From Streptomyces tanashiensis (GTDB lineage: Bacteria > Actinomycetota > Actinomycetes > Streptomycetales > Streptomycetaceae), in contig NZ_BMRZ01000005.1 of assembly GCF_014648895.1 (NCBI RefSeq), positions 124,001 to 188,000 of the forward strand: a DNA stretch of 64,000 nucleotides, in the 5' to 3' direction. Position 1 is the stretch's first letter; each line of letters starts with the position of its first letter. This document shows positions 1-64,000 of this stretch, piece after piece. The notes under the pieces are model-generated. The model was not told where the DNA came from, searched no databases, and was given only the letters and a program-made list of their open reading frames with translations. A program made the translations under genes and the position numbers.

Positions 1-468
1 CTTGCCGAGGCCGACGAGGCCGAGGGTCCGGCCGGCCAGGTCGGCGCCGACCGTGGACTGCCACGGCCCGCCCTCGCGCACGGCCCGCGCCTCCGCCGGT
101 ACGTGGCGGGCGAGGCCCAGGAGGAGCGCCCAGGTCAGTTCGGTGGGCGGTGCGGGGCTGCTCGCGGTGCCGCAGACCGTCACGCCCCGCGCGCGGGCGG
201 CGGCGACGTCGATCGAGGCGTTCCGCATGCCGGAGGTGATGAGCAGCCGGAGCCGGGGCAGGCGGGCCAGGAGCTCCGCGTCGACCGGGGTCCGCTCCCG
301 CATCACCACGAGGACCTCGCAGTCCTCGACGGCGGCGACGAGCGCGTCCCGGTCCGTCAGGTGCTCGCGCAGCACGCGGACGTCCACGCGGTCCGCGAGC
401 GGGCTCCAGTCGGCGGAGGTGAGGGCGACGCCCTGGTAGTCGTCGAGTACGGCGCAGCGCAGCTTCAT
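1..468 (-). CDS. D-2-hydroxyacid dehydrogenase, N-terminal part
   Basis: Only the first 156 codons lie in the window; the gene runs off the left edge. The start (MKLRCAVLDDYQG) is followed by the substrate-binding half typical of D-isomer-specific 2-hydroxyacid dehydrogenases, including the ITSGMRNASID stretch and TELTWALLLGLAR. The last visible residues, GRTLGLVGLGK, are the beginning of the GxGxxG NAD-binding Rossmann motif. The family reduces 2-keto acids to D-2-hydroxy acids, or the reverse, with NAD(P)H. The substrate cannot be read from this fragment. It is divergent from the membrane-protein gene that starts at 570. Confidence 0.85.
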   Translation of the reverse strand, partial: MKLRCAVLDDYQGVALTSADWSPLADRVDVRVLREHLTDRDALVAAVEDCEVLVVMRERTPVDAELLARLPRLRLLITSGMRNASIDVAAARARGVTVCGTASSPAPPTELTWALLLGLARHVPAEARAVREGGPWQSTVGADLAGRTLGLVGLGK

Positions 469-569
469 GACCGCATGATCGCGTACACCCGCACGCGCCA
501 TCCAGGGCGACAGAACGGTCACCCTTGCGCAGAATCGCCATATCTGTCCCGTGATGAGGAGTGGGTGCC

Positions 570-1892
570 ATGAGCGAATCTGCCGGTGAAAGCGGCGACG
601 AACTCTCGGTGCTCCGGGCCCGGGTGGCCGCCCTGGAAGCGGACAAGGCGGCCGCCCCGCCGCCCCACCACCGCCTCCGCTCCTTCTTCGCCGCCCTGCT
701 CATCGTCATCGGCTGCGTCCTCGTCCCCCTGGGCATCGTCGCCTCCTGGACGTCGAGCATCGTCGGCGACACCGACCGGTACGTGCAGACCGTCGCCCCT
801 CTCGCCGACGACCCCGACATCCAGGCCGCCGTCGCCACCCGGGTGACGAACGCCGTCATGGAGCACATCGACCTGCAGTCCCTCCTGGAGGGCGTCGCCC
901 CCGAGCAGCGGCCCCTGGCGGCGAAGGCCCTCGGCAAGCTCGGCGGCTCCCTGGAGAGCGCGGTCAAGAGCTTCGTCCACGAGCGGGCGCAGGACGTCGT
1001 CGCCTCGTCGGCCTTCCAGACGATCTGGACCGACGCCAACCGCGCGATCCACACCTCCCTCGACCGCGCCCTGACCGGCAGCGACGAAGGGGCCGTGAAG
1101 ATCGAGACGGACACGGTCACGATCGACCTCGCGCCCGTGATCGACCGCGTGAAGCAGCGGCTCGTCGACTCCGGGCTCGATGTCGCGGCCAAGATCCCCG
1201 AGATCCACACCAACTTCACGGTCGTGAAGTCCGACGACATCGGCAAGGTGAAGACCGGCTTCTCGCTGCTGCAGCTGATGGGCGTGTGGCTGCCGGTGAT
1301 CGCGGTCCTGCTCGTCGCGGGCGGCGTGCTGCTCGCCGTGCGGCGCCGCCGCACCCTGATCGCCGCGGCCCTCGGCGTCGCCTTCGCGGCGATCGTCCTC
1401 GGTGTCGCCCTCACCGTCTTCCGCACGGTCTACCTGAACGCCCTGCCCGCCGACGTCTCCCCGGCCGCCGCGGGCTCCGTCTACGACACCCTGATCCGCT
1501 TCCTGCGCACCTCGGTCCGGGTGTACGCGACCCTCGGCATCCTGCTCGCCCTGGCCGCCTGGCTCTCCGGCCCGAGCCGCCCGGCCGTCCTCGTCCGCGG
1601 CCTCTGGCGCTCCGGCATCACGGCCACCCGTTCCACCGCCGACCACGCGGGCATGAACCTCGGCCCGGTGGGCCCCTTCGTCGCCCGCTACCGCACCTGG
1701 ATCACCTGGATCCTCGTCGCCGGGGCGGCCGCCGTCCTCGTCTTCTGGTCCTACCCCACCGCCTGGGTCGTCGTGGGCGTCGTCCTCGTCCTGCTCCTCG
1801 TCCTCGCGGTGGTGGCCTTCCTGGCGGAGGAACCCGCAGGGGACACCTCCGCCTCCCCGCCGGAGAAGACGGCCGGTTCCGGCCCGGCCTAA
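570..1892 (+). CDS. Multi-pass membrane protein of unknown function
   Basis: A 440-residue protein. The ATG at 570 is preferred over an upstream GTG at 561 because GAGGAG lies 8 nt before it. After a charged N-terminus there is one hydrophobic segment (about residues 35-60), then a long extracytoplasmic-looking region, then four or five hydrophobic segments from about residue 235 to 425 (for example LLQLMGVWLPVIAVLLVAGG, and the paired helices after WITWILVAG). The C-terminus is polar. No catalytic motif is recognised. Proteins of this layout are common in Streptomyces without a known role. Its stop codon overlaps the stop of the convergent MerR gene by 3 nt. Confidence 0.8.
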   Translation: MSESAGESGDELSVLRARVAALEADKAAAPPPHHRLRSFFAALLIVIGCVLVPLGIVASWTSSIVGDTDRYVQTVAPLADDPDIQAAVATRVTNAVMEHIDLQSLLEGVAPEQRPLAAKALGKLGGSLESAVKSFVHERAQDVVASSAFQTIWTDANRAIHTSLDRALTGSDEGAVKIETDTVTIDLAPVIDRVKQRLVDSGLDVAAKIPEIHTNFTVVKSDDIGKVKTGFSLLQLMGVWLPVIAVLLVAGGVLLAVRRRRTLIAAALGVAFAAIVLGVALTVFRTVYLNALPADVSPAAAGSVYDTLIRFLRTSVRVYATLGILLALAAWLSGPSRPAVLVRGLWRSGITATRSTADHAGMNLGPVGPFVARYRTWITWILVAGAAAVLVFWSYPTAWVVVGVVLVLLLVLAVVAFLAEEPAGDTSASPPEKTAGSGPA

Positions 1893-2536
1893 GGGGCGTC
1901 CGGGGCCCAGGCGCCCCGGCGCCGGGTCTCGTTCTCCTGGGCCAGGCGGCGCAGGACGGCCAGGACCGGTTCCAGGAGGAGCACGACGACGGCGGCGTGC
2001 TCGGCCAGCTTGAAGCGGTCCTCGGAGCCGTCGAGCGCCTTGATCCGGTCCAGGTCGAGCTTCGCGGCGGCGGCGGCCAGTTCGGCGTAGGGCAGCAGGT
2101 CCTCGGTGCTGTAGTCGGCGCCGATGCGGCCCAGGTCCATGAGGCTCGCGGCGAGGGCGCGGCGGTGCGGCGAGTCCTCGGAGATCTCCCAGCCCATGGC
2201 CCGCACCAGCTCGTCGACGCGGGGCGCCTGCTCGTCCACCGAGTCCGTCTCGGCGGCGTCGACCGGCGTCGGGAGCGCGTAGTGCACGACGCCGAGCGTG
2301 GCGAGCGGATCGAGGGGCTCGTCCATGGCCGTGAGGACGTCGCGGGTGGCGGCGATCGACAGGCCGCCGCGGGCGGTCAGGGCACGGATGAGGCGCAGGC
2401 GCTGGAGGTGCTCGTCCCCGTACAGGCTCAGCGTGGCTCCCAGCTGCCGGCCGGGCGGCAGCAGGCCTTCACGCAGGTAGTACTTGATCGTCCCGACCGG
2501 GGTCCCGGACAGACGGCTCAGGTCAGAGATTCTCAT
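1889..2536 (-). CDS. MerR-family transcriptional regulator
   Basis: A 215-residue regulator. The N-terminus MRISDLSRLSGTPVGTIKYYLREGLLPPGR is a MerR winged helix-turn-helix, followed by the second wing (LYGDEHLQRLRLIRAL) and a C-terminal region with no conserved metal-binding cysteines, so it is probably an effector- or stress-responsive member. I chose the ATG at 2536 because the MerR domain begins exactly there. It is transcribed away from the export permease at 2734, with a perfect palindrome in the shared intergenic region at 2624-2644. It most likely controls itself and that permease (inference). Confidence 0.9.
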   Translation of the reverse strand: MRISDLSRLSGTPVGTIKYYLREGLLPPGRQLGATLSLYGDEHLQRLRLIRALTARGGLSIAATRDVLTAMDEPLDPLATLGVVHYALPTPVDAAETDSVDEQAPRVDELVRAMGWEISEDSPHRRALAASLMDLGRIGADYSTEDLLPYAELAAAAAKLDLDRIKALDGSEDRFKLAEHAAVVVLLLEPVLAVLRRLAQENETRRRGAWAPDAP

Positions 2537-2623
2537 GCGCGCTCTCGCTCGGTCTGTTCTGTGTGTGACCAGTCTCCCAGGCGTTCCCTGTGGCACCCCC
2601 TTCTGGATAGTGCCACTCTTCAA

Positions 2624-2644
2624 CTGGAAAGTGGTACTTTCCAG
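2624..2644. promoter_or_regulatory. Perfect inverted repeat, candidate MerR operator
   Basis: CTGGAAAGT, a 3-nt spacer, then ACTTTCCAG: a perfect 9-bp dyad in the 197-nt intergenic region between the divergent MerR gene and the permease. A related half (GATAGTGCCACT) lies just to the left. Position and symmetry fit an operator for the MerR regulator. Neither binding nor the exact promoter is proven by the sequence. Confidence 0.6.
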
Positions 2645-2733
2645 AAAGCCGTTCACCTGCACAGACGGCACTCCCCTCTGCCCGTCGATCCCAGCGCCCC
2701 GCCGGCGCGCCACCGAAGCTGGAGCCCCTCGCC

Positions 2734-4071
2734 ATGTCCGAACCGACCCCCCTCCTCCGGGTCAGCGCCAGCGGACTGCTGCGCCGCCGCGGGGTGTGGC
2801 TGCCGTCGGCGGTGGTCCTCGGCCTGCTGTCGCTCGTCCTGTCCATGCTCTATCTGGGGGCCAACAACGACCCCGTCGGCGCGACGAAGGACCTGCCGAT
2901 CGCCCTGGTCGACAGCGACCGGGGGACGGAGGTGGCCGGGAAGCGGATCGACCTCGGAGCGCAGATCGCCACGCGGATCACCGGGTCCGCCGAACTCCGC
3001 GACAAGGTCTCCTGGAAGAAGGTCGACCGCCGCACCGCCGACGACCTGCTCGCCCGGGGCGAGGTCTTCGGCGCGCTCGTCATCCCGGAGGACTTCTCCG
3101 CCGACGTCGCCGCACTCGCCGGGCCTCCCCAGCGCGCACCGCACCCGCCGACCATGACGGTGCTGACCAACCCGGCGGCCGGAAGCTTCGGCTCCGGCAT
3201 GGCCGCCGAGATCAACCACAAGGTCGTCGCCACCACCTCCGCGCAGGTGGGCCGCGGCCTCACCGAGCAGCTCGGCCGGCAGGCCGCGCGGCACCCCGCG
3301 TCCGCCGCCACCGGCCGGACCGCCGCGCCCGGCGGCGCCGCCGCCCAGCTGATGATCGCCGACCCCGTGAAGGCGACCGTCGAGGAGGGGCACCCCCTCG
3401 GCACCCACAGCGGCCTCGGACTGAGCGCCTTCTTCTACGCCCTCGTCCTGGTCCTCGGCGGCATGCTGGGCGCCAACGTGATCCACGCCCAGGTGGACAC
3501 CGCCCTCGGCTACCTGGCCAACGACAAGGGGCCGTTCCGCTTCGTCAAGCCCGCCCAGCACATGACGCGCGTGCACCACTTCGTGGTCTGCTCGGTGCTG
3601 ATGGCCGTCCTGTCGATGCTGACCTCCGCCCTCGCGATGGCCGGCGCGGTCGGCGTCGTCGGCATCGACGCCTCGCACCTGCCCCTGCTGTGGATCTTCG
3701 GAACGTGCGCCACGGCGGCGATGGGCATCACGGCCCTGGCCCTGCTCGCCGTCTTCGGGACCCCCGGCCCCATCGTCTCCATGCTCGTCCTGATCGGCCT
3801 GGCCATCCCGTCGGCCGGCGCCACCATCCCGCTCCAGGCGCTCCCGGACTTCTACCGCTTCCTGGCGGAGTTCGAGCCGTTCCGCCAGGTGGTCGACGGT
3901 GTCCGGTCCATCCTCTACTTCGGGGCGCGGGCCGACGCGGGACTCGGCCGCGCCTGGACCATGACCGCCGTCGGCTTCGCCGGGTCGCTCCTCCTCGGTC
4001 TCGCCCTCACCCGCCTCTACGACCGCAAGGGGCTGCACCGTTCGGATCTCCGGCTGACCCCGGCCGGCTGA
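2734..4071 (+). CDS. YhgE/Pip-like (ABC-2 type) membrane exporter subunit
   Basis: A 445-residue membrane protein. A first transmembrane segment (SAVVLGLLSLVLSMLYL) is followed by a large extracytoplasmic region with the IALVDSDRGTEVAGKRIDLG and FGALVIPEDFSADV signatures seen in YhgE/Pip and related ABC-2 export permeases. Four to five helices follow (about residues 230-430), ending at LLLGLALTRLYDRKG. A weak GGAG lies 9 nt before the ATG. Such proteins take part in export, often of lipids, toxins or drugs; the substrate here is unknown. The divergent MerR gene and the palindrome between them suggest regulated, perhaps drug-inducible expression. Confidence 0.75.
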   Translation: MSEPTPLLRVSASGLLRRRGVWLPSAVVLGLLSLVLSMLYLGANNDPVGATKDLPIALVDSDRGTEVAGKRIDLGAQIATRITGSAELRDKVSWKKVDRRTADDLLARGEVFGALVIPEDFSADVAALAGPPQRAPHPPTMTVLTNPAAGSFGSGMAAEINHKVVATTSAQVGRGLTEQLGRQAARHPASAATGRTAAPGGAAAQLMIADPVKATVEEGHPLGTHSGLGLSAFFYALVLVLGGMLGANVIHAQVDTALGYLANDKGPFRFVKPAQHMTRVHHFVVCSVLMAVLSMLTSALAMAGAVGVVGIDASHLPLLWIFGTCATAAMGITALALLAVFGTPGPIVSMLVLIGLAIPSAGATIPLQALPDFYRFLAEFEPFRQVVDGVRSILYFGARADAGLGRAWTMTAVGFAGSLLLGLALTRLYDRKGLHRSDLRLTPAG

Positions 4072-4078
4072 CCGGACC

Positions 4079-4105
4079 GGGGGCCGCCCGGACCGGGCGG
4101 CCCCC
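4079..4105. terminator. Bidirectional hairpin terminator
   Basis: GGGGGCCGCCC, a 5-nt loop, then GGGCGGCCCCC: an 11-bp GC stem lying between the convergent genes that end at 4071 (+) and 4134 (-). It can serve both. No U-tract follows, as is usual in Streptomyces. Confidence 0.75.
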
Positions 4106-4133
4106 GCTCGGCGTCGTGGTCACGCGCCGCACG

Positions 4134-4571
4134 TCACCGGCGGACGGTGTCGTCGGTCTTGAGGTCCTCCACCTCGTCGTCGAAGTCGTCGAGCTTGTCC
4201 GGGCAGTAGACCTGGAGGACGATCCGCTCGGCCTGGACGGCCTTGGTGTCGGAGATGACGGGCCGCATGCCGGGGCCCGCGGCGCCGTTGGCCTGCTGGA
4301 TCTTCCACAGCGCCGTCTTCAGGGCGTTGCCCGGCTGCTCGCAGACCTGGCCGCCGTCGGTGCCGAGCAGCCGCTCGATGGTGTCGGTGTCGGGGGCGGG
4401 GTATCCGGCCTTCACCAGCTCCTCCTGGAGCTGTTTGGCCTTGGACTCGGTCTCGTTGTTCGTCTTCACGCTCTCGTAGCGGACGAGGCCGGTGATCACG
4501 AGGCCGACGAGGATCACGATCGTGCCCCAGTAGATCACCTTGTGCTCGGAGGCGAAGCGGGTGGGACTCAT
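4134..4571 (-). CDS. Small single-pass membrane protein coupled to antiporter
   Basis: A 145-residue protein with one N-terminal transmembrane segment (VIYWGTIVILVGLVITGLV) and a polar C-terminal region rich in Lys/Asp/Glu containing two cysteines (GGQVCEQPGN and LQVYCPDKLDD). Its ATG overlaps the TGA of the upstream antiporter gene (ATGA at 4568-4571), so the two are translationally coupled. I recognise no family with certainty. The coupling suggests an accessory subunit or stabiliser of the transporter (inference). Confidence 0.75.
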   Translation of the reverse strand: MSPTRFASEHKVIYWGTIVILVGLVITGLVRYESVKTNNETESKAKQLQEELVKAGYPAPDTDTIERLLGTDGGQVCEQPGNALKTALWKIQQANGAAGPGMRPVISDTKAVQAERIVLQVYCPDKLDDFDDEVEDLKTDDTVRR

Positions 4572-6031
4572 GCCCGGTCTCCCTCGCTCGGGATGTCGGC
4601 GTCGGCGGTGCGCCAGCTCGGCTTGCGGAACTTCAGGAAGGCCCAGGGGATCAGGAAGCCCAGGATGACCAGGCCGCCGCCGACGATGCCGATGTACGCC
4701 CAGACGCTGCCGCTGCCGAACTGGGAGCTCGGGACGAAGCCGATGAACAGCGCGGCGAGCGAGGCGAGCAGGCCGGTGACGCACAGGACGCCCAGCGCGG
4801 GTGCCCGGTAGCCGCGGGGGTGGTCGGGCTGGGTCTTCCGCAGCCGCATCGCCGCGGTGAACATCAGCAGGTACACGATCAGGTACACCTGCGTGGTGAT
4901 GACCGAGAAGATCCAGTAGGCGCTGGAGACGTTGGGGATCAGCGCGTACCCCAGGGCGATGATCGTGGTGACGACGCCCTGGGTGACCAGGATGTTCTGC
5001 TGGATGCCGTTCTTGTTCAGCTTCTGCAGGTACGGCGGCAGGTAGCCCTCCTGTCGGGAGATCTCCAGCAGGCCCTTCGAGGGGCCGGCGAGCCAGGTGA
5101 GCATGCCGCCGAGCGAGGCGGACACCAGGGCGACGGCGGCGATCGGGGTGAGCCAGCCGATGCCGAAGTACTGGAAGAAGGCGTCGAACGCCTGCATCAC
5201 GCCCGCCGTGAGGCTGAGCTGGTCGGCGGGCACGACCCAGCTGATGGCGAGCGCCGGCAGGATGAAGATCAGCAGCACCAGGCCCATCGCCAGGAACATC
5301 GACTTCGGGTACTCCCTCGGCGGGTCCTTCAGCGAGGAGACGTGCACGGCGTTCATCTCCATGCCGGAGTACGACAGGAAGTTGTTGACGATCAGCACGA
5401 GGCTGGCCAGGCCCGTCCACTGCGGGAGCAGGTGGGAGGCGTTCATCGGGGCGGCGGAGGGGTTGCCCTGGCCGAGGAAGACCATGCCGAGGACCACGAG
5501 CAGGGTGCCGGGGATCAGGGTGCCGATGATCAGGCCCCAACTGGCCAGTCCGGCCAGCGCCTTGGTGCCGCGCGAGGAGATCCAGACGCCCGTCCAGTAG
5601 AGGACCACGATGACGATCGCGGTGTACGGACCGCTGGAGGCGAGTGCCGGATCGATGATGTACGCGATGGTGGACGCGACGAACCCGAGCAGGCTCGGGT
5701 AGTAGAAGATCGTCATCGCGAACTGGCACCACACGGCCAGGAATCCGAGCGGCTTCGAGAGCCCCTCCGAGACCCAGCGGTACACGCCGCCGTTCCAGCC
5801 GGAGGCGAGCTCCGCGGAGACGAGGGCGGTCGGCAGCAGGAACACGATCGCCGGGACGAGGTAGAGGAAGACGCAGGCCAGGCCGTAGACGGCCATCGTG
5901 GGCGCGGCCCGCAGGCTCGCCACCGACGCGGTGGTCATCAGGGCGAGGGTCACCCAGGTGAGCGTGGTGGGCGCGGGCCGTGTCGCCGCCCGCGGTTTGG
6001 GGACGTCGGCCGGTGTGTCGATGCTGCTCAA
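4568..6031 (-). CDS. APC-family amino-acid antiporter, GadC-like
   Basis: A 487-residue protein with about 12 hydrophobic segments. The segments LTWVTLALMTTASVASLR, PTALVSAELASGWNGGVYRW and NNFLSYSGMEMNAVHVSSLKDPPREYPKS match the glutamate/GABA antiporter (GadC/YjeM-like) branch of the amino acid-polyamine-organocation superfamily. Such carriers swap an external amino acid for its decarboxylation product. A glutamate decarboxylase is encoded 6.3 kb away at 12364, so a glutamate/GABA role is plausible but not proven. It forms a coupled pair with the small membrane gene downstream. Confidence 0.85.
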   Translation of the reverse strand: MSSIDTPADVPKPRAATRPAPTTLTWVTLALMTTASVASLRAAPTMAVYGLACVFLYLVPAIVFLLPTALVSAELASGWNGGVYRWVSEGLSKPLGFLAVWCQFAMTIFYYPSLLGFVASTIAYIIDPALASSGPYTAIVIVVLYWTGVWISSRGTKALAGLASWGLIIGTLIPGTLLVVLGMVFLGQGNPSAAPMNASHLLPQWTGLASLVLIVNNFLSYSGMEMNAVHVSSLKDPPREYPKSMFLAMGLVLLIFILPALAISWVVPADQLSLTAGVMQAFDAFFQYFGIGWLTPIAAVALVSASLGGMLTWLAGPSKGLLEISRQEGYLPPYLQKLNKNGIQQNILVTQGVVTTIIALGYALIPNVSSAYWIFSVITTQVYLIVYLLMFTAAMRLRKTQPDHPRGYRAPALGVLCVTGLLASLAALFIGFVPSSQFGSGSVWAYIGIVGGGLVILGFLIPWAFLKFRKPSWRTADADIPSEGDRA

Positions 6032-6146
6032 GGGGGCCTCCCGCGGGGTTGGGCGATCGGCTCAGCCTTGAACGGCCCCGGAGGCCCGGCAACCGGGGTC
6101 GGCCGTACGGGTTACGGCTGTGACGCCTGAGCCCCCTGACCCCCTG

Positions 6147-6230
6147 TCACCCCCGTGCCGCGTCGGGCCGCAGGCTCCTCTCGAGGCCGTCGAGCAGCGC
6201 GGTGAGTCCGAAGGCGAAGGTGTCCTCGGG
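6147..6230 (-). pseudogene. Remnant of a TetR-family regulator C-terminus
   Basis: Read leftward, about 28 codons give PEDTFAFGLTALLDGLERSL and a stop, which resembles the end of TetR C-terminal domains (FxFGLxxLLDGL). No helix-turn-helix or start precedes it. The reading frame upstream runs straight into sequence that encodes something else on the other strand. I read it as a leftover of a deleted gene; the match is short. Confidence 0.45.
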
Positions 6231-6297
6231 GGACCCCGGCGTACTCGCCGGCCTCGTACCCGGCTCGGCCCTGGCCGTCCTCCTCCTCGCCCTGTGA
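6231..6297 (+). pseudogene. Possible C-terminal scrap of a membrane protein
   Basis: On the + strand the frame ending at the TGA of 6295-6297 reads PGVLAGLVPGSALAVLLLAL, a hydrophobic helix directly followed by the stop, as at the end of a major-facilitator-type transporter. It abuts the TetR remnant. Together they look like the junction left after deletion of a TetR/transporter pair. The evidence is only about 20 residues. Confidence 0.3.
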
Positions 6298-6317
6298 CCG
6301 CGCCGGAGCGCCGCCGG

Positions 6318-7274
6318 TCAGGACGTACGGCTGAAGGAACGGCGGTACGCCCGCGGGGGCACGCCCCGGCGGCGGACGAACTGGGCGCGGAGCACCGCCG
6401 CGCTGCCGAAGCCCACCGCGCGGGCGATCTCCTCGACCGGGAGCTCGGTCGTCTCCAGGAGCTCCTCGGCCCGGCTGAGGCGCAGCCCCAGCAGCCAGGC
6501 GTGCGGGGTGGTGCCGGTCGAGGCCGCGAAACGGCGGGCGAAGGAACGCCGGCTCATCAGGGCCCTGCGGGCCAGCTCGGCGACGGGCAGCGGCTCGTGG
6601 AGGTTCTCCCGGGCCCAGGCCAGGACGTCGGTGAGGCGCTCGTCCCGGCTGTCCTCGGGCACGGGGGTCGCCAGGTACTGGGCCTGGCCGCCGTCGCGGT
6701 GGGACGGCAGCACCAGGTCCCGGGCGATGGCGTTGGCCGTGGTCGCCCCGTACTCCCGCCGCAGCAGATGGAGACACAGGTCGAAGCCGGCGGCGGCGCC
6801 CGCGCCGGTCACCACCGTCCCCTGGTCGACGTAGAGGGCGTCGGGCTCGACGGTGACCTCCGGGTGCCGTTCGGCCAGGAGCCCGGCGAACCGCCAGTGG
6901 GTGGTGGCCCGCCGCCCGTCGAGCAGCCCGGCCGCGGCGAGCGCGAAGGCCCCGACGCAGTGGGCCGCGACCAGCGCCCCGCGCGCGTGGGCGACACCGA
7001 GCGCGTCGAGCACGGCGGGCCCCGGCGGCGTACGGAACCCGGCCCACGGCAGGGCGATCACCAGATCGGCGCCGGCCAGCCGCTCCAGGCCGTGGTCGAC
7101 CACCAGCGGCAGCCCGACATCGGTACGGACCCGGCCGGGCCGGTCGGTGCAGAGCGCGAAGTCGAAGGCGGGCAGGCCCTGGCCGCGCGCGTCGAACACC
7201 TCCGAGACGATCCCGGCACCGAGCATGCCGACCCCGTGCGGGGCGTAGGCGGCGACGGTGAGGAAGGGCGGCAC
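6318..7274 (-). CDS. GATase1-like / AraC-family regulator
   Basis: A 318-residue protein in two parts. Residues about 5-190 form a DJ-1/PfpI (GATase1-like) domain, with the nucleophile-elbow region GALVAAHCVGAFALAAAGLL containing Cys in HCVGAF. Residues about 210-315 form an AraC helix-turn-helix pair (VAELARRALMSRRSFARRF and VEEIARAVGFGSAAVLRAQF). This matches the FtrA/GlxA-like regulators that sense small metabolites. The start is GTG at 7274. It is divergent from the metallo-hydrolase at 7365 and probably regulates it (inference). Confidence 0.9.
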   Translation of the reverse strand: MPPFLTVAAYAPHGVGMLGAGIVSEVFDARGQGLPAFDFALCTDRPGRVRTDVGLPLVVDHGLERLAGADLVIALPWAGFRTPPGPAVLDALGVAHARGALVAAHCVGAFALAAAGLLDGRRATTHWRFAGLLAERHPEVTVEPDALYVDQGTVVTGAGAAAGFDLCLHLLRREYGATTANAIARDLVLPSHRDGGQAQYLATPVPEDSRDERLTDVLAWARENLHEPLPVAELARRALMSRRSFARRFAASTGTTPHAWLLGLRLSRAEELLETTELPVEEIARAVGFGSAAVLRAQFVRRRGVPPRAYRRSFSRTS

Positions 7275-7364
7275 GCGGGAAGTGTGGCACGGGTGGCACG
7301 ATTCCCGCGATCAGTGGCAGCACGGCCACTCGTGAAAGACCCCGCCCCGCAGAAGACTTGGGGC

Positions 7365-7979
7365 ATGACGACGACGAAGAACACCGCCGCTGAGACCCTC
7401 CGGGCCCACACCGCCACCTACACGATCCTGACCACCGGCTACACGCTCTCCACCGGCCCCGGGGTCGCCGCCACCGTCTCGTACGTCCACGACGGCGACC
7501 GGCACGTGATCGTCGACCCCGGCATGGTCGCCGGCCGCGACCGGATCCTCGGCCCGCTCGCGGAACTCGGCCTCGGCCCCGACGACATCACCGACGTGGT
7601 GCTCAGCCACCACCACCCCGACAACACCATGAACGTCGGCCTCTTCGGCCGGGCCCGCGTCCACGACCACAAGGCGATCTACGAGAACGACCAGTGGACC
7701 GACCGCGACGCCGAGGGCCATGAACTCGCCCCTTCCCTGCGGCTGATCCGCACCCCCGGCCACAGTGCCGAGGACATCACCCTCCTCGCGGGCACCGCCG
7801 AGGGCGTCGTCGCCTTCGTGGGCGACCTGTGGTGGCGGCCGAACGGCCCCGTCGAGGACCCGGTGGCCCCCGACCACGCGCAGCTGCGCGACTCGCGCCT
7901 CCGCGTCCTCGCCGCCGCCGACGTCATCGTCCCCGGCCACGGCCCCGCCTTCCCGGCGGACGACACCGCGCCGCTCTAG
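7365..7979 (+). CDS. MBL-fold metallo-hydrolase
   Basis: A 204-residue metallo-beta-lactamase-fold hydrolase. The metal-binding motif is SHHHPDN (around residues 82-88), and further ligands lie in TPGHSAED, FVGDLWW and VPGHGPAF in the expected order. The family hydrolyses esters, thioesters or lactones at a di-metal site. This is a small cytosolic member with no signal peptide, and the substrate is unknown. The ATG at 7365 starts 90 nt from the divergent GATase1/AraC regulator. Confidence 0.88.
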   Translation: MTTTKNTAAETLRAHTATYTILTTGYTLSTGPGVAATVSYVHDGDRHVIVDPGMVAGRDRILGPLAELGLGPDDITDVVLSHHHPDNTMNVGLFGRARVHDHKAIYENDQWTDRDAEGHELAPSLRLIRTPGHSAEDITLLAGTAEGVVAFVGDLWWRPNGPVEDPVAPDHAQLRDSRLRVLAAADVIVPGHGPAFPADDTAPL

Positions 7980-8010
7980 GACGGCACGGCGCCGCGTCGG
8001 AAAGCCCTCT

Positions 8011-8412
8011 CTAGCGGGCGCCCGGCTCCTTGCCCGCGTCCTTCTCCGTGCGCCCGGTCTCCGCGTCCCCGGCCGCGTCCCGGTCCGCCTGCGCCTGCTC
8101 CGCCGCGCGGCGGTACTCGGCGTTGATGCGCTGGGCCTCCTCCAGCTGGTCCTCCAGGATGACGATCCGGCAGGCCGCCTCGACCGGGGTGCCCTGGTCG
8201 ACGAGTTCCCGGGCGCGGGCGGCGATCCGCAGCTGGTAGCGGGAGTAGCGCCGGTGGCCGCCCTCGGAACGCAGCGGAGTGATGAGGCGGGCCTCGCCGA
8301 TGGCGCGGAGGAATCCGGGGGTGGTGCCGAGCATCTCGGCGGCCCGCCCCATCGTGTACGCCGGGTAGTCGTCGTCGTCGAGTCGGTCGCCGAGCGGACT
8401 GTCCGCTGTCAT
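8011..8412 (-). CDS. BldC/MerR-like regulator, copy 1 of a paralogous pair
   Basis: A 133-residue protein with a MerR-type helix-turn-helix (YTMGRAAEMLGTTPGFLRAIGEARLITPLRSEGGHRRYSRYQL), a short coiled coil (LEDQLEEAQRINAEYRRAAEQAQ) and an acidic/basic low-complexity tail. The ATG at 8412 has AAGAGGTG upstream. A close paralogue is encoded at 25298-25639; both precede an SCO5918-like gene, a DEAD-box helicase and a cold-shock gene on the same strand. It is probably a stress regulator of that cluster (inference from conserved linkage). Confidence 0.88.
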   Translation of the reverse strand: MTADSPLGDRLDDDDYPAYTMGRAAEMLGTTPGFLRAIGEARLITPLRSEGGHRRYSRYQLRIAARARELVDQGTPVEAACRIVILEDQLEEAQRINAEYRRAAEQAQADRDAAGDAETGRTEKDAGKEPGAR

Positions 8413-8481
8413 CTGCACCTCTTCTTGGGGCCCTGGAGGAAATTCAACCACCGGAGGGTGCGGCGCCTAGAATCGGCTCTC

Positions 8482-8841
8482 ATGTCGAAGCCTGACGAGC
8501 TGCTCGTAGACATTGCCGCCACGGTGGAGTCCGGGCGGAGCAATCAGATGTCCCTGACCGTGGTCGCGGGGGGTGTGGTGCTCACGGGGCGACTGGCCCC
8601 TGAGGCCCTGTGGAGACAGCGGGTGTCGGAGGTCCTGACGGATTCGTCCCGTCTGGCGGAGTTCTCCCGCGTCTTCAGTCCCGTCGCACGGAAGGACGAA
8701 CCCCCCACCCACCTCCACTTCCACCTCGCCCGGATCCTCCAGGGCACGGTGGGCATGCCGGAGACCGGCGGGATGTACCGCGTCGCGATCGCGGACGTCA
8801 GCGCCTGGACGGTCGGCGACTTCAGCTATTCCGACCACTGA
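8482..8841 (+). CDS. GvpU-like small protein
   Basis: A 119-residue soluble protein. The pattern MSLTVVAGGVVLTGRL near residue 25, then PPTHLHFHLARILQG, then a final beta-rich stretch (MYRVAIADVSAWTVGDF) resembles the gas-vesicle accessory family GvpU (ITLxVGGxxVSG, then IHLKxAR, then WRGRLxxVxGF). No other gas-vesicle gene lies in the window, so a gas-vesicle role cannot be claimed. The ATG at 8482 lies 69 nt from the divergent MerR-like gene. A strong terminator follows. Confidence 0.6.
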   Translation: MSKPDELLVDIAATVESGRSNQMSLTVVAGGVVLTGRLAPEALWRQRVSEVLTDSSRLAEFSRVFSPVARKDEPPTHLHFHLARILQGTVGMPETGGMYRVAIADVSAWTVGDFSYSDH

Positions 8842-8843
8842 GC

Positions 8844-8892
8844 GACGACGAGGGCCCGACCGGGGTGCACACCCGGTCGGGCCCTCGTCGTC
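8844..8892. terminator. Long bidirectional terminator hairpin
   Basis: A perfect 21-bp stem (8844-8864 pairing with 8872-8892) with a 7-nt loop, between the convergent GvpU-like gene and the SCO5918-like gene. The core GAGGGCCCGACCGG is shared with the terminator at 26363-26402 behind the second SCO5918-like copy, so the terminator was carried along with the duplicated cluster. Confidence 0.85.
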
Positions 8893-8932
8893 GGTGCCCG
8901 GTCACGCGATCACGTCACCGGGCGACCCGGTT

Positions 8933-9202
8933 TCAGACGCCCTCGGCGGGCTCGTCCCCGGGAAGGGTGGCGGCGGTGCCGCAGGTGAAGCCGAGGCGGG
9001 TCATCGCGCGGACGACCTCGCCGGAGCTGAAGTCCCGCCGGTCCTGGCGGGTGACGACCTCACCCACCTGCTTCGCGGGGTACCGGCGGCGGCCGATGGT
9101 CACGAAGTCGCCGGTGCCCGGCTCGGGCTTGACGCCCTTCATCGAATCCAGCACGCCGCTCTTCGTCAGGTCGAAGGGGAAACGGGCGATGACACAGCGC
9201 AT
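8933..9202 (-). CDS. SCO5918-like small protein, copy 1
   Basis: An 89-residue protein starting MRCVIARFPFDLTKSGVLDSMKG, with a positively charged middle (IGRRRYPAKQVGEVVTRQDRRDF) and the conserved SGEVVRAMTRLGFTC. It resembles the Streptomyces family named after SCO5918; the function is unknown. A paralogue lies at 26443-26754. It is found directly downstream of a DEAD-box helicase gene in both copies, which suggests a role in RNA handling at low temperature (inference). The C-terminus differs from that of copy 2. Confidence 0.8.
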   Translation of the reverse strand: MRCVIARFPFDLTKSGVLDSMKGVKPEPGTGDFVTIGRRRYPAKQVGEVVTRQDRRDFSSGEVVRAMTRLGFTCGTAATLPGDEPAEGV

Positions 9203-9248
9203 GATGCCTCTCAGGGGGTAGGGGGAGGTCGGGGAGCCGGCGGACGCC

Positions 9249-10673
9249 TCAGGCGGTGCCGAGGGCGGGCCGGCGCGGTGCGGTGCGGCGCGTGGAGCGT
9301 GCGGGGCGGCTCCGCCGGGTGCGGCCGGGGCCGCCGTCCCGGCGGCTCTCGGCGACGGGCGCGGTGATGACGACGGGCACGCCCGACGGGGTCCGCGCGC
9401 CGGTGATGCGGTGCAGCTCGGGCTCGCCGGAGTGCACCTTCGTGACGTGCGGGCGGATGCCCGCGTCCGCCATGAGCCGGACCATGCCCCGCCGCTGGTT
9501 CGGGGTGACCAGGGTGACGACGCTGCCGGACTCGCCCGCGCGGGCGGTGCGGCCGCCGCGGTGCAGGTAGTCCTTGTGGTCCGCGGGCGGGTCGACGTTG
9601 ACCACGAGATCGAGGCGGTCGACGTGGATGCCGCGGGCGGCGACGTTGGTGGCGACGAGCACGTTGACGTGCCCGGTCTTGAACTGCGTCAGGGTCCTGG
9701 TCCGCTGCGGCTGCGACTTCCCGCCGTGCAGCGCGGCCGCCCGTACACCGCTGTGGAGGAGCTCCCGGGTCAGCCGGTCGACGTCGTGCTTGGTGTCGAG
9801 GAACATGATCACGCGTCCGTCCCGCGCCCCGATCCGCACCGTCGTGGCCTGCTTGTCGTCGCCGTGGACGTGCAGCACGTGGTGCTCCATCGTCGTGACG
9901 GCACCGGCGGACGGGTCGACCGAGTGCACGACGGGGTCGTTCAGATAGCGGCGTACGAGCAGGTCGACGTTGCGGTCCAGGGTCGCGGAGAACAGCATGC
10001 GCTGCCCCTCCGGGCGCACCTGGTCGAGCAGCGCGGTGACCTGCGGCATGAAGCCCATGTCGGCCATCTGGTCGGCCTCGTCGAGAACGGTGACCGCCAC
10101 CTTGTCCAGCCGGCAGGCGCCGCGCTCGATGAGGTCCCCCAGCCTGCCGGGGGTCGCGACGACGACCTCGGCGCCGGCGCGGAGCGCGCCCGTCTGGCGG
10201 CCGATCGACATGCCGCCGACGACCGTGGCCAGCCGGAGCCCGAGGGCGCGGGCGTACGGAGCGAGGGCGTCGGTCACCTGCTGGGCCAGCTCGCGGGTGG
10301 GGACGAGGACCAGGGCGAGCGGCTGCCGGGGCTCGGCGCGCTTCCCGGCGGTCCGGGCGAGCAGCGCGAGGCCGAAGGCCAGCGTCTTGCCGGAGCCGGT
10401 CCGGCCGCGCCCGAGGGCGTCCCGTCCCGCGAGGGTGTTCGGCAGGGTCGCGCCCTGGATCGGGAAGGGGACGGTCACGCCCTCGGCGGTGAGGGCGGCC
10501 AGCAGGGGACCGGGCAGATCGAGATCGGCGAAGGCCTCGACGGGCGGCAGCGCCGGGGTGATCGTCCGGGGCGGCGCGAACTCGGCCGGCGCGGCGACGG
10601 GACCCCGGCCGCGGGAGCCGCTGCCGGCGCCGGAGCGGCGGTGGGTGCGGCTGTGCGTGCGTGTGCGGTTCAT
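9249..10673 (-). CDS. DEAD-box ATP-dependent RNA helicase, copy 1
   Basis: A 474-residue helicase. After a basic Arg/Gly-rich N-terminus (residues 1-40) come the Q-motif region, Walker A (GRGRTGSGKTLAFG), PTRELAQQ, TPGRLGDL, DEAD (VTVLDEADQM), SAT (MLFSATLDRN), then the second RecA lobe with FLDTKHDVDRL, VATNVAARGIHVDRLD and HRGGRTARAGESG. The C-terminal tail is basic. It unwinds short RNA duplexes, likely in ribosome assembly or cold adaptation. The start at 10673 is preferred because AGGAAGG lies 6 nt before it. The cspA gene at 10867 is upstream on the same strand; a paralogue is at 27258. Confidence 0.95.
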   Translation of the reverse strand: MNRTRTHSRTHRRSGAGSGSRGRGPVAAPAEFAPPRTITPALPPVEAFADLDLPGPLLAALTAEGVTVPFPIQGATLPNTLAGRDALGRGRTGSGKTLAFGLALLARTAGKRAEPRQPLALVLVPTRELAQQVTDALAPYARALGLRLATVVGGMSIGRQTGALRAGAEVVVATPGRLGDLIERGACRLDKVAVTVLDEADQMADMGFMPQVTALLDQVRPEGQRMLFSATLDRNVDLLVRRYLNDPVVHSVDPSAGAVTTMEHHVLHVHGDDKQATTVRIGARDGRVIMFLDTKHDVDRLTRELLHSGVRAAALHGGKSQPQRTRTLTQFKTGHVNVLVATNVAARGIHVDRLDLVVNVDPPADHKDYLHRGGRTARAGESGSVVTLVTPNQRRGMVRLMADAGIRPHVTKVHSGEPELHRITGARTPSGVPVVITAPVAESRRDGGPGRTRRSRPARSTRRTAPRRPALGTA

Positions 10674-10720
10674 GGAGAACCTTCCTCGATGCGGCACGTA
10701 TCAAGGAATTCCCGCAGCAG
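10674..10720 (-). promoter_or_regulatory. Conserved leader of helicase copy 1
   Basis: The 40-45 nt ahead of this helicase start are nearly the same as those ahead of the helicase at 28769 (shared CGTATC, AGGAATTCC and CCTTCCT blocks), although the surrounding intergenic DNA has diverged. Conservation of a leader between paralogues suggests a shared promoter or a 5'-UTR control element, for example a cold-responsive one. Confidence 0.5.
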
Positions 10721-10810
10721 ACGTGCAGCACGGATAATTGCGAGACAAGCCGGACCGGAAGTATGGGTGCGCCCCGGGCAGATTTTCGGGCGGGGCCGCC
10801 GGGATATGCA

Positions 10811-10852
10811 ACGAGCTGGGGCCCGCACCCCAAGGTGCGGGCCCCAGCTCGT
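10811..10852 (-). terminator. Terminator of cspA copy 1
   Basis: A perfect 19-bp stem (10811-10829 with 10834-10852, 4-nt loop) just downstream of the cold-shock gene. The core AGCTGGGGCCCGCA also forms the terminator of the second copy at 28967-29004. Confidence 0.85.
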
Positions 10853-10866
10853 ACTGCGCGTCAGCG

Positions 10867-11070
10867 TCAGGCGGAGACGATGTTCTCGGCCGTCGGGCCC
10901 TTCTGGCCCTGCGCGATGTCGAAGGTCACCTTCTGGCCTTCCTGGAGCTCACGGAAGCCCTGCGAGGCGATGTTCGAGTAGTGGGCGAACACGTCCGGGC
11001 CGCCGCCGTCCTGCGCGATGAAGCCGAAGCCCTTTTCCGCGTTGAACCACTTCACGGTGCCAGATGCCAT
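10867..11070 (-). CDS. Cold-shock protein, CspA family, copy 1
   Basis: A 67-residue single cold-shock domain, the full usual length. It has both RNA-binding motifs: RNP1 (KGFGFI) and RNP2 (VFAHY). CspA-type proteins bind single-stranded RNA/DNA and act as RNA chaperones. The sequence is almost identical to copy 2 at 29023 (differences include MASG/MAAG, IAQD/IEQD and the last residues). The start at 11070 is set by the domain boundary. It has its own terminator before the helicase gene downstream. Confidence 0.97.
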
Positions 11071-11194
11071 GTCATTTCTCCTTCGGGGCAGTGCTCGGAA
11101 TCCACACCGTGCGGATTCCGTGTCGCCGCGATGATCGCCCCGACCGGAAAAAGACCGGCCAGCCGGAAGGACCGGCAATGCTCATGCTTTGGGA

Positions 11195-11227
11195 ACCACA
11201 ACTGCAACTGCTATCGACAGTAGCACG
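11195..11227 (-). promoter_or_regulatory. Conserved upstream element of cspA copy 1
   Basis: Written on the + strand, the blocks AACTGCAACTG and TCGACAGTAGCACG occur here and again at 29373-29405 at a similar distance upstream of the second cspA, in otherwise diverged DNA. They are likely the core promoter or start of the long cold-shock 5' leader (about 125-155 nt). The region 11228-11348 shows nothing else I can name. Confidence 0.55.
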
Positions 11228-11348
11228 GGGGATACGGCCCGATGGGGTGACTTATTTCGCCCGGCGGCTGCGGGGGAGAAATTCTCACGGGGCTTCGTGC
11301 TGAATTCTCAGTTCGCCGTATCAGATTTCCTCGGCCGGGCCGCGCCGT

Positions 11349-12176
11349 TCACCGCTTGACCCCGGACACCACCAGGAACGGCGGATGGCCCGCCTCCGCC
11401 GGATCGCTCCCGAGCAGCGCCGACTGGTGGGTGAGGACGGGCTCGTGGACGTCCAGGTCGGTGAAGCCGGCCTTGCCGAGCACATCGAGGTACGTCTGGC
11501 AGGGCCAGTGGTGGTCGACCAGCTCCAGCGGAGCGCCGCCGGGCAGGTCGAGGCGCGACCGCCGCCGCTCGCCCTTGGTGTAGACGCGTCCGGGCTCACC
11601 GCTGCGGAAGGTGGAGAACCGGATGCCCGTGGTGCGGGGGTTGGCGTCCAGGACGGCGAACCGGCCGCCGGGGCGCAGCACCCGGTGCGTCTCGGCCGCG
11701 ATCTCGTGCAGGTCGGCGATCTCCGCGGTGGTGACGAAGACGAAGCAGGCCATGGCGGCGTCGACGGAACCGTCGGCGAGGAAGCCGAGACCGCCGTCCT
11801 CGGTCAGCCGGTGCTCGATCCGCGGGTGCGGACGCCGCTCACGGGCGATCTCCAGCATGCGGGGCGAGATGTCGACGGCGACCACGCGCGCACCGGAGGC
11901 CTCGACGACGCGGGTGGCGACCCTGCCCGGCCCGCAGCCGTAGTCCAGGACCGTACGGACGGCGGAGGAGCCGATGCCGAGGGCGTGGAAGACGGCCGGG
12001 TAGCCGAGGAGCCGCTCGGGGACGTCGTCGTAGGACTCGTAGGCGTCGGCGACGTCCGGCCGGCCGCCGCCGTTGATCGCCCCGGCGGTCGGATCGTTGA
12101 TCGCCCCGGTGGTCGAGTCGGTGGCCGCACCGGTGGTCGTGCCGTCGAGCGAGCCGGTGGTCGTGCGAGGGGTCAT
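11349..12176 (-). CDS. SAM-dependent methyltransferase, class I
   Basis: A 275-residue protein. After a low-complexity N-terminus of short TTGA/AIN-type repeats (residues 5-38) comes a Rossmann methyltransferase fold: motif I VLDYGCGPGRVATRV, then VVAVDISPRMLEIAR, DAAMACFVFV, and VLRPGGRFAVLDAN. It transfers a methyl group from S-adenosylmethionine; the acceptor is unknown. The N-terminal repeats correspond to imperfect DNA repeats around 12067-12165 and are unlikely to be part of the catalytic fold. It is divergent from the glutamate decarboxylase gene. Confidence 0.88.
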   Translation of the reverse strand: MTPRTTTGSLDGTTTGAATDSTTGAINDPTAGAINGGGRPDVADAYESYDDVPERLLGYPAVFHALGIGSSAVRTVLDYGCGPGRVATRVVEASGARVVAVDISPRMLEIARERRPHPRIEHRLTEDGGLGFLADGSVDAAMACFVFVTTAEIADLHEIAAETHRVLRPGGRFAVLDANPRTTGIRFSTFRSGEPGRVYTKGERRRSRLDLPGGAPLELVDHHWPCQTYLDVLGKAGFTDLDVHEPVLTHQSALLGSDPAEAGHPPFLVVSGVKR

Positions 12177-12363
12177 GAGGTGGGGGCCTTCCGGTAATGA
12201 TCCACTTCGTCCGGAACGTACTGGTCGGGGGAGCCGCGGGACAGGGCCTCGGCGGCCCCCTCACCCGGGTGGGTCAACGGTCGCGGCCGCTGCCGAGCGC
12301 CCCGCCCGGCCCCATGGGTTGATGAGAGGACTGTCGACAAGTCCGTTGATCGAAGGGGAAACT

Positions 12364-13758
12364 GTGGCGCTCCACGAGATGAAGGCCCCGAAGAGTGCTG
12401 ACGCGGCCACCGATGTGTTCGCCTCCGCCCTGAGCGAGCGCGTCCTGCCGAAGCACCGGATGCCGGAGGAGTCGTCCCTCCCCGCCGTCGTCTACGCGAT
12501 GCTCCACAACGAGCTGCTGCTCGACGGCAACGCCTCGCAGAACCTGGCGACGTTCTGCACGACGTGGACGGACGACGAGGTCCGCAAGCTGATGAACGAG
12601 TGCCTCGACAAGAACATGATCGACAAGGACGAGTACCCGCAGACCGCCGAGATCGAGTCGCGGTGCGTGAACATCCTGGCCGATCTGTGGAACGCCCCCG
12701 GGAGCGCGACCGGCGAGGGCGCGGCGCTCGGCTGCTCCACCACCGGCTCCAGCGAGGCCGCCATGCTCGGCGGCCTCGCCCTGAAGTGGCGCTGGCGGGA
12801 GAAGCGCCGTGCCGAGGGCAAGCCGACCGACCGGCCCAACCTCGTCTGCGGCCCCGTGCAGATCTGCTGGGACAAGTTCGCCCGCTACTTCGACGTGGAG
12901 CTGCGTCAGGTCCCGGTCGAGCCGGGTGCCACCGGCCTGCGCCCGCACCAGCTGAAGGACTACGTCGACGAGAACACCATCGGCGTCGTCGCGATCCTCG
13001 GCGTCACCTACACCTGCGACTACGAGCCGGTCGCCGAGCTCTCGGCCGAACTCGACCGGATCCAGCAGGAGTCGGGCCTCGACATCCCGATCCACGTCGA
13101 CGCGGCGAGCGGCGGCTTCATCGCGCCCTTCCTCCACCGGGACCTCGTCTGGGACTTCCGGCTGCCGAGGGTCTCCTCCATCAACGCCTCCGGCCACAAG
13201 TTCGGCCTCGCGCCCCTCGGCGTGGGCTGGGCCGTGTGGCGCACCGCCGACCTCCTGCCGGAGGAACTCGTCTTCCGGGTGAGCTACCTGGGCGGCGACA
13301 TGCCGACGTTCGCCCTGAACTTCTCCCGTCCCGGCGGCGAGATCATCGCCCAGTACTACAACTTCCTGCGCCTGGGGCGGGCCGGCTACCGGCGCGTCCA
13401 GGAGGCCTGCGCGCTGACCGCCCAGTACCTCGCCGAGAAGATCGCGGCGATGGGCCCGTTCACGCTGCTCTACGACGGGCAGGGCGCGCTGCCCGCCGTC
13501 TCGTACACCCTCACCGACCCCGAGGGCGCGGGCTTCAGCCTGTACGACCTCTCCGACCAGCTCCGGATGCGCGGCTGGCAGGTCCCCTCCTACCCGCTGC
13601 CCCCCGACCGGCAGGAGACCGTCATCCAGCGCGTCATGATCCGTCACGGCATCGGCCGCGACGAGGTCGACCTGCTGGCGCAGGACATGGGCCGCGCCCT
13701 GGAGCGCCTGACGCAGGGCGTACCGGCGGACGCCGACCGCTCCGGATTCCACCACTGA
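12364..13758 (+). CDS. gadB: Glutamate decarboxylase
   Basis: A 464-residue PLP enzyme, close to the usual 466, converting glutamate to GABA and CO2 with uptake of a proton. Signatures are LGCSTTGSSEAAMLGGLALKW, HVDAASGGFIAPF and INASGHKFGLAPLGVGW, with the PLP lysine at about residue 279. The protein ends in ..SGFHH; in Escherichia coli GadB a penultimate-region histidine closes the active site at neutral pH, so the terminal His pair may have the same role (inference). The GTG start at 12364 follows GAAGGGGA; an in-frame ATG lies at 12379. The GadC-like antiporter at 4568-6031 is a possible partner. Confidence 0.95.
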   Translation: MALHEMKAPKSADAATDVFASALSERVLPKHRMPEESSLPAVVYAMLHNELLLDGNASQNLATFCTTWTDDEVRKLMNECLDKNMIDKDEYPQTAEIESRCVNILADLWNAPGSATGEGAALGCSTTGSSEAAMLGGLALKWRWREKRRAEGKPTDRPNLVCGPVQICWDKFARYFDVELRQVPVEPGATGLRPHQLKDYVDENTIGVVAILGVTYTCDYEPVAELSAELDRIQQESGLDIPIHVDAASGGFIAPFLHRDLVWDFRLPRVSSINASGHKFGLAPLGVGWAVWRTADLLPEELVFRVSYLGGDMPTFALNFSRPGGEIIAQYYNFLRLGRAGYRRVQEACALTAQYLAEKIAAMGPFTLLYDGQGALPAVSYTLTDPEGAGFSLYDLSDQLRMRGWQVPSYPLPPDRQETVIQRVMIRHGIGRDEVDLLAQDMGRALERLTQGVPADADRSGFHH

Positions 13759-13828
13759 GACGGTCCCGGCGCACACCGATCAGGATTCGAGAAGCGCCGG
13801 ACCGGGAGGCACAACTAGCGTGAGGGCC

Positions 13829-14239
13829 ATGGACATCACCATTCACACCAGCGCCCTCCCGCACGACGACCCGGACGCCTCCCTGGCGTTCTACCGGGAC
13901 GCCCTCGGCTTCGAGGTCCGCAGTGACGTCGGCCAGGGCAGGATGCGGTGGATCACCGTCGGCCCCGCGGGGCAGCCGGAGACGTCCATCCTCCTGGCGC
14001 CGCCGGCCGTCGACCCCGGCATCACCGAGGACGAGCGCCGCACCATCGCCGAGATGATGGCCAAGGGCACCTACGGCTGGATCCTTCTGGCCACCCGGAA
14101 CCTCGACGCCACCTTCGAGAAGGTGCGGTCCGCCGACGCGGAGGTCGTGCAGGAGCCGACGGAGCAGCCGTACGGCATCCGCGACTGCGCGTTCCGCGAC
14201 CCCGCGGGCAACCTGATCCGCATCCAGGAACTCCGCTGA
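13829..14239 (+). CDS. VOC-family (glyoxalase-like) protein
   Basis: A 136-residue vicinal-oxygen-chelate protein: MDITIHTSALPHDDPDASLAFYRDALGFEVR at the start and IRDCAFRDPAGNLIRIQEL at the end, with the two beta-alpha-beta-beta-beta modules expected. Family members are metal-dependent glyoxalases, dioxygenases or antibiotic-binding proteins; nothing points to one. An in-frame GTG at 13820 has the better Shine-Dalgarno (GGGAGG 10 nt upstream), but family members usually begin at the ATG used here. A truncated AraC gene follows 17 nt later. Confidence 0.88.
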   Translation: MDITIHTSALPHDDPDASLAFYRDALGFEVRSDVGQGRMRWITVGPAGQPETSILLAPPAVDPGITEDERRTIAEMMAKGTYGWILLATRNLDATFEKVRSADAEVVQEPTEQPYGIRDCAFRDPAGNLIRIQELR

Positions 14240-14256
14240 GGGTCAGGGGGGCTCCC

Positions 14257-14520
14257 ATGTGCCACCCCGCGTGGGCGCGCGCCCGGACGACCGCGCTGCG
14301 CCTGGAGGAGTTCGCCCGCCTGCGGCGCGTCCGCGACCGGATCGACCGGGAGTACGACCGGCCGCTGGACGTCCTGGAACTGGCCCGCGGCGCGGGCATG
14401 GCGGCCGGGCAGCTGAGCCGCCGCTTCCGGACCGCGTACGGAGACTCGCCGTACGACTACCTGCTGACCCGCCGCGCGGAACGCGCGAGAACGCTGCTGC
14501 TGCGCGGCACCGCGTCCTGA
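14257..14520 (+). pseudogene. Truncated AraC-family regulator
   Basis: 87 codons beginning MCHPAWARARTTALRLEEFARLRRVRDRIDREY and containing the first AraC helix-turn-helix (LDVLELARGAGMAAGQLSRRF, DSPYDYLLTRRAERARTLL). It then stops at TAS. Full-length relatives continue with the second helix-turn-helix (VTEVCFAVGCSS..) for about 50 more residues, which is missing. The pair VOC protein plus this AraC type is a known neighbourhood in Streptomyces. I take it as a 3'-truncated regulator, though a short functional form cannot be excluded. Confidence 0.7.
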
Positions 14521-14548
14521 CACCGACCGACCACGAGGGGAACCCGCC

Positions 14549-14986
14549 ATGAGCGCGAGCGACAAGTCCTACGACGGCTTCACGGCCGAGGAGCGGGACG
14601 CGATGAAGGAGCACGCCAAGGAGCTGAAGGCGACGAAGCGGCGCGGGGCGAAGGCGGACACCGAGCCCGACGTGCTCGCGAAGATCGCCGAGATGGGTGA
14701 CGCGGACCGGGCCCTCGCCGAGCGCTTCCACGCCCTCGTCAAGGAGAACGCCCCGGGACTCACCGCGAAGCTCTGGTACGGCATGCCGGCCTACGCCAGG
14801 GACGGCAAGGTCGTCTGCTTCTTCCAGAGCGCCGAGAAGTTCAAGGCCCGGTACGCCACCGTCGGCTTCAGCGACCAGGCCGCCCTCGACGAGGGCCCCC
14901 TGTGGCCCACCTCGTACGCCCTGACGGACCTGGACCCGGCGACGGAGAAGAGCCTGGCGGCCCTCGTCGCCCGGGCGGCCGGCTGA
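14549..14986 (+). CDS. DUF1801-family protein
   Basis: A 145-residue protein. The lysine-rich N-terminus (FTAEERDAMKEHAKELKATKRRGAKAD) precedes a DUF1801/YdhG-like core with LTAKLWYGMPAYARDGKVVCFF and FKARYATVGFSDQA. This fold is shared with the iron-chaperone YdhG group, but the role in actinobacteria is unknown. The start ATG is preceded by GAGGGGAA. It lies directly after the truncated AraC gene. Confidence 0.85.
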   Translation: MSASDKSYDGFTAEERDAMKEHAKELKATKRRGAKADTEPDVLAKIAEMGDADRALAERFHALVKENAPGLTAKLWYGMPAYARDGKVVCFFQSAEKFKARYATVGFSDQAALDEGPLWPTSYALTDLDPATEKSLAALVARAAG

Positions 14987-15016
14987 GGCCCTTCCGGCGG
15001 TAGGCGGGTGAGGGGC

Positions 15017-16108
15017 CTACGAGGTTTCGGTGAGGGCGGGATAGTCGGTGTACCCCTCCTCGCCGCCCACGTACATCAGCCCCTTGTCCCGCAGCGGGTT
15101 GAGCGGCGCGCCCCGGCGCAGCCGTTCGACCAGGTCGGGGTTGGCGAGGAACGCCCGGCCGAGCGAGACGAGGTCCGCTCCGGCGGCCAGGAGCCGCTCG
15201 CCCTCCCGCAGGCCGCCGTCGGCGGGGAGCGGACCGGGCCACGGCAGCATGGGATTGGCGATCAGAGTGCCCTCCCAGTGCTTGCGGATGTGCTGGAAGA
15301 GGGGCTGGTCGGGGTCGGCGAAGACGACGTGCAGATAGGCGAGGCCGCTGCCGGAGAGGGCGTCGACGAGCGCCGGGTAGACGGTCTCGGCGTCGTCCTC
15401 GTGCATGCCGTTGGCGGTGACTCCGGGGGCGATCCGCAGGCCCACCCGCCCGGGTCCGACGGCCTCGGCGACGGCGCGCACGACCTCCACCACGAACCGG
15501 ATGCGGCCGGCCGGGGAGCCGCCGTAGCCGTCGGTGCGGTGGTTGGTCCCGGAGGCCAGGAACTGGTGCAGCAGGTAGCCGTTCCCGCCGTGCACCTCCA
15601 CTCCGGCGAATCCGGCGTCGAGGGCCCGGCGCGCGGCGGCGGCGAAGTCGGCGACGGTGGTGCGGATGTCGTCGGCGCTCATCTCGACCGGAACCACGGC
15701 GGGTCGATGCCCGCGGGGCGTGAAGATCGTGTCCGGGAGCGGCACCGGCGAGGGCGCGAGGGGATGCAGGCCGCCGCTGTTGTCGGGGTGCCCGATCCGG
15801 CCGCCGTGCTGCAACTGGAGGAACATCCGGCCGCCCGCGGCGCCCACCGCCTCCGTGACGCGCCGCCATCCGGCGACGTGGGCGTCGTTGTGGAGGGCGG
15901 TGATGTTCGGGTACGTCTGCCCGACCGCGTTCGGCGTCGAGGCTTCGGCGACGATCAGGCCGGCCGAGGCGCGCTGCGCGTAGTACGTGGCCATGATCGG
16001 GGTCGGAACGCCGTCGTCGTCGGCGCGGTTGCGGGTCATCGGAGCCATCACGAGCCGGTTGGGCAGCTCGACTCCGCCGAGCCGGACGGGATCGAAGACG
16101 GTGGTCAT
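15017..16108 (-). CDS. Old Yellow Enzyme-type alkene reductase
   Basis: A 363-residue FMN-dependent NAD(P)H oxidoreductase (NemA/OYE family). It has the N-terminal VRLGGVELPNRLVMAPMTRNRAD, the substrate/FMN residues in FLQLQHGGRIGHP, AARRALDAGFAGVEVHGGNGYLLHQFL, the NHRTDGYGGS motif and the C-terminal ADLVSLGRAFLANPDLVERL. It reduces activated C=C bonds in enones, nitro-compounds and similar electrophiles. It is divergent from a LysR regulator with a perfect dyad between them, so it is probably induced by electrophilic or xenobiotic compounds (inference). Confidence 0.95.
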   Translation of the reverse strand: MTTVFDPVRLGGVELPNRLVMAPMTRNRADDDGVPTPIMATYYAQRASAGLIVAEASTPNAVGQTYPNITALHNDAHVAGWRRVTEAVGAAGGRMFLQLQHGGRIGHPDNSGGLHPLAPSPVPLPDTIFTPRGHRPAVVPVEMSADDIRTTVADFAAAARRALDAGFAGVEVHGGNGYLLHQFLASGTNHRTDGYGGSPAGRIRFVVEVVRAVAEAVGPGRVGLRIAPGVTANGMHEDDAETVYPALVDALSGSGLAYLHVVFADPDQPLFQHIRKHWEGTLIANPMLPWPGPLPADGGLREGERLLAAGADLVSLGRAFLANPDLVERLRRGAPLNPLRDKGLMYVGGEEGYTDYPALTETS

Positions 16109-16210
16109 GAGGAACGTCCCTTGCAGGTAGGAGAGTCGGTGTGAGCGGAAGAGGGGGTGGTTCCACCCTCGGGCGGACGCTCCGGACGAACAAGATCGAT
16201 CTCAGCTACG

Positions 16211-16233
16211 ATCGGTGACCCACACTCACCGAT
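16211..16233. promoter_or_regulatory. Perfect dyad between OYE and LysR genes
   Basis: ATCGGTGA, a 7-nt spacer, then TCACCGAT. It lies in the region between the divergent reductase and LysR genes, as expected for a LysR-type recognition site. It overlaps the alternative ATG at 16232, which favours the GTG at 16256 as the LysR start. Confidence 0.6.
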
Positions 16234-16255
16234 GAAGGCATGGGGGGCCGCCGCG

Positions 16256-17134
16256 GTGGAGCGACACGAGATCGAGGTCTTCCTGGCGCTGGCCGAGGAG
16301 CTGCACTTCCGGCGCACCTCGGAGCGGCTCGGCCTGGCCCAGGGGCGGGTCAGCCAGACCATCAAGAAGCTGGAACGCCGCATCGGCGTCCCGCTGTTCG
16401 AGCGCACCAGCCGGCGCGTGGCCCTCACCCCGACCGGGCGGCAGCTGCGCGAGGACCTGCTGCCCGTCCACCAGCAGCTGCTGCGTGCCGTCGACCGCGC
16501 GGTGGCCATGGGGCGGGGCATCACGGGCGTGCTGCGCGTCGGCTACTCCAGCCCGATGGTCGCGGAGGTGCTGCTGAAGGCGGCCGACGTCTTCCGCGAC
16601 CGCTACCCGGACTGCGCGGTCGAGGTCCAGGAGGTGCAGCTCTCCGACCCCTTCGGGCCGCTCAGGGGCGGCCGGCTCGACCTCCAGGTCACCGAGCACC
16701 CGGTGGACGAGCCCGACCTCACGCTGGGCCCGGTCGTGATCTCCGAGCCCCGGGTCCTGATGGTCCCGGCCGGGCACCGCTTCGCCCGCCGCGCGTCGGT
16801 GTCGCTGGAGGACCTGGCGGAGGCGACGCTCATCCCCGTGGCCGGAGACGTACCGCAGTACTGGCTCGACCACCACTACCCGCGCCGCACCCCCCGGGGC
16901 GTGCCCATCGCGCACGGCCAGGCCGCGACGTACTGGACGGAGATCATGAACCTCGTGGGCCTGGAGGGGGGCGTCTCCCCGGCCTGCAAGGACGCGGAGC
17001 GCTACTACGCCCGCCCGGACGTCGCCTGGGTCCCCTTCCGGGACGCCCCGACCGTCGACTACGGCTTCGTCTGGCCGACCACCACCGAGAACGCCCGCGT
17101 CCGCGCCTTCGTGGACACGGTCCGCGCGCTCTAG
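16256..17134 (+). CDS. LysR-family transcriptional regulator
   Basis: A 292-residue regulator. The N-terminal winged helix reads MERHEIEVFLALAEELHFRRTSERLGLAQGRVSQTIKKLERRIGVPLFER, followed by the linker helix and a periplasmic-binding-like effector domain (GVLRVGYSSPMVAEVLL to the C-terminus). The GTG at 16256 is chosen because the family motif starts there, a G-rich stretch lies about 9 nt before it, and the upstream ATG at 16232 falls inside the operator dyad. It likely controls the divergent OYE gene. Confidence 0.92.
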   Translation: MERHEIEVFLALAEELHFRRTSERLGLAQGRVSQTIKKLERRIGVPLFERTSRRVALTPTGRQLREDLLPVHQQLLRAVDRAVAMGRGITGVLRVGYSSPMVAEVLLKAADVFRDRYPDCAVEVQEVQLSDPFGPLRGGRLDLQVTEHPVDEPDLTLGPVVISEPRVLMVPAGHRFARRASVSLEDLAEATLIPVAGDVPQYWLDHHYPRRTPRGVPIAHGQAATYWTEIMNLVGLEGGVSPACKDAERYYARPDVAWVPFRDAPTVDYGFVWPTTTENARVRAFVDTVRAL

Positions 17135-17267
17135 ACGGCGACGGCCCGGGATCCCCCCGCGGGCGCTCCTCCGGTCCTGACCGGGACGTCGCCCACCGCA
17201 GGTGGCCCAGTCGGACCGCAGGGAATTGGCCTGTGTGGAGGGTCAACTGCGCACTACGGTAGGCGTA

Positions 17268-18047
17268 ATGACGACAAGATCTCCTGCGACCGACCGGTCC
17301 GCGTCCGTGACCCTGGCCGAGGCGCCGACGCGTCAGGCCCGTAACTCCGCCGCCCTCTGGACCGCGACCGGGCGATCCCGGGGGCACGAGGTCGTCCGGC
17401 GCCGCGGATTCGTCGCGGTCGACGGCGACGAGCGTGCCGGCACGCGGATCCTGATCCAGGAACCCGACCTCGACCCGGGCGAACTGGCCGAGTTGAGCGA
17501 GCTGGTCCGCCGGGCCGCGGGCCCGGTGAACGCCGAGGACCCGTTCGGCTCGACCGACCTCAGCCACCTGTCCATGCGCCACTGGCAGATGCCGGTCATG
17601 CTGCGCCCGCCGGGGCCCGTCGACGCACCGGCGCTGGACGTGATCAAGGTGCGGCGGCCGGAGGACCTCCGGGCGGCCGAGCGGATCGTGATCGAGGGCT
17701 TCGAGCTGACCGGGTTCCAGCCCTACCGCCCCGGCGAGCTGTTCCCGACGACGCTGATCGAGCAGCCGGGCGTGGACGTGTTCGTCGCCCTGGCCGACGG
17801 CGTGGCCGCGGGGGCCTGCGTCAGCGTCGTGGACGACGGCGTCGGCAGCCACTACTGGGTCGGTACGTCCCCGGCCTTCCGGTCGCGTGGCGTGGGGCGG
17901 GCCGTCATGCTCGGCTCCCTCGCCCCCCTGGCGGACCTGCCGGTCACCCTCACCGCATCGAAGCTGGGCAGGCCGCTGTACGAGTCCCTGGGCTACACCG
18001 TCGCGGCGCCCTCCACCTGGTGGGCCTCCACTCCCGCGACACCGTAG
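17268..18047 (+). CDS. GNAT-family N-acetyltransferase
   Basis: A 259-residue protein. The N-terminal about 120 residues are not clearly assignable and may be a degenerate second GNAT domain. The C-terminal half contains IVIEGFELTGFQPY, FVALADGVAAGACVSVV and the acetyl-CoA-binding loop SPAFRSRGVGRAVMLGSL, ending with YESLGYTVAAPSTWW. It transfers an acetyl group from acetyl-CoA to an unknown acceptor. It is the last gene before the first att-like repeat of the island. Confidence 0.85.
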   Translation: MTTRSPATDRSASVTLAEAPTRQARNSAALWTATGRSRGHEVVRRRGFVAVDGDERAGTRILIQEPDLDPGELAELSELVRRAAGPVNAEDPFGSTDLSHLSMRHWQMPVMLRPPGPVDAPALDVIKVRRPEDLRAAERIVIEGFELTGFQPYRPGELFPTTLIEQPGVDVFVALADGVAAGACVSVVDDGVGSHYWVGTSPAFRSRGVGRAVMLGSLAPLADLPVTLTASKLGRPLYESLGYTVAAPSTWWASTPATP

Positions 18048-18066
18048 CGACCGGCCCCAAGCCCCG

Positions 18067-18130
18067 GACACCGACGAAGCCCCAGGTCACCGACCTGGGG
18101 CTTCGTTCACGTGGGAGAAGCGGAGCCAGG
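18067..18130. repeat. Decayed att copy 1 (left edge of tRNA-Gly island)
   Basis: The hairpin CGAAGCCCCAGGTC / GACCTGGGGCTTCG (18073-18106) is the same as the one that follows the tRNA-Gly gene at 37.6 kb. It is followed by a weakly matching remainder (GAAGCGGAGCCAGGG) of the tRNA 3' end. It may also terminate the GNAT gene. I interpret it as the oldest, left-most attachment-site remnant. By itself the tRNA part would not be convincing; the series of better copies to the right supports it. Confidence 0.55.
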
Positions 18131-18301
18131 GCCGCTCGTTCGCCTCACGCTGGGCCGTTCGGCGGGGCTCGCGACGCGTGTTCGCCGGGCAGGGGTGCGC
18201 CGCGCTCCGTCCGCCCGGGTGGACCTGAGGCGCGCCCGGGAGGTGCTGTCGGGGACCGGGTAGCCAGCAGTGTCGTCGTCCCCGATCAAGAGGAGCATCA
18301 G

Positions 18302-19096
18302 ATGCGGCACAACCGGATCACCACCCTGGCAGCAGCGGGCATCTTCCTTTCCCTGGCCGTTCCCGCCGCCTCGGCAGGAGACGCCGGCGGGCGCGCGGCA
18401 CCCGCGGTCTCCCGGGCGGAGGGCCCGTCCGTGACCCTGGCGGCGGGTGAGGCGCGTGAACTGCCGAGGGTGATCTGCCCGAGCGGTCAGACGTCCACCG
18501 GTGGCGGAGTCCGGCTCACCCCCGACAACGGGGTGTTCATCCGCGAGTCGAGCCCGGGCGGGACCGGGTGGGACGTCCGCGTCCACAACCTGAGCGATGG
18601 GCCGCGCACGGTGACCCCCCTGGTGGTGTGCACCTCGGATCCGACCATCACCCATCAGGTCGGGAACCTCGTCAGCGGCGACACGGCGATCAGCGGCGCG
18701 GGCTGTCCGCAGGGTCAGGTCACGGCCGGCGGCGGCGCCGCCGCGGAGCACCGCAACTTCCTCAGCCTGGGTGAGCCGTCCGTCGCCTTCTGGAACGCGC
18801 GGGCCAAGAACACGGGCTTCGTCCGGTCCGGGGTGATCGCCTTCGTCCGGTGCTCCGACCGGCCGCACTCCCTCGCCGGAACCAGCACCCTCACGCCCGT
18901 GCCGGCCAGCCAGACCCGATCGGCCCATGCCGAGTGCCCGGCCGGCCAGGTACCGACCGCAGGAGGGGGGTTCGGGCATCCGAATGTCCTCCACAACGCG
19001 TCCTTCCCCACCGCGACCGGCTGGACGATCCGCGCCACGAACACCGACAGCGTCCAGCGTTCGCTGGGCGCCACGGTGGTGTGCACCAGCCCGTGA
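18302..19096 (+). CDS. Secreted protein with three CPxGQ repeats
   Basis: A 264-residue protein with a signal peptide (MRHNRITTLAAAGIFLSLAVPAASA). The mature part is three imperfect repeats of about 70 residues, each opening with a CP-x-GQ-x3-4-GGG motif (CPSGQTSTGGG, CPQGQVTAGGG, CPAGQVPTAGGG), containing W-x(V/A/I)-R, and closing with VVCTS or FVRCSD. The two cysteines of each repeat could pair. GAGGAG precedes the ATG. The family is not recognised. It is the only intact gene of island module A. Confidence 0.8.
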   Translation: MRHNRITTLAAAGIFLSLAVPAASAGDAGGRAAPAVSRAEGPSVTLAAGEARELPRVICPSGQTSTGGGVRLTPDNGVFIRESSPGGTGWDVRVHNLSDGPRTVTPLVVCTSDPTITHQVGNLVSGDTAISGAGCPQGQVTAGGGAAAEHRNFLSLGEPSVAFWNARAKNTGFVRSGVIAFVRCSDRPHSLAGTSTLTPVPASQTRSAHAECPAGQVPTAGGGFGHPNVLHNASFPTATGWTIRATNTDSVQRSLGATVVCTSP

Positions 19097-19159
19097 CACC
19101 CGCCGCGGCCGGCGAGCCCGGGCCGGGCCGGTTGGTTCGGATCGCTTCCGCCGCCCGAG

Positions 19160-19189
19160 GTGACCGCTGTTCACCGCCGCACGGGCACG
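19160..19189. repeat. Orphan copy of the island-module end motif
   Basis: GTGACCGCTGTTCACCG followed by GGGCACG, the same pair of motifs found about 130-170 nt inside three other att copies (20.70, 22.39 and 31.63 kb). Here no att copy lies at the expected distance to the left, which suggests a lost junction near 19.1 kb. Confidence 0.5.
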
Positions 19190-19216
19190 TTGCTGTCTCC
19201 GGTCGCTCGGGCACCG

Positions 19217-19391
19217 TCAGGTGTCCGAGCGACGGCCGAGGATCTCGCGGGCGGGCAGGCCGGCCTGGAAGCGGGACCGGGCGTCCAGGGCGGTCATGAG
19301 GGCGGCGACCCGGCGGCGGTAGGTGCGCAGGGACACGCCCAGCCGGCGGGACGCCGCCTCGTCCGTATGACCGGTCGCCAGGGCCCGCAAC
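19217..19391 (-). pseudogene. LuxR-type regulator, C-terminal fragment
   Basis: Read leftward, about 57 codons encode [39 protein letters not shown] and a stop: a LuxR-family helix-turn-helix. No start and no N-terminal domain are present. The frame is interrupted to the right by the aldo/keto reductase fragment on the other strand. It is a gene remnant. Confidence 0.7.
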
Positions 19392-19534
19392 TCGCCTGGA
19401 CGATGGCCAGGTCACCGGTGGTCCTCCCGATCCCCGGCACCTCCTCGGTCGCCCACGTGGAGGAGAACACCGCGGCAGCCGACCTGCTCCTCACCCCGGA
19501 GGACCTTGCGGCCCTGGACGCGCTGCCGACCTGA
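19392..19534 (+). pseudogene. Aldo/keto reductase, C-terminal fragment
   Basis: About 46 codons encode [40 protein letters not shown] and a stop, the NADPH-binding end (PIPGTSSxxHxEEN) of aldo/keto reductases. The catalytic barrel is absent. It is joined head-on to the LuxR fragment and ends 17 nt before att copy 2. Confidence 0.75.
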
Positions 19535-19547
19535 GCCGCGGTCATGG

Positions 19548-19610
19548 AAACGACGAAGCCCCAGGTCGCTGACCTGGGGGCTTCGTTCAAGAGCGGATGG
19601 CGGGACAGGG
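19548..19610. repeat. Decayed att copy 2
   Basis: The tRNA-terminator hairpin (CGAAGCCCCAGGTC, then GACCTGGGGGCTTCG with one extra G) is followed by AGAGCGGATGGCGGGA, recognisably the acceptor and T-stem end of tRNA-Gly with substitutions; beyond that the match is lost. It separates island modules A and B. Confidence 0.75.
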
Positions 19611-19637
19611 GCCCCGATGCGGGGTGTCGCAAGCTCC

Positions 19638-20453
19638 TCAGGACTCGTGCCGCCGCCGCAGCGCGTCGGCGAGGGTCAGGAAGACGGGCAGGTTGGGGAA
19701 GCCGGGAGCCGCGAGCGTCATCCACGGCTTGCGGTCGCCGTGACGGCGGATCTCTACACGGCCCTGCTGCGCATCGACCCGTTCCACCTCCCGCCAGCCG
19801 ATGCGGCGGCTGCCCTGCCCGATGCCGGAGATGTCGATGTCGACCACGCCGAAGTCGATGCGTTCACCGGCTTCCAGCCGGGCGGCGTCCCGCGGCACCC
19901 GTGCGCGGCTGAACGCGTCGCCGAGGCCCTCGGCGAACGGGACCATCCCGCTGAACTCGTCCCCCACCACGATCGCGGCGCCCTGCTCGGACGTGATGGT
20001 CAGCCGGTGCGTCGTGGCGCTGGTGACCCCGTTGGTCACCTTGACGTCCTGCCGGGTGACAGAGGCGATCTCGTCCCAGGTGTAGGCCTGTGTCTCCCCG
20101 CGGTCGATGTGCCAGAGGGCGCCGTGCTCGTACCAGCCCACCCAGACCTGGGGCGGTCGGGGGCGGAACAGCCAGGCGAAGAGGAAGTACCCGACGAACC
20201 CCAGCGGGATCGCCGCGAGAACGAGCAGCGGAAGCGAGTAGTACCAGGCGCCCTGCTCCCGCTGGTCCTCGATCGCGTACGAGAGGGCCAGCCACCCCAG
20301 GAACACTCCGAGCGCGCCCACGGGCAGCACACCACCCCACGGGAAGCGCTTCGGCTCGTTCTGCACCAGCCCCTTGCGGGCCCCCAGTCCGTGCTCCTGC
20401 GCTGCGGCACGTAACGCGTACGGGACCCGTGCGGCACTACGCTCCGACGACAC
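19638..20453 (-). CDS. Two-helix membrane protein, DUF6585-like
   Basis: A 271-residue protein with two adjacent transmembrane helices (VLPVGALGVFLGWLALSYAI and SLPLLVLAAIPLGFVGYFLF), then a cytosolic region that looks like two PH-like beta-rich repeats (VGWYEHGALWHIDRGETQAYTWDEIASV and IGWREVERVDAQQGRVEI). It resembles proteins grouped as DUF6585; the function is unknown. The GTG at 20453 is preferred because GGGGGAGG lies 5 nt before it. It is the only gene of island module B. Confidence 0.75.
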   Translation of the reverse strand: MSSERSAARVPYALRAAAQEHGLGARKGLVQNEPKRFPWGGVLPVGALGVFLGWLALSYAIEDQREQGAWYYSLPLLVLAAIPLGFVGYFLFAWLFRPRPPQVWVGWYEHGALWHIDRGETQAYTWDEIASVTRQDVKVTNGVTSATTHRLTITSEQGAAIVVGDEFSGMVPFAEGLGDAFSRARVPRDAARLEAGERIDFGVVDIDISGIGQGSRRIGWREVERVDAQQGRVEIRRHGDRKPWMTLAAPGFPNLPVFLTLADALRRRHES

Positions 20454-20527
20454 CCAAGCCTCCCCCACCCGGAAACCAGGGCCACATTATGGAGGTCCGG
20501 CGTTCGCGTCCGGTAGAGCCGGTCGGG

Positions 20528-20611
20528 ACAACGACGAAGCCCCAGGTCGCCGACCTGGGGCTTCGTGGAAGAGCGGCTGGACGGGAATCGAACCCGCGCT
20601 ATAAGCGGGAA
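20528..20611. repeat. att copy 3 (partial tRNA-Gly plus terminator)
   Basis: Complete terminator hairpin followed by the 3' half of tRNA-Gly up to the anticodon loop: GACGGGAATCGAACCCGCGC is intact (T arm), the acceptor stem carries changes, and 3 nt are lost near the anticodon. The sequence to the right, GGGAATCACCG, is shared with att copy 5, so both share the same element end. Boundary of modules B and C. Confidence 0.85.
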
Positions 20612-20641
20612 TCACCGCTGCTTTGGCCGTCCGTACGGCCT

Positions 20642-20741
20642 CTGACCTGCGAACTAGCCCCTTCGGCGGGCCTGCCGGGAGGCTCGGCTCGCACCCGTGG
20701 TGACCGCTGTTCACCGCCTTGGAGGGCACGGATGGGGCACG
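20642..20741. repeat. Shared module end with candidate arm sites (C)
   Basis: CTGACCTGCGAA (20642), GTGACCGCTGTTCACCG (20700) and GGGCACGGATGGGGCACG (20724-20741) follow att copy 3 in the same order and spacing as in modules D and E. They resemble the arm region beside an integrase attP site. Confidence 0.6.
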
Positions 20742-20910
20742 TACCGGCTCCCGCCCGGCGGCCCGGTGCGGCTGGACGGGTGTAGTTCGGCACCGGCCTC
20801 CGGCTCTGTGCGCGACGAGCGCCGCGTCGCCGGATTACATGGGCCTGCGCCCCGGCGCGGGGCGTGCCGGTGCCCTTCGCGGTCCCGGACCCGACGACTG
20901 GAAGAGCACC

Positions 20911-22185
20911 ATGGCAGAGCGCCACCCTCGCAACCGCACCGGCCGCGGCCCGCTACGTCGCGGGCTCGCCGCCGCCGTGCTCGCGGTCGGCATGCTGACG
21001 GCTTCGACGACACCCGGATACGGCACAGGCGAGGCCGCGCCGGTGCCCGGCCCCCAGTTCACGCCGCTGACGGCGGCGGTGATGACGGAACCGGCTCCGT
21101 TCATTGCCACGGACGGCAAGACGCACCTCTCGTACGAACTGCTCACCACGAACGCGCTGGCAAGCAGCGCACGGGTGCGGCTGGACCGTGTCGAGGTCCG
21201 GGACGCCCGCACACACCGGGTGGTGGGATCGCTGAGCGGGCAGGCGCTGGCCGATGCCGCCAACCCGGTGGGCGACCCCCTGCCGGGTGCGGACGGGTAC
21301 ACGCCGGCGCCGCCGGGGCCGACGCCGACCGTGATCCCGGGCTCCCAGCAGTGGGTCGTCTGGATCGACCTGGCCCTCGACCGCGGCCAGCGGGTGCCCA
21401 AGGTCCTTGAGCACCACCTCTCGGGCGCCGTCCTCACCGCCTCCGGCTCCGCCCCGTTCGAGGAGACGGTTCAGGTCACCCCGACCGACCGCACCGCGCC
21501 GATGAACCTGAACGCGCCGGTCCGCCCCGGCACCTGGTACTCCAGCGAGTCGTGCTGCGGCAACACCCACCACCGCCGCGGCCTCGGCCCGATCAACGGT
21601 CGCTTCTACGTACCGCAGCGCTTCGCGATCGACTGGTACCGGGTCGGCGAGCAGGGGCAGACCTGGGAAGGCGACCCCGCGCGGCTCACCAGCTACCTGA
21701 GCTACCGGCAGCCCGTCGTGGCGGCGGCCGGCGGCCGGGTGGTGGAGGTCCAGGACGGGATCCCCGACAACACGCCGCCCGTCACGCCGCCGGTCCCGCC
21801 CATCGAGGAGACCGTCGGCAACCACGTCACCGTGGAGGTCGCGCCCGGCCGCTACCTCCTCTACGCGCACCTGAAGCCCGGCTCGCTCAGGGTCCGGGAA
21901 GGCGACCACGTCGAACCCGGCCGGGTCCTCGGGCTGATCGGCAACAGCGGCAACTCGACCACGCCGCACCTGCACTTCCAGGTGATGACGACGCCCGAGT
22001 TCTTCCCGACCGACAGCCCCCCGTTCACCTTCCGGAAGTTCCGCGTCGTCGGACACGTCGAACCCCGGCTCTGGGACGACAACCTGGGCCTGCAGCCCAC
22101 CGGTGTCCTCCCGATCACGCCCTCGCCCTACGACGGACCGCACCGCGCGCGCTACCCGCTCGACCGCGAGGTGCTGGAGTTCTGA
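20911..22185 (+). CDS. Secreted M23-family metallopeptidase
   Basis: A 424-residue protein with a signal peptide (RRGLAAAVLAVGMLTASTTPGYG). The N-terminal half is beta-rich and unassigned. The C-terminal half is a LytM/M23 domain: RFAIDWYR (metal-binding region, around residue 239), VVAAAGGRVVEVQD, YLLYAHLKPGSLRVREGDHVEPGRVLGLIGNSGNST and the HLH motif in PHLHFQV (around 351). M23 enzymes cut peptidoglycan cross-bridges or other Gly-containing peptides. The conserved first His of the usual HxxxD motif is not obvious, so activity is uncertain. It is the only gene of island module C. Confidence 0.85.
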   Translation: MAERHPRNRTGRGPLRRGLAAAVLAVGMLTASTTPGYGTGEAAPVPGPQFTPLTAAVMTEPAPFIATDGKTHLSYELLTTNALASSARVRLDRVEVRDARTHRVVGSLSGQALADAANPVGDPLPGADGYTPAPPGPTPTVIPGSQQWVVWIDLALDRGQRVPKVLEHHLSGAVLTASGSAPFEETVQVTPTDRTAPMNLNAPVRPGTWYSSESCCGNTHHRRGLGPINGRFYVPQRFAIDWYRVGEQGQTWEGDPARLTSYLSYRQPVVAAAGGRVVEVQDGIPDNTPPVTPPVPPIEETVGNHVTVEVAPGRYLLYAHLKPGSLRVREGDHVEPGRVLGLIGNSGNSTTPHLHFQVMTTPEFFPTDSPPFTFRKFRVVGHVEPRLWDDNLGLQPTGVLPITPSPYDGPHRARYPLDREVLEF

Positions 22186-22217
22186 CCTCACCGGTACGCG
22201 ATACCTGAAGAGGCATG

Positions 22218-22303
22218 GACGACGACGAAGCCCCAGGTCGCTGACCTGGGGCTTCGTAGAAGAGCGGATGACGGGAATCGAACCCGCGCTATGAGCTTGG
22301 GAA
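22218..22303. repeat. att copy 4 (partial tRNA-Gly plus terminator)
   Basis: Terminator hairpin plus the 3' half of tRNA-Gly, matching the functional gene from the acceptor stem to the anticodon-loop sequence CTTGGGAA with one substitution (ATGAGC for ATAAGC). Boundary of modules C and D. Confidence 0.9.
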
Positions 22304-22788
22304 TCCCCCGGCGCTTGAGTGCGTGCGTTCCGCCTGACCTGCGAGAACGGTCAGCGGCGACCTCGCTTCGGCCGACTTGGCGAAGCCTCTGGTGACCGCT
22401 GTTTACCGCCCCTACTGGCGCGTTGTGGCACGGGCCTCCGTTCAGATCCACGGGAGCCGTGGCCTCTTCGGAGGGTGACTCCGGGCCTTCCGGCCTTCCG
22501 ACGTCGGCGCGCCCAGTCGCCGGTCTCGCCGATGACAACCATCAGGGCGGCGGACGCGGCGCTCGCCGCGAGGTCGGCCGGGTGGCCCGTCGCGTGTCCA
22601 GTGAGCCAGGCTGAGCGCGGCCCACCAGGCAGTGAGCGATGCGGCCTCAGGCGCCTGCGGCTGGTACGAGGTGTTGTGGCGGGCACGGGTCAGGAGTCAC
22701 ACCGTCCTGGCTGTGCGTGGGCTTGCCGCCCTGTTGCGGCGCGTTGCGGCCATCCTGCGTCTGTGGCGGCCCTGCTTCGGGGCTGCGT
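22304..22788. other. Non-coding stretch with module end motifs (D)
   Basis: After att copy 4 come CTGACCTGCGA (22333), GTGACCGCTGTTTACCG (22392) and a degenerate GGCACG motif (about 22417-22432), the same series as in modules C and E. The rest, to 22788, has no supported gene; the open frames there lack ribosome-binding sites and family similarity. Confidence 0.6.
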
Positions 22789-23427
22789 CTATGAGGTGCC
22801 GGAACGGCGCTGATCGCTTTCGTCGCGGAGGTGTGCGGTGCGCCGGGTGAGTGTGCCGACGCGCTCGGCCAGGTCGGGGCGCAGGGGGGCGAGGTGGGCG
22901 TGGGTGTGCGCGAGCGGCTCCAGGAGCAGGGCCGGGTCGCTGTCCGCGAGCGCCGCGGAGAGGTCTTCTCGCGCGTCTGCGGGCAGGGCGTCGAGGGCGG
23001 TGATCTGCCCGGCGAGCTGGCGCAGCTCGGCGGCGTTTCCTCGGGCCCAGGCCGTCACCGTGCGATCGGCGGCGCGGCGGTCGCGAGTCGTCTGGACGCG
23101 TTGCTCGCCGGTGGTCCCGGGGCTGCCCGGCCGTACCCGCAGGTAGCGGCGTTCGGCGGCCTGTCGGCTCGTGACGCCGAGCGGGTGGGCGAGTTCACCC
23201 CAGCTGGCACCCGCGTCCCGGGCGGCCTCGATGAATCCGGGCTCCCATGCGGCGAGCTGTTCGCGCAGTTCGCGCAGGAGGAGGAGTGCGGCGAGCGCTT
23301 CCTCCGGCGAGCTGTGCCGGGTTCTGTCGGGGGCGGTCGTGGACCGGGCCGCACGTACGGCTTCGTCGATCGCGGTCAGGGCCGCGAGGGCCGCATGGAA
23401 GGTGACCGGGTGGTCGGCTCCTGTCAC
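22789..23427 (-). CDS. HSP18-type transcriptional regulator
   Basis: A 212-residue protein, GTG start at 23427. Mostly helical: a central helix-turn-helix-like block (ARDAGASWGELAHPLGVTSRQAAERRYLRVRPG) sits between two Leu/Ala-rich helical regions. This layout matches the Streptomyces proteins annotated as HSP18 transcriptional regulators, normally divergent from an Hsp20 gene, as here (23561). It probably represses or senses stress for the neighbouring hsp20 promoter (inference from linkage). Confidence 0.75.
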   Translation of the reverse strand: MTGADHPVTFHAALAALTAIDEAVRAARSTTAPDRTRHSSPEEALAALLLLRELREQLAAWEPGFIEAARDAGASWGELAHPLGVTSRQAAERRYLRVRPGSPGTTGEQRVQTTRDRRAADRTVTAWARGNAAELRQLAGQITALDALPADAREDLSAALADSDPALLLEPLAHTHAHLAPLRPDLAERVGTLTRRTAHLRDESDQRRSGTS

Positions 23428-23487
23428 GGAATCACGCCCTCTTCAGTATGTCGTCCATGCGTTGACGTATGACTTGTCGTCGTTCCG

Positions 23488-23509
23488 TTGACATGTTACA
23501 ACGGTGTCA
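23488..23509 (+). promoter_or_regulatory. hsp20 promoter region with TGACA/TGTCA dyad
   Basis: TTGACA at 23488-23493 fits a -35 hexamer for hsp20. A short dyad, TGACA (23489-23493) and TGTCA (23505-23509), overlaps it and is a candidate operator for the divergent HSP18-type regulator. Confidence 0.45.
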
Positions 23510-23560
23510 GATGAAGCGCATTGGCAGTCACTGCCTGATTCCGACTGGAGGTGTTTCGCG

Positions 23561-23995
23561 ATGTTGATGCGCACCGACCCGTTCCGTGAGCTCGACCGCC
23601 TCACCCAGCAGATGCTGGGTACCACCGGGACCTGGTCACGACCTTCCGCCGTACCGATGGACGCCTACCGCGAGGGCGACGTCTACGTCATCGCCCTCGA
23701 CCTGCCCGGCGTCTCGCCGGACGCGATCGACATCGACGTCGAGCGGAACATGCTGACGGTCAAGGCCGAGCGCCGCCCCGTCACGAAGGCCGATGACGTC
23801 CAGATGGAGCTGTCCGAGCGGCCCCTCGGCGTCTTCTCCCGGCAGCTGATGCTGGCCGACACCCTCGACACCGAGAAGATCACGGCCGACTACGAGGCGG
23901 GCGTGCTCACGCTGCGCATCCCGATCGCAGAGCGTGCCAAGCCCCGCAAGATCACCATCGGCCGGGGCGACGGCCCGCGGCAGATCAGCGGCTGA
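23561..23995 (+). CDS. Small heat-shock protein, Hsp20 family
   Basis: A 144-residue alpha-crystallin-type chaperone. N-terminal MLMRTDPFRELDRLTQQMLG, alpha-crystallin domain (about residues 32-130) with PMDAYREGDVYVIALDLPGVSPDAIDIDVERNMLTVKAER, and the conserved A/G-x-L motif GVLTLRIPIAE. It binds unfolding proteins and prevents aggregation under heat stress. GGAGG lies 9 nt before the ATG at 23561. It is followed by two DUF2267 genes on the same strand. Confidence 0.95.
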   Translation: MLMRTDPFRELDRLTQQMLGTTGTWSRPSAVPMDAYREGDVYVIALDLPGVSPDAIDIDVERNMLTVKAERRPVTKADDVQMELSERPLGVFSRQLMLADTLDTEKITADYEAGVLTLRIPIAERAKPRKITIGRGDGPRQISG

Positions 23996-24095
23996 GCCGT
24001 AAGGAAAGCCGGGAGCGGAGGACGGAAGCCTTTCCCCCTCCTCCGCCCTCCGCTCCCCGTCATCCCGCATCCACGGATGCGAGAAGGGGGTCGTG

Positions 24096-24509
24096 ATGAG
24101 ACTGCGATGGCAGGCGTTCCTCGACGAGGTCCAGGAGCGCGGCGACTACAGCTCGCCCCAGGAGGCCGAACGCGCCGCACGCACCGTGCTGGCACTGCTC
24201 GGCGCCCATCTGGTCGGCGATGTGCGGGCCGCGCTCGCCGCCCGGCTGCCGGAGACCTTCGCCGTCGTGCTCCTCAACCCGCTCCAGGCCACCGAACCTC
24301 TCTCACCGGAACGTTTCGTACGCGCGACGGCCGCCTGGATCGAAGGAGCCACCGAGCGGACCGCCGCTTGGGACGTCAGCGCCGTCCTCAGCGTCGCCGC
24401 CGACGCTGCCGGCGAGGAACTGACCGCCCGGATACTCCTGCAGCTTCCACCCGGCTACGACCTCCTCTTCGGCCGGCCGCACCGCCCCCGGCCAGCCGAC
24501 ACCTGTTGA
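24096..24509 (+). CDS. DUF2267-family protein, first of two
   Basis: A 137-residue helical protein: ERAARTVLALLGAHLVGDVRAALAARLPETFAVVLLN and AAWDVSAVLSVAADAAGEELTARILLQLPPGYDLLFG match the DUF2267 pattern. The function is unknown, but such genes often sit beside Hsp20 or other stress genes in actinobacteria. The start is ATG 24096, with AAGGGGG 5 nt before; GTG at 24093 is possible. A second, diverged member follows 46 nt later. Confidence 0.85.
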   Translation: MRLRWQAFLDEVQERGDYSSPQEAERAARTVLALLGAHLVGDVRAALAARLPETFAVVLLNPLQATEPLSPERFVRATAAWIEGATERTAAWDVSAVLSVAADAAGEELTARILLQLPPGYDLLFGRPHRPRPADTC

Positions 24510-24555
24510 AACGTGTTCGCTCCGCCCGGCCGAAGCACCGGGCCCGAGGAGAACG

Positions 24556-25038
24556 GTGGTCTTCACCAGCATGACTCTTCAGACCGAGACCACGGCAGCC
24601 CCCGCGTCCGGACTCACCGGCACGGCTCCCTACTCCGCCATGCTCGGGCGTGTGCGCTACGAGGGCGCCTACCCGACCCTCGAGCGTGCCGATGAGGCCA
24701 TCCGCTCCGTACTCGCCGCTCTGGGGCGACAGCTCGTCGGCGACGAACGCGTCGACCTCGCTGCCTGCCTCCCCATCGAAGCCGCTCTGGTCCTCACCGC
24801 CCAGATCCCTGCCGTCACACCCCTCACAGGATGGGAGTTCGTCAAGGACCTCGCCCAGCACTCCGGCAGCACCCCCGCCACCGCCCGATGGAACGTCGGC
24901 GCCGTCCTCGCCGCCGTAGCCCAGCTCGCCGGACCCGAACTCATCGACCGCATCATCAGCCGACTCCCCTCCGGCTATGCCCTGCTCTTCGGCAAGGCCG
25001 AACTCCACCAGCCCCACTACAGGTCCGGCACCGCCTGA
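24556..25038 (+). CDS. DUF2267-family protein, second of two
   Basis: A 160-residue paralogue of the preceding gene: ADEAIRSVLAALGRQLVGDERVDLAACLPIEAALVLTAQIP and TARWNVGAVLAAVAQLAGPELIDRIISRLPSGYALLFGKAE align with it. The two probably arose by local duplication. The start is GTG 24556 with GAGGAG upstream; an ATG at 24571 is possible. A terminator hairpin follows at 25071. Confidence 0.85.
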   Translation: MVFTSMTLQTETTAAPASGLTGTAPYSAMLGRVRYEGAYPTLERADEAIRSVLAALGRQLVGDERVDLAACLPIEAALVLTAQIPAVTPLTGWEFVKDLAQHSGSTPATARWNVGAVLAAVAQLAGPELIDRIISRLPSGYALLFGKAELHQPHYRSGTA

Positions 25039-25070
25039 CTCCCGGGCGCTCCTCGGACCTGTCGTCCAAC

Positions 25071-25096
25071 GGTGTCGGCGGAAGGCCGCCGACACC
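25071..25096 (+). terminator. Terminator of the Hsp20-DUF2267 operon
   Basis: GGTGTCGGCGG, loop AAGG, CCGCCGACACC: a perfect 11-bp stem 32 nt after the second DUF2267 stop. The remaining bases to 25297 show no gene. Confidence 0.8.
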
Positions 25097-25297
25097 CCAC
25101 GGGCCGGGGGCAGGCCGAGGAACCTTGGCCGGGCGGGATGGAGGACGGGCGGAATGAGGAACGGCCTTGCGTCACCCGGTCCTGATGCGGTCGCCGTCCG
25201 CGATCAACGCGGTGCCCGCGGCCGGCCCGGCCGCCGCCCGGTGGTGTTCTCATGGCCTCTCGCAAGACGCCATGCCTACCGATCGCCTGGAGCCGTT

Positions 25298-25639
25298 TCA
25301 GTCGGCATCGGTGTGATCGGACTGCTGAGTCGCTGTGCGGCGGTACTCGGCGTTGATGCGCTGTGCCTCTTCGAGCTGGTCTTCCAAGACGATGATGCGG
25401 CAGGCGGCCTCGATGGGGGTGCCCTGGTCGACGAGTTCCCGGGCGCGGGCGGCGATGCGCAGCTGGTAGCGGGAGTAGCGCCGGTGGCCGCCCTCGGAGC
25501 GCAGCGGGGTGATCAGACGGGCGTCGCCGATGGCGCGGAGGAAGCTCTGAGTGGTGCCGATCAATTCGGCGGCCCGGCCCATCGTGTAGGCGGGGTAGTC
25601 GTCGTCGTCGAGACGGCCGTACGAGTCATCTGCTGTCAT
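25298..25639 (-). CDS. BldC/MerR-like regulator, copy 2
   Basis: A 113-residue paralogue of the protein at 8011-8412; from LDDDDYPAYTMGRAAE to NAEYRR the two differ at only a few positions. The C-terminal tail is shorter here (TATQQSDHTDAD). The start at 25639 has AGAGGTG upstream, like copy 1. It heads the second copy of the cold-stress cluster inside island module D. Confidence 0.88.
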   Translation of the reverse strand: MTADDSYGRLDDDDYPAYTMGRAAELIGTTQSFLRAIGDARLITPLRSEGGHRRYSRYQLRIAARARELVDQGTPIEAACRIIVLEDQLEEAQRINAEYRRTATQQSDHTDAD

Positions 25640-26362
25640 TTGCACCTCTCTGCGGAACGCGTCGAGGGGCCCTGGTGCCGTACGGCACCAGGGCCCCGAA
25701 GGAACTACTACACCACCTGCCGGCCCTGATACTGCGCCGGCCTTCTGTGTCCGCCGACCCGACCTGGTTGCTGTCGGGAGTGCGGGGATCGCGGTTGCGT
25801 GACCGGAGACCACCTCACTATCGATGTCCTGCGGTACCCGGACTCACCACTCTGCCCGGGCGATCCTGATGGCGTGGTTCCTCCGTTCTCTTCTCTGGTA
25901 ACAACTGCTTTTCATGGGGGTACTGCGCACTGCTGGGTACTGCTCCACCGCGTACTGCCGGTGATGCGAACTGCACCCCGTCAGGGACCGCCTCTGCCAT
26001 GACCGCGGTCCCGCTGTGGCGGCCCCTGATCACCGCGGGCCACCCGGTCCGGCCGTCAGTCCCGTCGCCGTCCTGCAACAACCCTGGCTTCGAGACTCCA
26101 CTGCCGCACCGCCTTGCGACTGCATGTACTGCGGCCGGCAGTTCGTCTCTGCCAGGCCCACTTTCTCTCTGGGGTACGAGAGAAAACATAGCTATGCCAG
26201 TAACTAATGTCTACTCTGGCCAACATAGATTTTTGAGTGTCCAGCGTCGAGGTAATCGGCCTCGGCCACGGAGGCCGTAGGGCACCACTGATCGCGGCCC
26301 CGGGCGTCCCGGAGCGCCGATCGCTGACCTCGCCGCCCCGGGGAGACCCACCCACCGATACG
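25640..26362. other. Non-coding, partly AT-rich stretch
   Basis: No supported gene. About 25660-25700 holds an imperfect GGGCCCTGGTGCC / GGCACCAGGGCCC inverted repeat. Between about 25880 and 26235 base composition drops well below the neighbours (for example AACATAGCTATGCCAGTAAC and CATAGATTTTTGAG), unlike ordinary Streptomyces coding DNA. This may be a promoter-rich spacer or a scrap of foreign DNA. Confidence 0.5.
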
Positions 26363-26402
26363 CGAGAGGGCCCGACCGGCGGGTGCCGGTCGGGCCCTCT
26401 CG
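26363..26402 (-). terminator. Terminator of SCO5918-like copy 2
   Basis: An 18-bp perfect stem (26363-26380 with 26385-26402, 4-nt loop) containing GAGAGGGCCCGACCGGC. It shares its core with the terminator at 8844-8892 behind copy 1. Confidence 0.85.
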
Positions 26403-26442
26403 GCTGCCCGAGTGTCAGCTCATGCTCGCCCGAGGGCCACGG

Positions 26443-26754
26443 TCAGGCCGCTGCCGGGGTACCGAGCATCGCGGAGGCGTGCCCGAGGGGGTCGCGGGCT
26501 CGGGCCGACGCGGTGTGCTGGGGGAGGCCACGACAGGTGAAGCCGAGCTTGGTCATGGCGCGGACGACCTCACCTGCGCTGAAGTCGCGGCGGTCCTGCC
26601 GGGTGATGACCTGGCCGACCTGCTTGACGGGGTAGACGCGGCGACCGATGATCACGGACTCGCCGGCGACCTCCTCGGGCTTGACGCCCTTCATGGCGTC
26701 CAGGACGCCGCTCTTGGTGAGGTCGAAGGGGAAGCGGGCGATGACACAGCGCAC
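26443..26754 (-). CDS. SCO5918-like small protein, copy 2
   Basis: A 103-residue paralogue of 8933-9202: the N-terminal stretch from MRCVIARFPFDLTKSGVLD to RDFSAGEVVRAMTKLGFTC is strongly conserved. The C-terminus is different and longer (GLPQHTASARARDPLGHASAML). Here the start codon is GTG, in copy 1 ATG. Function unknown. Confidence 0.8.
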   Translation of the reverse strand: MRCVIARFPFDLTKSGVLDAMKGVKPEEVAGESVIIGRRVYPVKQVGQVITRQDRRDFSAGEVVRAMTKLGFTCRGLPQHTASARARDPLGHASAMLGTPAAA

Positions 26755-26803
26755 GATGCCTCACAGGGAGAGGAAGGGAAGGGGTCCGCCGTGCTGGGGC
26801 GGT

Positions 26804-27211
26804 TCACGCGAGGGCGAGGAGGGGGGCGGGGGCGCCCGGGGCCTCGTCCTGTCCACGTACGCCGGACGGGATGACGACCGCGCGGGGACGCACGGCCCGC
26901 CCGGTCGTCGAAGTGGTGGCCGAGGTGGGCGGCGCTCCGTCGCCGGAGATGTCGCGCAGCCGGAGCCGGTCCGTGTAGGCGGGGCTGTCACGGACGGTGG
27001 TGAGCTGGGCCCGGGTCACCAGACCGGTGCGCTGATCGTCGTTGTCGCAGACGATCAGGTGCCCGGCGCGGGCCCCGGCCATGACGGCCAGGGCGACCTC
27101 CACGGTCATGTCGTCGCAGACTTGCGGTCCGGACGTGTCCGCGGCGGGGGCCGTCCTCATGCGCGCCGGGGCGGGGCGCGGCGGGCGGGGCTGCATCTGG
27201 ACCAGCGTCAC
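26804..27211 (-). CDS. CBS-domain-like protein within cold-stress cluster
   Basis: A 135-residue protein. After a Pro/Arg-rich N-terminus comes TSGPQVCDDMTVEVALAVMAGARAGHLIVCDNDDQRTGLVTRAQLTTVRDS, which has the order of a single CBS motif (adenosine-nucleotide sensor), then a low-complexity tail. GTG at 27211 is chosen because AGGAGG lies 6 nt upstream. The first copy of the cluster (8-11 kb) lacks this gene: there only 46 nt separate SCO5918-like gene and helicase. Confidence 0.75.
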   Translation of the reverse strand: MTLVQMQPRPPRPAPARMRTAPAADTSGPQVCDDMTVEVALAVMAGARAGHLIVCDNDDQRTGLVTRAQLTTVRDSPAYTDRLRLRDISGDGAPPTSATTSTTGRAVRPRAVVIPSGVRGQDEAPGAPAPLLALA

Positions 27212-27257
27212 AACGTGCCTCCTGAGGAGATGGGTCAGCTTCCGGATCACGTGGTGT

Positions 27258-28769
27258 TCAGGCCGCCGGGCTGACGACGGACCGCCGTCCGCCGGCGCGC
27301 CGGCCGGCCGCGGCGGGACCACGGCGGCTGCGGGGGGCCGCGCCGCGCCTGCGCTGCTCTGCGGGGGGCGCAGTGATCGTCACGGGGATCCCGGAGGGGG
27401 TCCGCGCGCCCGTGATCCGGCTGAGCTCCTCCTCGCCGGAGCGGACCTGGGTCGTCCTGGGCACGATCCCGGCGGCGGCCATGAGGCGGGTCATGGAGCG
27501 CCGCTGGTTGGCGGTGACCAGAGTGACGACGCTGCCGGACTCGCCGGCTCGCGCGGTGCGGCCGCCACGGTGGAGGTAGTCCTTGTGGTCGACCGGCGGG
27601 TCCACGTTGACGACGAGGTCGAGGTGGTCGACGTGGATGCCGCGCGCGGCGACGTTGGTGGCGACGAGGACGGTGACGTGTCCGGTCTTGAACTGCGCCA
27701 GGGTGCGGGTGCGCTGCGGCTGTGACTTCCCGCCGTGCAGGGCGGCGGCCCGGACGCCGCAGCCGAGGAGGTCCTCGGTGAGGCGGTCCACGGCGTGCTT
27801 GGTGTCCAGGAACATGATCACCCGGCCCTCGCGCGCCGCGATCTCCGTCGTCAACCGCTGCTTGTCGGTGCCGTGCACGTGCAGGACGTGATGCTCCATC
27901 GTCGTGACCGCTCCCTGGGAGGGGTCCACGGAGTGGACCACGGGGTCGGTGAGGTAGTGGCGGACCAGGAGGTCGACGTTGCGGTCCAGCGTCGCGGAGA
28001 ACAGCATCCGCTGGCCCTCGGGGCGGACCTGGTCCAGGAGCGCCGTCACCTGCGGCATGAAGCCCATGTCAGCCATCTGGTCGGCCTCGTCCAGGACGGT
28101 GATCGAGACCCGGTCCAGTCGGCAGTCACCGCGGTCGATGAGGTCCTTGAGGCGGCCGGGGGTGGCCACGACGACCTCCACGCCCCCGCGCAGCGCGATC
28201 GCCTGCCGGCGGATCGGCATGCCGCCGACGACGCTGGTCAGGCGCAGCTTCACAGCGCGGGCGTACGGGGTGAGGGCGTCGGTGACCTGCTGGGCGAGCT
28301 CCCGCGTCGGGACCAGGATCAGGGCCAGCGGTCGACGGGGCTCGGCGAGCTGCCCGGCGGTGCGGGCCAGCAGAGCCAGGCCGAAGGCGAGGGTCTTGCC
28401 GGAGCCGGTCCGGCCGCGGCCCAGGACGTCACGGCCCGCCAGGGAGTTCGGCAGCGTCGCGCCCTGGATCGGGAACGGGACGGACACGCCCTGCGCGGTG
28501 AGCGCGGCCAGGAGACGCCGGTCCAGAGCCAGGTCGGCGAAGGTCTCGACGGCGGGCAGCGCCGGAGTGATCGTCTTCGGCGGTGCGAACTCTCCCTGCA
28601 CCGCTCCAGGCCGACGGCCGTGGCCGCCGGAGCGGCTCGGAGCGCCCGAACGGCTCGGCGCGGACGAGGCGAAGCGGCTGCTCCGGGGTGAACCTCCGGT
28701 GGAGGCATACGCGTGACCGCCGTTGCGGCGGGTGCGGGAGGAACGGTTGTTCGTGCGTGTGGGGTTCAT
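27258..28769 (-). CDS. DEAD-box ATP-dependent RNA helicase, copy 2
   Basis: A 503-residue paralogue of the helicase at 9249-10673, with the same motifs (GRGRTGSGKTLAFG, PTRELAQQ, VLDEADQMADMGF, LFSATLDRN, VATNVAARGIHVD, HRGGRTARAG). It differs mainly in a longer Arg/Ser/Gly-rich N-terminus (about 75 residues) and in the C-terminal basic tail. The start at 28769 is followed by MNPTRTNNRSS and preceded by AAGGAAGG, as in copy 1. Likely an RNA helicase for cold or stress conditions. Confidence 0.95.
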   Translation of the reverse strand: MNPTRTNNRSSRTRRNGGHAYASTGGSPRSSRFASSAPSRSGAPSRSGGHGRRPGAVQGEFAPPKTITPALPAVETFADLALDRRLLAALTAQGVSVPFPIQGATLPNSLAGRDVLGRGRTGSGKTLAFGLALLARTAGQLAEPRRPLALILVPTRELAQQVTDALTPYARAVKLRLTSVVGGMPIRRQAIALRGGVEVVVATPGRLKDLIDRGDCRLDRVSITVLDEADQMADMGFMPQVTALLDQVRPEGQRMLFSATLDRNVDLLVRHYLTDPVVHSVDPSQGAVTTMEHHVLHVHGTDKQRLTTEIAAREGRVIMFLDTKHAVDRLTEDLLGCGVRAAALHGGKSQPQRTRTLAQFKTGHVTVLVATNVAARGIHVDHLDLVVNVDPPVDHKDYLHRGGRTARAGESGSVVTLVTANQRRSMTRLMAAAGIVPRTTQVRSGEEELSRITGARTPSGIPVTITAPPAEQRRRGAAPRSRRGPAAAGRRAGGRRSVVSPAA

Positions 28770-28812
28770 GCAGAACCTTCCTTGATACGGCGCGTATCGA
28801 GGAATTCCGGCA
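28770..28812 (-). promoter_or_regulatory. Conserved leader of helicase copy 2
   Basis: Shares the CGTATC, AGGAATTCC and CCTTCCT blocks, and their spacing, with the leader of helicase copy 1 (10674-10720). Confidence 0.5.
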
Positions 28813-28966
28813 GCGTATGAGCGGCGTCGGGAATCACAGGCACGGGCCGAATGAAATGCGAAAGCAAGCGCCCTGAACCGGGTCGAACGACTGTCGACGC
28901 GCAAGCGGGCGAGCGAAAGAAATGCGGGTGTCTCGGTTTCGAGTAGAGGACCCGAGAAATGCGTGC

Positions 28967-29004
28967 AGCTGGGGCCCGCACCCCGAAGGATGCGGGCCCC
29001 AGCT
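28967..29004 (-). terminator. Terminator of cspA copy 2
   Basis: AGCTGGGGCCCGCA (28967-28980) pairs with TGCGGGCCCCAGCT (28991-29004). Same core stem as behind cspA copy 1. Confidence 0.85.
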
Positions 29005-29022
29005 ACGTTTGGCGCGTCAGTG

Positions 29023-29226
29023 TCAGGCGGCGACGATGTTCTCGGCCGTCGGGCCCTTCTGGCCCTGCGCGATGTCGAAGGTGACCTTCTGGCCCTCCTG
29101 CAGCTCACGGAAGCCCTGGGAGGCGATGTTCGAGTAGTGGGCGAACACGTCGGGGCCGCCACCGTCCTGCTCGATGAAGCCGAAACCCTTTTCCGCGTTG
29201 AACCACTTCACGGTGCCAGCAGCCAT
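29023..29226 (-). CDS. Cold-shock protein, CspA family, copy 2
   Basis: A 67-residue cold-shock domain, nearly identical to copy 1: RNP1 KGFGFI and RNP2 VFAHY. Together with the helicase, CBS, SCO5918-like and MerR-like genes downstream it forms the second cold-stress cluster. Confidence 0.97.
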
Positions 29227-29836
29227 GTCATATCTCCTTGGGGCAGTACGACGGAATCCGTACCGTACGGACGCCGTGTCGCCGCGATGATGCCCTGCCC
29301 GGAGAATGACCGGAAATACAAAGCGCTTCCGTGCGGCGTGCGGCCGACAGGAGGCGCTTGAAATTTTTGGGTACCAAAACTGCAACTGAGTTCGACAGTA
29401 GCACGTCGCCGCAGCCCGTGTGGGCCGAATATTTCTCCCTGTGTGTCGCCGACAAAAACTCTCCCTGCGGTGGTCGTTAAATTCTCAGGCCGCGAGCGCA
29501 GGTATTCATGTCTTCCGAGCGCAGCGCCTCGGAAGCCGGGCGGTCGATCCTGCGGCGTCGGCAGGGCATCGGAATCCGTCCGCACCCTGCCCGCTGCCGT
29601 GGCCCGCGTGAGCGCTTGCTGGCCGGTATGAATCGTCCGCGTTCGTCACAGTGCCGTCGGCGATTCATCAGATGGTGCGTACCCGTGTTCATCGGACGCG
29701 CACGCCGGACGGGTGTGGCTACGGTCGTTCGCGTCGTCCCACGGGGGCGGCATCGGTCGAGTGCCGCATGCGCCAGGACCGTCCCGGCCCTCCGCGCCGG
29801 TTCGGAGCGCGCCCGAGCGGCTCCCAGGGAGTGGAC
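29227..29836. other. Intergenic: cspA leader, otherwise no gene seen
   Basis: 29373-29405 repeats the conserved element upstream of cspA copy 1 (AACTGCAACTG and TCGACAGTAGCACG). From about 29480 to 29836 open frames exist on both strands, but none has a ribosome-binding site with family similarity. The right end should hold the promoter of the operon that starts at 29837. Confidence 0.55.
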
Positions 29837-30376
29837 ATGGGTTCTGTCGGTCGTAGGACCGTCGCGGTGATGGCAGCCGCTCTGGCGTCGCTGGGGGCGG
29901 GAAGCGGTGTCGCCGCGACCGCGACCCCCTCGTCGCCCACTCCGTGCAGCGGCGCGGAATGCCCCAGCCTGAAGCCGGTCAGGCTCACGACCAGCCAGGC
30001 GACTCTGAACGTCACCCAGATGCAACTGGAGAACATCCACGCGATGGCCTCCGACGCCATCACGGGGGAGCCCATCCGGGGGGCGAAGATCGTGTTCGCC
30101 ACCGTCGGTGGCCGGACGCTGGGGGCCGCCTTCACCGACTACGACGGTGTCGCCTCGATCACCGCCCCGGAGAACCTGGGTCCCGGAACCCTCCAGGAGC
30201 TGCTCGGCGGCTACGAAGCCGCGCTCGTGGGCGACGGCGTGCACGCTCCCGTCGGGGCCCACGGCGCGATCACCGTCGGTACCGACCAGGGGCCCGGGGT
30301 GCCGGGCGCGCCCTGCTCGCTCTGCAGTGACCGTGGGCTCAAGCAGGACGTGGTCCCGGTCGACTGGAGCCGGTGA
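29837..30376 (+). CDS. Secreted Ig-like protein ending in S74 Ser-Lys motif
   Basis: A 179-residue protein with a signal peptide (VAVMAAALASLGAGSGVAATA). A bacterial Ig-like (Big) domain follows, about residues 50-120: ASDAITGEPIRGAKIVFATVGG, then AFTDYDGVASITAP. The protein ends with CSDRGLKQDVVPVDWSR. SDRxLK is the Ser-Lys dyad motif that opens peptidase-S74 intramolecular-chaperone domains (here about S164 and K169), but the protein stops right after it. The rest of an S74 domain is encoded by the next gene, so the domain is split between two polypeptides. GGGAG precedes the ATG. Confidence 0.75.
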   Translation: MGSVGRRTVAVMAAALASLGAGSGVAATATPSSPTPCSGAECPSLKPVRLTTSQATLNVTQMQLENIHAMASDAITGEPIRGAKIVFATVGGRTLGAAFTDYDGVASITAPENLGPGTLQELLGGYEAALVGDGVHAPVGAHGAITVGTDQGPGVPGAPCSLCSDRGLKQDVVPVDWSR

Positions 30377-30378
30377 CG

Positions 30379-30768
30379 ATGCGGATCCGGATCCTCGGCA
30401 GGCGGGCCCGGGCGGCCGACGACGCTTCTCCGGACCCTTCCGCGGCAGGTCCACGGGACACCGTCGGCGTGGCCCCGGTCGGCGCGGTCAACGGCTTCGC
30501 CGTCCTGGATGCCGTGGCCGCGCTGCCGGTCAGCACCTGGCGCTATCTGTGGGAGCCCGAAGGCGTCCGTCACCTCGGGCCCATGGCCCAGGACTGGCAC
30601 GCCGCCTTCGGATTCAACCGGGACGACACCAGGATCCCCGTCGTCGACGGCCTCGGCGTGGCCCTGGTCTGCATCCAGGCGCTCCAACGCCACGTGGAGG
30701 AGCTCAGGGCCGAAGTCGCCATGCTGCGCGAGGCCGTGGCCACGACTCCGTCCGAGGAGGGGCGATGA
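30379..30768 (+). CDS. S74 intramolecular-chaperone domain, C-terminal half
   Basis: A 129-residue protein. After a short arginine-rich start (MRIRILGRRAR) the region AVLDAVAALPVSTWRYLWEPEGVRHLGPMAQDWHAAFGFN, then GVALVCIQALQRHVEELRAEV, matches the part of peptidase-S74 domains that normally follows SDRxLK, ending in the trimer-forming coiled coil. There is no signal peptide, while its apparent partner is secreted. GGAG lies 9 nt before the ATG at 30379; a GTG at 30373 would overlap the upstream stop. Its stop overlaps the next start (ATGA). Confidence 0.75.
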   Translation: MRIRILGRRARAADDASPDPSAAGPRDTVGVAPVGAVNGFAVLDAVAALPVSTWRYLWEPEGVRHLGPMAQDWHAAFGFNRDDTRIPVVDGLGVALVCIQALQRHVEELRAEVAMLREAVATTPSEEGR

Positions 30769-31442
30769 CGGCGCACGGTCTGTCGCCGGTGTCCACGGAT
30801 GCGATCTGGCGTCTTCCGGTAACGGTCTGCCGCATCACCGGGTTCCTGGGCGAGCGGACGGCTGGCCTCCTGCTGGAGCGTGCCATCGCCTCCACGGGTG
30901 ACCGGCTCAGGCCTTCCCTGGTCCGGGACCGGGAGCTGGCCCCCGCCCTGCGCAAGTCCCGGTCGTGCCACGACTTCCAGGCGTCTGAGCTACTGGCGGC
31001 CATCGACGACGTCCGGGAGGCAGTCGAGCACACGCTGGGAATCGACTGCCGCCACACCGAGCCCAGTTACGGTCTCAACGTGCACAATGACGGGGACTTC
31101 TACGGGCCGCACCAGGACACCAGCGCCGCGTACTCCCCCCGCCGTCTGCTCACGTTCGTCTACTACCTGCACCGCACGCCCCGGCCGTTCGGCGGCGGCG
31201 AGCTGCGCGTCTTCGACGCCGCCCTGCCGCTGCACACCGAGACGACCGGAGAGTGGGAGGAACGTACCTGGCGGGACTGGGAGCCCGAGCACGACAGCAT
31301 CGTGTTCTTCCTTCCCACCGCCTGGCACGAGGTGCGACCGGTCGTGTGCCCCGGAAGGCAGCACGAAGACAGCCGCTTCGCCGTCAACGGCTGGCTGTGC
31401 GCCCCCGACCCGACGCACCGCAGGGACGACGAGTGCCTGTGA
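30765..31442 (+). CDS. 2-oxoglutarate/Fe(II) oxygenase (prolyl-hydroxylase-like)
   Basis: A 225-residue dioxygenase. The metal triad is visible as H and D in GPHQDTSAAYSPRRLLTFVYYLH and H in FFLPTAWHEVRPV; the 2-oxoglutarate-binding Arg is likely in SRFAVNGWL. FGGGELRVFDA fits the prolyl-4-hydroxylase-like branch (2OG-FeII_Oxy). It hydroxylates a substrate while converting 2-oxoglutarate to succinate. It overlaps the S74-half gene by 4 nt (ATGA), so the three genes form one translationally coupled operon; its target may be one of the two partner proteins (inference). Confidence 0.85.
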   Translation: MTAHGLSPVSTDAIWRLPVTVCRITGFLGERTAGLLLERAIASTGDRLRPSLVRDRELAPALRKSRSCHDFQASELLAAIDDVREAVEHTLGIDCRHTEPSYGLNVHNDGDFYGPHQDTSAAYSPRRLLTFVYYLHRTPRPFGGGELRVFDAALPLHTETTGEWEERTWRDWEPEHDSIVFFLPTAWHEVRPVVCPGRQHEDSRFAVNGWLCAPDPTHRRDDECL

Positions 31443-31458
31443 GCAGCGGGCCCGAGAA

Positions 31459-31542
31459 CCACGACAAAGCCCCAGGTCGCCGACCTGGGGCTTCGTAGAA
31501 GAGCGGATGACGGGAATCGAACCCGCGCTATAAGCTTGGGAA
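31459..31542. repeat. att copy 5 (partial tRNA-Gly plus terminator)
   Basis: Terminator hairpin and tRNA-Gly 3' half, matching the functional copy at 37586-37668 over about 80 nt with only a few changes in the hairpin and none in the tRNA part; identity stops exactly after CTTGGGAA in the anticodon loop. It is the best-preserved duplicate and the boundary of modules D and E. Confidence 0.92.
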
Positions 31543-32406
31543 TCACCGAAGCCGGCACCGATCATAAGGTTTCTGACCTGCGAAAACGCCCCTCCTCGCG
31601 GCTCCTTTCGGTGATCCGGCGATACCCGTGTCGACCGCTGTTCACCGTTCCGAAGGGCACGGATGGGGCACGATGCCACGGGGCCTCGGATGCAGAGCCG
31701 AGGTGCCCTCATGGACGCGCCCGGCCGCGGCGTCGAGTCCCGGGCGGCGGCGGTGGAGCCCGTGAACGTCAAGGCCGGGCGGCTCAGACGGGCCATGGCG
31801 CGGTAGGGGGTGCCGGCCACAGGAATCGAGGGCGCAGCCGAGTCGTCTACGCGGACACCGACACCGATGAGCTGCACAACGCCAGGCAGACCCACGACCG
31901 GGAACAGCCGCTGTGCCACGTTGGAAGGGCTCGGCGGGGTCGCGCCCTCGAAGCCAAGGCTCGCCCCGCCGGGGCACCGGCAGCGGCACCGAGTCAGCGC
32001 AGAAGGCCCCCGATGCAGAACACGGACACAGACGCCGAGGTTGTGGTCGCGCTGATCATCGCCGGCTCGACGCTCGGCGGTGCGCCGTAACTCCTCTCCA
32101 CCGGCGTACTGGTGCTCATTGCCGCCGTTCCCCACCTCGGCGTGACTCCGTGGCACCCCGCCGCTTCGCCCACTGATCCACCCACAGGATCCTGGCCGCC
32201 GTTCCTTCTCCGCGGCCCGGCTTGCGCGCCGTAGGGCGCCGTGGGCCACGCGGAGCGCTGGTTCGTACGGGCGACGCCGGGCAGATTGATTAGTCACAAT
32301 TCTTTACCGACGCACGACACCGGCGGCACGGCGTGTGATCAACAACCGGTGCTCCATGCCAATCTGCCCGAGCACGTGGTGGCTTGGAGCCGGAGGTACA
32401 CCGCCC
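31543..32406. other. Module E end: arm motifs, decayed DNA, XRE promoter
   Basis: CTGACCTGCGAA (31573), GACCGCTGTTCACCG (31633) and GGGCACGGATGGGGCACG (31655-31672) repeat the end motifs of modules C and D. From about 31700 to 32250 no gene can be supported; short frames exist, including a 25-codon one at 32014 with a hydrophobic run. The AT-richer TTGATTAGTCACAATTC at about 32286 is a likely promoter region for the XRE gene. Confidence 0.6.
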
Positions 32407-33582
32407 ATGGCGGCGAACAACAACCCCACCGTCACAGGACGACGACTGGGGGCGGAGCTGCGCCGGCTCCGTGAGGACCGCGGTATGACCGGCACGCAGG
32501 TCGCGGCGGAACTGCTGATCTCCCAGGCCAAGGTCAGTCACATGGAGACGGGTCGCCGTGCGGTGAGTCCCCGCGACGTGCGCGATCTCTGCGTTCTCTA
32601 CGGCGTCACCGACCAGCATCTTGTCGACCACCTGACTGCACTGGCCAGGGAGTCGAGCCGACAGGGCTGGTGGCACTCCTACGGCGACATCCCCCACAGC
32701 GTCTATCTCGACCTGGAGGCGGTCGCCACCTCCGTCCGGGCGTACGAGTCCATCGTGATCCCCGGCCTGCTGCAGACCCCCGCCTACGCCGCCGCGGTCA
32801 TTGAGGAAACGATCCCCCTCGTCACGGTCGTCCAGGCCGCCGCGCGACTGAAGGTGCGACTTCGTCGTCAGCACCGGATCTACGACCCCGCCCGCCGGTT
32901 GCATCTGTGGGTCGTCCTGGACGAATCGGCCCTGCGGCGCGTCGTCGGCAGCCGGGAGATCATGCGCGAACAACTGGAGCACCTGCACGCGCTCAGCACA
33001 GAACCGCACATCACCGTCGAGGTGCTCCCCCACAGCGCAGGCGCTCACCCGGGGCTGACGGGACAGTTCTCCCTCCTGGAGTTCTCCGACACCCGTGAGG
33101 CGGTGGTGTATCTGGAGAGGTTCACCAGCGGCCTCTGCCTGGCGAAGGCGTCCGACGTACGGCAGTACAGCGTGACGCACGCCCGGCTGCGGGCGCTGGC
33201 CCTCGCCCCGGAGCAGAGCCGGCACTTCATCACCGACGCCATCAAGCTCTACGCGTGCATGAGGCGGTACGGCTGGGGGACCTTTCGTCCGTACTCGCGT
33301 GGCTGGATGAGCCGACGCCGTGCGTCTCCTGCCTTATGCCCTGGGGAGGGACCTCGCTTTGGCTCCTACGAGCAATGCCCGGCTGAGTGGAAACGGCCGC
33401 ACCCGTGCCGCTCTCGCGTTGGCGCTGGCGCTGGCGCTGGCGACGCTGACGGCGTCGGCATCGGGATTCACTGCGCCGTCGGCGTTCGCCGACTCGGCCT
33501 CGGACGAGACCGTCCTGCCTGCGGCCCCGCGCTTCTCGCCTCGCGCCACCTCGATCCTCAACGCGGGGGAGACCGTCTCTGA
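32407..33582 (+). CDS. XRE-family regulator (DUF5753 type), odd C-terminus
   Basis: Residues 10-70 form a Cro/C1 helix-turn-helix (LGAELRRLREDRGMTGTQVAAELLISQAKVSHMETGRR). Residues about 95-270 form the DUF5753 domain (YESIVIPGLLQTPAYA, LWVVLDESALRR, LPHSAGAHPGLTGQFSLLEF) typical of the many Streptomyces developmental/anti-toxin-like regulators. Relatives end about 10-15 residues after the SRHFI motif (about residue 275). Here the frame runs on for over 100 residues of low-complexity, non-homologous sequence overlapping a secretion-signal-like frame, so the natural stop was probably lost by rearrangement. Confidence 0.8.
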   Translation: MAANNNPTVTGRRLGAELRRLREDRGMTGTQVAAELLISQAKVSHMETGRRAVSPRDVRDLCVLYGVTDQHLVDHLTALARESSRQGWWHSYGDIPHSVYLDLEAVATSVRAYESIVIPGLLQTPAYAAAVIEETIPLVTVVQAAARLKVRLRRQHRIYDPARRLHLWVVLDESALRRVVGSREIMREQLEHLHALSTEPHITVEVLPHSAGAHPGLTGQFSLLEFSDTREAVVYLERFTSGLCLAKASDVRQYSVTHARLRALALAPEQSRHFITDAIKLYACMRRYGWGTFRPYSRGWMSRRRASPALCPGEGPRFGSYEQCPAEWKRPHPCRSRVGAGAGAGDADGVGIGIHCAVGVRRLGLGRDRPACGPALLASRHLDPQRGGDRL

Positions 33583-33620
33583 GACGCGATTGAGCCAAAC
33601 GGTCCGTTCGTTTATCGATC
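33320..33620 (+). pseudogene. Possible 5' fragment of a secreted-protein gene
   Basis: In a frame different from the XRE gene, a basic start (LSGNGRTRAALALALALALATLTASASGFT) looks like a Streptomyces signal peptide, followed by about 60 residues (FADSASDETVLPAAPRFSPRATSILNAGETVSE). The frame then runs into the 3' end of the SARP gene on the other strand. It could be the beginning of a truncated exported protein; the repeated GCGCTGGC codons leave chance possible. Confidence 0.35.
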
Positions 33621-33630
33621 ACGCTCGGCG

Positions 33631-36543
33631 CTACGGTTCCGATCCCGCACTCGTTCCGGCCGGCCACGGGGGCAACTGGTCCTTGCCTCTGAGTTCTTCG
33701 GCCTTGTCGAAGCACGCCTGAGCAGCAGCGGTTTCGCCGAAGTGCGCGTGGGTCCGTCCGACGGCCATCAGGGTGTCCATCGAGCCGCCGGCGTCGCCGA
33801 CCTGACGTCGCAGAGCCAGAGCCTCGGTCAAGGCGTCGAGCGCTTCGTCACGCCGGCCGAGTGCGCGCAGGGTGTCGCCGAGATCTTCCAGGGCGATGGC
33901 GATGTTGGTGAGGTACCCCAGCTCGCGGCACATGGCCAACACCTGGCGGTACACGGCCTCGGCCTGCCGGAGTTCGCCAGCGGCGCGATGGGCCGTGGCC
34001 AGTCCGCTCAGGAGCGGAGCCTCGCTGCGCTCGCTGCCGGACCGCCTGAAGAGATCGATGGCCTTCCGCGCGTGGTCGAGGGCTTGCCGTGGGCGGTGCG
34101 TCCCGCTGTAGGCCCGGGAAAGGTTGGAGTAGACACCCGCCCGGCACTCGAGATCGCCGCTCGCCTCGAAATGGGGGAGGCAGTCCAGCAGGCAGGTGAG
34201 GCTGGCATCGTGCCGGTGCGCCATGCGGTGCGCCACTCCGAGGCGGAACAGGACCCATGCCTGCCCCTCGTGGTCGTCGTGCGCCTTCGCCGTGGCCAGC
34301 GCCGACCGCAGGCAGGTGTCCCACACGCCGGTCCACCAGTACGTGGTGGCGTAGCCGAAGAGGTTGAGGGCCAGCCGCCAGGCCAGATCCGGACGCGGGG
34401 ACAGCGCGGCCGCCTGGACGGCTTCGCGCAGGTTGGGCAGCTCCTGCACGAACCACGCCAGCGCCCCGGCGGCGTCGGAGAAGCGCGGCGCCCGGCCCGC
34501 CGGGCCCTCCTCGAACCTCGGGCCGGCGGGCATGCCAGGCGCGATCGTCGCACTGGCCGCCTCGGTTGCGACGGTGTACCAGGTCAGGAGCCTCAGCAGC
34601 GCCGTCCTTCGGGCGGGCTCGGACTCCTCCGCGGCGCTGCGCTCGGCCGCGTACTCTCCGACCAGGTCGTGGAACCGGTATCGCCCGGGCTCCGGATTCT
34701 GCAGCAGATGTACGTCCCCCAGGAGTCCGAGCACCTCGGCGGTCCTGCGCGCGGGAAGGTCCAGCAGCGCGGCGGAGGCATCGATGCTCAGCCCCTCGCC
34801 GCGCCACAGGCTGAGCAGCCGGAAGGCACGCGCCGCATCGCGTTCGTGGCGGTCACGGCTGTCCCGCAGCATCAGATAGCTGGAGGCGAAGGAGCTGTGG
34901 ACGGACAGGCTGCCGGCCGACAGGGCCCGCAGCCGGCCGTCGCCGGCTTCCAGTTGCTCCGCGATCGTGCGCAGCGGCCAGGAGGGGCGAACCCTCGCCT
35001 TCGCTCCGACGATCCGCAGGGCCAGGGGCAGTCCGGCACAGGCCGCTAGGATCCGCGTAGCGTCCCCTGCCTCCGCCAGGACCCGGTCGGCACCGCAGAA
35101 CGCCGAGAGCATCGCCCGTTGGTCGCCTTCGCCGAGCGGCTCCAGGGGAACCCGGGCTCCGATGGGCAGGTCGGGCAGCGCGTTCCTGCTGGTGATCAGG
35201 ACCGAGCAGCCGGCCGAACCCGGCAGGAGCGGGAGCACCTGCTCGACGTCGTGGGCGTTGTCGAGGACCATCAGCACGCCCCTGTCCGTCAGGCAGGTAC
35301 GGAGCAGCGCCGAGCGTCCGTCGGTGTCGCCGGGTATCGGCAGGCCGGGACCGGCCGGAGTGTCGGACAGATCGCTCAGGAATCGCCCGAGCAGGTCGTG
35401 CGGGTCCTGGCGGGTACCGAGCCCGAATCCGTGCAGGTCCGTGAAGATCTGGCCGCCCGGAAAGCGGTCGCCCAGGATGCGCGCGGCGTGGACGGCCAGG
35501 GCGGTCTTCCCGACGCCGCTCATTCCGGTGACGACCGCCATGCGGGGGCCCCGGTCGTCCGGCCGGGGGGTGAGCAGCTCGATCAGGGTCCGCACCTCGT
35601 CGGCGCGCCCCGTGAAATCGGGGACGTCGGCGGGCAGCTGGGACGGAGCGGGCCAGGTCCTGACGGTACGCGGGTCAGCGGCTTCGTCGGGCACGTCGGC
35701 GTCGACGGACGCGCCGTCGCCGGGGTGCCCGCTGGCGGCGTGCACCGCATCGGCCTGTCGGCCGTTCTCGGCGGCGACGGCCGGGCCCGTCCACTGCAGC
35801 GCCGGGTCGTCGACCAGCAGTGACTGATGCAGATCGCGCAGTGCGCGGCCCGGATCGGTGCCGAGCTCCTCGGCCAGGTCATGGCGCACGCGCTCGAACG
35901 CGAGCAGCGCCTCGGCCTGGCGACCGCTGCGAAACAGGGCGAGGATCAGCTGGGCGCAGAACACCTCGTGCAGTGGGTACCGGGCGGTCCACCGGCTGAT
36001 CTCGGGAACGATCTCGTGGTGACGCCCCAGCCGGAGCTCGGCCGCGAAGTGCCACTCCCGGGCCTGCACCCGCGCCTGCTCGTAGTGTGTGATCTGGGGA
36101 CGCAGGGTCTCGGACACGGGGGCGTCAGCGAGCGGAGCACCGCGCCACAGCTGTTCGGCCGCCCGGGTCAGGCGGCTGACGGACACCCAGTCCTGCCGGG
36201 ACTGTGCCGTCTTCGCCTCAGCGAGCAGCAGGGTGAACTCCTCGGTGTCCACCTCGCCGTCGTGGACGAGGAGTCGGTAGCCGGTCGGTACGGACGCGAG
36301 GCGCTCGGCGTCGACGGCCGACAGGGTTCGTCGCAACTGGCTCACGTAGTTGCTCAGGGCGGCAGCGGCCGTCGCGGGCGGACTCTCACCCCACAGCGCG
36401 GCCGCGAGCCGCTCACGTGAGACGAGGCGGTTCGGCTCGAGAAGCAGCGCGGCCAGCAGGGCCCTGCTCTTCGGAGTGGGAACGGCGAGAGGCCTGCCAC
36501 CGGCGTCATGGACGGTCAGCGGACCCAGCAGACCGAACCTCAT
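33631..36543 (-). CDS. SARP/AfsR-like regulator with NB-ARC and TPR
   Basis: A 970-residue regulator. Residues 1-95: OmpR-type winged helix (MRFGLLGPLTVHDAGGRPLAV to YVSQLRRTL). Residues about 97-245: bacterial transcriptional activator domain. Residues about 310-600: NB-ARC ATPase with P-loop GMSGVGKTALAVH (around 339) and VLMVLDNAHDVEQ. The rest is TPR-like helical repeats (for example GDLECRAGVYSNLSRAY and ALEDLGDTLRALGRRDEAL). The architecture is that of AfsR-like SARPs, which activate antibiotic or development genes. No biosynthetic cluster adjoins it; it lies in island module E. The ATG at 36543 starts the winged-helix domain. Confidence 0.95.
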   Translation of the reverse strand: MRFGLLGPLTVHDAGGRPLAVPTPKSRALLAALLLEPNRLVSRERLAAALWGESPPATAAAALSNYVSQLRRTLSAVDAERLASVPTGYRLLVHDGEVDTEEFTLLLAEAKTAQSRQDWVSVSRLTRAAEQLWRGAPLADAPVSETLRPQITHYEQARVQAREWHFAAELRLGRHHEIVPEISRWTARYPLHEVFCAQLILALFRSGRQAEALLAFERVRHDLAEELGTDPGRALRDLHQSLLVDDPALQWTGPAVAAENGRQADAVHAASGHPGDGASVDADVPDEAADPRTVRTWPAPSQLPADVPDFTGRADEVRTLIELLTPRPDDRGPRMAVVTGMSGVGKTALAVHAARILGDRFPGGQIFTDLHGFGLGTRQDPHDLLGRFLSDLSDTPAGPGLPIPGDTDGRSALLRTCLTDRGVLMVLDNAHDVEQVLPLLPGSAGCSVLITSRNALPDLPIGARVPLEPLGEGDQRAMLSAFCGADRVLAEAGDATRILAACAGLPLALRIVGAKARVRPSWPLRTIAEQLEAGDGRLRALSAGSLSVHSSFASSYLMLRDSRDRHERDAARAFRLLSLWRGEGLSIDASAALLDLPARRTAEVLGLLGDVHLLQNPEPGRYRFHDLVGEYAAERSAAEESEPARRTALLRLLTWYTVATEAASATIAPGMPAGPRFEEGPAGRAPRFSDAAGALAWFVQELPNLREAVQAAALSPRPDLAWRLALNLFGYATTYWWTGVWDTCLRSALATAKAHDDHEGQAWVLFRLGVAHRMAHRHDASLTCLLDCLPHFEASGDLECRAGVYSNLSRAYSGTHRPRQALDHARKAIDLFRRSGSERSEAPLLSGLATAHRAAGELRQAEAVYRQVLAMCRELGYLTNIAIALEDLGDTLRALGRRDEALDALTEALALRRQVGDAGGSMDTLMAVGRTHAHFGETAAAQACFDKAEELRGKDQLPPWPAGTSAGSEP

Positions 36544-36709
36544 CCCCACCGCTCCGTGATCCCCGGGCACGCCACCGCGCTGATCATAGCCAGCGCCGAA
36601 ACCGGGCCGTTGACGTTCCATTGCCGCCGCCCCGCAGACTCGGGCGCCAGAGACCGACGTGCACCGGAGCCGAGAAGAATCCGGAAGCCGAGAGGAACAA
36701 GGAGGCCCT

Positions 36710-37564
36710 GTGGCCAAGGTCGTGGAACTCACCTATTACCCGGTCAAGGGCTGCGCGGGCCTCTCCGTGCAGGATGCCTTCATGGCCCCGGCGGGACTCC
36801 CGCACGATCGCTCATTCATGATCGTCGACGAGAACGGAGTCTTCCGCAGCCAGCGGCGCGATCCCCGGCTGGCCCTGATACGCCCGAGCATCGCGGCCGA
36901 CGGAACGCGCCTGACCTTGGAGGCCCCGGGTTCCGGCACCGTCACCGTCCCGGTGGACTCGTCGTCCGAGCGACGGCCGGTGGAACTGTTCGGAGCTCCG
37001 TTCACCGGCATCGATCAGGGCGACGAGGCAGCAGCCTGGCTCTCCGCGGTGACAGGCGGGCCGAGCCGACTCGTGCGGGTGCCGCCCGAGCACGACCGGA
37101 TCACCGACGGACTCGTCGCGGGCACATCGGGCTACGCCGACAGCTGCGCGGTGCACGTCGTCTCCCGCTCGTCCATGGCCGCCCTCAACGAGCGCCTCGT
37201 CTCCGACGGCGCGGAACCGCTGCCGATCAGTCGGTTCCGCCCCAATGTCGTCGTCGACGGATGGGACGATCCCCACACCGAGGACCTCGCGCGCCGCATC
37301 ACCGTCGGCTCGGTGGAGTTGGCGTACGCGAAGCTCGCCATCCGCTGCGCCGTCACCTTGGTCGACCAGCAGTCCGGGCGCCGGAGCGGGCGGGAACCGA
37401 TCCGCACCCTCGCCACCTACCGGCGGGCCGCTGAGGGCGGCGTCGCCTTCGGCGTGAAGCTGGCCGTGGTCCGGCCCGGCCGACTGTCCGTTGGCGATGG
37501 CGTGACAGTCAGCTCGTGGGGAGTGTCCGAACTTCGCGCCGATGGTGCGGCGACGATCATGTGA
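36710..37564 (+). CDS. MOSC-domain protein (YcbX-like)
   Basis: A 284-residue protein. The N-terminal MOSC_N barrel (VVELTYYPVKGCAGLSVQDAFM, GLPHDRSFMIVD) is followed by the MOSC domain with RFRPNVVVDGW, the molybdenum-cofactor cysteine in LAIRCAVTLVDQQSGRR and EPIRTLATYRR. Family members (YcbX, mARC) reduce N-hydroxylated compounds using molybdenum cofactor. The usual C-terminal ferredoxin domain of YcbX is absent, so an external electron donor is needed. The GTG at 36710 follows GGAGG. It is divergent from the SARP gene. Confidence 0.92.
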   Translation: MAKVVELTYYPVKGCAGLSVQDAFMAPAGLPHDRSFMIVDENGVFRSQRRDPRLALIRPSIAADGTRLTLEAPGSGTVTVPVDSSSERRPVELFGAPFTGIDQGDEAAAWLSAVTGGPSRLVRVPPEHDRITDGLVAGTSGYADSCAVHVVSRSSMAALNERLVSDGAEPLPISRFRPNVVVDGWDDPHTEDLARRITVGSVELAYAKLAIRCAVTLVDQQSGRRSGREPIRTLATYRRAAEGGVAFGVKLAVVRPGRLSVGDGVTVSSWGVSELRADGAATIM

Positions 37565-37585
37565 CCGGGTCGGACAGGTCTGGAC

Positions 37586-37668
37586 AACGACGAAGCCCCA
37601 GGTCGCTGACCTGGGGCTTCGTAGAAGAGCGGATGACGGGAATCGAACCCGCGCTATAAGCTTGGGAA
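37586..37668. repeat. att copy 6: tRNA-Gly 3' half plus terminator
   Basis: The reference copy of the repeat: terminator hairpin CGAAGCCCCAGGTC GCT GACCTGGGGCTTCG (about 37590-37622) and the 3' half of the functional tRNA-Gly up to the anticodon loop (37668). Five other copies lie to the left at 31459, 22218, 20528, 19548 and 18067. Confidence 0.92.
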
Positions 37669-37698
37669 GCTCATGTTCTACCATTAAACTACATCCGC
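37628..37698 (-). tRNA. tRNA-Gly (anticodon CCC)
   Basis: A complete 71-nt cloverleaf on the - strand: acceptor GCGGATG/CATCCGC with discriminator T, D arm GTTTAATGGTAGAAC, anticodon stem TGAGC/GCTTA with loop TTCCCAA (anticodon CCC), and T arm GCGGGTTCGATTCCCGT. CCA is not encoded. Its 3' half with the following terminator is the recombination target of the island on its left; the functional gene remains at the right end. Confidence 0.95.
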
Positions 37699-37863
37699 AC
37701 AGCGGCCGGATGATCCGTGCCGCATCGTTGCACACTGTACCCCATGCGCCACTCGAGGCGAAGTTCACGCGTTCGGCGTGTGCGGAGTGCCGCGTGGAGG
37801 GTGCGCCCCCTTCATCCCCTAATGTGGCTGATCGTCCACCACAGGTGTAGGGGAAGGGACTTG

Positions 37864-38037
37864 ATGGCTTCGATGGAGCGCACCGTCGTCCGTTGTGCCG
37901 AAGGGCATGTGTTCAGTACCGCCTCGTTCCCGCTTCAGCAGCTCGGTGCCGCGCGGATCGGGCCCGGGCGGCTCATCCGGTGTCCGAGGTGCGCGCGGTT
38001 GCGGCACGCGGTGCCGGTGGAGGTCGGGCGGCGCTGA
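37864..38037 (+). CDS. Small zinc-ribbon-like protein
   Basis: A 57-residue protein, MASMERTVVRCAEGHVFSTA through RLIRCPRCARLRHAVPVEV. Two cysteines in CPRC plus Cys/His in CAEGH could bind one zinc ion. Homologues in Streptomyces sit upstream of dcd; the function is unknown. The ATG at 37864 follows a purine-rich GGGGAAGGGA. Confidence 0.75.
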   Translation: MASMERTVVRCAEGHVFSTASFPLQQLGAARIGPGRLIRCPRCARLRHAVPVEVGRR

Positions 38038-38116
38038 GCCGTGAGGTGCCGGGGCGCGGGTGCCTGCCGATCGGGGCAGGTCCGCGCCCTCTTCGTATCG
38101 TGCGTATCGTGGGGGC

Positions 38117-38692
38117 GTGCTTCTCTCAGACAAGGACATCCGGGCCGAGATCGATGCCGGACGGGTGCGCATCGACCCGTACGACGAATCCATGGTGCAG
38201 CCCTCGAGCATCGACGTGAGGCTTGACCGCTTCTTCCGGGTGTTCGAGAACCACCGCTACCCGCACATCGACCCCGCCGTCGAGCAGCTGGACCTGACGC
38301 GTGAGGTCGAGCCGGAGGGCGACGAGGCGTTCATCCTGCACCCGGGCGAGTTCGTGCTCGCCTCGACCTACGAGGTCATCACCCTGCCGGACGACATCGC
38401 CTCGCGTCTGGAGGGGAAGAGCTCTCTGGGGCGGCTCGGGCTCGTGACGCACTCGACCGCCGGCTTCATCGACCCCGGTTTCTCCGGGCACGTGACCCTG
38501 GAGCTGTCGAACCTCGCCACCCTGCCGATCAAGCTCTGGCCGGGGATGAAGATCGGCCAGCTGTGCATGTTCCGGCTGAGCTCGCCCGCCGAGTTCCCGT
38601 ACGGGAGCGAGCGGTACGGCTCGCGGTACCAGGGCCAGCGGGGGCCGACGGCCTCCCGCTCCTACATGAACTTCCATCGGACCCAGGTGTGA
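38117..38692 (+). CDS. dcd: dCTP deaminase
   Basis: A 191-residue enzyme, the normal length. Motifs [24 protein letters not shown] and [33 protein letters not shown] are diagnostic. It deaminates dCTP to dUTP (in some actinobacteria it also hydrolyses dUTP to dUMP) for thymidylate synthesis. The start is GTG at 38117 because the conserved MLLSDKDIR begins there. A phosphoribosyltransferase gene follows after 13 nt, probably in one operon. Confidence 0.97.
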
Positions 38693-38705
38693 GGCGGTCG
38701 CAGGC

Positions 38706-39203
38706 ATGAGTGAGGTACGCGAGAACCTGACGTACGAGGGCTTCGGGACCGCCGTCCGCGAGCTGGCGCAGACCATCGCCGACGACGGCTACGAGCCCGA
38801 CCTGGTGCTCTCCATCGCCCGTGGCGGCGTCTTCGTCGCCGGCGGTCTGGCCTACGCCCTGGACTGCAAGAACATCCACCTCGTGAACGTGGAGTTCTAC
38901 ACCGGTGTGGGGACCACGCTGGAGATGCCGGTCATGCTGGCGCCCGTGCCCAACGCGATCGACTTCAGCGACAAGAAGGTGCTCATCACCGACGACGTCG
39001 CGGACACCGGAAAGACCCTGAAGCTCGTCCACGACTTCTGCGTCGACCACGTCGCCGAGGTCCGCTCCGCCGTCATCTACGAGAAGTCCCACTCCCTCGT
39101 GAAGTGCGAGTACGTGTGGAAGAAGACCGACGAGTGGATCAATTTCCCCTGGTCGGTCGAGCCGCCCGTCGTGAAGCGCGAGGGCCAGGTCCTCGACGCC
39201 TGA
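38706..39203 (+). CDS. Purine-type phosphoribosyltransferase
   Basis: A 165-residue PRTase. VLSIARGGVFVAGGLAYAL is the first loop, and VLITDDVADTGKTLKLV (around residues 94-110) is the PRPP-binding motif. The C-terminal INFPWSVEPPV resembles hypoxanthine/xanthine-type salvage enzymes. It converts a nucleobase and PRPP to a nucleoside monophosphate. Adjacent to dcd, consistent with nucleotide metabolism. Confidence 0.9.
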   Translation: MSEVRENLTYEGFGTAVRELAQTIADDGYEPDLVLSIARGGVFVAGGLAYALDCKNIHLVNVEFYTGVGTTLEMPVMLAPVPNAIDFSDKKVLITDDVADTGKTLKLVHDFCVDHVAEVRSAVIYEKSHSLVKCEYVWKKTDEWINFPWSVEPPVVKREGQVLDA

Positions 39204-39223
39204 CGGTACGGGCAGGGAACACG

Positions 39224-39261
39224 GAAGGGGCGACCCGCGAGACATCGCGGGTCGCCCCTTC
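39224..39261. terminator. Bidirectional terminator
   Basis: A 17-bp perfect stem (GAAGGGGCGACCCGCGA, loop GACA, and its complement) between the convergent phosphoribosyltransferase and small secreted-protein genes. Confidence 0.85.
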
Positions 39262-39277
39262 GCGTGGGCCGGAGGCG

Positions 39278-39520
39278 TCAGTCCCAGACGTAGAGGCCCC
39301 AGCCGGCGGACTCGCGGAGACAGTAGTAGGACGAGTAGCCGTGGCGGACGTAGTACGCGCCGCCGCCCTGGCACTGTGCCTCGGAGCTGTAGTGCGTGAT
39401 GAAGTGCATCGACGTGGTGGAGGCGGGAGCGGCGGAGGCGGTGCTCGACAGGGCCCCCGACATTCCGAAGGCGGCGAGCGCGGCCGAGAACACCGCTATG
39501 CGCGAAAGAGTGCCGGACAT
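39278..39520 (-). CDS. Small secreted protein
   Basis: An 80-residue precursor with a clear signal peptide (MSGTLSRIAVFSAALAAFGMSGALSSTASA). The mature part of about 50 residues is rich in aromatic residues and has two cysteines (EAQCQGGGAYYVRHGYSSYYCLRES), possibly one disulphide, ending AGWGLYVWD. GAGGAG lies 4 nt before the ATG. Unknown family; small exported proteins of this kind are frequent in Streptomyces. Confidence 0.8.
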   Translation of the reverse strand: MSGTLSRIAVFSAALAAFGMSGALSSTASAAPASTTSMHFITHYSSEAQCQGGGAYYVRHGYSSYYCLRESAGWGLYVWD

Positions 39521-39672
39521 AAAACTCCTCGAAACGAATTGAGAATGAGTCCATGCGGTGGATCGGTGTTGATCTTTGTTGCGTGGTGGTGGCACGTCAA
39601 CGGAACGGTGAAAGACGTGCCGGGAATGGCCGCCAACCGTCGTTCATGGCCGGTATTCGACAGTGTCGAACA

Positions 39673-39713
39673 GAGGAGAAGCCCCCCATCGCCGTGCGAT
39701 GAGGGGCTTCTCC
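39673..39713. terminator. Hairpin terminator
   Basis: GGAGAAGCCCC and GGGGCTTCTCC flank a shorter inner hairpin (CATCGC/GCGATG) just downstream of the Yip1-like gene. Confidence 0.75.
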
Positions 39714-39727
39714 GTGTTCGTACGTGG

Positions 39728-40648
39728 TTACAGCGTGCCCAGCTTGATCAGGCTCAGCAGGGCCACCAGCTGGATCGCCGAGGCGCCCAGGGCCTTCGGC
39801 CACGGCAGGTCGTGCGAGCGGCTCACCATCAGGGTGAAGAGCGCCCCCGCCGCCAGCCAGGTCGCCCAGCCGATGACCTGCACCAGGCCGTTCTCGCCGC
39901 CCAGGAAGAGCGCGAAGACAAGGCGCGGGGTGTCCGTGATCGACATGATCAGCATGGAGAGGCCGACCGTGGGCTGCCAGGCCCCGTCACCGCCCAGCTG
40001 GCGCGCGAGGGTGTGGGTGACCGCGCCCAGGATCAGGCCGCCGAGCACGAAGCCGAGGGCGGTCATCAGGACGTACGGGATCGCACTCGACAGCGTCGCG
40101 TTGATCGCCTCGTCGCGGGCCTTGTCGAAGCCGAAGATCGCGAGGAGCCCGTAGAGGAACGTGACGATCAGCGCCGGGCCCCAGACGGCGTGGTCCCGCA
40201 TCCGCAGGAACGTGTCCGCCGGGCGGAGCACGATGCCGCTCAGGAGCGGCTTCCAGGGGAGCCGGGGGCCCGTCGGTACGGGGGCGGGGGGCGGTCCGCC
40301 CTGGGCGTACGGGTCGTCGACGCTGAACATCTGGGTGTGGCCCGGGTTGTTCGCCGCCGCCGCGTGCTGCTGGTGCTGCTGCCCGCCGTAGGGCTCGCCG
40401 AAGTACTCCGGCTCCCCGTACGGCTGCTGCTGGTGCCCCTGCTGCCCGTACGGCTGCCGCTGCTGCCCCTGCTGTCCGTACGCCTGCCCCTGCTGTCCGT
40501 ACCCCTGCTGCGGGCGGCCCTGCGGCGGCTGCTGCCACTGCTGCTGCGGGTGCGGCGGCGGGGCCGCGTTGTACCCGTACGGCGCCTGCTGCGGTTGTTG
40601 TTGCGGGGGGCGGTTGTCCCGGCCGCGTCCGTTCCTGAATCCAGCCAC
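39728..40648 (-). CDS. Yip1-domain membrane protein with Gln/Tyr-rich N-terminus
   Basis: A 306-residue protein. Residues 10-100 are very rich in Gln, Gly, Tyr and Pro with repeats of the type YGQQGQ (prion-like composition). Residues about 125-306 form a Yip1-family domain with five hydrophobic segments (LLSGIVLRPADTFLRMRDHAVWGPAL, LMTALGFVLGGLILGAV, LVALLSLIKLGTL). Yip1 proteins in bacteria have no proven function. The start is GTG 40648, the point where the conserved frame begins; ATG alternatives are absent. Confidence 0.85.
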   Translation of the reverse strand: MAGFRNGRGRDNRPPQQQPQQAPYGYNAAPPPHPQQQWQQPPQGRPQQGYGQQGQAYGQQGQQRQPYGQQGHQQQPYGEPEYFGEPYGGQQHQQHAAAANNPGHTQMFSVDDPYAQGGPPPAPVPTGPRLPWKPLLSGIVLRPADTFLRMRDHAVWGPALIVTFLYGLLAIFGFDKARDEAINATLSSAIPYVLMTALGFVLGGLILGAVTHTLARQLGGDGAWQPTVGLSMLIMSITDTPRLVFALFLGGENGLVQVIGWATWLAAGALFTLMVSRSHDLPWPKALGASAIQLVALLSLIKLGTL

Positions 40649-40810
40649 GTCGTCGAACGTACCCGCTTCCGCTGTGCGGGCGCTCCTCAGGCCGGGCCTT
40701 GCCACTGAGCTGTGACATCCCCTAGGGGACCCGACGGGTGTGACCCGGTCGCGCGGGAGGCACGGGGGTGCTGCGACAAATCCGGCTTATCGCCTCAATG
40801 GCGTAGTGAC

Positions 40811-40849
40811 AAAGGGCCGCCCCGCGCTTTCGCGTGGGGCGGCCCTTTC
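40811..40849. terminator. Terminator of the Fe-S oxidoreductase gene
   Basis: AAAGGGCCGCCCC and GGGGCGGCCCTTT form a 13-bp stem with an inner CGC/GCG pairing, 13 nt after the stop of the gene ending at 40862. Confidence 0.8.
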
Positions 40850-40861
40850 ACGTGTCCGGGA

Positions 40862-43117
40862 TCAGACCGCGGGCTCCGGCTCCTCGGCCGGCTCCGGCTC
40901 CGGGTCGACCGGGGTCTTCACCGATTCCAGGAGCAGCTGGGCCACGTCGACGACGGTGACGGACTCCTTGGCCTTGCCCTCGTTCTTCTTGCCGTTCACG
41001 GAGTCCGTGAGCATGACGAGGCAGAACGGGCAGGCGGTGGAGACGATGTCCGGGTTGAGGGACAGGGCCTCGTCGACGCGCTCGTTGTTGATGCGCTTGC
41101 CGATCCGCTCCTCCATCCACATCCGGGCACCACCGGCGCCGCAGCAGAAGCCGCGCTCCTTGTGGCGGTGCATCTCCTGCTGGCGCAGGCCGGGGACGGC
41201 GGACATGATCTCGCGCGGCGGCGTGTAGACCTTGTTGTGCCGGCCCAGGTAGCAGGGGTCGTGGTAGGTGATGAGGCCCTCGACCGGGGTCACCGGGACC
41301 AGCTTGCCCTCGTCGATGAGGTGCTGGAGCAGCTGGGTGTGGTGGATGACCTCGTACTCGCCGCCGAGCTGCGGGTACTCGTTGGCGATGGTGTTGAAGC
41401 AGTGCGGGCAGGTCGAGACGATCCGCTTCGCCGACTTCGGCTTCTTGGTCGACTCGTCCTCGTCGTCCTCGCCGAACGCCATGTTCAGCATGGCGACGTT
41501 CTCCTGGGCGAGCTGCTGGAACAGCGGCTCGTTGCCGAGGCGGCGGGGGGAGTCACCGGTGCACTTCTCGTCGCCGCCCATGATCGCGAACTTGACGCCC
41601 GCCATGTGCAGCAGCTCGGCGAAGGCCTTGGTGGTCTTCTTGGCCCGGTCCTCCAGGGCGCCGGCGCAGCCGACCCAGTAGAGGTAGTCGAACTCCGAGA
41701 GGTCTTCGACGTCCTTGCCGACGATCGGGACCTCGAAGTCGACCTCCTTGGTCCACTCGACGCGCTGCTTCTTGGCGAGACCCCAGGGGTTGCCCTTCTT
41801 CTCCAGGTTCTTGAGCATCGTGCCGGCCTCCGACGGGAAGGCGGACTCGATCATCACCTGGTAGCGGCGCATGTCGACGATGTGGTCGATGTGCTCGATG
41901 TCGACCGGGCACTGCTCGACGCAGGCGCCGCAGGTGGTGCAGGACCACAGGACGTCGGGGTCGATGACGCCGTTCTCCTCGGCGGTGCCGATGAGGGGGC
42001 GCTCGGCCTCGGCGATCGCCGACGCGGGGACGTCCTTGAGCTGCTCCTCGGTCGCCTTCTCGTTGCCCTCCATGTCCTTGCCGCCGCCCGCGAGCAGGTA
42101 CGGCGCCTTGGCGTGCGCGTGGTCGCGCAGCGACATGATGAGGAGCTTCGGGGAGAGCGGCTTGCCGGTGTTCCAGGCGGGGCACTGCGACTGGCAGCGG
42201 CCGCACTCGGTGCAGGTGGAGAAGTCGAGGATGCCCTTCCAGGAGAACTGCTCGACCTGGGAGACACCGAAGACGGCGTCCTCGGCCGGGTCCTCCCAGT
42301 CGATCTCCTTGCCGGCCGTCGTCATCGGCTGGAGCGCGCCGAGGGCGGTGGAGCCGTCGGCGTTGCGCTTGAACCAGATGTTCGGGAAGCCGAGGAAGCG
42401 GTGCCAGGCGACGCCCATGTTGGTGTTGAGCGAGACCGTGATCATCCAGGTGAAGGACGTGACGATCTTGAGGCAGGCGAAGAAGTAGGTGAGGTACTGG
42501 ATCGTGCTCAGGTCCAGGCCGTCGAGGAGCGCGATCAGCGGGTACGAGGCGAAGAAGCCCGGCTCCCAGCTCGTCACGTGGTGCTGGACGCCTTCGAGGG
42601 CGCGGAGCGTCATGATGCAGACGCCGACGATCAGGATGACGGCCTCGACGAAGTAGGCCTGGCCGGTCTTGGAACCGGCGAAGCGGGACTTGCGGCCCGC
42701 CTTGGTCGGCTTGCTGAGCTGCCGGATCACGATGAGGGTCACGATGCCGAGGACCGTCATCAGGCCGAGGAACTCGGTGAAGATCTCGTACGGCAGCCAG
42801 TCGCCGATGATCGGGATCAGCCAGTCGGCCTGGAAGAGCTGGCCGAAGGCGTTGACGATCGTGAGGAGCAGCGAGAAGAAGCCCACCGCCACGAACCAGT
42901 GCGCGAAGCCGACGATGCCCCAGCGGTTCATGCGCGTGTGGCCGAGGAATTCCTTGACCAGCGTGATGGTGCGCTGCTTGGGGTCACCGGTGCGCGTGCC
43001 GGCGGGTACCGGCTGACCGAGCCGCACGAAGCGGTAGATCTGCACGGTGGCGCGGCCGAACAGCGCGACGGCCACCACCGTGATGGCGATCGACACGATG
43101 ATCGCGGCGAGTTGCAT
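40862..43117 (-). CDS. Membrane-bound Fe-S oxidoreductase with CCG domains
   Basis: A 751-residue protein. Residues about 1-250 carry six transmembrane helices. Two [4Fe-4S] motifs follow: CTECGRCQSQCP (around 300) and CTTCGACVEQCP (around 390). The C-terminal part has two CCG (heterodisulphide-reductase-like) domains, including HDPCYLGRHNKVY and CCGAGGARMW. This is the HdrD/GlpC-type electron-transfer protein common in actinobacteria, which probably passes electrons from a soluble donor to the quinone pool. The true partner is unknown. It is monocistronic, with its own terminator. Confidence 0.93.
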   Translation of the reverse strand: MQLAAIIVSIAITVVAVALFGRATVQIYRFVRLGQPVPAGTRTGDPKQRTITLVKEFLGHTRMNRWGIVGFAHWFVAVGFFSLLLTIVNAFGQLFQADWLIPIIGDWLPYEIFTEFLGLMTVLGIVTLIVIRQLSKPTKAGRKSRFAGSKTGQAYFVEAVILIVGVCIMTLRALEGVQHHVTSWEPGFFASYPLIALLDGLDLSTIQYLTYFFACLKIVTSFTWMITVSLNTNMGVAWHRFLGFPNIWFKRNADGSTALGALQPMTTAGKEIDWEDPAEDAVFGVSQVEQFSWKGILDFSTCTECGRCQSQCPAWNTGKPLSPKLLIMSLRDHAHAKAPYLLAGGGKDMEGNEKATEEQLKDVPASAIAEAERPLIGTAEENGVIDPDVLWSCTTCGACVEQCPVDIEHIDHIVDMRRYQVMIESAFPSEAGTMLKNLEKKGNPWGLAKKQRVEWTKEVDFEVPIVGKDVEDLSEFDYLYWVGCAGALEDRAKKTTKAFAELLHMAGVKFAIMGGDEKCTGDSPRRLGNEPLFQQLAQENVAMLNMAFGEDDEDESTKKPKSAKRIVSTCPHCFNTIANEYPQLGGEYEVIHHTQLLQHLIDEGKLVPVTPVEGLITYHDPCYLGRHNKVYTPPREIMSAVPGLRQQEMHRHKERGFCCGAGGARMWMEERIGKRINNERVDEALSLNPDIVSTACPFCLVMLTDSVNGKKNEGKAKESVTVVDVAQLLLESVKTPVDPEPEPAEEPEPAV

Positions 43118-43224
43118 GACGGGCTCCTCGGGCGGGCCTACTAAGCGGTAACTTATTGAGTTCCTGCTGAGATTACCCGGTCACGGCGCCGCGCTGTAGC
43201 GGCGCTCGCGGTGATATGTGTCGC

Positions 43225-43704
43225 TCAGGCAAACCTTGCCGCGCGACGCCTGCGGACTGCTGGAAGCGTACGCGCAAGGATCAGCAGATCCATCCCCAGC
43301 CAGTGGTGGTCCACATAGTGGAGATCGAGCAGTTCGCGCTCCTCCCACGGTAGGTCCGAGCGGCCGCTGATCTGCCACGGTCCGGTCAGTCCCGGACGTA
43401 CGGAGAGCCGGCGGCGGCCCTCGCCCGTGCACTCGCGGTGGGCCGGGGTCAGCGGACACGGCCCGACCAGCGACATCCGGCCCGCGACGACGTGCAGCAG
43501 CAGGGGCAGCGCGGCCAGCGGGCTCCTCGTGCGGAAGGTCAGCATCGTGAACGGCAGGCCCTCCAGGCCGGCCACCGTCCGGCGGCGCAGCACCGCGCCG
43601 CTGCCGCTGAGGGTGACGGACAGGGCCGTGCCGGCGATCAGGGGCGCGAGCACCAGGAGCAGAAGGAGACCGCCCGCCACGTCGACCGCGCGCTTCGCCG
43701 TCAT
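43225..43704 (-). CDS. Short bacterial sugar transferase
   Basis: A 159-residue protein: TAKRAVDVAGGLLLLLVLAPLIAGTAL is the membrane anchor of phosphoglycosyl transferases (WcaJ/PglC type), and AGRMSLVGPCPLTPAHR, SVRPGLTGPWQISGRS and DLHYVDHHWLGMDLLILART are family motifs. The segment between FRT and LPLLLHVVAGRMS is much shorter than usual: the part with the LRRxSLDELPQ motif is missing. Enzymatic activity is therefore doubtful; it may be a degenerate paralogue. Confidence 0.85.
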   Translation of the reverse strand: MTAKRAVDVAGGLLLLLVLAPLIAGTALSVTLSGSGAVLRRRTVAGLEGLPFTMLTFRTRSPLAALPLLLHVVAGRMSLVGPCPLTPAHRECTGEGRRRLSVRPGLTGPWQISGRSDLPWEERELLDLHYVDHHWLGMDLLILARTLPAVRRRRAARFA

Positions 43705-43811
43705 GCGCTCACACCCTTCGGCGGGAATCCTGGCATATGTCCGGACCCTCTCATGCGAACCGGGTCAAACGGGGGAGCGGCACGCCCTTTGAGTGGCCGG
43801 GAGAGTGAAGA

Positions 43812-43832
43812 GTTGAGTCGCCTCCGCTCAGG
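43812..43832 (+). promoter_or_regulatory. Degenerate HAIR (HspR) half-site pair
   Basis: GTTGAGT, 7 nt, GCTCAGG: matches the HspR inverted repeat CTTGAGT-N7-ACTCAAG at most positions. It lies 32 nt upstream of the perfect site and is probably a second operator of the dnaK promoter. Confidence 0.6.
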
Positions 43833-43863
43833 TCTGTTGACGGGATACGTTCCCTCGTGCATC

Positions 43864-43884
43864 CTTGAGTCTGTTCCACTCAAG
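43864..43884 (+). promoter_or_regulatory. Perfect HAIR operator of the dnaK operon
   Basis: CTTGAGT, 7 nt, ACTCAAG: an exact HspR-associated inverted repeat. It is 22 nt before the dnaK ATG. HspR, the last gene of this operon, binds such sites to repress chaperone transcription when DnaK is free (established for Streptomyces). Confidence 0.92.
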
Positions 43885-43906
43885 TCAGTCAGCTGGAGGA
43901 ATCGAA

Positions 43907-45745
43907 ATGGCACGTGCGGTCGGCATCGACCTGGGCACGACTAACTCCGTCGTCAGCGTTCTGGAAGGCGGCGAGCCCACCGTCATCACCAACGCCGAGG
44001 GCGCCAGGACCACGCCGTCCGTCGTCGCCTTCGCGAAGAACGGCGAGGTGCTCGTCGGCGAGGTGGCCAAGCGTCAGGCCGTCACCAACGTCGACAGGAC
44101 CATCCGGTCGGTCAAGCGCCACATGGGCACCGACTGGAAGATCGAGATCGACGGCAAGAACTTCAACCCGCAGCAGATGAGCGCCTTCATCCTGCAGAAG
44201 CTGAAGCGCGACGCCGAGGCGTACCTGGGCGAGAAGGTCGTCGACGCGGTCATCACCGTCCCGGCGTACTTCAACGACTCCGAGCGTCAGGCCACCAAGG
44301 AGGCCGGTGAGATCGCGGGCCTCAACGTCCTGCGCATCGTCAACGAGCCGACCGCGGCCGCCCTGGCCTACGGCCTCGACAAGGACGACCAGACGATCCT
44401 CGTCTTCGACCTCGGTGGCGGCACCTTCGACGTGTCCCTCCTGGAGATCGGCGACGGCGTCGTCGAGGTGAAGGCCACCAACGGTGACAACCACCTCGGT
44501 GGTGACGACTGGGACCAGCGCGTCGTCGACTACCTGGTGACGCAGTTCCAGAACGGTCACGGCGTGGACCTGGCCAAGGACAAGATGGCCCTCCAGCGTC
44601 TGCGCGAGGCGGCCGAGAAGGCGAAGATCGAGCTGTCCTCCTCCACGGAGACCTCGATCAACCTGCCCTACATCACGGCCTCCGCCGAGGGCCCGCTGCA
44701 CCTGGACGAGAAGCTCACGCGCGCCCAGTTCCAGCAGCTCACCTCCGACCTGCTCGACCGCTGCAAGGTGCCGTTCCACAACGTCATCAAGGACGCGGGC
44801 ATCAACCTCTCCGAGATCGACCACGTCGTCCTCGTCGGTGGTTCGACCCGTATGCCGGCCGTCGCCGAGCTCGTCAAGGAGCTGACCGGCGGTCAGGACG
44901 CCAACAAGGGCGTCAACCCGGACGAGGTCGTCGCCATCGGCGCCGCGCTCCAGGCCGGTGTCCTCAAGGGTGAGGTCAAGGACGTCCTGCTCCTCGACGT
45001 GACCCCGCTGTCCCTCGGTATCGAGACCAAGGGCGGCATCATGACCAAGCTGATCGAGCGCAACACCACGATCCCGACCAAGCGGTCCGAGATCTTCACG
45101 ACGGCCGAGGACAACCAGCCGTCGGTGCAGATCCAGGTCTACCAGGGCGAGCGCGAGATCGCGGCGTACAACAAGAAGCTCGGCATGTTCGAGCTGACCG
45201 GTCTGCCGCCGGCCCCGCGTGGCGTCCCGCAGATCGAGGTCGCCTTCGACATCGACGCCAACGGCATCATGCACGTGACCGCGAAGGACCTGGGCACGGG
45301 CAAGGAGCAGAAGATGACCGTCACCGGCGGCTCCTCGCTGCCGAAGGACGAGGTCGACCGGATGCGCCAGGAGGCCGAGCAGTACGCGGACGAGGACCAC
45401 CGTCGCCGCGAGGCCGCCGAGTCCCGCAACCAGGGTGAGCAGCTCGTCTACCAGACGGAGAAGTTCATCAAGGACAACGAGGACAAGCTCCCCGGTGACG
45501 TCAAGGCCGAGGTCGAGGCCGCGCTCGTCGAGCTGAAGGAGAAGCTCAAGGGCGAGGACACCGCCGAGATCCGCACCGCCACCGAGAAGGTCGCGGCCGT
45601 CTCGCAGAAGCTCGGCCAGGCGCTGTACGCCGACGCCCAGGGCGCCCAGGCCGCCGGTGACGCCGGCCAGGCCCAGGCGCAGGACGACGACGTCGTCGAC
45701 GCCGAGATCGTCGACGAGGACAAGCCGAAGGGCGGCCAGGCGTGA
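43907..45745 (+). CDS. dnaK: Chaperone DnaK (Hsp70)
   Basis: A 612-residue Hsp70. The nucleotide-binding domain begins [19 protein letters not shown] and contains [16 protein letters not shown] and [13 protein letters not shown]. The substrate-binding domain follows [14 protein letters not shown], and the Gly/Ala/Gln-rich tail ends [15 protein letters not shown]. It folds nascent or damaged proteins with DnaJ and GrpE, and acts as co-repressor with HspR in Streptomyces. GGAGG is 8 nt before the ATG at 43907. First gene of the dnaK-grpE-dnaJ-hspR operon. Confidence 0.99.
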
Positions 45746-46383
45746 CCGAGGAGACCCCGGGCTTCGAGGAGAAGCCCGACGTCCCCTCCGGCGCCACACC
45801 TGACGACGCCGCCGAGGCCGTCGAGACCTCCGACGAGGACTCGACGGCCCCGGCCGGGGACGCTACGGACGTAGCCCTGCTGGCGCAGCTGGACCAGGCC
45901 CGTACCGCGCTCGCCGAGCGCACCGCGGACCTCCAGCGGCTCCAGGCCGAGTACCAGAACTACCGCCGCCGCGTGGAGCGGGACCGGGTCACGGTCAAGG
46001 AGATCGCCGTCGCGAGCCTCCTGTCCGAGCTCCTGCCCGTCCTCGACGACGTCGGCCGGGCCCGGGACCACGGTGAGCTCGTGGGCGGCTTCAAGTCGGT
46101 GGCCGAATCGCTGGAGACCGTCGTCGCCAAGATGGGTCTGCAGCAGTTCGGCAAGGAGGGCGAGCCCTTCGACCCGACGATCCACGAGGCCCTGATGCAC
46201 TCGTACGCGCCGGACGTCACCGAGACGACCTGCGTGGCGATCCTGCAGCCGGGGTACCGGATCGGCGAGCGGACCATCCGGCCCGCCCGCGTGGCCGTCG
46301 CCGAGCCCCAGCCGGGCGCGGCTCCGGCCAAGGACGAGAAGAAGTTGGCCGACGAGGAGAGCGGTGCCCCCGAAGAGGGGTGA
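45742..46383 (+). CDS. grpE: Nucleotide exchange factor GrpE
   Basis: A 213-residue protein. Acidic N-terminus, long coiled coil (about residues 50-95, [36 protein letters not shown]), then the beta domain ([39 protein letters not shown]). It releases ADP from DnaK. The GTG start at 45742 overlaps the TGA of dnaK (GTGA), so translation is coupled. Confidence 0.98.
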
Positions 46384-46413
46384 CGCAACGATCGTCCGGA
46401 AGGAGGGACGTCG

Positions 46414-47589
46414 ATGAGCACGAAGGACTTCGTCGAGAAGGACTACTACAAGGTTCTCGGCGTCCCCAAGGACGCCACCGAGGCCGAGATCAAGAAGGCG
46501 TACCGGAAGCTCGCCCGCGAGAACCATCCGGACGCCAACAAGGGTGACGCGAGCGCCGAGGCGCGCTTCAAGGAGATCTCCGAGGCGAACGACATCCTCG
46601 GCGACCCCAAGAAGCGCAAGGAGTACGACGACGCCCGCGCCCTCTTCGGGAACGGCGGCTTCAGGGCCGGCGGCCCCGGCGGCGGCTCGTTCAACTTCGA
46701 CCTGGGCGACCTCTTCGGGGGCGCCCAGGGCGGGGCGGGCGGCTTCGGGGGTGGCGGCGGCGGCATCGGCGACGTCTTCGGCGGCCTGTTCAACCGCGGC
46801 GGTGGTGCGGGCACCCGCACCCAGCCGCGGCGCGGCCAGGACATCGAGTCCGAGGTGACGCTCAGCTTCACCGAGGCCATCGAGGGCGCGACCGTCCCGC
46901 TGCGGATGTCCAGCCAGCAGCCGTGCACGGCGTGCTCGGGCACCGGCGACAAGAACGGCACGCCCCGGGTGTGCCCGACCTGCGTCGGCACCGGGCAGGT
47001 CTCGCGCGGCAGCGGCGGTGGCTTCTCGCTCACCGACCCCTGTGTGGACTGCAAGGGCCGCGGTCTGATCGCCGAGAACCCCTGCGAGGTCTGCAAGGGC
47101 AGTGGCCGGGCCAAGTCCTCCCGCACCATGCAGGTCCGCATCCCGGCGGGCGTCAGCGACAACCAGAAGATCCGGCTCCGCGGCAAGGGAGCGCCGGGCG
47201 AGCGCGGCGGGCAGAACGGCGACCTCTACGTCGTCGTGCACGTCGACGAGCACCCGGTCTTCGGCCGCAAGGACGACAACCTCACCGTCACGGTGCCGGT
47301 CTCCTTCTCGGAGGCGGCGCTCGGCGGCGAGATCAAGGTGCCGACCCTCGGCGGCCCCGCGGTCACGCTCAAACTGCCCGCGGGCACCCCGAACGGCCGG
47401 ACCATGCGCGCCCGGGGCAAGGGCGCGGTCCGCAAGGACGGCACGCGCGGCGACCTCCTCGTGACGGTCGAGGTCGCGGTGCCGAAGGAGCTGGACGACA
47501 AGGCACGTGAGGCCCTGGAGACCTTCCGCGAGGCGACCGCCTCCGAGGACCCGCGGGCCGAGCTGTTCCAGGCCGCGAAGGGAGCTTGA
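46414..47589 (+). CDS. dnaJ: Chaperone DnaJ (Hsp40)
   Basis: A 391-residue type-I J protein: J domain (residues about 8-75, with the HPD motif in ENHPDANKG), Gly/Phe-rich region (GGFRAGGPGGGSFNFDLGDLFGG), a zinc domain with four CxxCxGxG motifs (CTACSGTG, CPTCVGTG, CVDCKGRG, CEVCKGSG) and the C-terminal substrate domain. It delivers substrates to DnaK and stimulates its ATPase. AAGGAGGG precedes the ATG. Confidence 0.98.
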   Translation: MSTKDFVEKDYYKVLGVPKDATEAEIKKAYRKLARENHPDANKGDASAEARFKEISEANDILGDPKKRKEYDDARALFGNGGFRAGGPGGGSFNFDLGDLFGGAQGGAGGFGGGGGGIGDVFGGLFNRGGGAGTRTQPRRGQDIESEVTLSFTEAIEGATVPLRMSSQQPCTACSGTGDKNGTPRVCPTCVGTGQVSRGSGGGFSLTDPCVDCKGRGLIAENPCEVCKGSGRAKSSRTMQVRIPAGVSDNQKIRLRGKGAPGERGGQNGDLYVVVHVDEHPVFGRKDDNLTVTVPVSFSEAALGGEIKVPTLGGPAVTLKLPAGTPNGRTMRARGKGAVRKDGTRGDLLVTVEVAVPKELDDKAREALETFREATASEDPRAELFQAAKGA

Positions 47590-47593
47590 GGAG

Positions 47594-48037
47594 ATGGAAG
47601 GTCGTCGCCGTAACCCGTACGAACTGACCGACGAGTCGCCGGTGTACGTCATCTCGGTGGCGGCCCAGCTCTCCGGTCTGCACCCGCAGACCCTCCGCCA
47701 GTACGACCGTCTCGGCCTGGTCTCCCCGGACCGCACGGCGGGCCGCGGGCGGCGCTACTCGGCCCGTGACATCGAGCTGCTCCGTCAGGTGCAGCAGCTG
47801 TCGCAGGACGAGGGCATCAATCTGGCCGGGATCAAGCGCATCATCGAACTGGAGAACCAGGTCGCGGCGCTCCAGGCCCGGGTGTCCGAGCTGTCGGCGG
47901 CGGTCGAGGGCGCGGCGGCGACGCTGCGCCAGCGCGAGGCCCAGGTGCACGCCTCGTACCGCCGGGACCTGGTGCCGTACACCGACGTGCAGCAGGCGAG
48001 CGCCCTCGTGGTGTGGCGCCCGAAGCGCGGCGAGTAG
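47594..48037 (+). CDS. hspR: Heat-shock repressor HspR
   Basis: A 147-residue MerR-type repressor (YVISVAAQLSGLHPQTLRQYDRLGLVSPDRTAGRGRRYSARDI), then a coiled coil (RIIELENQVAALQARVSELSAAV). It starts 4 nt after the dnaJ stop. It binds HAIR sites, and this window holds its known targets: its own operon (43864) and clpB (50289). Confidence 0.97.
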   Translation: MEGRRRNPYELTDESPVYVISVAAQLSGLHPQTLRQYDRLGLVSPDRTAGRGRRYSARDIELLRQVQQLSQDEGINLAGIKRIIELENQVAALQARVSELSAAVEGAAATLRQREAQVHASYRRDLVPYTDVQQASALVVWRPKRGE

Positions 48038-48058
48038 CCCTTCACCTCTGTCCGGAAG

Positions 48059-48091
48059 AGGCCCCCTCCCTGGTGGAGGGGGCCTCTTTCA
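48059..48091. terminator. Terminator between hspR and LuxR gene
   Basis: AAGAGGCCCCCTCC and GGAGGGGGCCTCTT with a 5-nt loop, between two convergent genes. Confidence 0.85.
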
Positions 48092-49069
48092 GCTGTCCCG
48101 TTCGAGGATGCCGGACTGGGCGATCAGATAGCCGAGCTGCGCGCGGCTCCCGCTGCCGAGGGCGGCGGCGAGCTTGGCGATGTGGGCCCGGCAGGTCCGC
48201 ACGTTCATCCCGAGCCGGCGGGCGATGGCCTCGTCGACGTGCCCCTCGACGAGGAGCTTGGCGATGGAGCGCTGGACGCCTCCGATGCCGTCGGTCTTGA
48301 TGTCGTACGGGATCTCCTCCCGTATCGGCACCGCCAGCTGCCAGAACTGGTCGAAGACGCCGCCGAGGTAGGCGACCAGGCCGGGGTGGCGCAGCTCCAG
48401 GGCGACCTGGCGGTCGCTGCGGGCCGGGATGAAGGCGACCTCGCGGTCGACGATGATCAGCCGGTCGATGATCTCTTCGAGGGTGCGGACCTGGACCTCG
48501 GGGCCTACGTGCTCCAGATAGGTCAGCGTGAGCTCGGTGTGGCGCGCGGTGTGCTGGTAGAGGGTGCGCATGCTGATGCCGCGCCCGAGGAGCGGGGAGA
48601 CGCGGTCGAGGGCCTCGGTGAGGGCCTGGGCGGGGCGGCCGCCGCCCGGCTGGACGGTGAGGAGTTCGTGGCGGCAGTCGGCCACGACACGGTCGAGGGT
48701 CGAGTTGATGCGGTCGATGCCCTCGAGGACGGTGATGGCGTGTGTGGTGGGTGAGTCGTGGGCGGTGATCGCCATGAACGGCTCGAAAGCGTCCGACAGG
48801 GCGACGGTGCGCCGCCGGCGGTCGAGTATCTCCCGTTCGATCGGCTGGAGGAGCTGTGCGAGCGCCGCCGAGGGGGGAACCGGACGCAGCCACTGCGCGT
48901 CGTCGGGGTCGGGGTGGAGCAGGGAGAGGTCGAGGAGGCAAGGGGCCTCGACCGCCTCTGACCGGGGTATTCGCCCGGTCCTCAATGCGGCCGCATACAG
49001 CTCGGAGCCCGCTTCGCACAGCTCGGCGTGCGAATGCGGGTGACCTGTTTCGTCCGCTTGTTTCCGCAT
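48089..49069 (-). CDS. LuxR-type helix-turn-helix regulator
   Basis: A 326-residue protein. The N-terminal 250 residues are helical and unassigned, with HAELCEAGSELYAAALRTGRIPRSEAVEAPCLLDLSLLHPD resembling Streptomyces LuxR proteins that sense unknown signals. The C-terminus is a LuxR-type DNA-binding domain (GHVDEAIARRLGMNVRTCRAHIAKLAAALGSGSRAQLG). The ATG at 49069 has GGGGG 7 nt upstream. It is transcribed away from the DPGW-repeat peptide gene at 49199 and is its likely regulator (inference). Confidence 0.85.
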   Translation of the reverse strand: MRKQADETGHPHSHAELCEAGSELYAAALRTGRIPRSEAVEAPCLLDLSLLHPDPDDAQWLRPVPPSAALAQLLQPIEREILDRRRRTVALSDAFEPFMAITAHDSPTTHAITVLEGIDRINSTLDRVVADCRHELLTVQPGGGRPAQALTEALDRVSPLLGRGISMRTLYQHTARHTELTLTYLEHVGPEVQVRTLEEIIDRLIIVDREVAFIPARSDRQVALELRHPGLVAYLGGVFDQFWQLAVPIREEIPYDIKTDGIGGVQRSIAKLLVEGHVDEAIARRLGMNVRTCRAHIAKLAAALGSGSRAQLGYLIAQSGILERDS

Positions 49070-49198
49070 ATGTACACCCCCAGGCTCCTGCATCTCAGGA
49101 ACATGATGCCTGGGTTTGGTGGTGCAGGCGCAGAGAGTAAGCCATCGTCTTACTCGCGGGGGTTGGAAAGAGACGTTGCCTTCAAGTGAGGTTGCTCG

Positions 49199-49417
49199 GT
49201 GATGATGAAGAAGCTCATACGCGCGGCGGCCGGAGTCGCCTTCATCGCGGCCGCCACAGTGGGCGCGGTGGGAGTGGTTCCGGATCCGGGCTGGCACTCG
49301 GAGACGGAGCAGGTGCAGGCCGCTCCGCTCGACCCGGGCTGGCACCTCGCCGGCCCCGCGCTCCTCGGTGACCCGGGCTGGAGCGTGGCCCCCGCGCAGG
49401 ACCCCGGCTGGAACTAG
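49199..49417 (+). CDS. Secreted small peptide with four DPGW repeats
   Basis: A 72-residue precursor. A signal peptide (MMKKLIRAAAGVAFIAAATVGAVG) is followed by PDPGWHSE, LDPGWHLA, GDPGWSVA and a C-terminal QDPGWN, i.e. the DPGW motif at residues about 29, 45, 58 and 68, with spacings falling from 16 to 13 to 10. No cysteine is present. GTGAGG lies 7 nt before GTG 49199; ATGs at 49202 and 49205 are also possible. It may be a multi-core peptide precursor or a wall/adhesion peptide. It lies 130 nt from the divergent LuxR gene and 7 nt before a Rieske-like gene. Confidence 0.8.
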   Translation: MMMKKLIRAAAGVAFIAAATVGAVGVVPDPGWHSETEQVQAAPLDPGWHLAGPALLGDPGWSVAPAQDPGWN

Positions 49418-49424
49418 ACGGAAC

Positions 49425-49742
49425 ATGAATGTTCCCGATGACCCCAGGTTTCGCCGGGAGATGGCTTCGGCCTATCGCTCCGGCTGGCACTTCGTCGATC
49501 TCGCCACGGCCATCCCCCACCGTGGTGACTCGCTGAAGGTCACGCTCTTCGGAGAGCCGATCGTCGTCGCCCGCGAGCAGGACGAGGACGTCCGCGCGTA
49601 CCGCTGTCTGCGCCGCCCCCGAGGCGCTCCACAGCCCATCCGCTGTGCCATCCGGTACGGCATGATCTTCGTCAACCTCGACCAGCGGGACCACCAGCTG
49701 ATCGAACCCGAGACCATCACCGCCACCCCCCGCAGTGCCTGA
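49425..49742 (+). CDS. Rieske-fold-like protein lacking cluster ligands
   Basis: A 105-residue protein. GWHFVDLATAIPHRGDSLKVTLFGEPIVVAREQDEDVRAYRC is like the N-terminal part of Rieske oxygenase alpha subunits (GWxFVxxxxxIPxxGDxxxxxxxGEPxVVxR), and RYGMIFVNLDQ matches the end of that domain. The C-x-H and C-x2-H ligand pairs of a [2Fe-2S] Rieske centre are not present: only single cysteines remain (YRCLRRP, IRCAIRY). It is a possible protein-interaction or peptide-binding derivative, or a decayed one. It starts 7 nt after the DPGW peptide stop, so they form one operon. Confidence 0.7.
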   Translation: MNVPDDPRFRREMASAYRSGWHFVDLATAIPHRGDSLKVTLFGEPIVVAREQDEDVRAYRCLRRPRGAPQPIRCAIRYGMIFVNLDQRDHQLIEPETITATPRSA

Positions 49743-49784
49743 GCGATTCCCCCGTCGTTGTAGATCGCTCCGGCACTTCCCCCA

Positions 49785-49829
49785 CACAGCGGCGCCATCG
49801 CGGACCTGAAACGCGATGGCGCCGCTGTG
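49785..49829. terminator. Bidirectional terminator
   Basis: An 18-bp perfect stem (CACAGCGGCGCCATCGCG and complement) with a 9-nt loop, between the Rieske-like gene and the convergent oxidase-like gene. Confidence 0.85.
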
Positions 49830-49846
49830 CTTTTCCGTCTCCGCGC

Positions 49847-50251
49847 TCAGGCGCGGCCCATCGCCCGGGTGAGGGCGATCTCGATGACGACCCGGTCCGG
49901 GTTCGGGGCCGGCGTGCGGCCGTAGCGCTCGGCGTAGCGGGCGACGGCGTCGGCGACCGTCTCGGCCTCCGTGCGGATGCGGGCGACGCCCTCCAGGGTG
50001 GCCCAGCGGCCCTTGTCGACCTGGCAGACCGCGACCCGCGCGCCGTCCGAGCCCGCCGCCAGGACGTTGGCGACCTTGCGACTGTTCTTGTTGGTGATCA
50101 CGCGCGCGTACCCGCCCTCGGGGTCGTACGTGACGCCGACCGCGACGACGTGCGGTGTGCCGTCCGGTCGCGGGGTGGTCAGGGTGCACATGTGGTACTC
50201 GCGCCAGAAGCTCAGGTACGTGTCTGAGGGGTTCCTCGGGTCTGTGGCCAT
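49847..50251 (-). CDS. Pyridoxamine-5'-phosphate-oxidase-fold (F420/FMN) protein
   Basis: A 134-residue split-barrel protein: MCTLTTPRPDGTPHVVAVGVTYD, YARVITNKNSRKVANVLA and RWATLEGVARIRTEAETVADAVARYAERYGR are typical of the PNPOx-like F420- or FMN-binding family. Many of these in actinobacteria are F420H2-dependent reductases of unsaturated compounds; the cofactor cannot be decided by eye. It is transcribed away from clpB. Confidence 0.88.
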   Translation of the reverse strand: MATDPRNPSDTYLSFWREYHMCTLTTPRPDGTPHVVAVGVTYDPEGGYARVITNKNSRKVANVLAAGSDGARVAVCQVDKGRWATLEGVARIRTEAETVADAVARYAERYGRTPAPNPDRVVIEIALTRAMGRA

Positions 50252-50288
50252 GCCCGGAAACTACCTGTGACGGGACTCCCTCCGATAC

Positions 50289-50309
50289 CTTGAGCGGAAT
50301 GGACTCAAC
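50289..50309 (+). promoter_or_regulatory. HAIR operator of clpB
   Basis: CTTGAGC, 7 nt, ACTCAAC: an HspR inverted repeat with one mismatch in each arm, 65 nt before the clpB start. clpB belongs to the HspR regulon in Streptomyces. Confidence 0.88.
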
Positions 50310-50373
50310 TTTGTGTACGTTGGAAGGGTCATAGAGAGAGACGACCCGCGACGTTCGAGGAGGAGCACCGCAC

Positions 50374-52965
<2,592 letters not shown>

Positions 52966-52966
52966 C

Positions 52967-53419
52967 TCAGGTGTCGAAGGCCTCCACACGTACGAGGGCG
53001 GTGACCCCGTCCTCGTACGTGACCCGGACGTGCACGTACAGCAGCTCGTCGTACGACACGTCCACGCACCGGTCCTGCGCGCAGGAGAAGGCCGGCTCTC
53101 CGGTCGGATAGGTCGCTTCCAGCCACCCGGCGACTTCGGAGCGTGGCATCCGGAACTCGGCCGTGGCCTGGGTGTCCTGCCAGTGGGCCGCCGTGCAGTG
53201 GGCGTCCTCGGCGCTCATCGGGAGGCTGCCCCGGGCGAAGGTCATCACCTCGGCGCAGTCGACCTGCTTCGTCTCGCCGATCTCGCTCCAGGCCATCGCG
53301 CCCCAGACCACGAAGGCGATCGGGCCGCCGCAGAGCAGGGTCACCACCACCGAGACCCAGACCCAGGTCCACGGCTTCGGCCTCACCGGTTTCGTCCTCT
53401 TCCCCGTTTTCTCCCCCAT
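52967..53419 (-). CDS. Single-pass membrane protein with Cys-rich ectodomain
   Basis: A 150-residue protein. Basic N-terminus, one transmembrane helix (WTWVWVSVVVTLLCGGPIAFVVWGAMAW), then an external domain of about 105 residues with four cysteines (VDCAEV, DAHCTAAH, FSCAQDRCVDV), possibly two disulphides. No family recognised. Its stop is 2 nt from that of clpB; the genes are convergent. Confidence 0.78.
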   Translation of the reverse strand: MGEKTGKRTKPVRPKPWTWVWVSVVVTLLCGGPIAFVVWGAMAWSEIGETKQVDCAEVMTFARGSLPMSAEDAHCTAAHWQDTQATAEFRMPRSEVAGWLEATYPTGEPAFSCAQDRCVDVSYDELLYVHVRVTYEDGVTALVRVEAFDT

Positions 53420-53525
53420 GAGGACCAGATCTTGTCAGCCCGCAGCGGATCGCGGGAGGTGGGACTTGCCACGTACCGCCCGGCATGGGGGAGGATGGCG
53501 AGCATCCGTACGAAGGGAAATAACG

Positions 53526-54062
53526 GTGAGCATCGACCCGTCCTCGATTCCGAATTTCGGGGGCCAGCCCCAGCCTCAGGCCGCAGGACCGGCGGGCCCC
53601 GTCGTCCCCGACCAGGACCTCGTCAAGCAGCTCCTCGAGCAGATGGAACTCAAGTACGTCGTCGACGACGAGGGTGACCTCGCGGCGCCGTGGGAGGAGT
53701 TCCGCACGTACTTCATGTTCCGCGGCGAGGGCGAGCAGCAGGTCTTCTCGGTGCGGACGTTCTACGACCGTCCGCACGCCGCCGACGACCGCGCCAGGAT
53801 CCTCGACGCGATCGACGACTGGAACCGCCGCACCCTGTGGCCCAAGGTGTACACGCACCTGCACGAGGAGGAGGACGGCTCCGCCACCCTCCGCCTCATC
53901 GGCGAGGCCCAGATGCTGATCGGCACCGGCGTCGCCCTGGAGCACTTCGTGTCCTCCACGGTCAGCTGGGTCCGCGCCTCGATCGAGTTCGACAAGTGGA
54001 TCGTCGAGCAGTTCGGTCTGGAGTCCCCCGAGGAGAAGGCCGCGGGCGACGAGGAGGCGTAA
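53526..54062 (+). CDS. YbjN-domain protein
   Basis: A 178-residue cytosolic protein. The pattern LVKQLLEQMELKYVVDDEGDLAAPWEEFRTYFMFRGEGEQQVFSVRTFYDR to VSSTVSWVRASIEFDKWIVEQFGL is the YbjN fold, related to type III secretion chaperones. Function in actinobacteria unknown. The GTG at 53526 marks the conserved start. Confidence 0.88.
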   Translation: MSIDPSSIPNFGGQPQPQAAGPAGPVVPDQDLVKQLLEQMELKYVVDDEGDLAAPWEEFRTYFMFRGEGEQQVFSVRTFYDRPHAADDRARILDAIDDWNRRTLWPKVYTHLHEEEDGSATLRLIGEAQMLIGTGVALEHFVSSTVSWVRASIEFDKWIVEQFGLESPEEKAAGDEEA

Positions 54063-54088
54063 GCCCCCCCGCGCCCCGTAGCGCCACG

Positions 54089-54139
54089 AGAGCCCGGCCG
54101 GGCCGCGACCGTCAGGATCGCGGCCCGGCCGGGCTCTCT
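54089..54139. terminator. Bidirectional terminator
   Basis: A perfect 21-bp stem (GAGAGCCCGGCCGGGCCGCG.. with its complement, 9-nt loop) between the convergent YbjN and aminotransferase genes. Confidence 0.88.
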
Positions 54140-54167
54140 CGCGTCGGTGCCGCCGTGTCCGTCCGGC

Positions 54168-55340
54168 TCAGGCGCTGAGCGCCTTGAGGCGGGAGACGGC
54201 CTCCTCCAGGACCTCGGTCCGCTTGCAGAAGGCGAAGCGGACGAAGGGGGCGCCGGCCTCGCGGTGGTCGTAGAAGACGGCGTTGGGGATGGCGACGACG
54301 CCGGCGCGCTCCGGCAGGGAGCGGCAGAAGGCGAAGCCGTCGGTGGCGCCGAGGGGGCGGATGTCGGTGGTGACGAAGTAGGTGCCGGCCGGGCGGTAGA
54401 CGTCGAAGCCCGCCTGCGCGAGGCCCTCGCTCAGCAGGTCCCGCTTGGCGCCCAGGTCGGCGCGGAGGGTGTCGAAGTAGGCGGCCGGGAGGCGGAGGGC
54501 CTCGGCGATCGCGTACTGGAAGGGGCCCGAGGAGACGTACGTGAGGAACTGCTTGGCCGAGCGGACGGCGGAGGTCAGCTCGGGGCTCGCGGTGATCCAG
54601 CCGACCTTCCACCCCGTGAAGGAGAACGTCTTGCCGGCCGAGCCGATGGTGACCGTGCGCTCCCGCATGCCGGGCAGGCTCGCGATCGGCAGGTGCTCGG
54701 CGCCGTCGAAGACCAGGTGCTCGTAGACCTCGTCCGTGACGACCAGCAGGTCCCGCTCGACCGCCAGCTCGGCGACGGCGGTCAGCTCGGCCCGGGTGAG
54801 GACGGTGCCGGTGGGGTTGTGCGGGGTGTTGAGCAGGATCAGCCGGGTCCGGTCGGTGACGGCGGCCCGCAGCTCGTCGAGGTCGAGGACGTAGGCGCCC
54901 TCGTGGGGGCGGAGGGTTACGGGAACCCTGGTGCCACCGGCCATCGCGATGCAGGCCGCGTACGAGTCGTAGTACGGCTCCAGGGCGATCACCTCGTCGC
55001 CCGGCTCGACCAGGGCGAGCAGGGCCGCCGCGATCGCCTCGGTGGCGCCCGCCGTGACGAGGACCTCGGCGTCGGGGTCGTACGAAAGGCCGTAGCGGTC
55101 CCGCTGGTGGTCGGCGATCGCGGACCGCAGCTCGGGGACGCCGGGGCCGGGCGGGTACTGGTTGCCGAGGCCGTCCCGCAGGGCGCGGACCGCCGCCTCC
55201 CGGATCTCCTCCGGGCCGTCGGTGTCGGGGAAGCCCTGACCGAGGTTGATCGACCCGGTCCTGGCGGCGAGCGCGGACATCTCGGCGAAGATCGTCGTCC
55301 CGAACTCGGCGAGGCGGCTGTTGAGCAGCGGTCGTGTCAT
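54168..55340 (-). CDS. PLP-dependent aminotransferase (class I/II)
   Basis: A 390-residue fold-type I aminotransferase: INLGQGFPDTDGP, TAGATEAIAAALLALVEPGDEV, LNTPHNPTGTVLTRAEL, and the PLP lysine in GSAGKTFSFTGWKVGW. Sequence features match the kynurenine/methionine/aspartate aminotransferase group (YbdL-like), which uses an alpha-keto acid acceptor; the exact substrate is open. The ATG at 55340 is chosen because AGGATGG is in place; an ATG at 55349 is possible. Confidence 0.93.
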   Translation of the reverse strand: MTRPLLNSRLAEFGTTIFAEMSALAARTGSINLGQGFPDTDGPEEIREAAVRALRDGLGNQYPPGPGVPELRSAIADHQRDRYGLSYDPDAEVLVTAGATEAIAAALLALVEPGDEVIALEPYYDSYAACIAMAGGTRVPVTLRPHEGAYVLDLDELRAAVTDRTRLILLNTPHNPTGTVLTRAELTAVAELAVERDLLVVTDEVYEHLVFDGAEHLPIASLPGMRERTVTIGSAGKTFSFTGWKVGWITASPELTSAVRSAKQFLTYVSSGPFQYAIAEALRLPAAYFDTLRADLGAKRDLLSEGLAQAGFDVYRPAGTYFVTTDIRPLGATDGFAFCRSLPERAGVVAIPNAVFYDHREAGAPFVRFAFCKRTEVLEEAVSRLKALSA

Positions 55341-55365
55341 GACCGCCATCCTGGGGCCAAGCTCT

Positions 55366-55417
55366 GGACTTGCTCAAGTGCGCTTTGGCCGGTGTCCGGA
55401 GGGGGGATCGCCCTGGC
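55366..55417 (+). repeat. Leader repeat, copy 1
   Basis: AGCTCTGGACTTGCTCAAGT and the following CGCTTTG..CGG..GTGTC before the Ser/Cys-tail gene recur with small changes at 55688-55740 before the Gly/Cys-tail gene. It probably contains the promoter. Confidence 0.65.
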
Positions 55418-55687
55418 ATGGACATCGCATTCTTCATCCTCGGGATCGCGGCCGTGCTCGCGTTCGGGGTGTGGCTCATCGCGAGCGGGATGAGAGGGAC
55501 GAGCGGGACGAAGCGTGGCGGCGACAGCTGGTGGGCCGGTTCCTCGTCCACCTCCTCGTCCTCATCGACCTCCTCGTCCTCTTCCTCGTCCTCCTCCTGC
55601 TCCTCGTCGTCGTTCTCCTGCTCCAGCTCCTCGTGTTCGAGCTCCTCCTGCTCCTCGTCCTCGTGCTCCAGCTCCTCGTGCAGCTGA
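55418..55687 (+). CDS. Small membrane protein with Ser/Cys repeat tail
   Basis: An 89-residue protein: one transmembrane segment (MDIAFFILGIAAVLAFGVWLIASGM), a short basic linker, then a tail of about 45 residues made almost only of Ser, with a Cys about every fifth position near the end (SSCSSSSxSC pattern). Serine is encoded by mixed TCC, TCG and AGC codons. No family known to me. The next gene has the same layout with a Gly/Cys tail; the two are tandem relatives. Confidence 0.65.
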   Translation: MDIAFFILGIAAVLAFGVWLIASGMRGTSGTKRGGDSWWAGSSSTSSSSSTSSSSSSSSSCSSSSFSCSSSSCSSSSCSSSSCSSSSCS

Positions 55688-55740
55688 AGCTCTGGACTCG
55701 CTCAAGTCGGCTTTGACGGGGTGTCGGACCGGGCATCCCC
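55688..55740 (+). repeat. Leader repeat, copy 2
   Basis: AGCTCTGGACTCGCTCAAGT followed by CGGCTTTGACGGGGTGTC: second copy of the block at 55366. The first bases overlap the end of the Ser/Cys gene, which is consistent with duplication of the leader plus gene. Confidence 0.65.
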
Positions 55741-55768
55741 CTCGCACAGAAGAACGGGGGTAGTACAG

Positions 55769-55978
55769 ATGGAAATCGTCATCTTCATCGTCTTCGCAGT
55801 GGTGGTGATCGGCTTCTTCTCCGGCAGCCGGAAGGGGGGCGGCGGCAAGCGGCGCGGCGGACGCAAGGGCGGGAGCGGCAGCAGCTGGGTCGACGGCGGT
55901 GGCAGCGGCGGTGGTTGCGGCGGCGGCAGTTCCTGCGGGTCCGGCTGTGGCGGCGGTGGCTGCGGCGGCGGAAGCTGA
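55769..55978 (+). CDS. Small membrane protein with Gly/Cys repeat tail
   Basis: A 69-residue protein: one transmembrane helix (MEIVIFIVFAVVVIGFFSGS), a Lys/Arg/Gly linker (RKGGGGKRRGGRKGG), then a Gly/Ser-rich tail with five cysteines in a GGGC-type pattern. Such tails also occur at the ends of larger Streptomyces membrane proteins. Function unknown. Confidence 0.65.
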   Translation: MEIVIFIVFAVVVIGFFSGSRKGGGGKRRGGRKGGSGSSWVDGGGSGGGCGGGSSCGSGCGGGGCGGGS

Positions 55979-56193
55979 GTGAACAAGTGAACTGTTGGGT
56001 CCCCGAAGGGGTTGGAAAACACAGCAAGTTGGGTAAAAACGCTGCGAGTCGCCCGGGTCCGTGGTTCTCTCGCTCCTGACAGAGACAGCCCTCGGACCGT
56101 GTGTGGACCCGAGCCGGCGATTCCCCATCCCGCAGAACTCTTCTCCGGGGCGCCCCCGGCCCACCCGTCAAACCGTGTTTGCGGAGCCGACCC

Positions 56194-56712
56194 ATGCTCA
56201 CCACCCTGAAAACCTCGTACACCGATACGCGTGCGGCCGATCTGGCCTGGGCCCTCGGGCGCGAGCCGCTGCCCGCGCTCGCCGTGCTCGATCTCGAACT
56301 CTCCGGAGCCAAGCTCCAGTTGAGGCTGCTCGGCGCCTCCCATCAGGTCCTCCTGGAGGAGGAGGGGCGCCACTGCTCGGAGACCGTGGCCTGCATGCCC
56401 GGAAGCAGCACCCCGCTCCCGCTCGGCGTCTCCAAGCGCGTCGGCGAATGGGAGTACGAATTCGCGGCGCGCGTCGAGACGCTCTCGCACGGCTCCTTCG
56501 CGGGCCGTGCGCAGGAGCTGCTCGCGCTCGTCGCCGACCACCCCAACGGGCTCGCGGGGACCTTCCCCGGTTCCCCGCATGCCTTCACGGCGATGCTGGC
56601 GCAGCGTCACGAGGGCCAGGTGCGGTGGCGCACCTGGCACGCCTACCCGCAGGAGGGGCAGTTGGTGGTGACCAGGACCCGTATCGGCGCACGTATGCCC
56701 GCAACGCTCTGA
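56194..56712 (+). CDS. DUF2617-family protein
   Basis: A 172-residue protein starting MLTTLKTSYTDTRAADLAWALG, with AVLDLELSGAKLQLRLLGASHQVLLE, then LVADHPNGLAGTFPGSPHAFTAM and WRTWHAYPQEGQLVVTRTR. It matches the actinobacterial DUF2617 family, function unknown. It is followed by the spermidine-synthase-like gene after 75 nt, a conserved pairing in Streptomyces. Confidence 0.88.
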   Translation: MLTTLKTSYTDTRAADLAWALGREPLPALAVLDLELSGAKLQLRLLGASHQVLLEEEGRHCSETVACMPGSSTPLPLGVSKRVGEWEYEFAARVETLSHGSFAGRAQELLALVADHPNGLAGTFPGSPHAFTAMLAQRHEGQVRWRTWHAYPQEGQLVVTRTRIGARMPATL

Positions 56713-56787
56713 TGCGCCCTCCCGGAGCTCCATGTGCACTCGTGTGGGTGACAAGGGGTGCGACAGTCGTGACGTAGCGTTACGGAC

Positions 56788-58503
56788 ATGATCGAGCCGA
56801 CCGTGACCATGCCACCCAAGAGGGTGCGCCGGCCGCCTCCGCGGCGGTCCGTGCGGCCGCCGCGCGAGGCGGTGCGGTTCCGGGTCCTCGCGGTCGTCTT
56901 CGTCTGCGCCGCCTGCGGCCTGGTCTACGAGCTGGAACTGGTCGCCCTCGCCTCCTACTTGATCGGCGACTCGGTCACCCAGGCCTCCGTCGTGCTCTCC
57001 GTGATGGTCTTCGCGATGGGCGTGGGATCACTCCTCGCCAAGCGGCTGCGCTGCCGCGCCGCCGTCGGCTTCGGTCTCGTCGAGGCCGGACTCGCGCTGA
57101 TCGGCGGCTGCTCGGCGATGGTGCTGTACGCGTCCTTCGCCTGGCTCGGCGAATCGCGGTACGTGGTCGTGGCGTTCTCGCTCGCGATCGGGGTGCTCAT
57201 CGGCGCCGAGATCCCGCTCCTGATGTCGCTCATACAGCGGGCGGGGCGATCGGGCGGGCCCGGTTCCCCGGCGGACGCCCCGTCGGCGGCCGGCCGGACC
57301 GGCCGGCAGACCTCGCTCGGGGAGCAGGACGACGCCGCGGGGACGGTCGCCGACCTCTTCGCCGCCGACTACGTCGGCGCGCTGGTCGGCGGCCTCGCCT
57401 TCCCCTTCCTGCTGCTGCCCTGGCTCGGCCAGCTCACCGGCGCCCTCGTCACCGGCGCCGTCAACGCCGTGGCCGGCGGCGGGCTCGTGCTCTGGGTCTT
57501 CCGGCGCGACCTCACCCGCCGGTCCCGGGCCCTGCTCCTGGCCGTGAACCTGTGCGTCCTGGGCGTCCTCGCCACCGCGACCGTCCTCGTCGACGACTTC
57601 GAGCAGGCCGCGCGCCAGGCCGTGTACGGGGAGCGGGTGCGGGTCGCCGTCCACACCGACCTCCAGGAGATCGTGGTGACCGGGGGCGCCGAGGAACCGC
57701 CCGACCTGTTCCTCGACGGACGCCTGAGGGTGGCCGGCCGGGACGAGTACCGCTACCACGAGGCGCTCGTCCACCCCGCGATGAACGGCGCGCACGCCCG
57801 CGTGCTGATCGTCGGCGGAGGCGACGGGATGGCCGCCCGCGAGGCCCTGCGCTACGCCGGGGTCCGCTCCGTCACCGTCGTCGAGCTCGACCCGGGGGTC
57901 GTCCGCCTCGCCCGTACGGACCCGGCGCTCGCCGCGCTCAACGCGCAGGCCTTCCGCGACCCGCGCGTCCGGGTGGTCCACGCGGACGCCTTCCGCTGGC
58001 TCAGGGGCGCCGCCGATCGTCTGCAGGAACGGTACGACGTGGTGATCTCCGACCTGCCCGACCCGGGGATCACCCCCAGCACCAAGCTCTACTCGGAGGA
58101 GTTCTACGGCCTGGTGGCCCGGGTGCTCACGGACTCCGGACGGTTCGCCGTGCACGCCGGATCGGTCACCGACCGGCCCCGCACCTACTGGACCGTCGAC
58201 GCCACCCTGCGCGCCGCCGGCTTCGCGACCCGCCCGTACAGCGCGAGCGGCCGCACCCCCGGCTTCGCCGCCGGACCCGACCGGGCCGACCGCACCAGCG
58301 GTACGGAGCGGGGGCCGGGGGACTGGGGCTTCCTCCTGGCCGTGCAGGGCGGCCGGCCGCCCGCCCTCGGCCTCGCCCCCGACGCGCCCCGGCTGCGCTC
58401 GCTCCCCGCGGGGACCCTGGAGAGCGCGGCGCGCCGCGCCGAGCGGACCCGTGGTGCCGCACCGCAGCCCTCGACCCTGGTGCACCCCCGGTACGGGGCC
58501 TGA
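56788..58503 (+). CDS. Membrane-anchored spermidine-synthase-like protein
   Basis: A 571-residue protein. Residues about 30-265 hold seven transmembrane helices. Residues about 280-520 form a polyamine aminopropyltransferase domain: [49 protein letters not shown] (around 343) and [10 protein letters not shown]. It would transfer an aminopropyl group from decarboxylated SAM, but the acceptor and whether it makes a true polyamine are unknown. The C-terminal 50 residues are low complexity. Confidence 0.9.
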
Positions 58504-58568
58504 CCGACAGGACACCCCCGGGGGCAAACAGGCGACGCCGCGCCCCCGCCTGAGTAGGCTCGGCTTCC

Positions 58569-59420
58569 ATGGAGCATGAGGTGTTCGTTCCCGTCCCGGC
58601 CGAGGCCCTGCGCGCGACGCTCACGGACCCGGCCCGCGTGGTGCGCTGCGTGCCCGGTCTCCAGCGGGATGCCGACGCGGAGGCGGGCCCCCTCACGGGC
58701 CGGCTCAAGGTGCGGGTCGGCGGCAACACCATCACCTACCGGGGCGCCCTGCGGGTCGTCGAGCGGGACGGTGCCATCACCTACGAGGGGGAGGGCACCG
58801 AGGCCCGCGGCAAGGGCTCGGCCGAGCTGTCCCTCACCGTCGTCCTCACCCCGGTGGCCGAGGGGACCAGCCTCAGCTTCACCGGCGCCCTCACGGCGGT
58901 CGGCCGGCTCGCCGACGCGACCGACGAGGCGCGCTCCACGGCGGGCGCCAAGCTCCTCGACCGGTTCGTGGAGGCCGTGGCCGCGCTGACGGAGAAGCCG
59001 GAGGAGGACGAGGCGTCCCTGGAGGAGGCCACCGACGACGACGGGGTCGACGACGGCGTGGAGGAGCCGGCCGGCCGGGGCTCCGTCTTCGACGCACCGG
59101 TCCCGCCGTCCTCCCTCGACCCCCTCGTCGACGAGGACTTCGGTGGGGACTTCGGCGAGGGGACGGGCGAGGGCCTGGGCGACGCCCCGATCGACTTCCC
59201 CGCCCCGCAGCCCGCCGCCGAGGCCGCCCACGCCCGCCGGACCATGATCGGACGGAGCGCCGAGGAGGTCGACCACGCCCCGCCGCGCGGCCGGTACGCC
59301 CCCGTCCCCGCCCCCGAGGCGACGAGCGCCGGTGCGACCCTGCGCTGGATCGCACCGGCCGCGGCCCTCGCGCTCGCCTCGGCCGTCGTCGTCGGCCGGG
59401 CACTGCGCCGCCGCCGCTGA
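58569..59420 (+). CDS. SRPBCC (CoxG-like) protein with C-terminal TM helix
   Basis: A 283-residue protein. Residues 1-140 form a START-like lipid/ligand-binding fold of the CoxG type (MEHEVFVPVPAEALRATLTDPARVVRCVPGLQ, GRLKVRVGGNTITYRGAL). A long acidic, disordered linker follows (about 140-250), then one transmembrane helix (RWIAPAAALALASAVVVGRAL). CoxG anchors CO dehydrogenase to the membrane in other bacteria, but no cox genes are here. Confidence 0.85.
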   Translation: MEHEVFVPVPAEALRATLTDPARVVRCVPGLQRDADAEAGPLTGRLKVRVGGNTITYRGALRVVERDGAITYEGEGTEARGKGSAELSLTVVLTPVAEGTSLSFTGALTAVGRLADATDEARSTAGAKLLDRFVEAVAALTEKPEEDEASLEEATDDDGVDDGVEEPAGRGSVFDAPVPPSSLDPLVDEDFGGDFGEGTGEGLGDAPIDFPAPQPAAEAAHARRTMIGRSAEEVDHAPPRGRYAPVPAPEATSAGATLRWIAPAAALALASAVVVGRALRRRR

Positions 59421-59449
59421 AACGGCCCCATCGGGGCTAGGGTCGGGTC

Positions 59450-60241
59450 GTGAGCATGCAGACGCGACTGACGGCGGGCGACGCCGAGTTGACCATCGAC
59501 CCCGAACACGGCTGCCGGATCGAGAGCCTGCGCATCGGCGGCACCGAGGTGCTGCGCCAGGGCGAGCGGTACGGAAGCTTCCCGATGGCGCCCTGGTGCG
59601 GGCGGACCGGGAACGGTCTCTTCCGCAACGGCGCCACCACGCACCGGCTGCCGGTCAACGCGGCCCCGCACGCCATCCACGGCACCGTCCGCGACCTCGC
59701 CTGGAAGACCGCCCGGACCTCGGAGACCGAGGCCGTGTTCACCTGCGAGCTCGGCGACCCCTGGCCGTACAAGGGCAGGGTCACCCAGGTCTTCGAGCTG
59801 GCCGGGGACTCCCTCACCCTCCGCTTCGGCGTCGAGACCTACGACGACTCCTTCCCGGCGCAGGCCGGCTGGCACCCCTGGTTCCTGCGCAACCTGGGCC
59901 GGGGCGGTCAGGACGTACGGGTCGACTTCACGCCCGCCTGGCAGGAGGAGCGCGGGGACGACCACCTCCCCACCGGCCGCCGCATCGACGTGCTCCCCGG
60001 CCCCTGGGACGACTGCTTCGGCATGCCCGGAGGCGTCGACGTCACCCTCACCTGGCCGGAGGAGCTGGAGCTGAAGGTCGCGAGCCGTGCCGAGTGGGTC
60101 GTGATCTACGACGAGCCCGAGGAGGCGGTCTGCGTCGAGCCGCAGTCCGGACCGCCGAACGGCCTCAACACCCTCCCGCGCCTGGTCACGCCGATCGACC
60201 CCCTGGAGGTCGAGAGCACCTGGAGCTGGCGGCGGCTCTAA
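59450..60241 (+). CDS. Aldose 1-epimerase family protein
   Basis: A 263-residue galactose-mutarotase-like beta-sandwich protein: ELTIDPEHGCRIESLRIGGTEVL, YGSFPMAPWCGRTGNGLF, NAAPHAIHGTVRDLAW (catalytic His) and GWHPWFLRNLG. The family interconverts sugar anomers. GTG 59450 or ATG 59456 may be the start. The pyrE gene follows after 10 nt, possibly in one operon. Confidence 0.92.
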   Translation: MSMQTRLTAGDAELTIDPEHGCRIESLRIGGTEVLRQGERYGSFPMAPWCGRTGNGLFRNGATTHRLPVNAAPHAIHGTVRDLAWKTARTSETEAVFTCELGDPWPYKGRVTQVFELAGDSLTLRFGVETYDDSFPAQAGWHPWFLRNLGRGGQDVRVDFTPAWQEERGDDHLPTGRRIDVLPGPWDDCFGMPGGVDVTLTWPEELELKVASRAEWVVIYDEPEEAVCVEPQSGPPNGLNTLPRLVTPIDPLEVESTWSWRRL

Positions 60242-60251
60242 GCTCAGGGGC

Positions 60252-60791
60252 ATGACTGACGTACGCGCTGAACTGCTCCAGCAGATCAAGGACAAGGCCG
60301 TGGTGCACGGCAAGGTGACCCTCTCCTCGGGTCTGGAAGCCGACTACTACATCGACCTGCGTCGCATCACGCTGGACGGCGAGGCCGCACCCCTGGTCGG
60401 TCAGGTCATGCTCGACCTCACGGCCGACCTGGACTTCGACTGCGTCGGCGGCCTCACCCTCGGCGCCGACCCGGTCGCGACCTCGATGCTGCACGCCTCC
60501 GCCGCGCGCGGCCAGCGCCTCGACGCCTTCGTCGTCCGCAAGGCGCAGAAGGCGCACGGCATGCAGCGTCGGATCGAGGGCACGGACGTCAAGGGCCGTC
60601 GCTGCCTGGTCGTCGAGGACACCTCGACCACCGGCGGCTCGCCGCTGACCGCCGTCGAGGCCGTCCGCGAGGCCGGCGGCGAGGTCGTCGCCGTCGCCAC
60701 GATCGTGGACCGGGGCGCCGCCGGGGCCATCGCCGACGCGGGTCTCCCGTACCTCACGGGCTACCAGCTCGGCGATCTTGGCCTGGCGTAA
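60252..60791 (+). CDS. pyrE: Orotate phosphoribosyltransferase
   Basis: A 179-residue enzyme of normal length. LSSGLEADYYIDLRRITL is the substrate region and RRCLVVEDTSTTGGSPLTAVEAV the PRPP motif. It makes orotidine 5'-phosphate from orotate and PRPP in pyrimidine synthesis. Confidence 0.97.
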   Translation: MTDVRAELLQQIKDKAVVHGKVTLSSGLEADYYIDLRRITLDGEAAPLVGQVMLDLTADLDFDCVGGLTLGADPVATSMLHASAARGQRLDAFVVRKAQKAHGMQRRIEGTDVKGRRCLVVEDTSTTGGSPLTAVEAVREAGGEVVAVATIVDRGAAGAIADAGLPYLTGYQLGDLGLA

Positions 60792-60857
60792 CCGCCGCGA
60801 AGTCGTGACTTAGGTCCTGGACCCCGGTCAGAGCGGTCCTGACCTGCGTTTTTACCC

Positions 60858-60893
60858 AAGGGCGGGGTGTTTCACGTGAAACACCCCGCCCTT
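60858..60893 (+). terminator. pyrE terminator that embeds a parS site
   Basis: A perfect 36-nt palindrome: arms AAGGGCGGGGTGTTTCAC and its complement, no loop. Its centre, GTTTCACGTGAAAC (60869-60882), is the exact Streptomyces parS consensus bound by ParB. One sequence thus seems to act both as a transcription terminator and as a segregation site. Confidence 0.8.
60869..60882. promoter_or_regulatory. parS: parS (ParB-binding) site
   Basis: GTTTCACGTGAAAC, a perfect match over all 14 bases to the parS consensus of Streptomyces, where most sites cluster within a few hundred kilobases of oriC. This agrees with the origin-proximal core gene content on both sides. Confidence 0.88.
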
Positions 60894-61013
60894 CGGCATG
60901 CCGTGCCCGTGGGAGCCCGCACAAGAGTCTGGAAAGATGGGCCGCGACGATGACGTCGCCCCTAGGTCAGGGACAGCAACGCACACACCCCGCACATCAC
61001 AAGGAGCGGACGA

Positions 61014-62036
61014 ATGCCCATCGCAACCCCCGAGGTCTACAACGAGATGCTCGACCGGGCGAAGGCAGGCAAGTTCGCCTACCCGGCCATCAACGTGACC
61101 TCGTCCCAGACCCTGCACGCTGCTCTGCGCGGCTTCGCGGAGGCCGAGAGCGACGGCATCATCCAGATCTCGACCGGCGGTGCCGAGTTCCTGGGCGGTC
61201 AGTACAGCAAGGACATGGTCACGGGCGCCGTTGCCCTGGCCGAGTTCGCGCACATCGTCGCCGCGAAGTACGACATCACGGTCGCGCTGCACACCGACCA
61301 CTGCCCGAAGGACAAGCTGGACGGCTACGTCCGTCCGCTGCTCGACATCTCCGCCGAGCGTGTCGCCCGTGGCGAGAACCCGCTGTTCCAGTCGCACATG
61401 TGGGACGGCTCCGCCGAGACCCTCGCCGACAACCTGGCCATCGGCCAGGAGCTGCTCGCGAAGGCCGCCGCCGCCAAGATCATTCTTGAGGTCGAGATCA
61501 CCCCGACCGGCGGCGAGGAGGACGGCGTCAGCCACGAGATCAACGACGAGCTGTACACCACCGTCGACGACGCCATCCGCACCGCCGAGGCCCTCGGCCT
61601 GGGCGAGAAGGGCCGCTACCTGCTCGCCGCGTCCTTCGGCAACGTGCACGGCGTCTACAAGCCGGGCAACGTCGTGCTCCGCCCCGAGCTCCTCAAGGAC
61701 CTCCAGGCGGGCGTCGCCGCCAAGTTCGGCAAGGCCGACCCGTTCGACTTCGTCTTCCACGGCGGATCGGGCTCGACGGCCGAGGAGATCGCCACCGCGC
61801 TCGAGAACGGCGTCGTGAAGATGAACCTCGACACCGACACCCAGTACGCCTTCACCCGCCCGGTCGTGGACCACATGTTCCGCAACTACGACGGTGTCCT
61901 GAAGGTCGACGGCGAGGTCGGCAAGAAGTCCACCTACGACCCGCGCACCTGGGGCAAGCTGGCCGAGGCCGGCATGGCCGTCCGCGTGACCGAGGCGTGC
62001 GCCGCGCTGCGCTCGACCGGCACGAAGCTGAAGTAA
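61014..62036 (+). CDS. fba: Class II fructose-bisphosphate aldolase
   Basis: A 340-residue zinc-dependent aldolase: ALHTDHCPKDKLDGYVRPLLD (zinc ligands), EVEITPTGGEEDGV, AASFGNVHGVYKPGN and VFHGGSGSTAEEI, all in order. It splits fructose 1,6-bisphosphate in glycolysis and gluconeogenesis. AAGGAG is upstream of the ATG. The region between it and pyrE (60792-61013) holds the parS terminator and the promoter. Confidence 0.98.
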   Translation: MPIATPEVYNEMLDRAKAGKFAYPAINVTSSQTLHAALRGFAEAESDGIIQISTGGAEFLGGQYSKDMVTGAVALAEFAHIVAAKYDITVALHTDHCPKDKLDGYVRPLLDISAERVARGENPLFQSHMWDGSAETLADNLAIGQELLAKAAAAKIILEVEITPTGGEEDGVSHEINDELYTTVDDAIRTAEALGLGEKGRYLLAASFGNVHGVYKPGNVVLRPELLKDLQAGVAAKFGKADPFDFVFHGGSGSTAEEIATALENGVVKMNLDTDTQYAFTRPVVDHMFRNYDGVLKVDGEVGKKSTYDPRTWGKLAEAGMAVRVTEACAALRSTGTKLK

Positions 62037-62048
62037 GCGTGTGAACGA

Positions 62049-62079
62049 CGGGCCCGGTACCTCCTGAGGTGCCGGGCCC
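62049..62079 (+). terminator. Terminator of fba
   Basis: GGGCCCGGTACCTC and GAGGTGCCGGGCCC form a 14-bp stem (one G.T pair) right after the aldolase stop. Confidence 0.8.
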
Positions 62080-62104
62080 TCGTGCGTCCGACGGGAAGGG
62101 CCTG

Positions 62105-63262
62105 ATGTACGACTTCGACCGGGAGATAGACCGGCACGGGACCTGGTCGGTCCAGTGGGACGGCGTGGCGGACCGCTTCGGCGTCTCCGACCTGCTGCCC
62201 TTCACCATCTCCGACATGGACTTCGCCTCCCCGCCGGAGGTCCTCGCGGCCCTGCGCGAGCGCGTCGACCACGGGGTCTTCGGCTACACGGACTGGCGGC
62301 TCGGCGAGTTCCGGGAGGCGATCCGCCACTGGTACGCCAGCCGGTACGGCGCCGAGATCGACCCCGGCACCCTCGTGTACGCGCCGTCCGTGCTCTCCCA
62401 GCTCTCGCAGCTGCTCCAGATGTGGACCGCCCCCGGCGACGGCGTGGTCGTCCACACCCCCACGTACGACGGCTTCCGCAAGGCCGTCACCGGGCTCGGG
62501 CGCGAGCTGCGGGGCGTCCCGGTCGGTGACCTGGAGGCCCTGGAGCGGGAGCTGGCCCGGCCGGACAGCCGGATGCTGCTGCTCTGCTCCCCGCACAACC
62601 CGACCGGCCGGGTGTGGACGGAGGAGGAGCTCAGGGTCTTCGCCGAGCTGGCCGAGCGGCACGGCGCGGCCGTCGTCAGCGACGAGATCCACGCCGACCT
62701 GACGACCGACGGCCACCGGCACATCCCCTGGACGCGGATCGCCGAGCCGGGACGGGGCCGCCGCTGGGCCCTGGTCACCTCCGGCACGAAGGCCTTCAAC
62801 TTCCCGGCGCTCTCCGGCTCGTACGGCATGATCGGCGACCCCGACGAGCGCCAGGCCTTCATCCGGCGCATGGAGACCGGCGAGGGGCTCGCCTCGCCCG
62901 CGGTCCTCTCCCTGACCGCCCACATCGCCGCGTACCGGCACGGCGCGGCCTGGCTGGACGAGCTGCGCGCCTATGTGGCGGGGACGATGGGCCTGCTCCG
63001 CGAGCGGCTGGCGGGTCTGCCGGGCGTGGACTGGACGCCCCCGCAGGCCGGCTATCTGGCCTGGATCGACCTGCGGCCGCTCGGGATCGAGGAGAGCCGG
63101 CTCCAGGAGGAGCTGGTGACGGTGGAGAAGGTCGCGATCATGCCGGGCGGGGTGTACGGCACGCCCGGCTTCGTCCGGCTGAACGTCGGGTGCCCCCGGA
63201 GCAAGGCCGAGCGGGGCGCGGACGCGCTGGTCAGGGCGGCGGAGCGGCTGCGCCGCGGCTGA
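62105..63262 (+). CDS. MalY/PatB-type aminotransferase (cystathionine beta-lyase)
   Basis: A 385-residue fold-type I PLP enzyme: MYDFDREIDRHGTWSVQWDG, LPFTISDMDFASPPEV, VFGYTDWRLGEFREAIRHWY, LLCSPHNPTGRVWTEEEL and the PLP lysine in TSGTKAFNFPAL. The motifs WxxxYG-type start and DMDF are those of MalY/PatB C-S lyases, which cleave cystathionine to homocysteine, pyruvate and ammonia. The ATG at 62105 starts the family motif. Confidence 0.93.
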   Translation: MYDFDREIDRHGTWSVQWDGVADRFGVSDLLPFTISDMDFASPPEVLAALRERVDHGVFGYTDWRLGEFREAIRHWYASRYGAEIDPGTLVYAPSVLSQLSQLLQMWTAPGDGVVVHTPTYDGFRKAVTGLGRELRGVPVGDLEALERELARPDSRMLLLCSPHNPTGRVWTEEELRVFAELAERHGAAVVSDEIHADLTTDGHRHIPWTRIAEPGRGRRWALVTSGTKAFNFPALSGSYGMIGDPDERQAFIRRMETGEGLASPAVLSLTAHIAAYRHGAAWLDELRAYVAGTMGLLRERLAGLPGVDWTPPQAGYLAWIDLRPLGIEESRLQEELVTVEKVAIMPGGVYGTPGFVRLNVGCPRSKAERGADALVRAAERLRRG

Positions 63263-63367
63263 CGGGATACCGGGAGGCGGGGTGTCGGCGGCGTGATCTA
63301 GTCTGCGCTGACCGAGCCCCGATGTCCGTGGGCCGGAGACCATGTTTTTCTGGGGGGTCTCTTCATC

Positions 63368-64000
63368 GTGCGCAAGCGCACTCTCTCGGCCGCGACCTCG
63401 TTCGCGGTCCTCGTCAGCTCCGCGGCCCTGGTCGCGGGCGCGGCCGGCCAGGCGGCCGCCGACAGCAGCAAGGCCCTTCCGCTGTCGTCCGTGGGCGACA
63501 TGGTGGTGGACGGCGTCCACCGGAAGATCTTCGTCAGCGACCCGTACCTCGGGAAGGTCGTCGCGACCGACTACGCGGGCACGGTGCTGAGCACCGTCAC
63601 CGGCCTGCCCGGGGTCACCGGGCTCGCCCTCTCCGCCGACTCGGGGAGCCTGTACGCCGCGGTGCCGGGCGCCGACGCCGTGGTCGCCCTGGACGCGCAG
63701 GCGGTGACCGAGCGGGCCCGGTACGCCACCGGCGAGGGCACCGACCCGCAGTACGTGGCCTCCGCGGGCGGCAGGATCTGGTTCGGCTACGGCACGAACG
63801 AGGACGGTGACATCGGTTCGATCGACACGTCCGGCGAGCAGCCCGTGGTGACCCTGGGCCAGGACGCGGAGATCAACTACTCCGGCGCCCCGCGGCTCGT
63901 CGCCTCGCCGACGGACCCGAACGCCATCGCCGCCGTGTCCTCGTACTACCACTGGTTCCGGATCGGTGCGTACGACGTGAGCACGGGCACCGCGGTCCGC
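63368..64000 (+). CDS. Secreted beta-propeller (YncE-like) protein, partial
   Basis: The first 211 codons of an exported protein; it continues past the right edge. A signal peptide (RKRTLSAATSFAVLVSSAALVAGAAGQAAA) is followed by repeats of the SMP-30/YncE seven-bladed type: VDGVHRKIFVSDPYLGKVVATDYAGTVLSTV and SADSGSLYAAVPGADAVVALDA. Streptomyces homologues often end in Ig-like repeats. GTG 63368 is the start used. Confidence 0.8.
   Translation, partial: MRKRTLSAATSFAVLVSSAALVAGAAGQAAADSSKALPLSSVGDMVVDGVHRKIFVSDPYLGKVVATDYAGTVLSTVTGLPGVTGLALSADSGSLYAAVPGADAVVALDAQAVTERARYATGEGTDPQYVASAGGRIWFGYGTNEDGDIGSIDTSGEQPVVTLGQDAEINYSGAPRLVASPTDPNAIAAVSSYYHWFRIGAYDVSTGTAVR

Follow-up and report, generated by a model that had tools for sequence, protein, structure and literature searches.

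Two small adjacent genes of Streptomyces tanashiensis, A and B, probably make up one S74 domain between them (also ICA, for intramolecular chaperone autoprocessing), in which a trimer of B would fold round the tail of A and A would be cut before a serine in that tail. Together with a third gene, C, they form a coupled trio on the + strand of the window, the stretch of 64,000 nucleotides analyzed here (contig G000:C5 of a 9.0 Mb genome). Reference genomes were scanned for relatives, of which 140 were confirmed and the best 80 kept and classified: 67 of these are split at the same place into tightly coupled A and B genes, all in records named Actinomycetota (most of the relatives that carry a name are Streptomyces). 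The split is thus conserved, the two genes are paired, and the Ser-Lys dyad is kept. Within the open-licence literature, as covered by titles and abstract openings, no description of a split S74 domain was found, and the available parts of four papers describe S74 within single proteins (PMC8326128, PMC12923769, PMC10769870, PMC7824862).

Gene A (29837..30376, + strand, 179 aa) encodes an exported-type, Ig-like protein that ends in the S74 Ser-Lys strand. Its N-terminus (29837..29920, approximate limits, + strand) is signal-peptide-like, with a basic start and a hydrophobic run, as judged from the hydropathy of the near-identical proteins L015-L018, and it has a weak Pfam match of the Ig/MG type (bMG3, 22.8 bits, below the cut-off of 34.9). 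Toward the end of A, a segment, TDQGPGVPGAPCSLC (30281..30325, + strand), directly precedes the dyad strand, SDRGLKQDVVPVDWSR (30326..30373, + strand), which holds Ser164 (codon 30326-30328) and Lys169 (codon 30341-30343). The cut is predicted before Ser164 from conservation, from a strand pattern, and from the SDxxxK rule for the S74 dyad, as given in the available part of PMC10769870. The stop codon of A overlaps the first possible start of B in the sequence GTGA (30373..30376, + strand), so that B may start, judging by the starts of its homologs, at GTG 30373 or at ATG 30379. Counted from the ATG, gene B (30379..30768, + strand) encodes 129 aa, namely the chaperone half of S74, which lacks both the dyad strand and a signal-like N-terminus. 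Its stop is in turn overlapped, as ATGA, by the start ATG 30765 of gene C (30765..31442, + strand, 225 aa), a prolyl-4-hydroxylase-like 2OG-Fe(II) oxygenase. The three genes and both overlaps had been described in an earlier note on this DNA and are borne out by the ORF coordinates. Scans for promoter and terminator consensus sequences at the locus found none, and neither A nor B has a match in the defense-system library. A second, different split pair lies elsewhere in the same genome, at G000:C2.

An S74 domain divided between A and B

By its sequence, B belongs to the S74 family: it matches Pfam Peptidase_S74 (PF13884) with 27.9 bits against a cut-off of 22, over profile positions 15-53 of 58, which agrees with the earlier reading of the second gene as the rest of an S74 chaperone domain lacking a signal peptide. 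The first positions of the profile are absent from B and are located at the end of A, while in a fused relative (L081) positions 1-53 occur in one protein, with the Ser-Lys strand within the first positions. Reading A and B jointly raised the S74 Pfam score in all three loci in which both share a frame (from 24.5 to 28.3, from 30.0 to 38.1, and from 32.8 to 35.2). Since dyad and body are encoded separately, both in the window and in 67 of the 80 relatives kept, the pair represents a split variant and not a standard member of S74. Contrary to the earlier note, the dyad itself is not divided, because Ser and Lys are both part of A; it is the chaperone body that is split off.

The AlphaFold2 model of B (mean pLDDT 80) was built on an alignment, A4, of 52 rows, comprising a selection from the 67 B proteins and four fused ones. 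When this model was compared with the PDB by Foldseek, the top ten matches were chains of the S74/ICA structures 7dc3, 3gw6, and 3gud, at E-values of 0.38 or worse. Pairwise VIA-align comparisons gave Z-scores of 2.9 (7dc3), 3.5 (3gw6), 3.8 (4uw8), and 3.4 (3gud), a range to be read against the 3.0-3.5 obtained with unrelated chains. The aligned ranges, 596-705 in 7dc3 and 923-1063 in 3gw6, start just past the respective dyads (587/592 and 911/916), and the split point would therefore correspond to the connection between the dyad strand and the chaperone body. At the level of sequence profiles, a search of B against PDB sequences did not bring up any S74 entry with significance (the best match of relevance was 8hqz, E 0.037), and among phage protein families B has weak to moderate matches to two virion or tail families (E 1.1e-6 and 0.0023). 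The model also contains a long C-terminal helix (residues 87-122; 30637..30744, + strand), which is a candidate coiled coil for the trimerization of B. A joint structure prediction of both halves, proposed in the earlier note, did not turn out in favor of a complex: in a single-chain AlphaFold2 model of locus L042, in which A is read through its stop into B (63-row alignment A2), the Ig-like part is predicted with a pLDDT mostly above 80, but the dyad tail is undocked on B, with a pLDDT below 50, so that the modeling lends no support to the A-B complex.

In the A tails of the 67 split loci, Ser and the Lys five positions downstream are the only ones of 16 tail positions that are kept throughout (67/67 each), followed by Asp (65/67) and Trp14 (63/67), and the tail is 16 aa long in 61 of the 67. 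The parts upstream of the strand, by comparison, fall into 13 single-linkage BLAST clusters and range from 28 to 286 aa, where the choice of start is uncertain (notably for L030, L033, and L034). These passengers comprise Ig-like domains, short signal-peptide-plus-linker forms, hydrophobic peptides rich in glycine (Rhodococcus, where A has 42-53 aa), and, in L079, a basic amphipathic form; the extracted A proteins measure 42-302 aa overall, some with uncertain start picks, and 42-197 aa if not of the Ig type. A 19-residue stretch with a mean hydropathy of at least 1.2 is present in 56 of 67 A proteins. The large beta-helical trimeric passenger of a phage tail fiber or tailspike is absent: A of the window is a single Ig-like beta-sandwich according to Pfam and the L042 model, and no beta-helix was recognized in the scanned A proteins. 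The proposal of a fiber protein, made in the earlier note, is thus not upheld.

A degenerate DNA pattern for the strand was run over 21 chosen genomes in which A or B is present; it hit 20 sites, distributed over 18 of them, and its reversed control hit none. B follows all 20 sites within 600 nt; in 19 cases a stop and a change of frame intervene, and in one (G066) strand and B are fused, and there is consequently no orphan A tail in the 21 chosen genomes. G166 and G255, in which A-B pairs are present, were missed by the pattern due to deviating tails, and G014 is without a tail. The specificity of the pattern, together with the conservation in 67 loci, excludes a chance origin of the split arrangement.

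The same tail bears on whether A is cut at all. B could be a dedicated holding chaperone that assembles with A without cleavage, the Ser-Lys strand being its docking tag. A docking tag, however, need not preserve both Ser and Lys, and these are precisely the two invariant positions; moreover, in human MyRF the alanine mutants of both residues, S587A and K592A, abolish cleavage according to the available part of PMC8326128. Assembly without cleavage is for these reasons unlikely, even though the cut itself is a prediction, each A is paired with a B in the 21 chosen genomes, and several passengers consist almost only of a hydrophobic stretch and would gain little from being released.

Conservation of the split and the A/B boundary

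Besides the 67 split loci, the best 80 of the 140 relatives comprise nine in which B is in one open frame with the upstream part (L081-L085, L087, and L092-L094, the motif of L087 deviating), one that is fused but frame-broken (L080), and three that were left unclassified, i.e., L069, situated at the edge of its contig, L078, and L088, whose Ser is lost. A separate search with B in 150 genomes of the genus yielded 11 loci in 10 genomes, of which nine are split at the same place, one is fused (L012), and one is a weak match (L013, E 4.9e-4) with neither the strand motif nor the B core motif; the two counts are kept apart, as some genomes are apparently common to both. Further split pairs are found on plasmid records (L139, L140, and L143). 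Two of these records, both titled as complete sequences, annotate A and B as two genes, a hypothetical protein and a “tail fiber domain-containing protein,” while the remaining one carries no annotation. A fourth additional pair, from Rhodococcus, has an unannotated A of 29 codons. Across the phylum the split arrangement is uncommon, with B matches in 6 of 396 sampled genomes, the genome of the window included; inspected by eye, L145 and L147 of this sample have split A tails, and L146 is a lone B.

Fused forms exist as well. In Streptomyces they are represented by L081, L012, and the plasmid locus L142, and 14 relatives on viral contigs are all in one open frame with the upstream part; by eye, 12 of these 14 contain SDxxxK, and L125 and L128 contain CDxxxK. 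Matches to phage records (n = 14) are partial and cover at most 57% of B.

At the boundary itself, the frame of B relative to A is -1 in 60, 0 in 3, and +1 in 4 of the 67 split loci, and the stop codon of A may be TGA, TAG, or TAA. Given these varied frames and codons, the stop itself is what is kept. A start codon in the frame of B (ATG, GTG, or TTG) is present between -14 and +11 nt of the A stop in 67/67 loci, most commonly at -1 (38 loci), +5 (15), and -10 (5), where starts were picked by nearness to the stop and the exact places are therefore predictions. A Shine-Dalgarno-like motif upstream of B was found in 39 of 67 loci under a loose rule and is not universal.

These features speak against programmed ribosomal frameshifting, by which A and B would be joined so that some copies of A carry an ordinary, self-cutting single-chain S74 domain. 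The preponderance of the -1 frame and the existence of fused forms in Streptomyces would fit such a mechanism. However, in none of the 67 split loci is there an XXXYYYZ heptamer, the sole type of slippery site covered, that lies in the -1 register and no more than 48 nt from the A stop; the three loci in which B shares the frame of A beyond a stop, and the four in +1, do not conform either, nor do the start codon close to every A stop and locus L079, in which two tandem A genes precede a single B. Frameshifting is thus very improbable, and what appears to be conserved is termination after the strand followed by a fresh start of B. The mixture of frames and the lack of an in-register slippery site also argue against a sequencing error, and it is hardly credible that the pair is the decaying or misassembled remains of a formerly fused gene (a frameshift error or pseudogene), since, although L080 resembles a frame-broken fused gene and L088 lacks the Ser, the same split recurs in 67 loci from many genera with both sides conserved and a start near the stop, and plasmid records annotate two genes. 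The split, which the earlier note had treated as real unless it proved to be a frameshift error or a domain that is always in one piece in homologs, accordingly stands, and the A/B pair looks like a genuine two-part maturation device for small exported proteins.

Oxygenase C and the segment before the predicted cut

The third gene had been read as a 2OG-Fe(II) oxygenase, and this identification is confirmed by a match of 63.9 bits to Pfam 2OG-FeII_Oxy_3 (PF13640, cut-off 27). C contains HQD at 116-118, WHE at 187-189 (with His188), and Arg204; we take this HxD…H…Arg arrangement to be the metal- and 2OG-binding pattern of the 2OG-Fe(II) oxygenase family. C shares both the fold family and this pattern with prolyl-4-hydroxylase-type oxygenases, but its sequence matches in the PDB are weak (4iw3/4j25 and 6t8m, E 0.0025 and 0.0047), and it differs from them in being encoded alongside an S74 pair. 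In the defense-system library, it matches generic 2OG models only, PDLC01653 (62.3 bits) and PDLC01587.

C follows B in 23 of the best 80 (of 140) loci, and in all 23 A is of the Ig type. The hydroxylase coupling pointed out in the earlier note is therefore found repeatedly, yet it is not general to the system and is confined to one clade of the A tree. Within the Ig-type loci (n = 29), the presence of C coincides with that of a segment TDQ(G/A)PG(V/L)PxxPCxxC located just before the Ser, whose first residue is T or I: C is encoded in 23/23 loci with the segment and in 0/6 without it, one of the latter (L031) ending at a contig edge. Three more loci without the segment, L161-L163, likewise have no C within the 1.5 kb read from the start of A.

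Of 392 genomes of the genus searched with C, 30 gave a match with an E-value no higher than 1e-10. Eleven loci reach at least 79% identity, and nine of them, including the window, have a segment-bearing A-B pair just upstream, while L109 is at a contig edge. The remaining one, L104 (the same place as L160), has a segment-bearing A and an open C frame, without the tail and without B, and its A ends in …PNSPCAVC-stop, i.e., exactly at the predicted cut position, a single case that may be due to chance.

Other tailoring enzymes appear to take the place of C elsewhere. In L041 and L042, B is followed by a glycosyltransferase and a small protein and no C is present, the enzyme of L042 being GT2 plus GT25 by Pfam, and the segment of these loci reads TDC..TPP. 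By eye, the start of a similar glycosyltransferase is visible in L163. In a tree of A from which segment and tail had been removed, the C loci form one clade (94/94), as do the glycosyltransferase loci (96/97), so that the type of segment matches the tailoring enzyme at the level of clades. With about one gain per clade, this match supports an enzyme-substrate link but does not prove it. The B tree, which rests on few columns, places L028 and L031, both without segment and C, inside the C group, where starred branches force at least two changes; either segment and C were lost together in these two loci, or A and B have differing histories.

From these sequence patterns we infer that, in the clade of the window, C hydroxylates the segment just before the cut, probably at a proline. 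It is quite possible, however, that C is a mere neighbor with another substrate. All C loci belong to one clade of the A tree, and their linkage to A and B may simply be inherited; furthermore, four relatives of C (L105-L108, 53-63% identity) have no A-B pair in the upstream 1.3-1.5 kb. What speaks against a mere neighbor is the coincidence of C with the segment in the Ig-type loci, where the contig end in L031 is the one reservation, the lack of both in the stretches read of L161-L163, and the retention of segment and C together in the locus that has lost B and the tail (L104/L160).

A proposed mechanism and its significance

Gene order and conservation are the grounds for taking A and B to be made jointly; the subsequent steps, i.e., complex formation, cut, place of assembly, and modification, are extrapolated from the S74 family. 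A would combine a variable N-terminal passenger with the terminal Ser-Lys dyad strand, and B would contribute the strands that form the ring together with the collar helices and the coiled coil, its translation from the shared mRNA being coupled to that of A at the stop/start overlap. A trimer of B would then engage three A chains by their tails, whereupon each tail-bound A would be cut before the Ser, yielding a mature A that ends in …PCSLC, while the short tail peptide would stay with B. In the clade of the window, C would modify the segment before the cut, probably by proline hydroxylation. As A has an export-type N-terminus and B has none, assembly is presumed to take place in the cytoplasm, before or during export of the passenger; with a hydrophobic stretch in 56 of 67 A proteins, the place of assembly poses a real difficulty.

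The arrangement is most naturally read as B acting on a chain other than its own, and this fits MyRF (7dc3), in which, according to the available part of the report, the cut strand is a cable that comes from a neighboring subunit and is threaded through the ring (PMC8326128). With the strand supplied in this way, a body residing in another chain is mechanically reasonable. The S74/ICA domains of phage endosialidase (3gw6), of the T5 L-shaped tail fiber (4uw8), of the Bdellovibrio MAT fibers, and of human MyRF resemble A/B in having an SDxxxK strand ahead of a body composed of a helix, strands, and a long C-terminal helix, with the cut predicted before the Ser. In contrast to A/B, with its two proteins and long linker, they consist of one chain, act intramolecularly, and are situated behind beta-helical stalks or fibers, whereas the passengers of A/B are small exported or membrane-type peptides or a single Ig-like domain. 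The TPR-S74 fusions of Streptomyces (L081, L012, and plasmid L142) are of the same actinobacterial S74 type; L012 and L142 have a similarly long linker, and L081 and L142 score above the Pfam S74 cut-off. They are nevertheless single uninterrupted proteins behind TPR repeats and, unlike A, lack a passenger of the Ig-like or signal-bearing type.

S74 genes of bacteria have also been reported apart from any recognized tail fiber, in operons of extracellular contractile injection systems, where they may work with an unknown tail-fiber analog, a suggestion that among the papers covered comes closest to the present arrangement; a split domain or partner gene is not described in the available part of that paper (PMC8213781), and the 80 A/B loci share no injection-system cluster. 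A contractile injection system or phage neighborhood was considered and rejected: when ORFs of at least 60 aa in flanks of up to 6 kb were clustered over these loci, no cluster other than those of A, B, C, and the ORFs on the strand opposite B occurred in more than 4 of 80.

Beyond the window, we tentatively propose that B exemplifies a general trans-acting S74 chaperone-protease of the Actinomycetota, which might trim unrelated small exported or membrane peptides via a 16-residue tag, and that some clades might first modify the new C-terminus by a hydroxylase or glycosyltransferase, giving rise to a so far undescribed class of secreted products with such modifications. The prevailing view is that an S74 domain works inside a single protein once this has trimerized, and a split pair would allow recognition and cleavage in trans to be tested directly with two small proteins. 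It would also supply a defined 16-residue processing tag, and it draws attention to families of small peptides exported by actinobacteria, some of which have linked hydroxylase or glycosyltransferase genes.

Split pairs at other loci

The genome to which the window belongs encodes another split S74 pair (G000:C2:598247-598576; L014, L002), in which gene A, whose product ends in the Ser-Lys dyad strand, specifies a small exported-type protein of 104 aa, unlike the A of the window, and meets gene B, the chaperone half, at an ATGA junction; no oxygenase gene was seen in this 3.1 kb locus. At L079, two tandem A genes of 52 codons each precede a single B, an arrangement that recurs at L145, and these A genes combine a basic amphipathic N-terminal start with the S74 tail. 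Rhodococcus A genes (L086, L089, L090, L091) comprise 42-53 codons and encode a glycine-rich membrane-type stretch followed by the S74 strand; an R. opacus plasmid (L141) carries an unannotated A of 29 codons.

A glycosyltransferase gene lies 3' of the Ig-type A-B pairs of L041, L042 and L163, and Pfam assigns the L042 enzyme to GT2 and GT25. A small protein, also encoded after A-B at L041 and L042, looks PqqD-like by eye only; a Pfam scan of the L042 protein returned no match.

Fused, solitary and variant relatives

Three Streptomyces proteins of ~710-750 codons (L012, L081, L142) have an S74 domain fused at their C-terminus, which is of the actinobacterial type present in the split pairs, and Pfam detects TPR repeats in L081 and L142. 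Another actinobacterium has a solitary B-like gene (L146), just upstream of which an A tail was not found. In two viral-contig relatives (L125, L128), CDxxxK replaces SDxxxK, with Cys at the position expected to hold the S74 Ser.

A direct repeat downstream of the oxygenase gene

Just downstream of gene C, the oxygenase gene, lies one copy (31458-31542) of an 85-nt direct repeat. The other (37584-37668) is 96% identical and overlaps the 3' part of a minus-strand tRNA-Gly (37627-37698), and the two enclose ~6 kb. Because of this tRNA overlap, the copy next to gene C looks like an attachment-site remnant.
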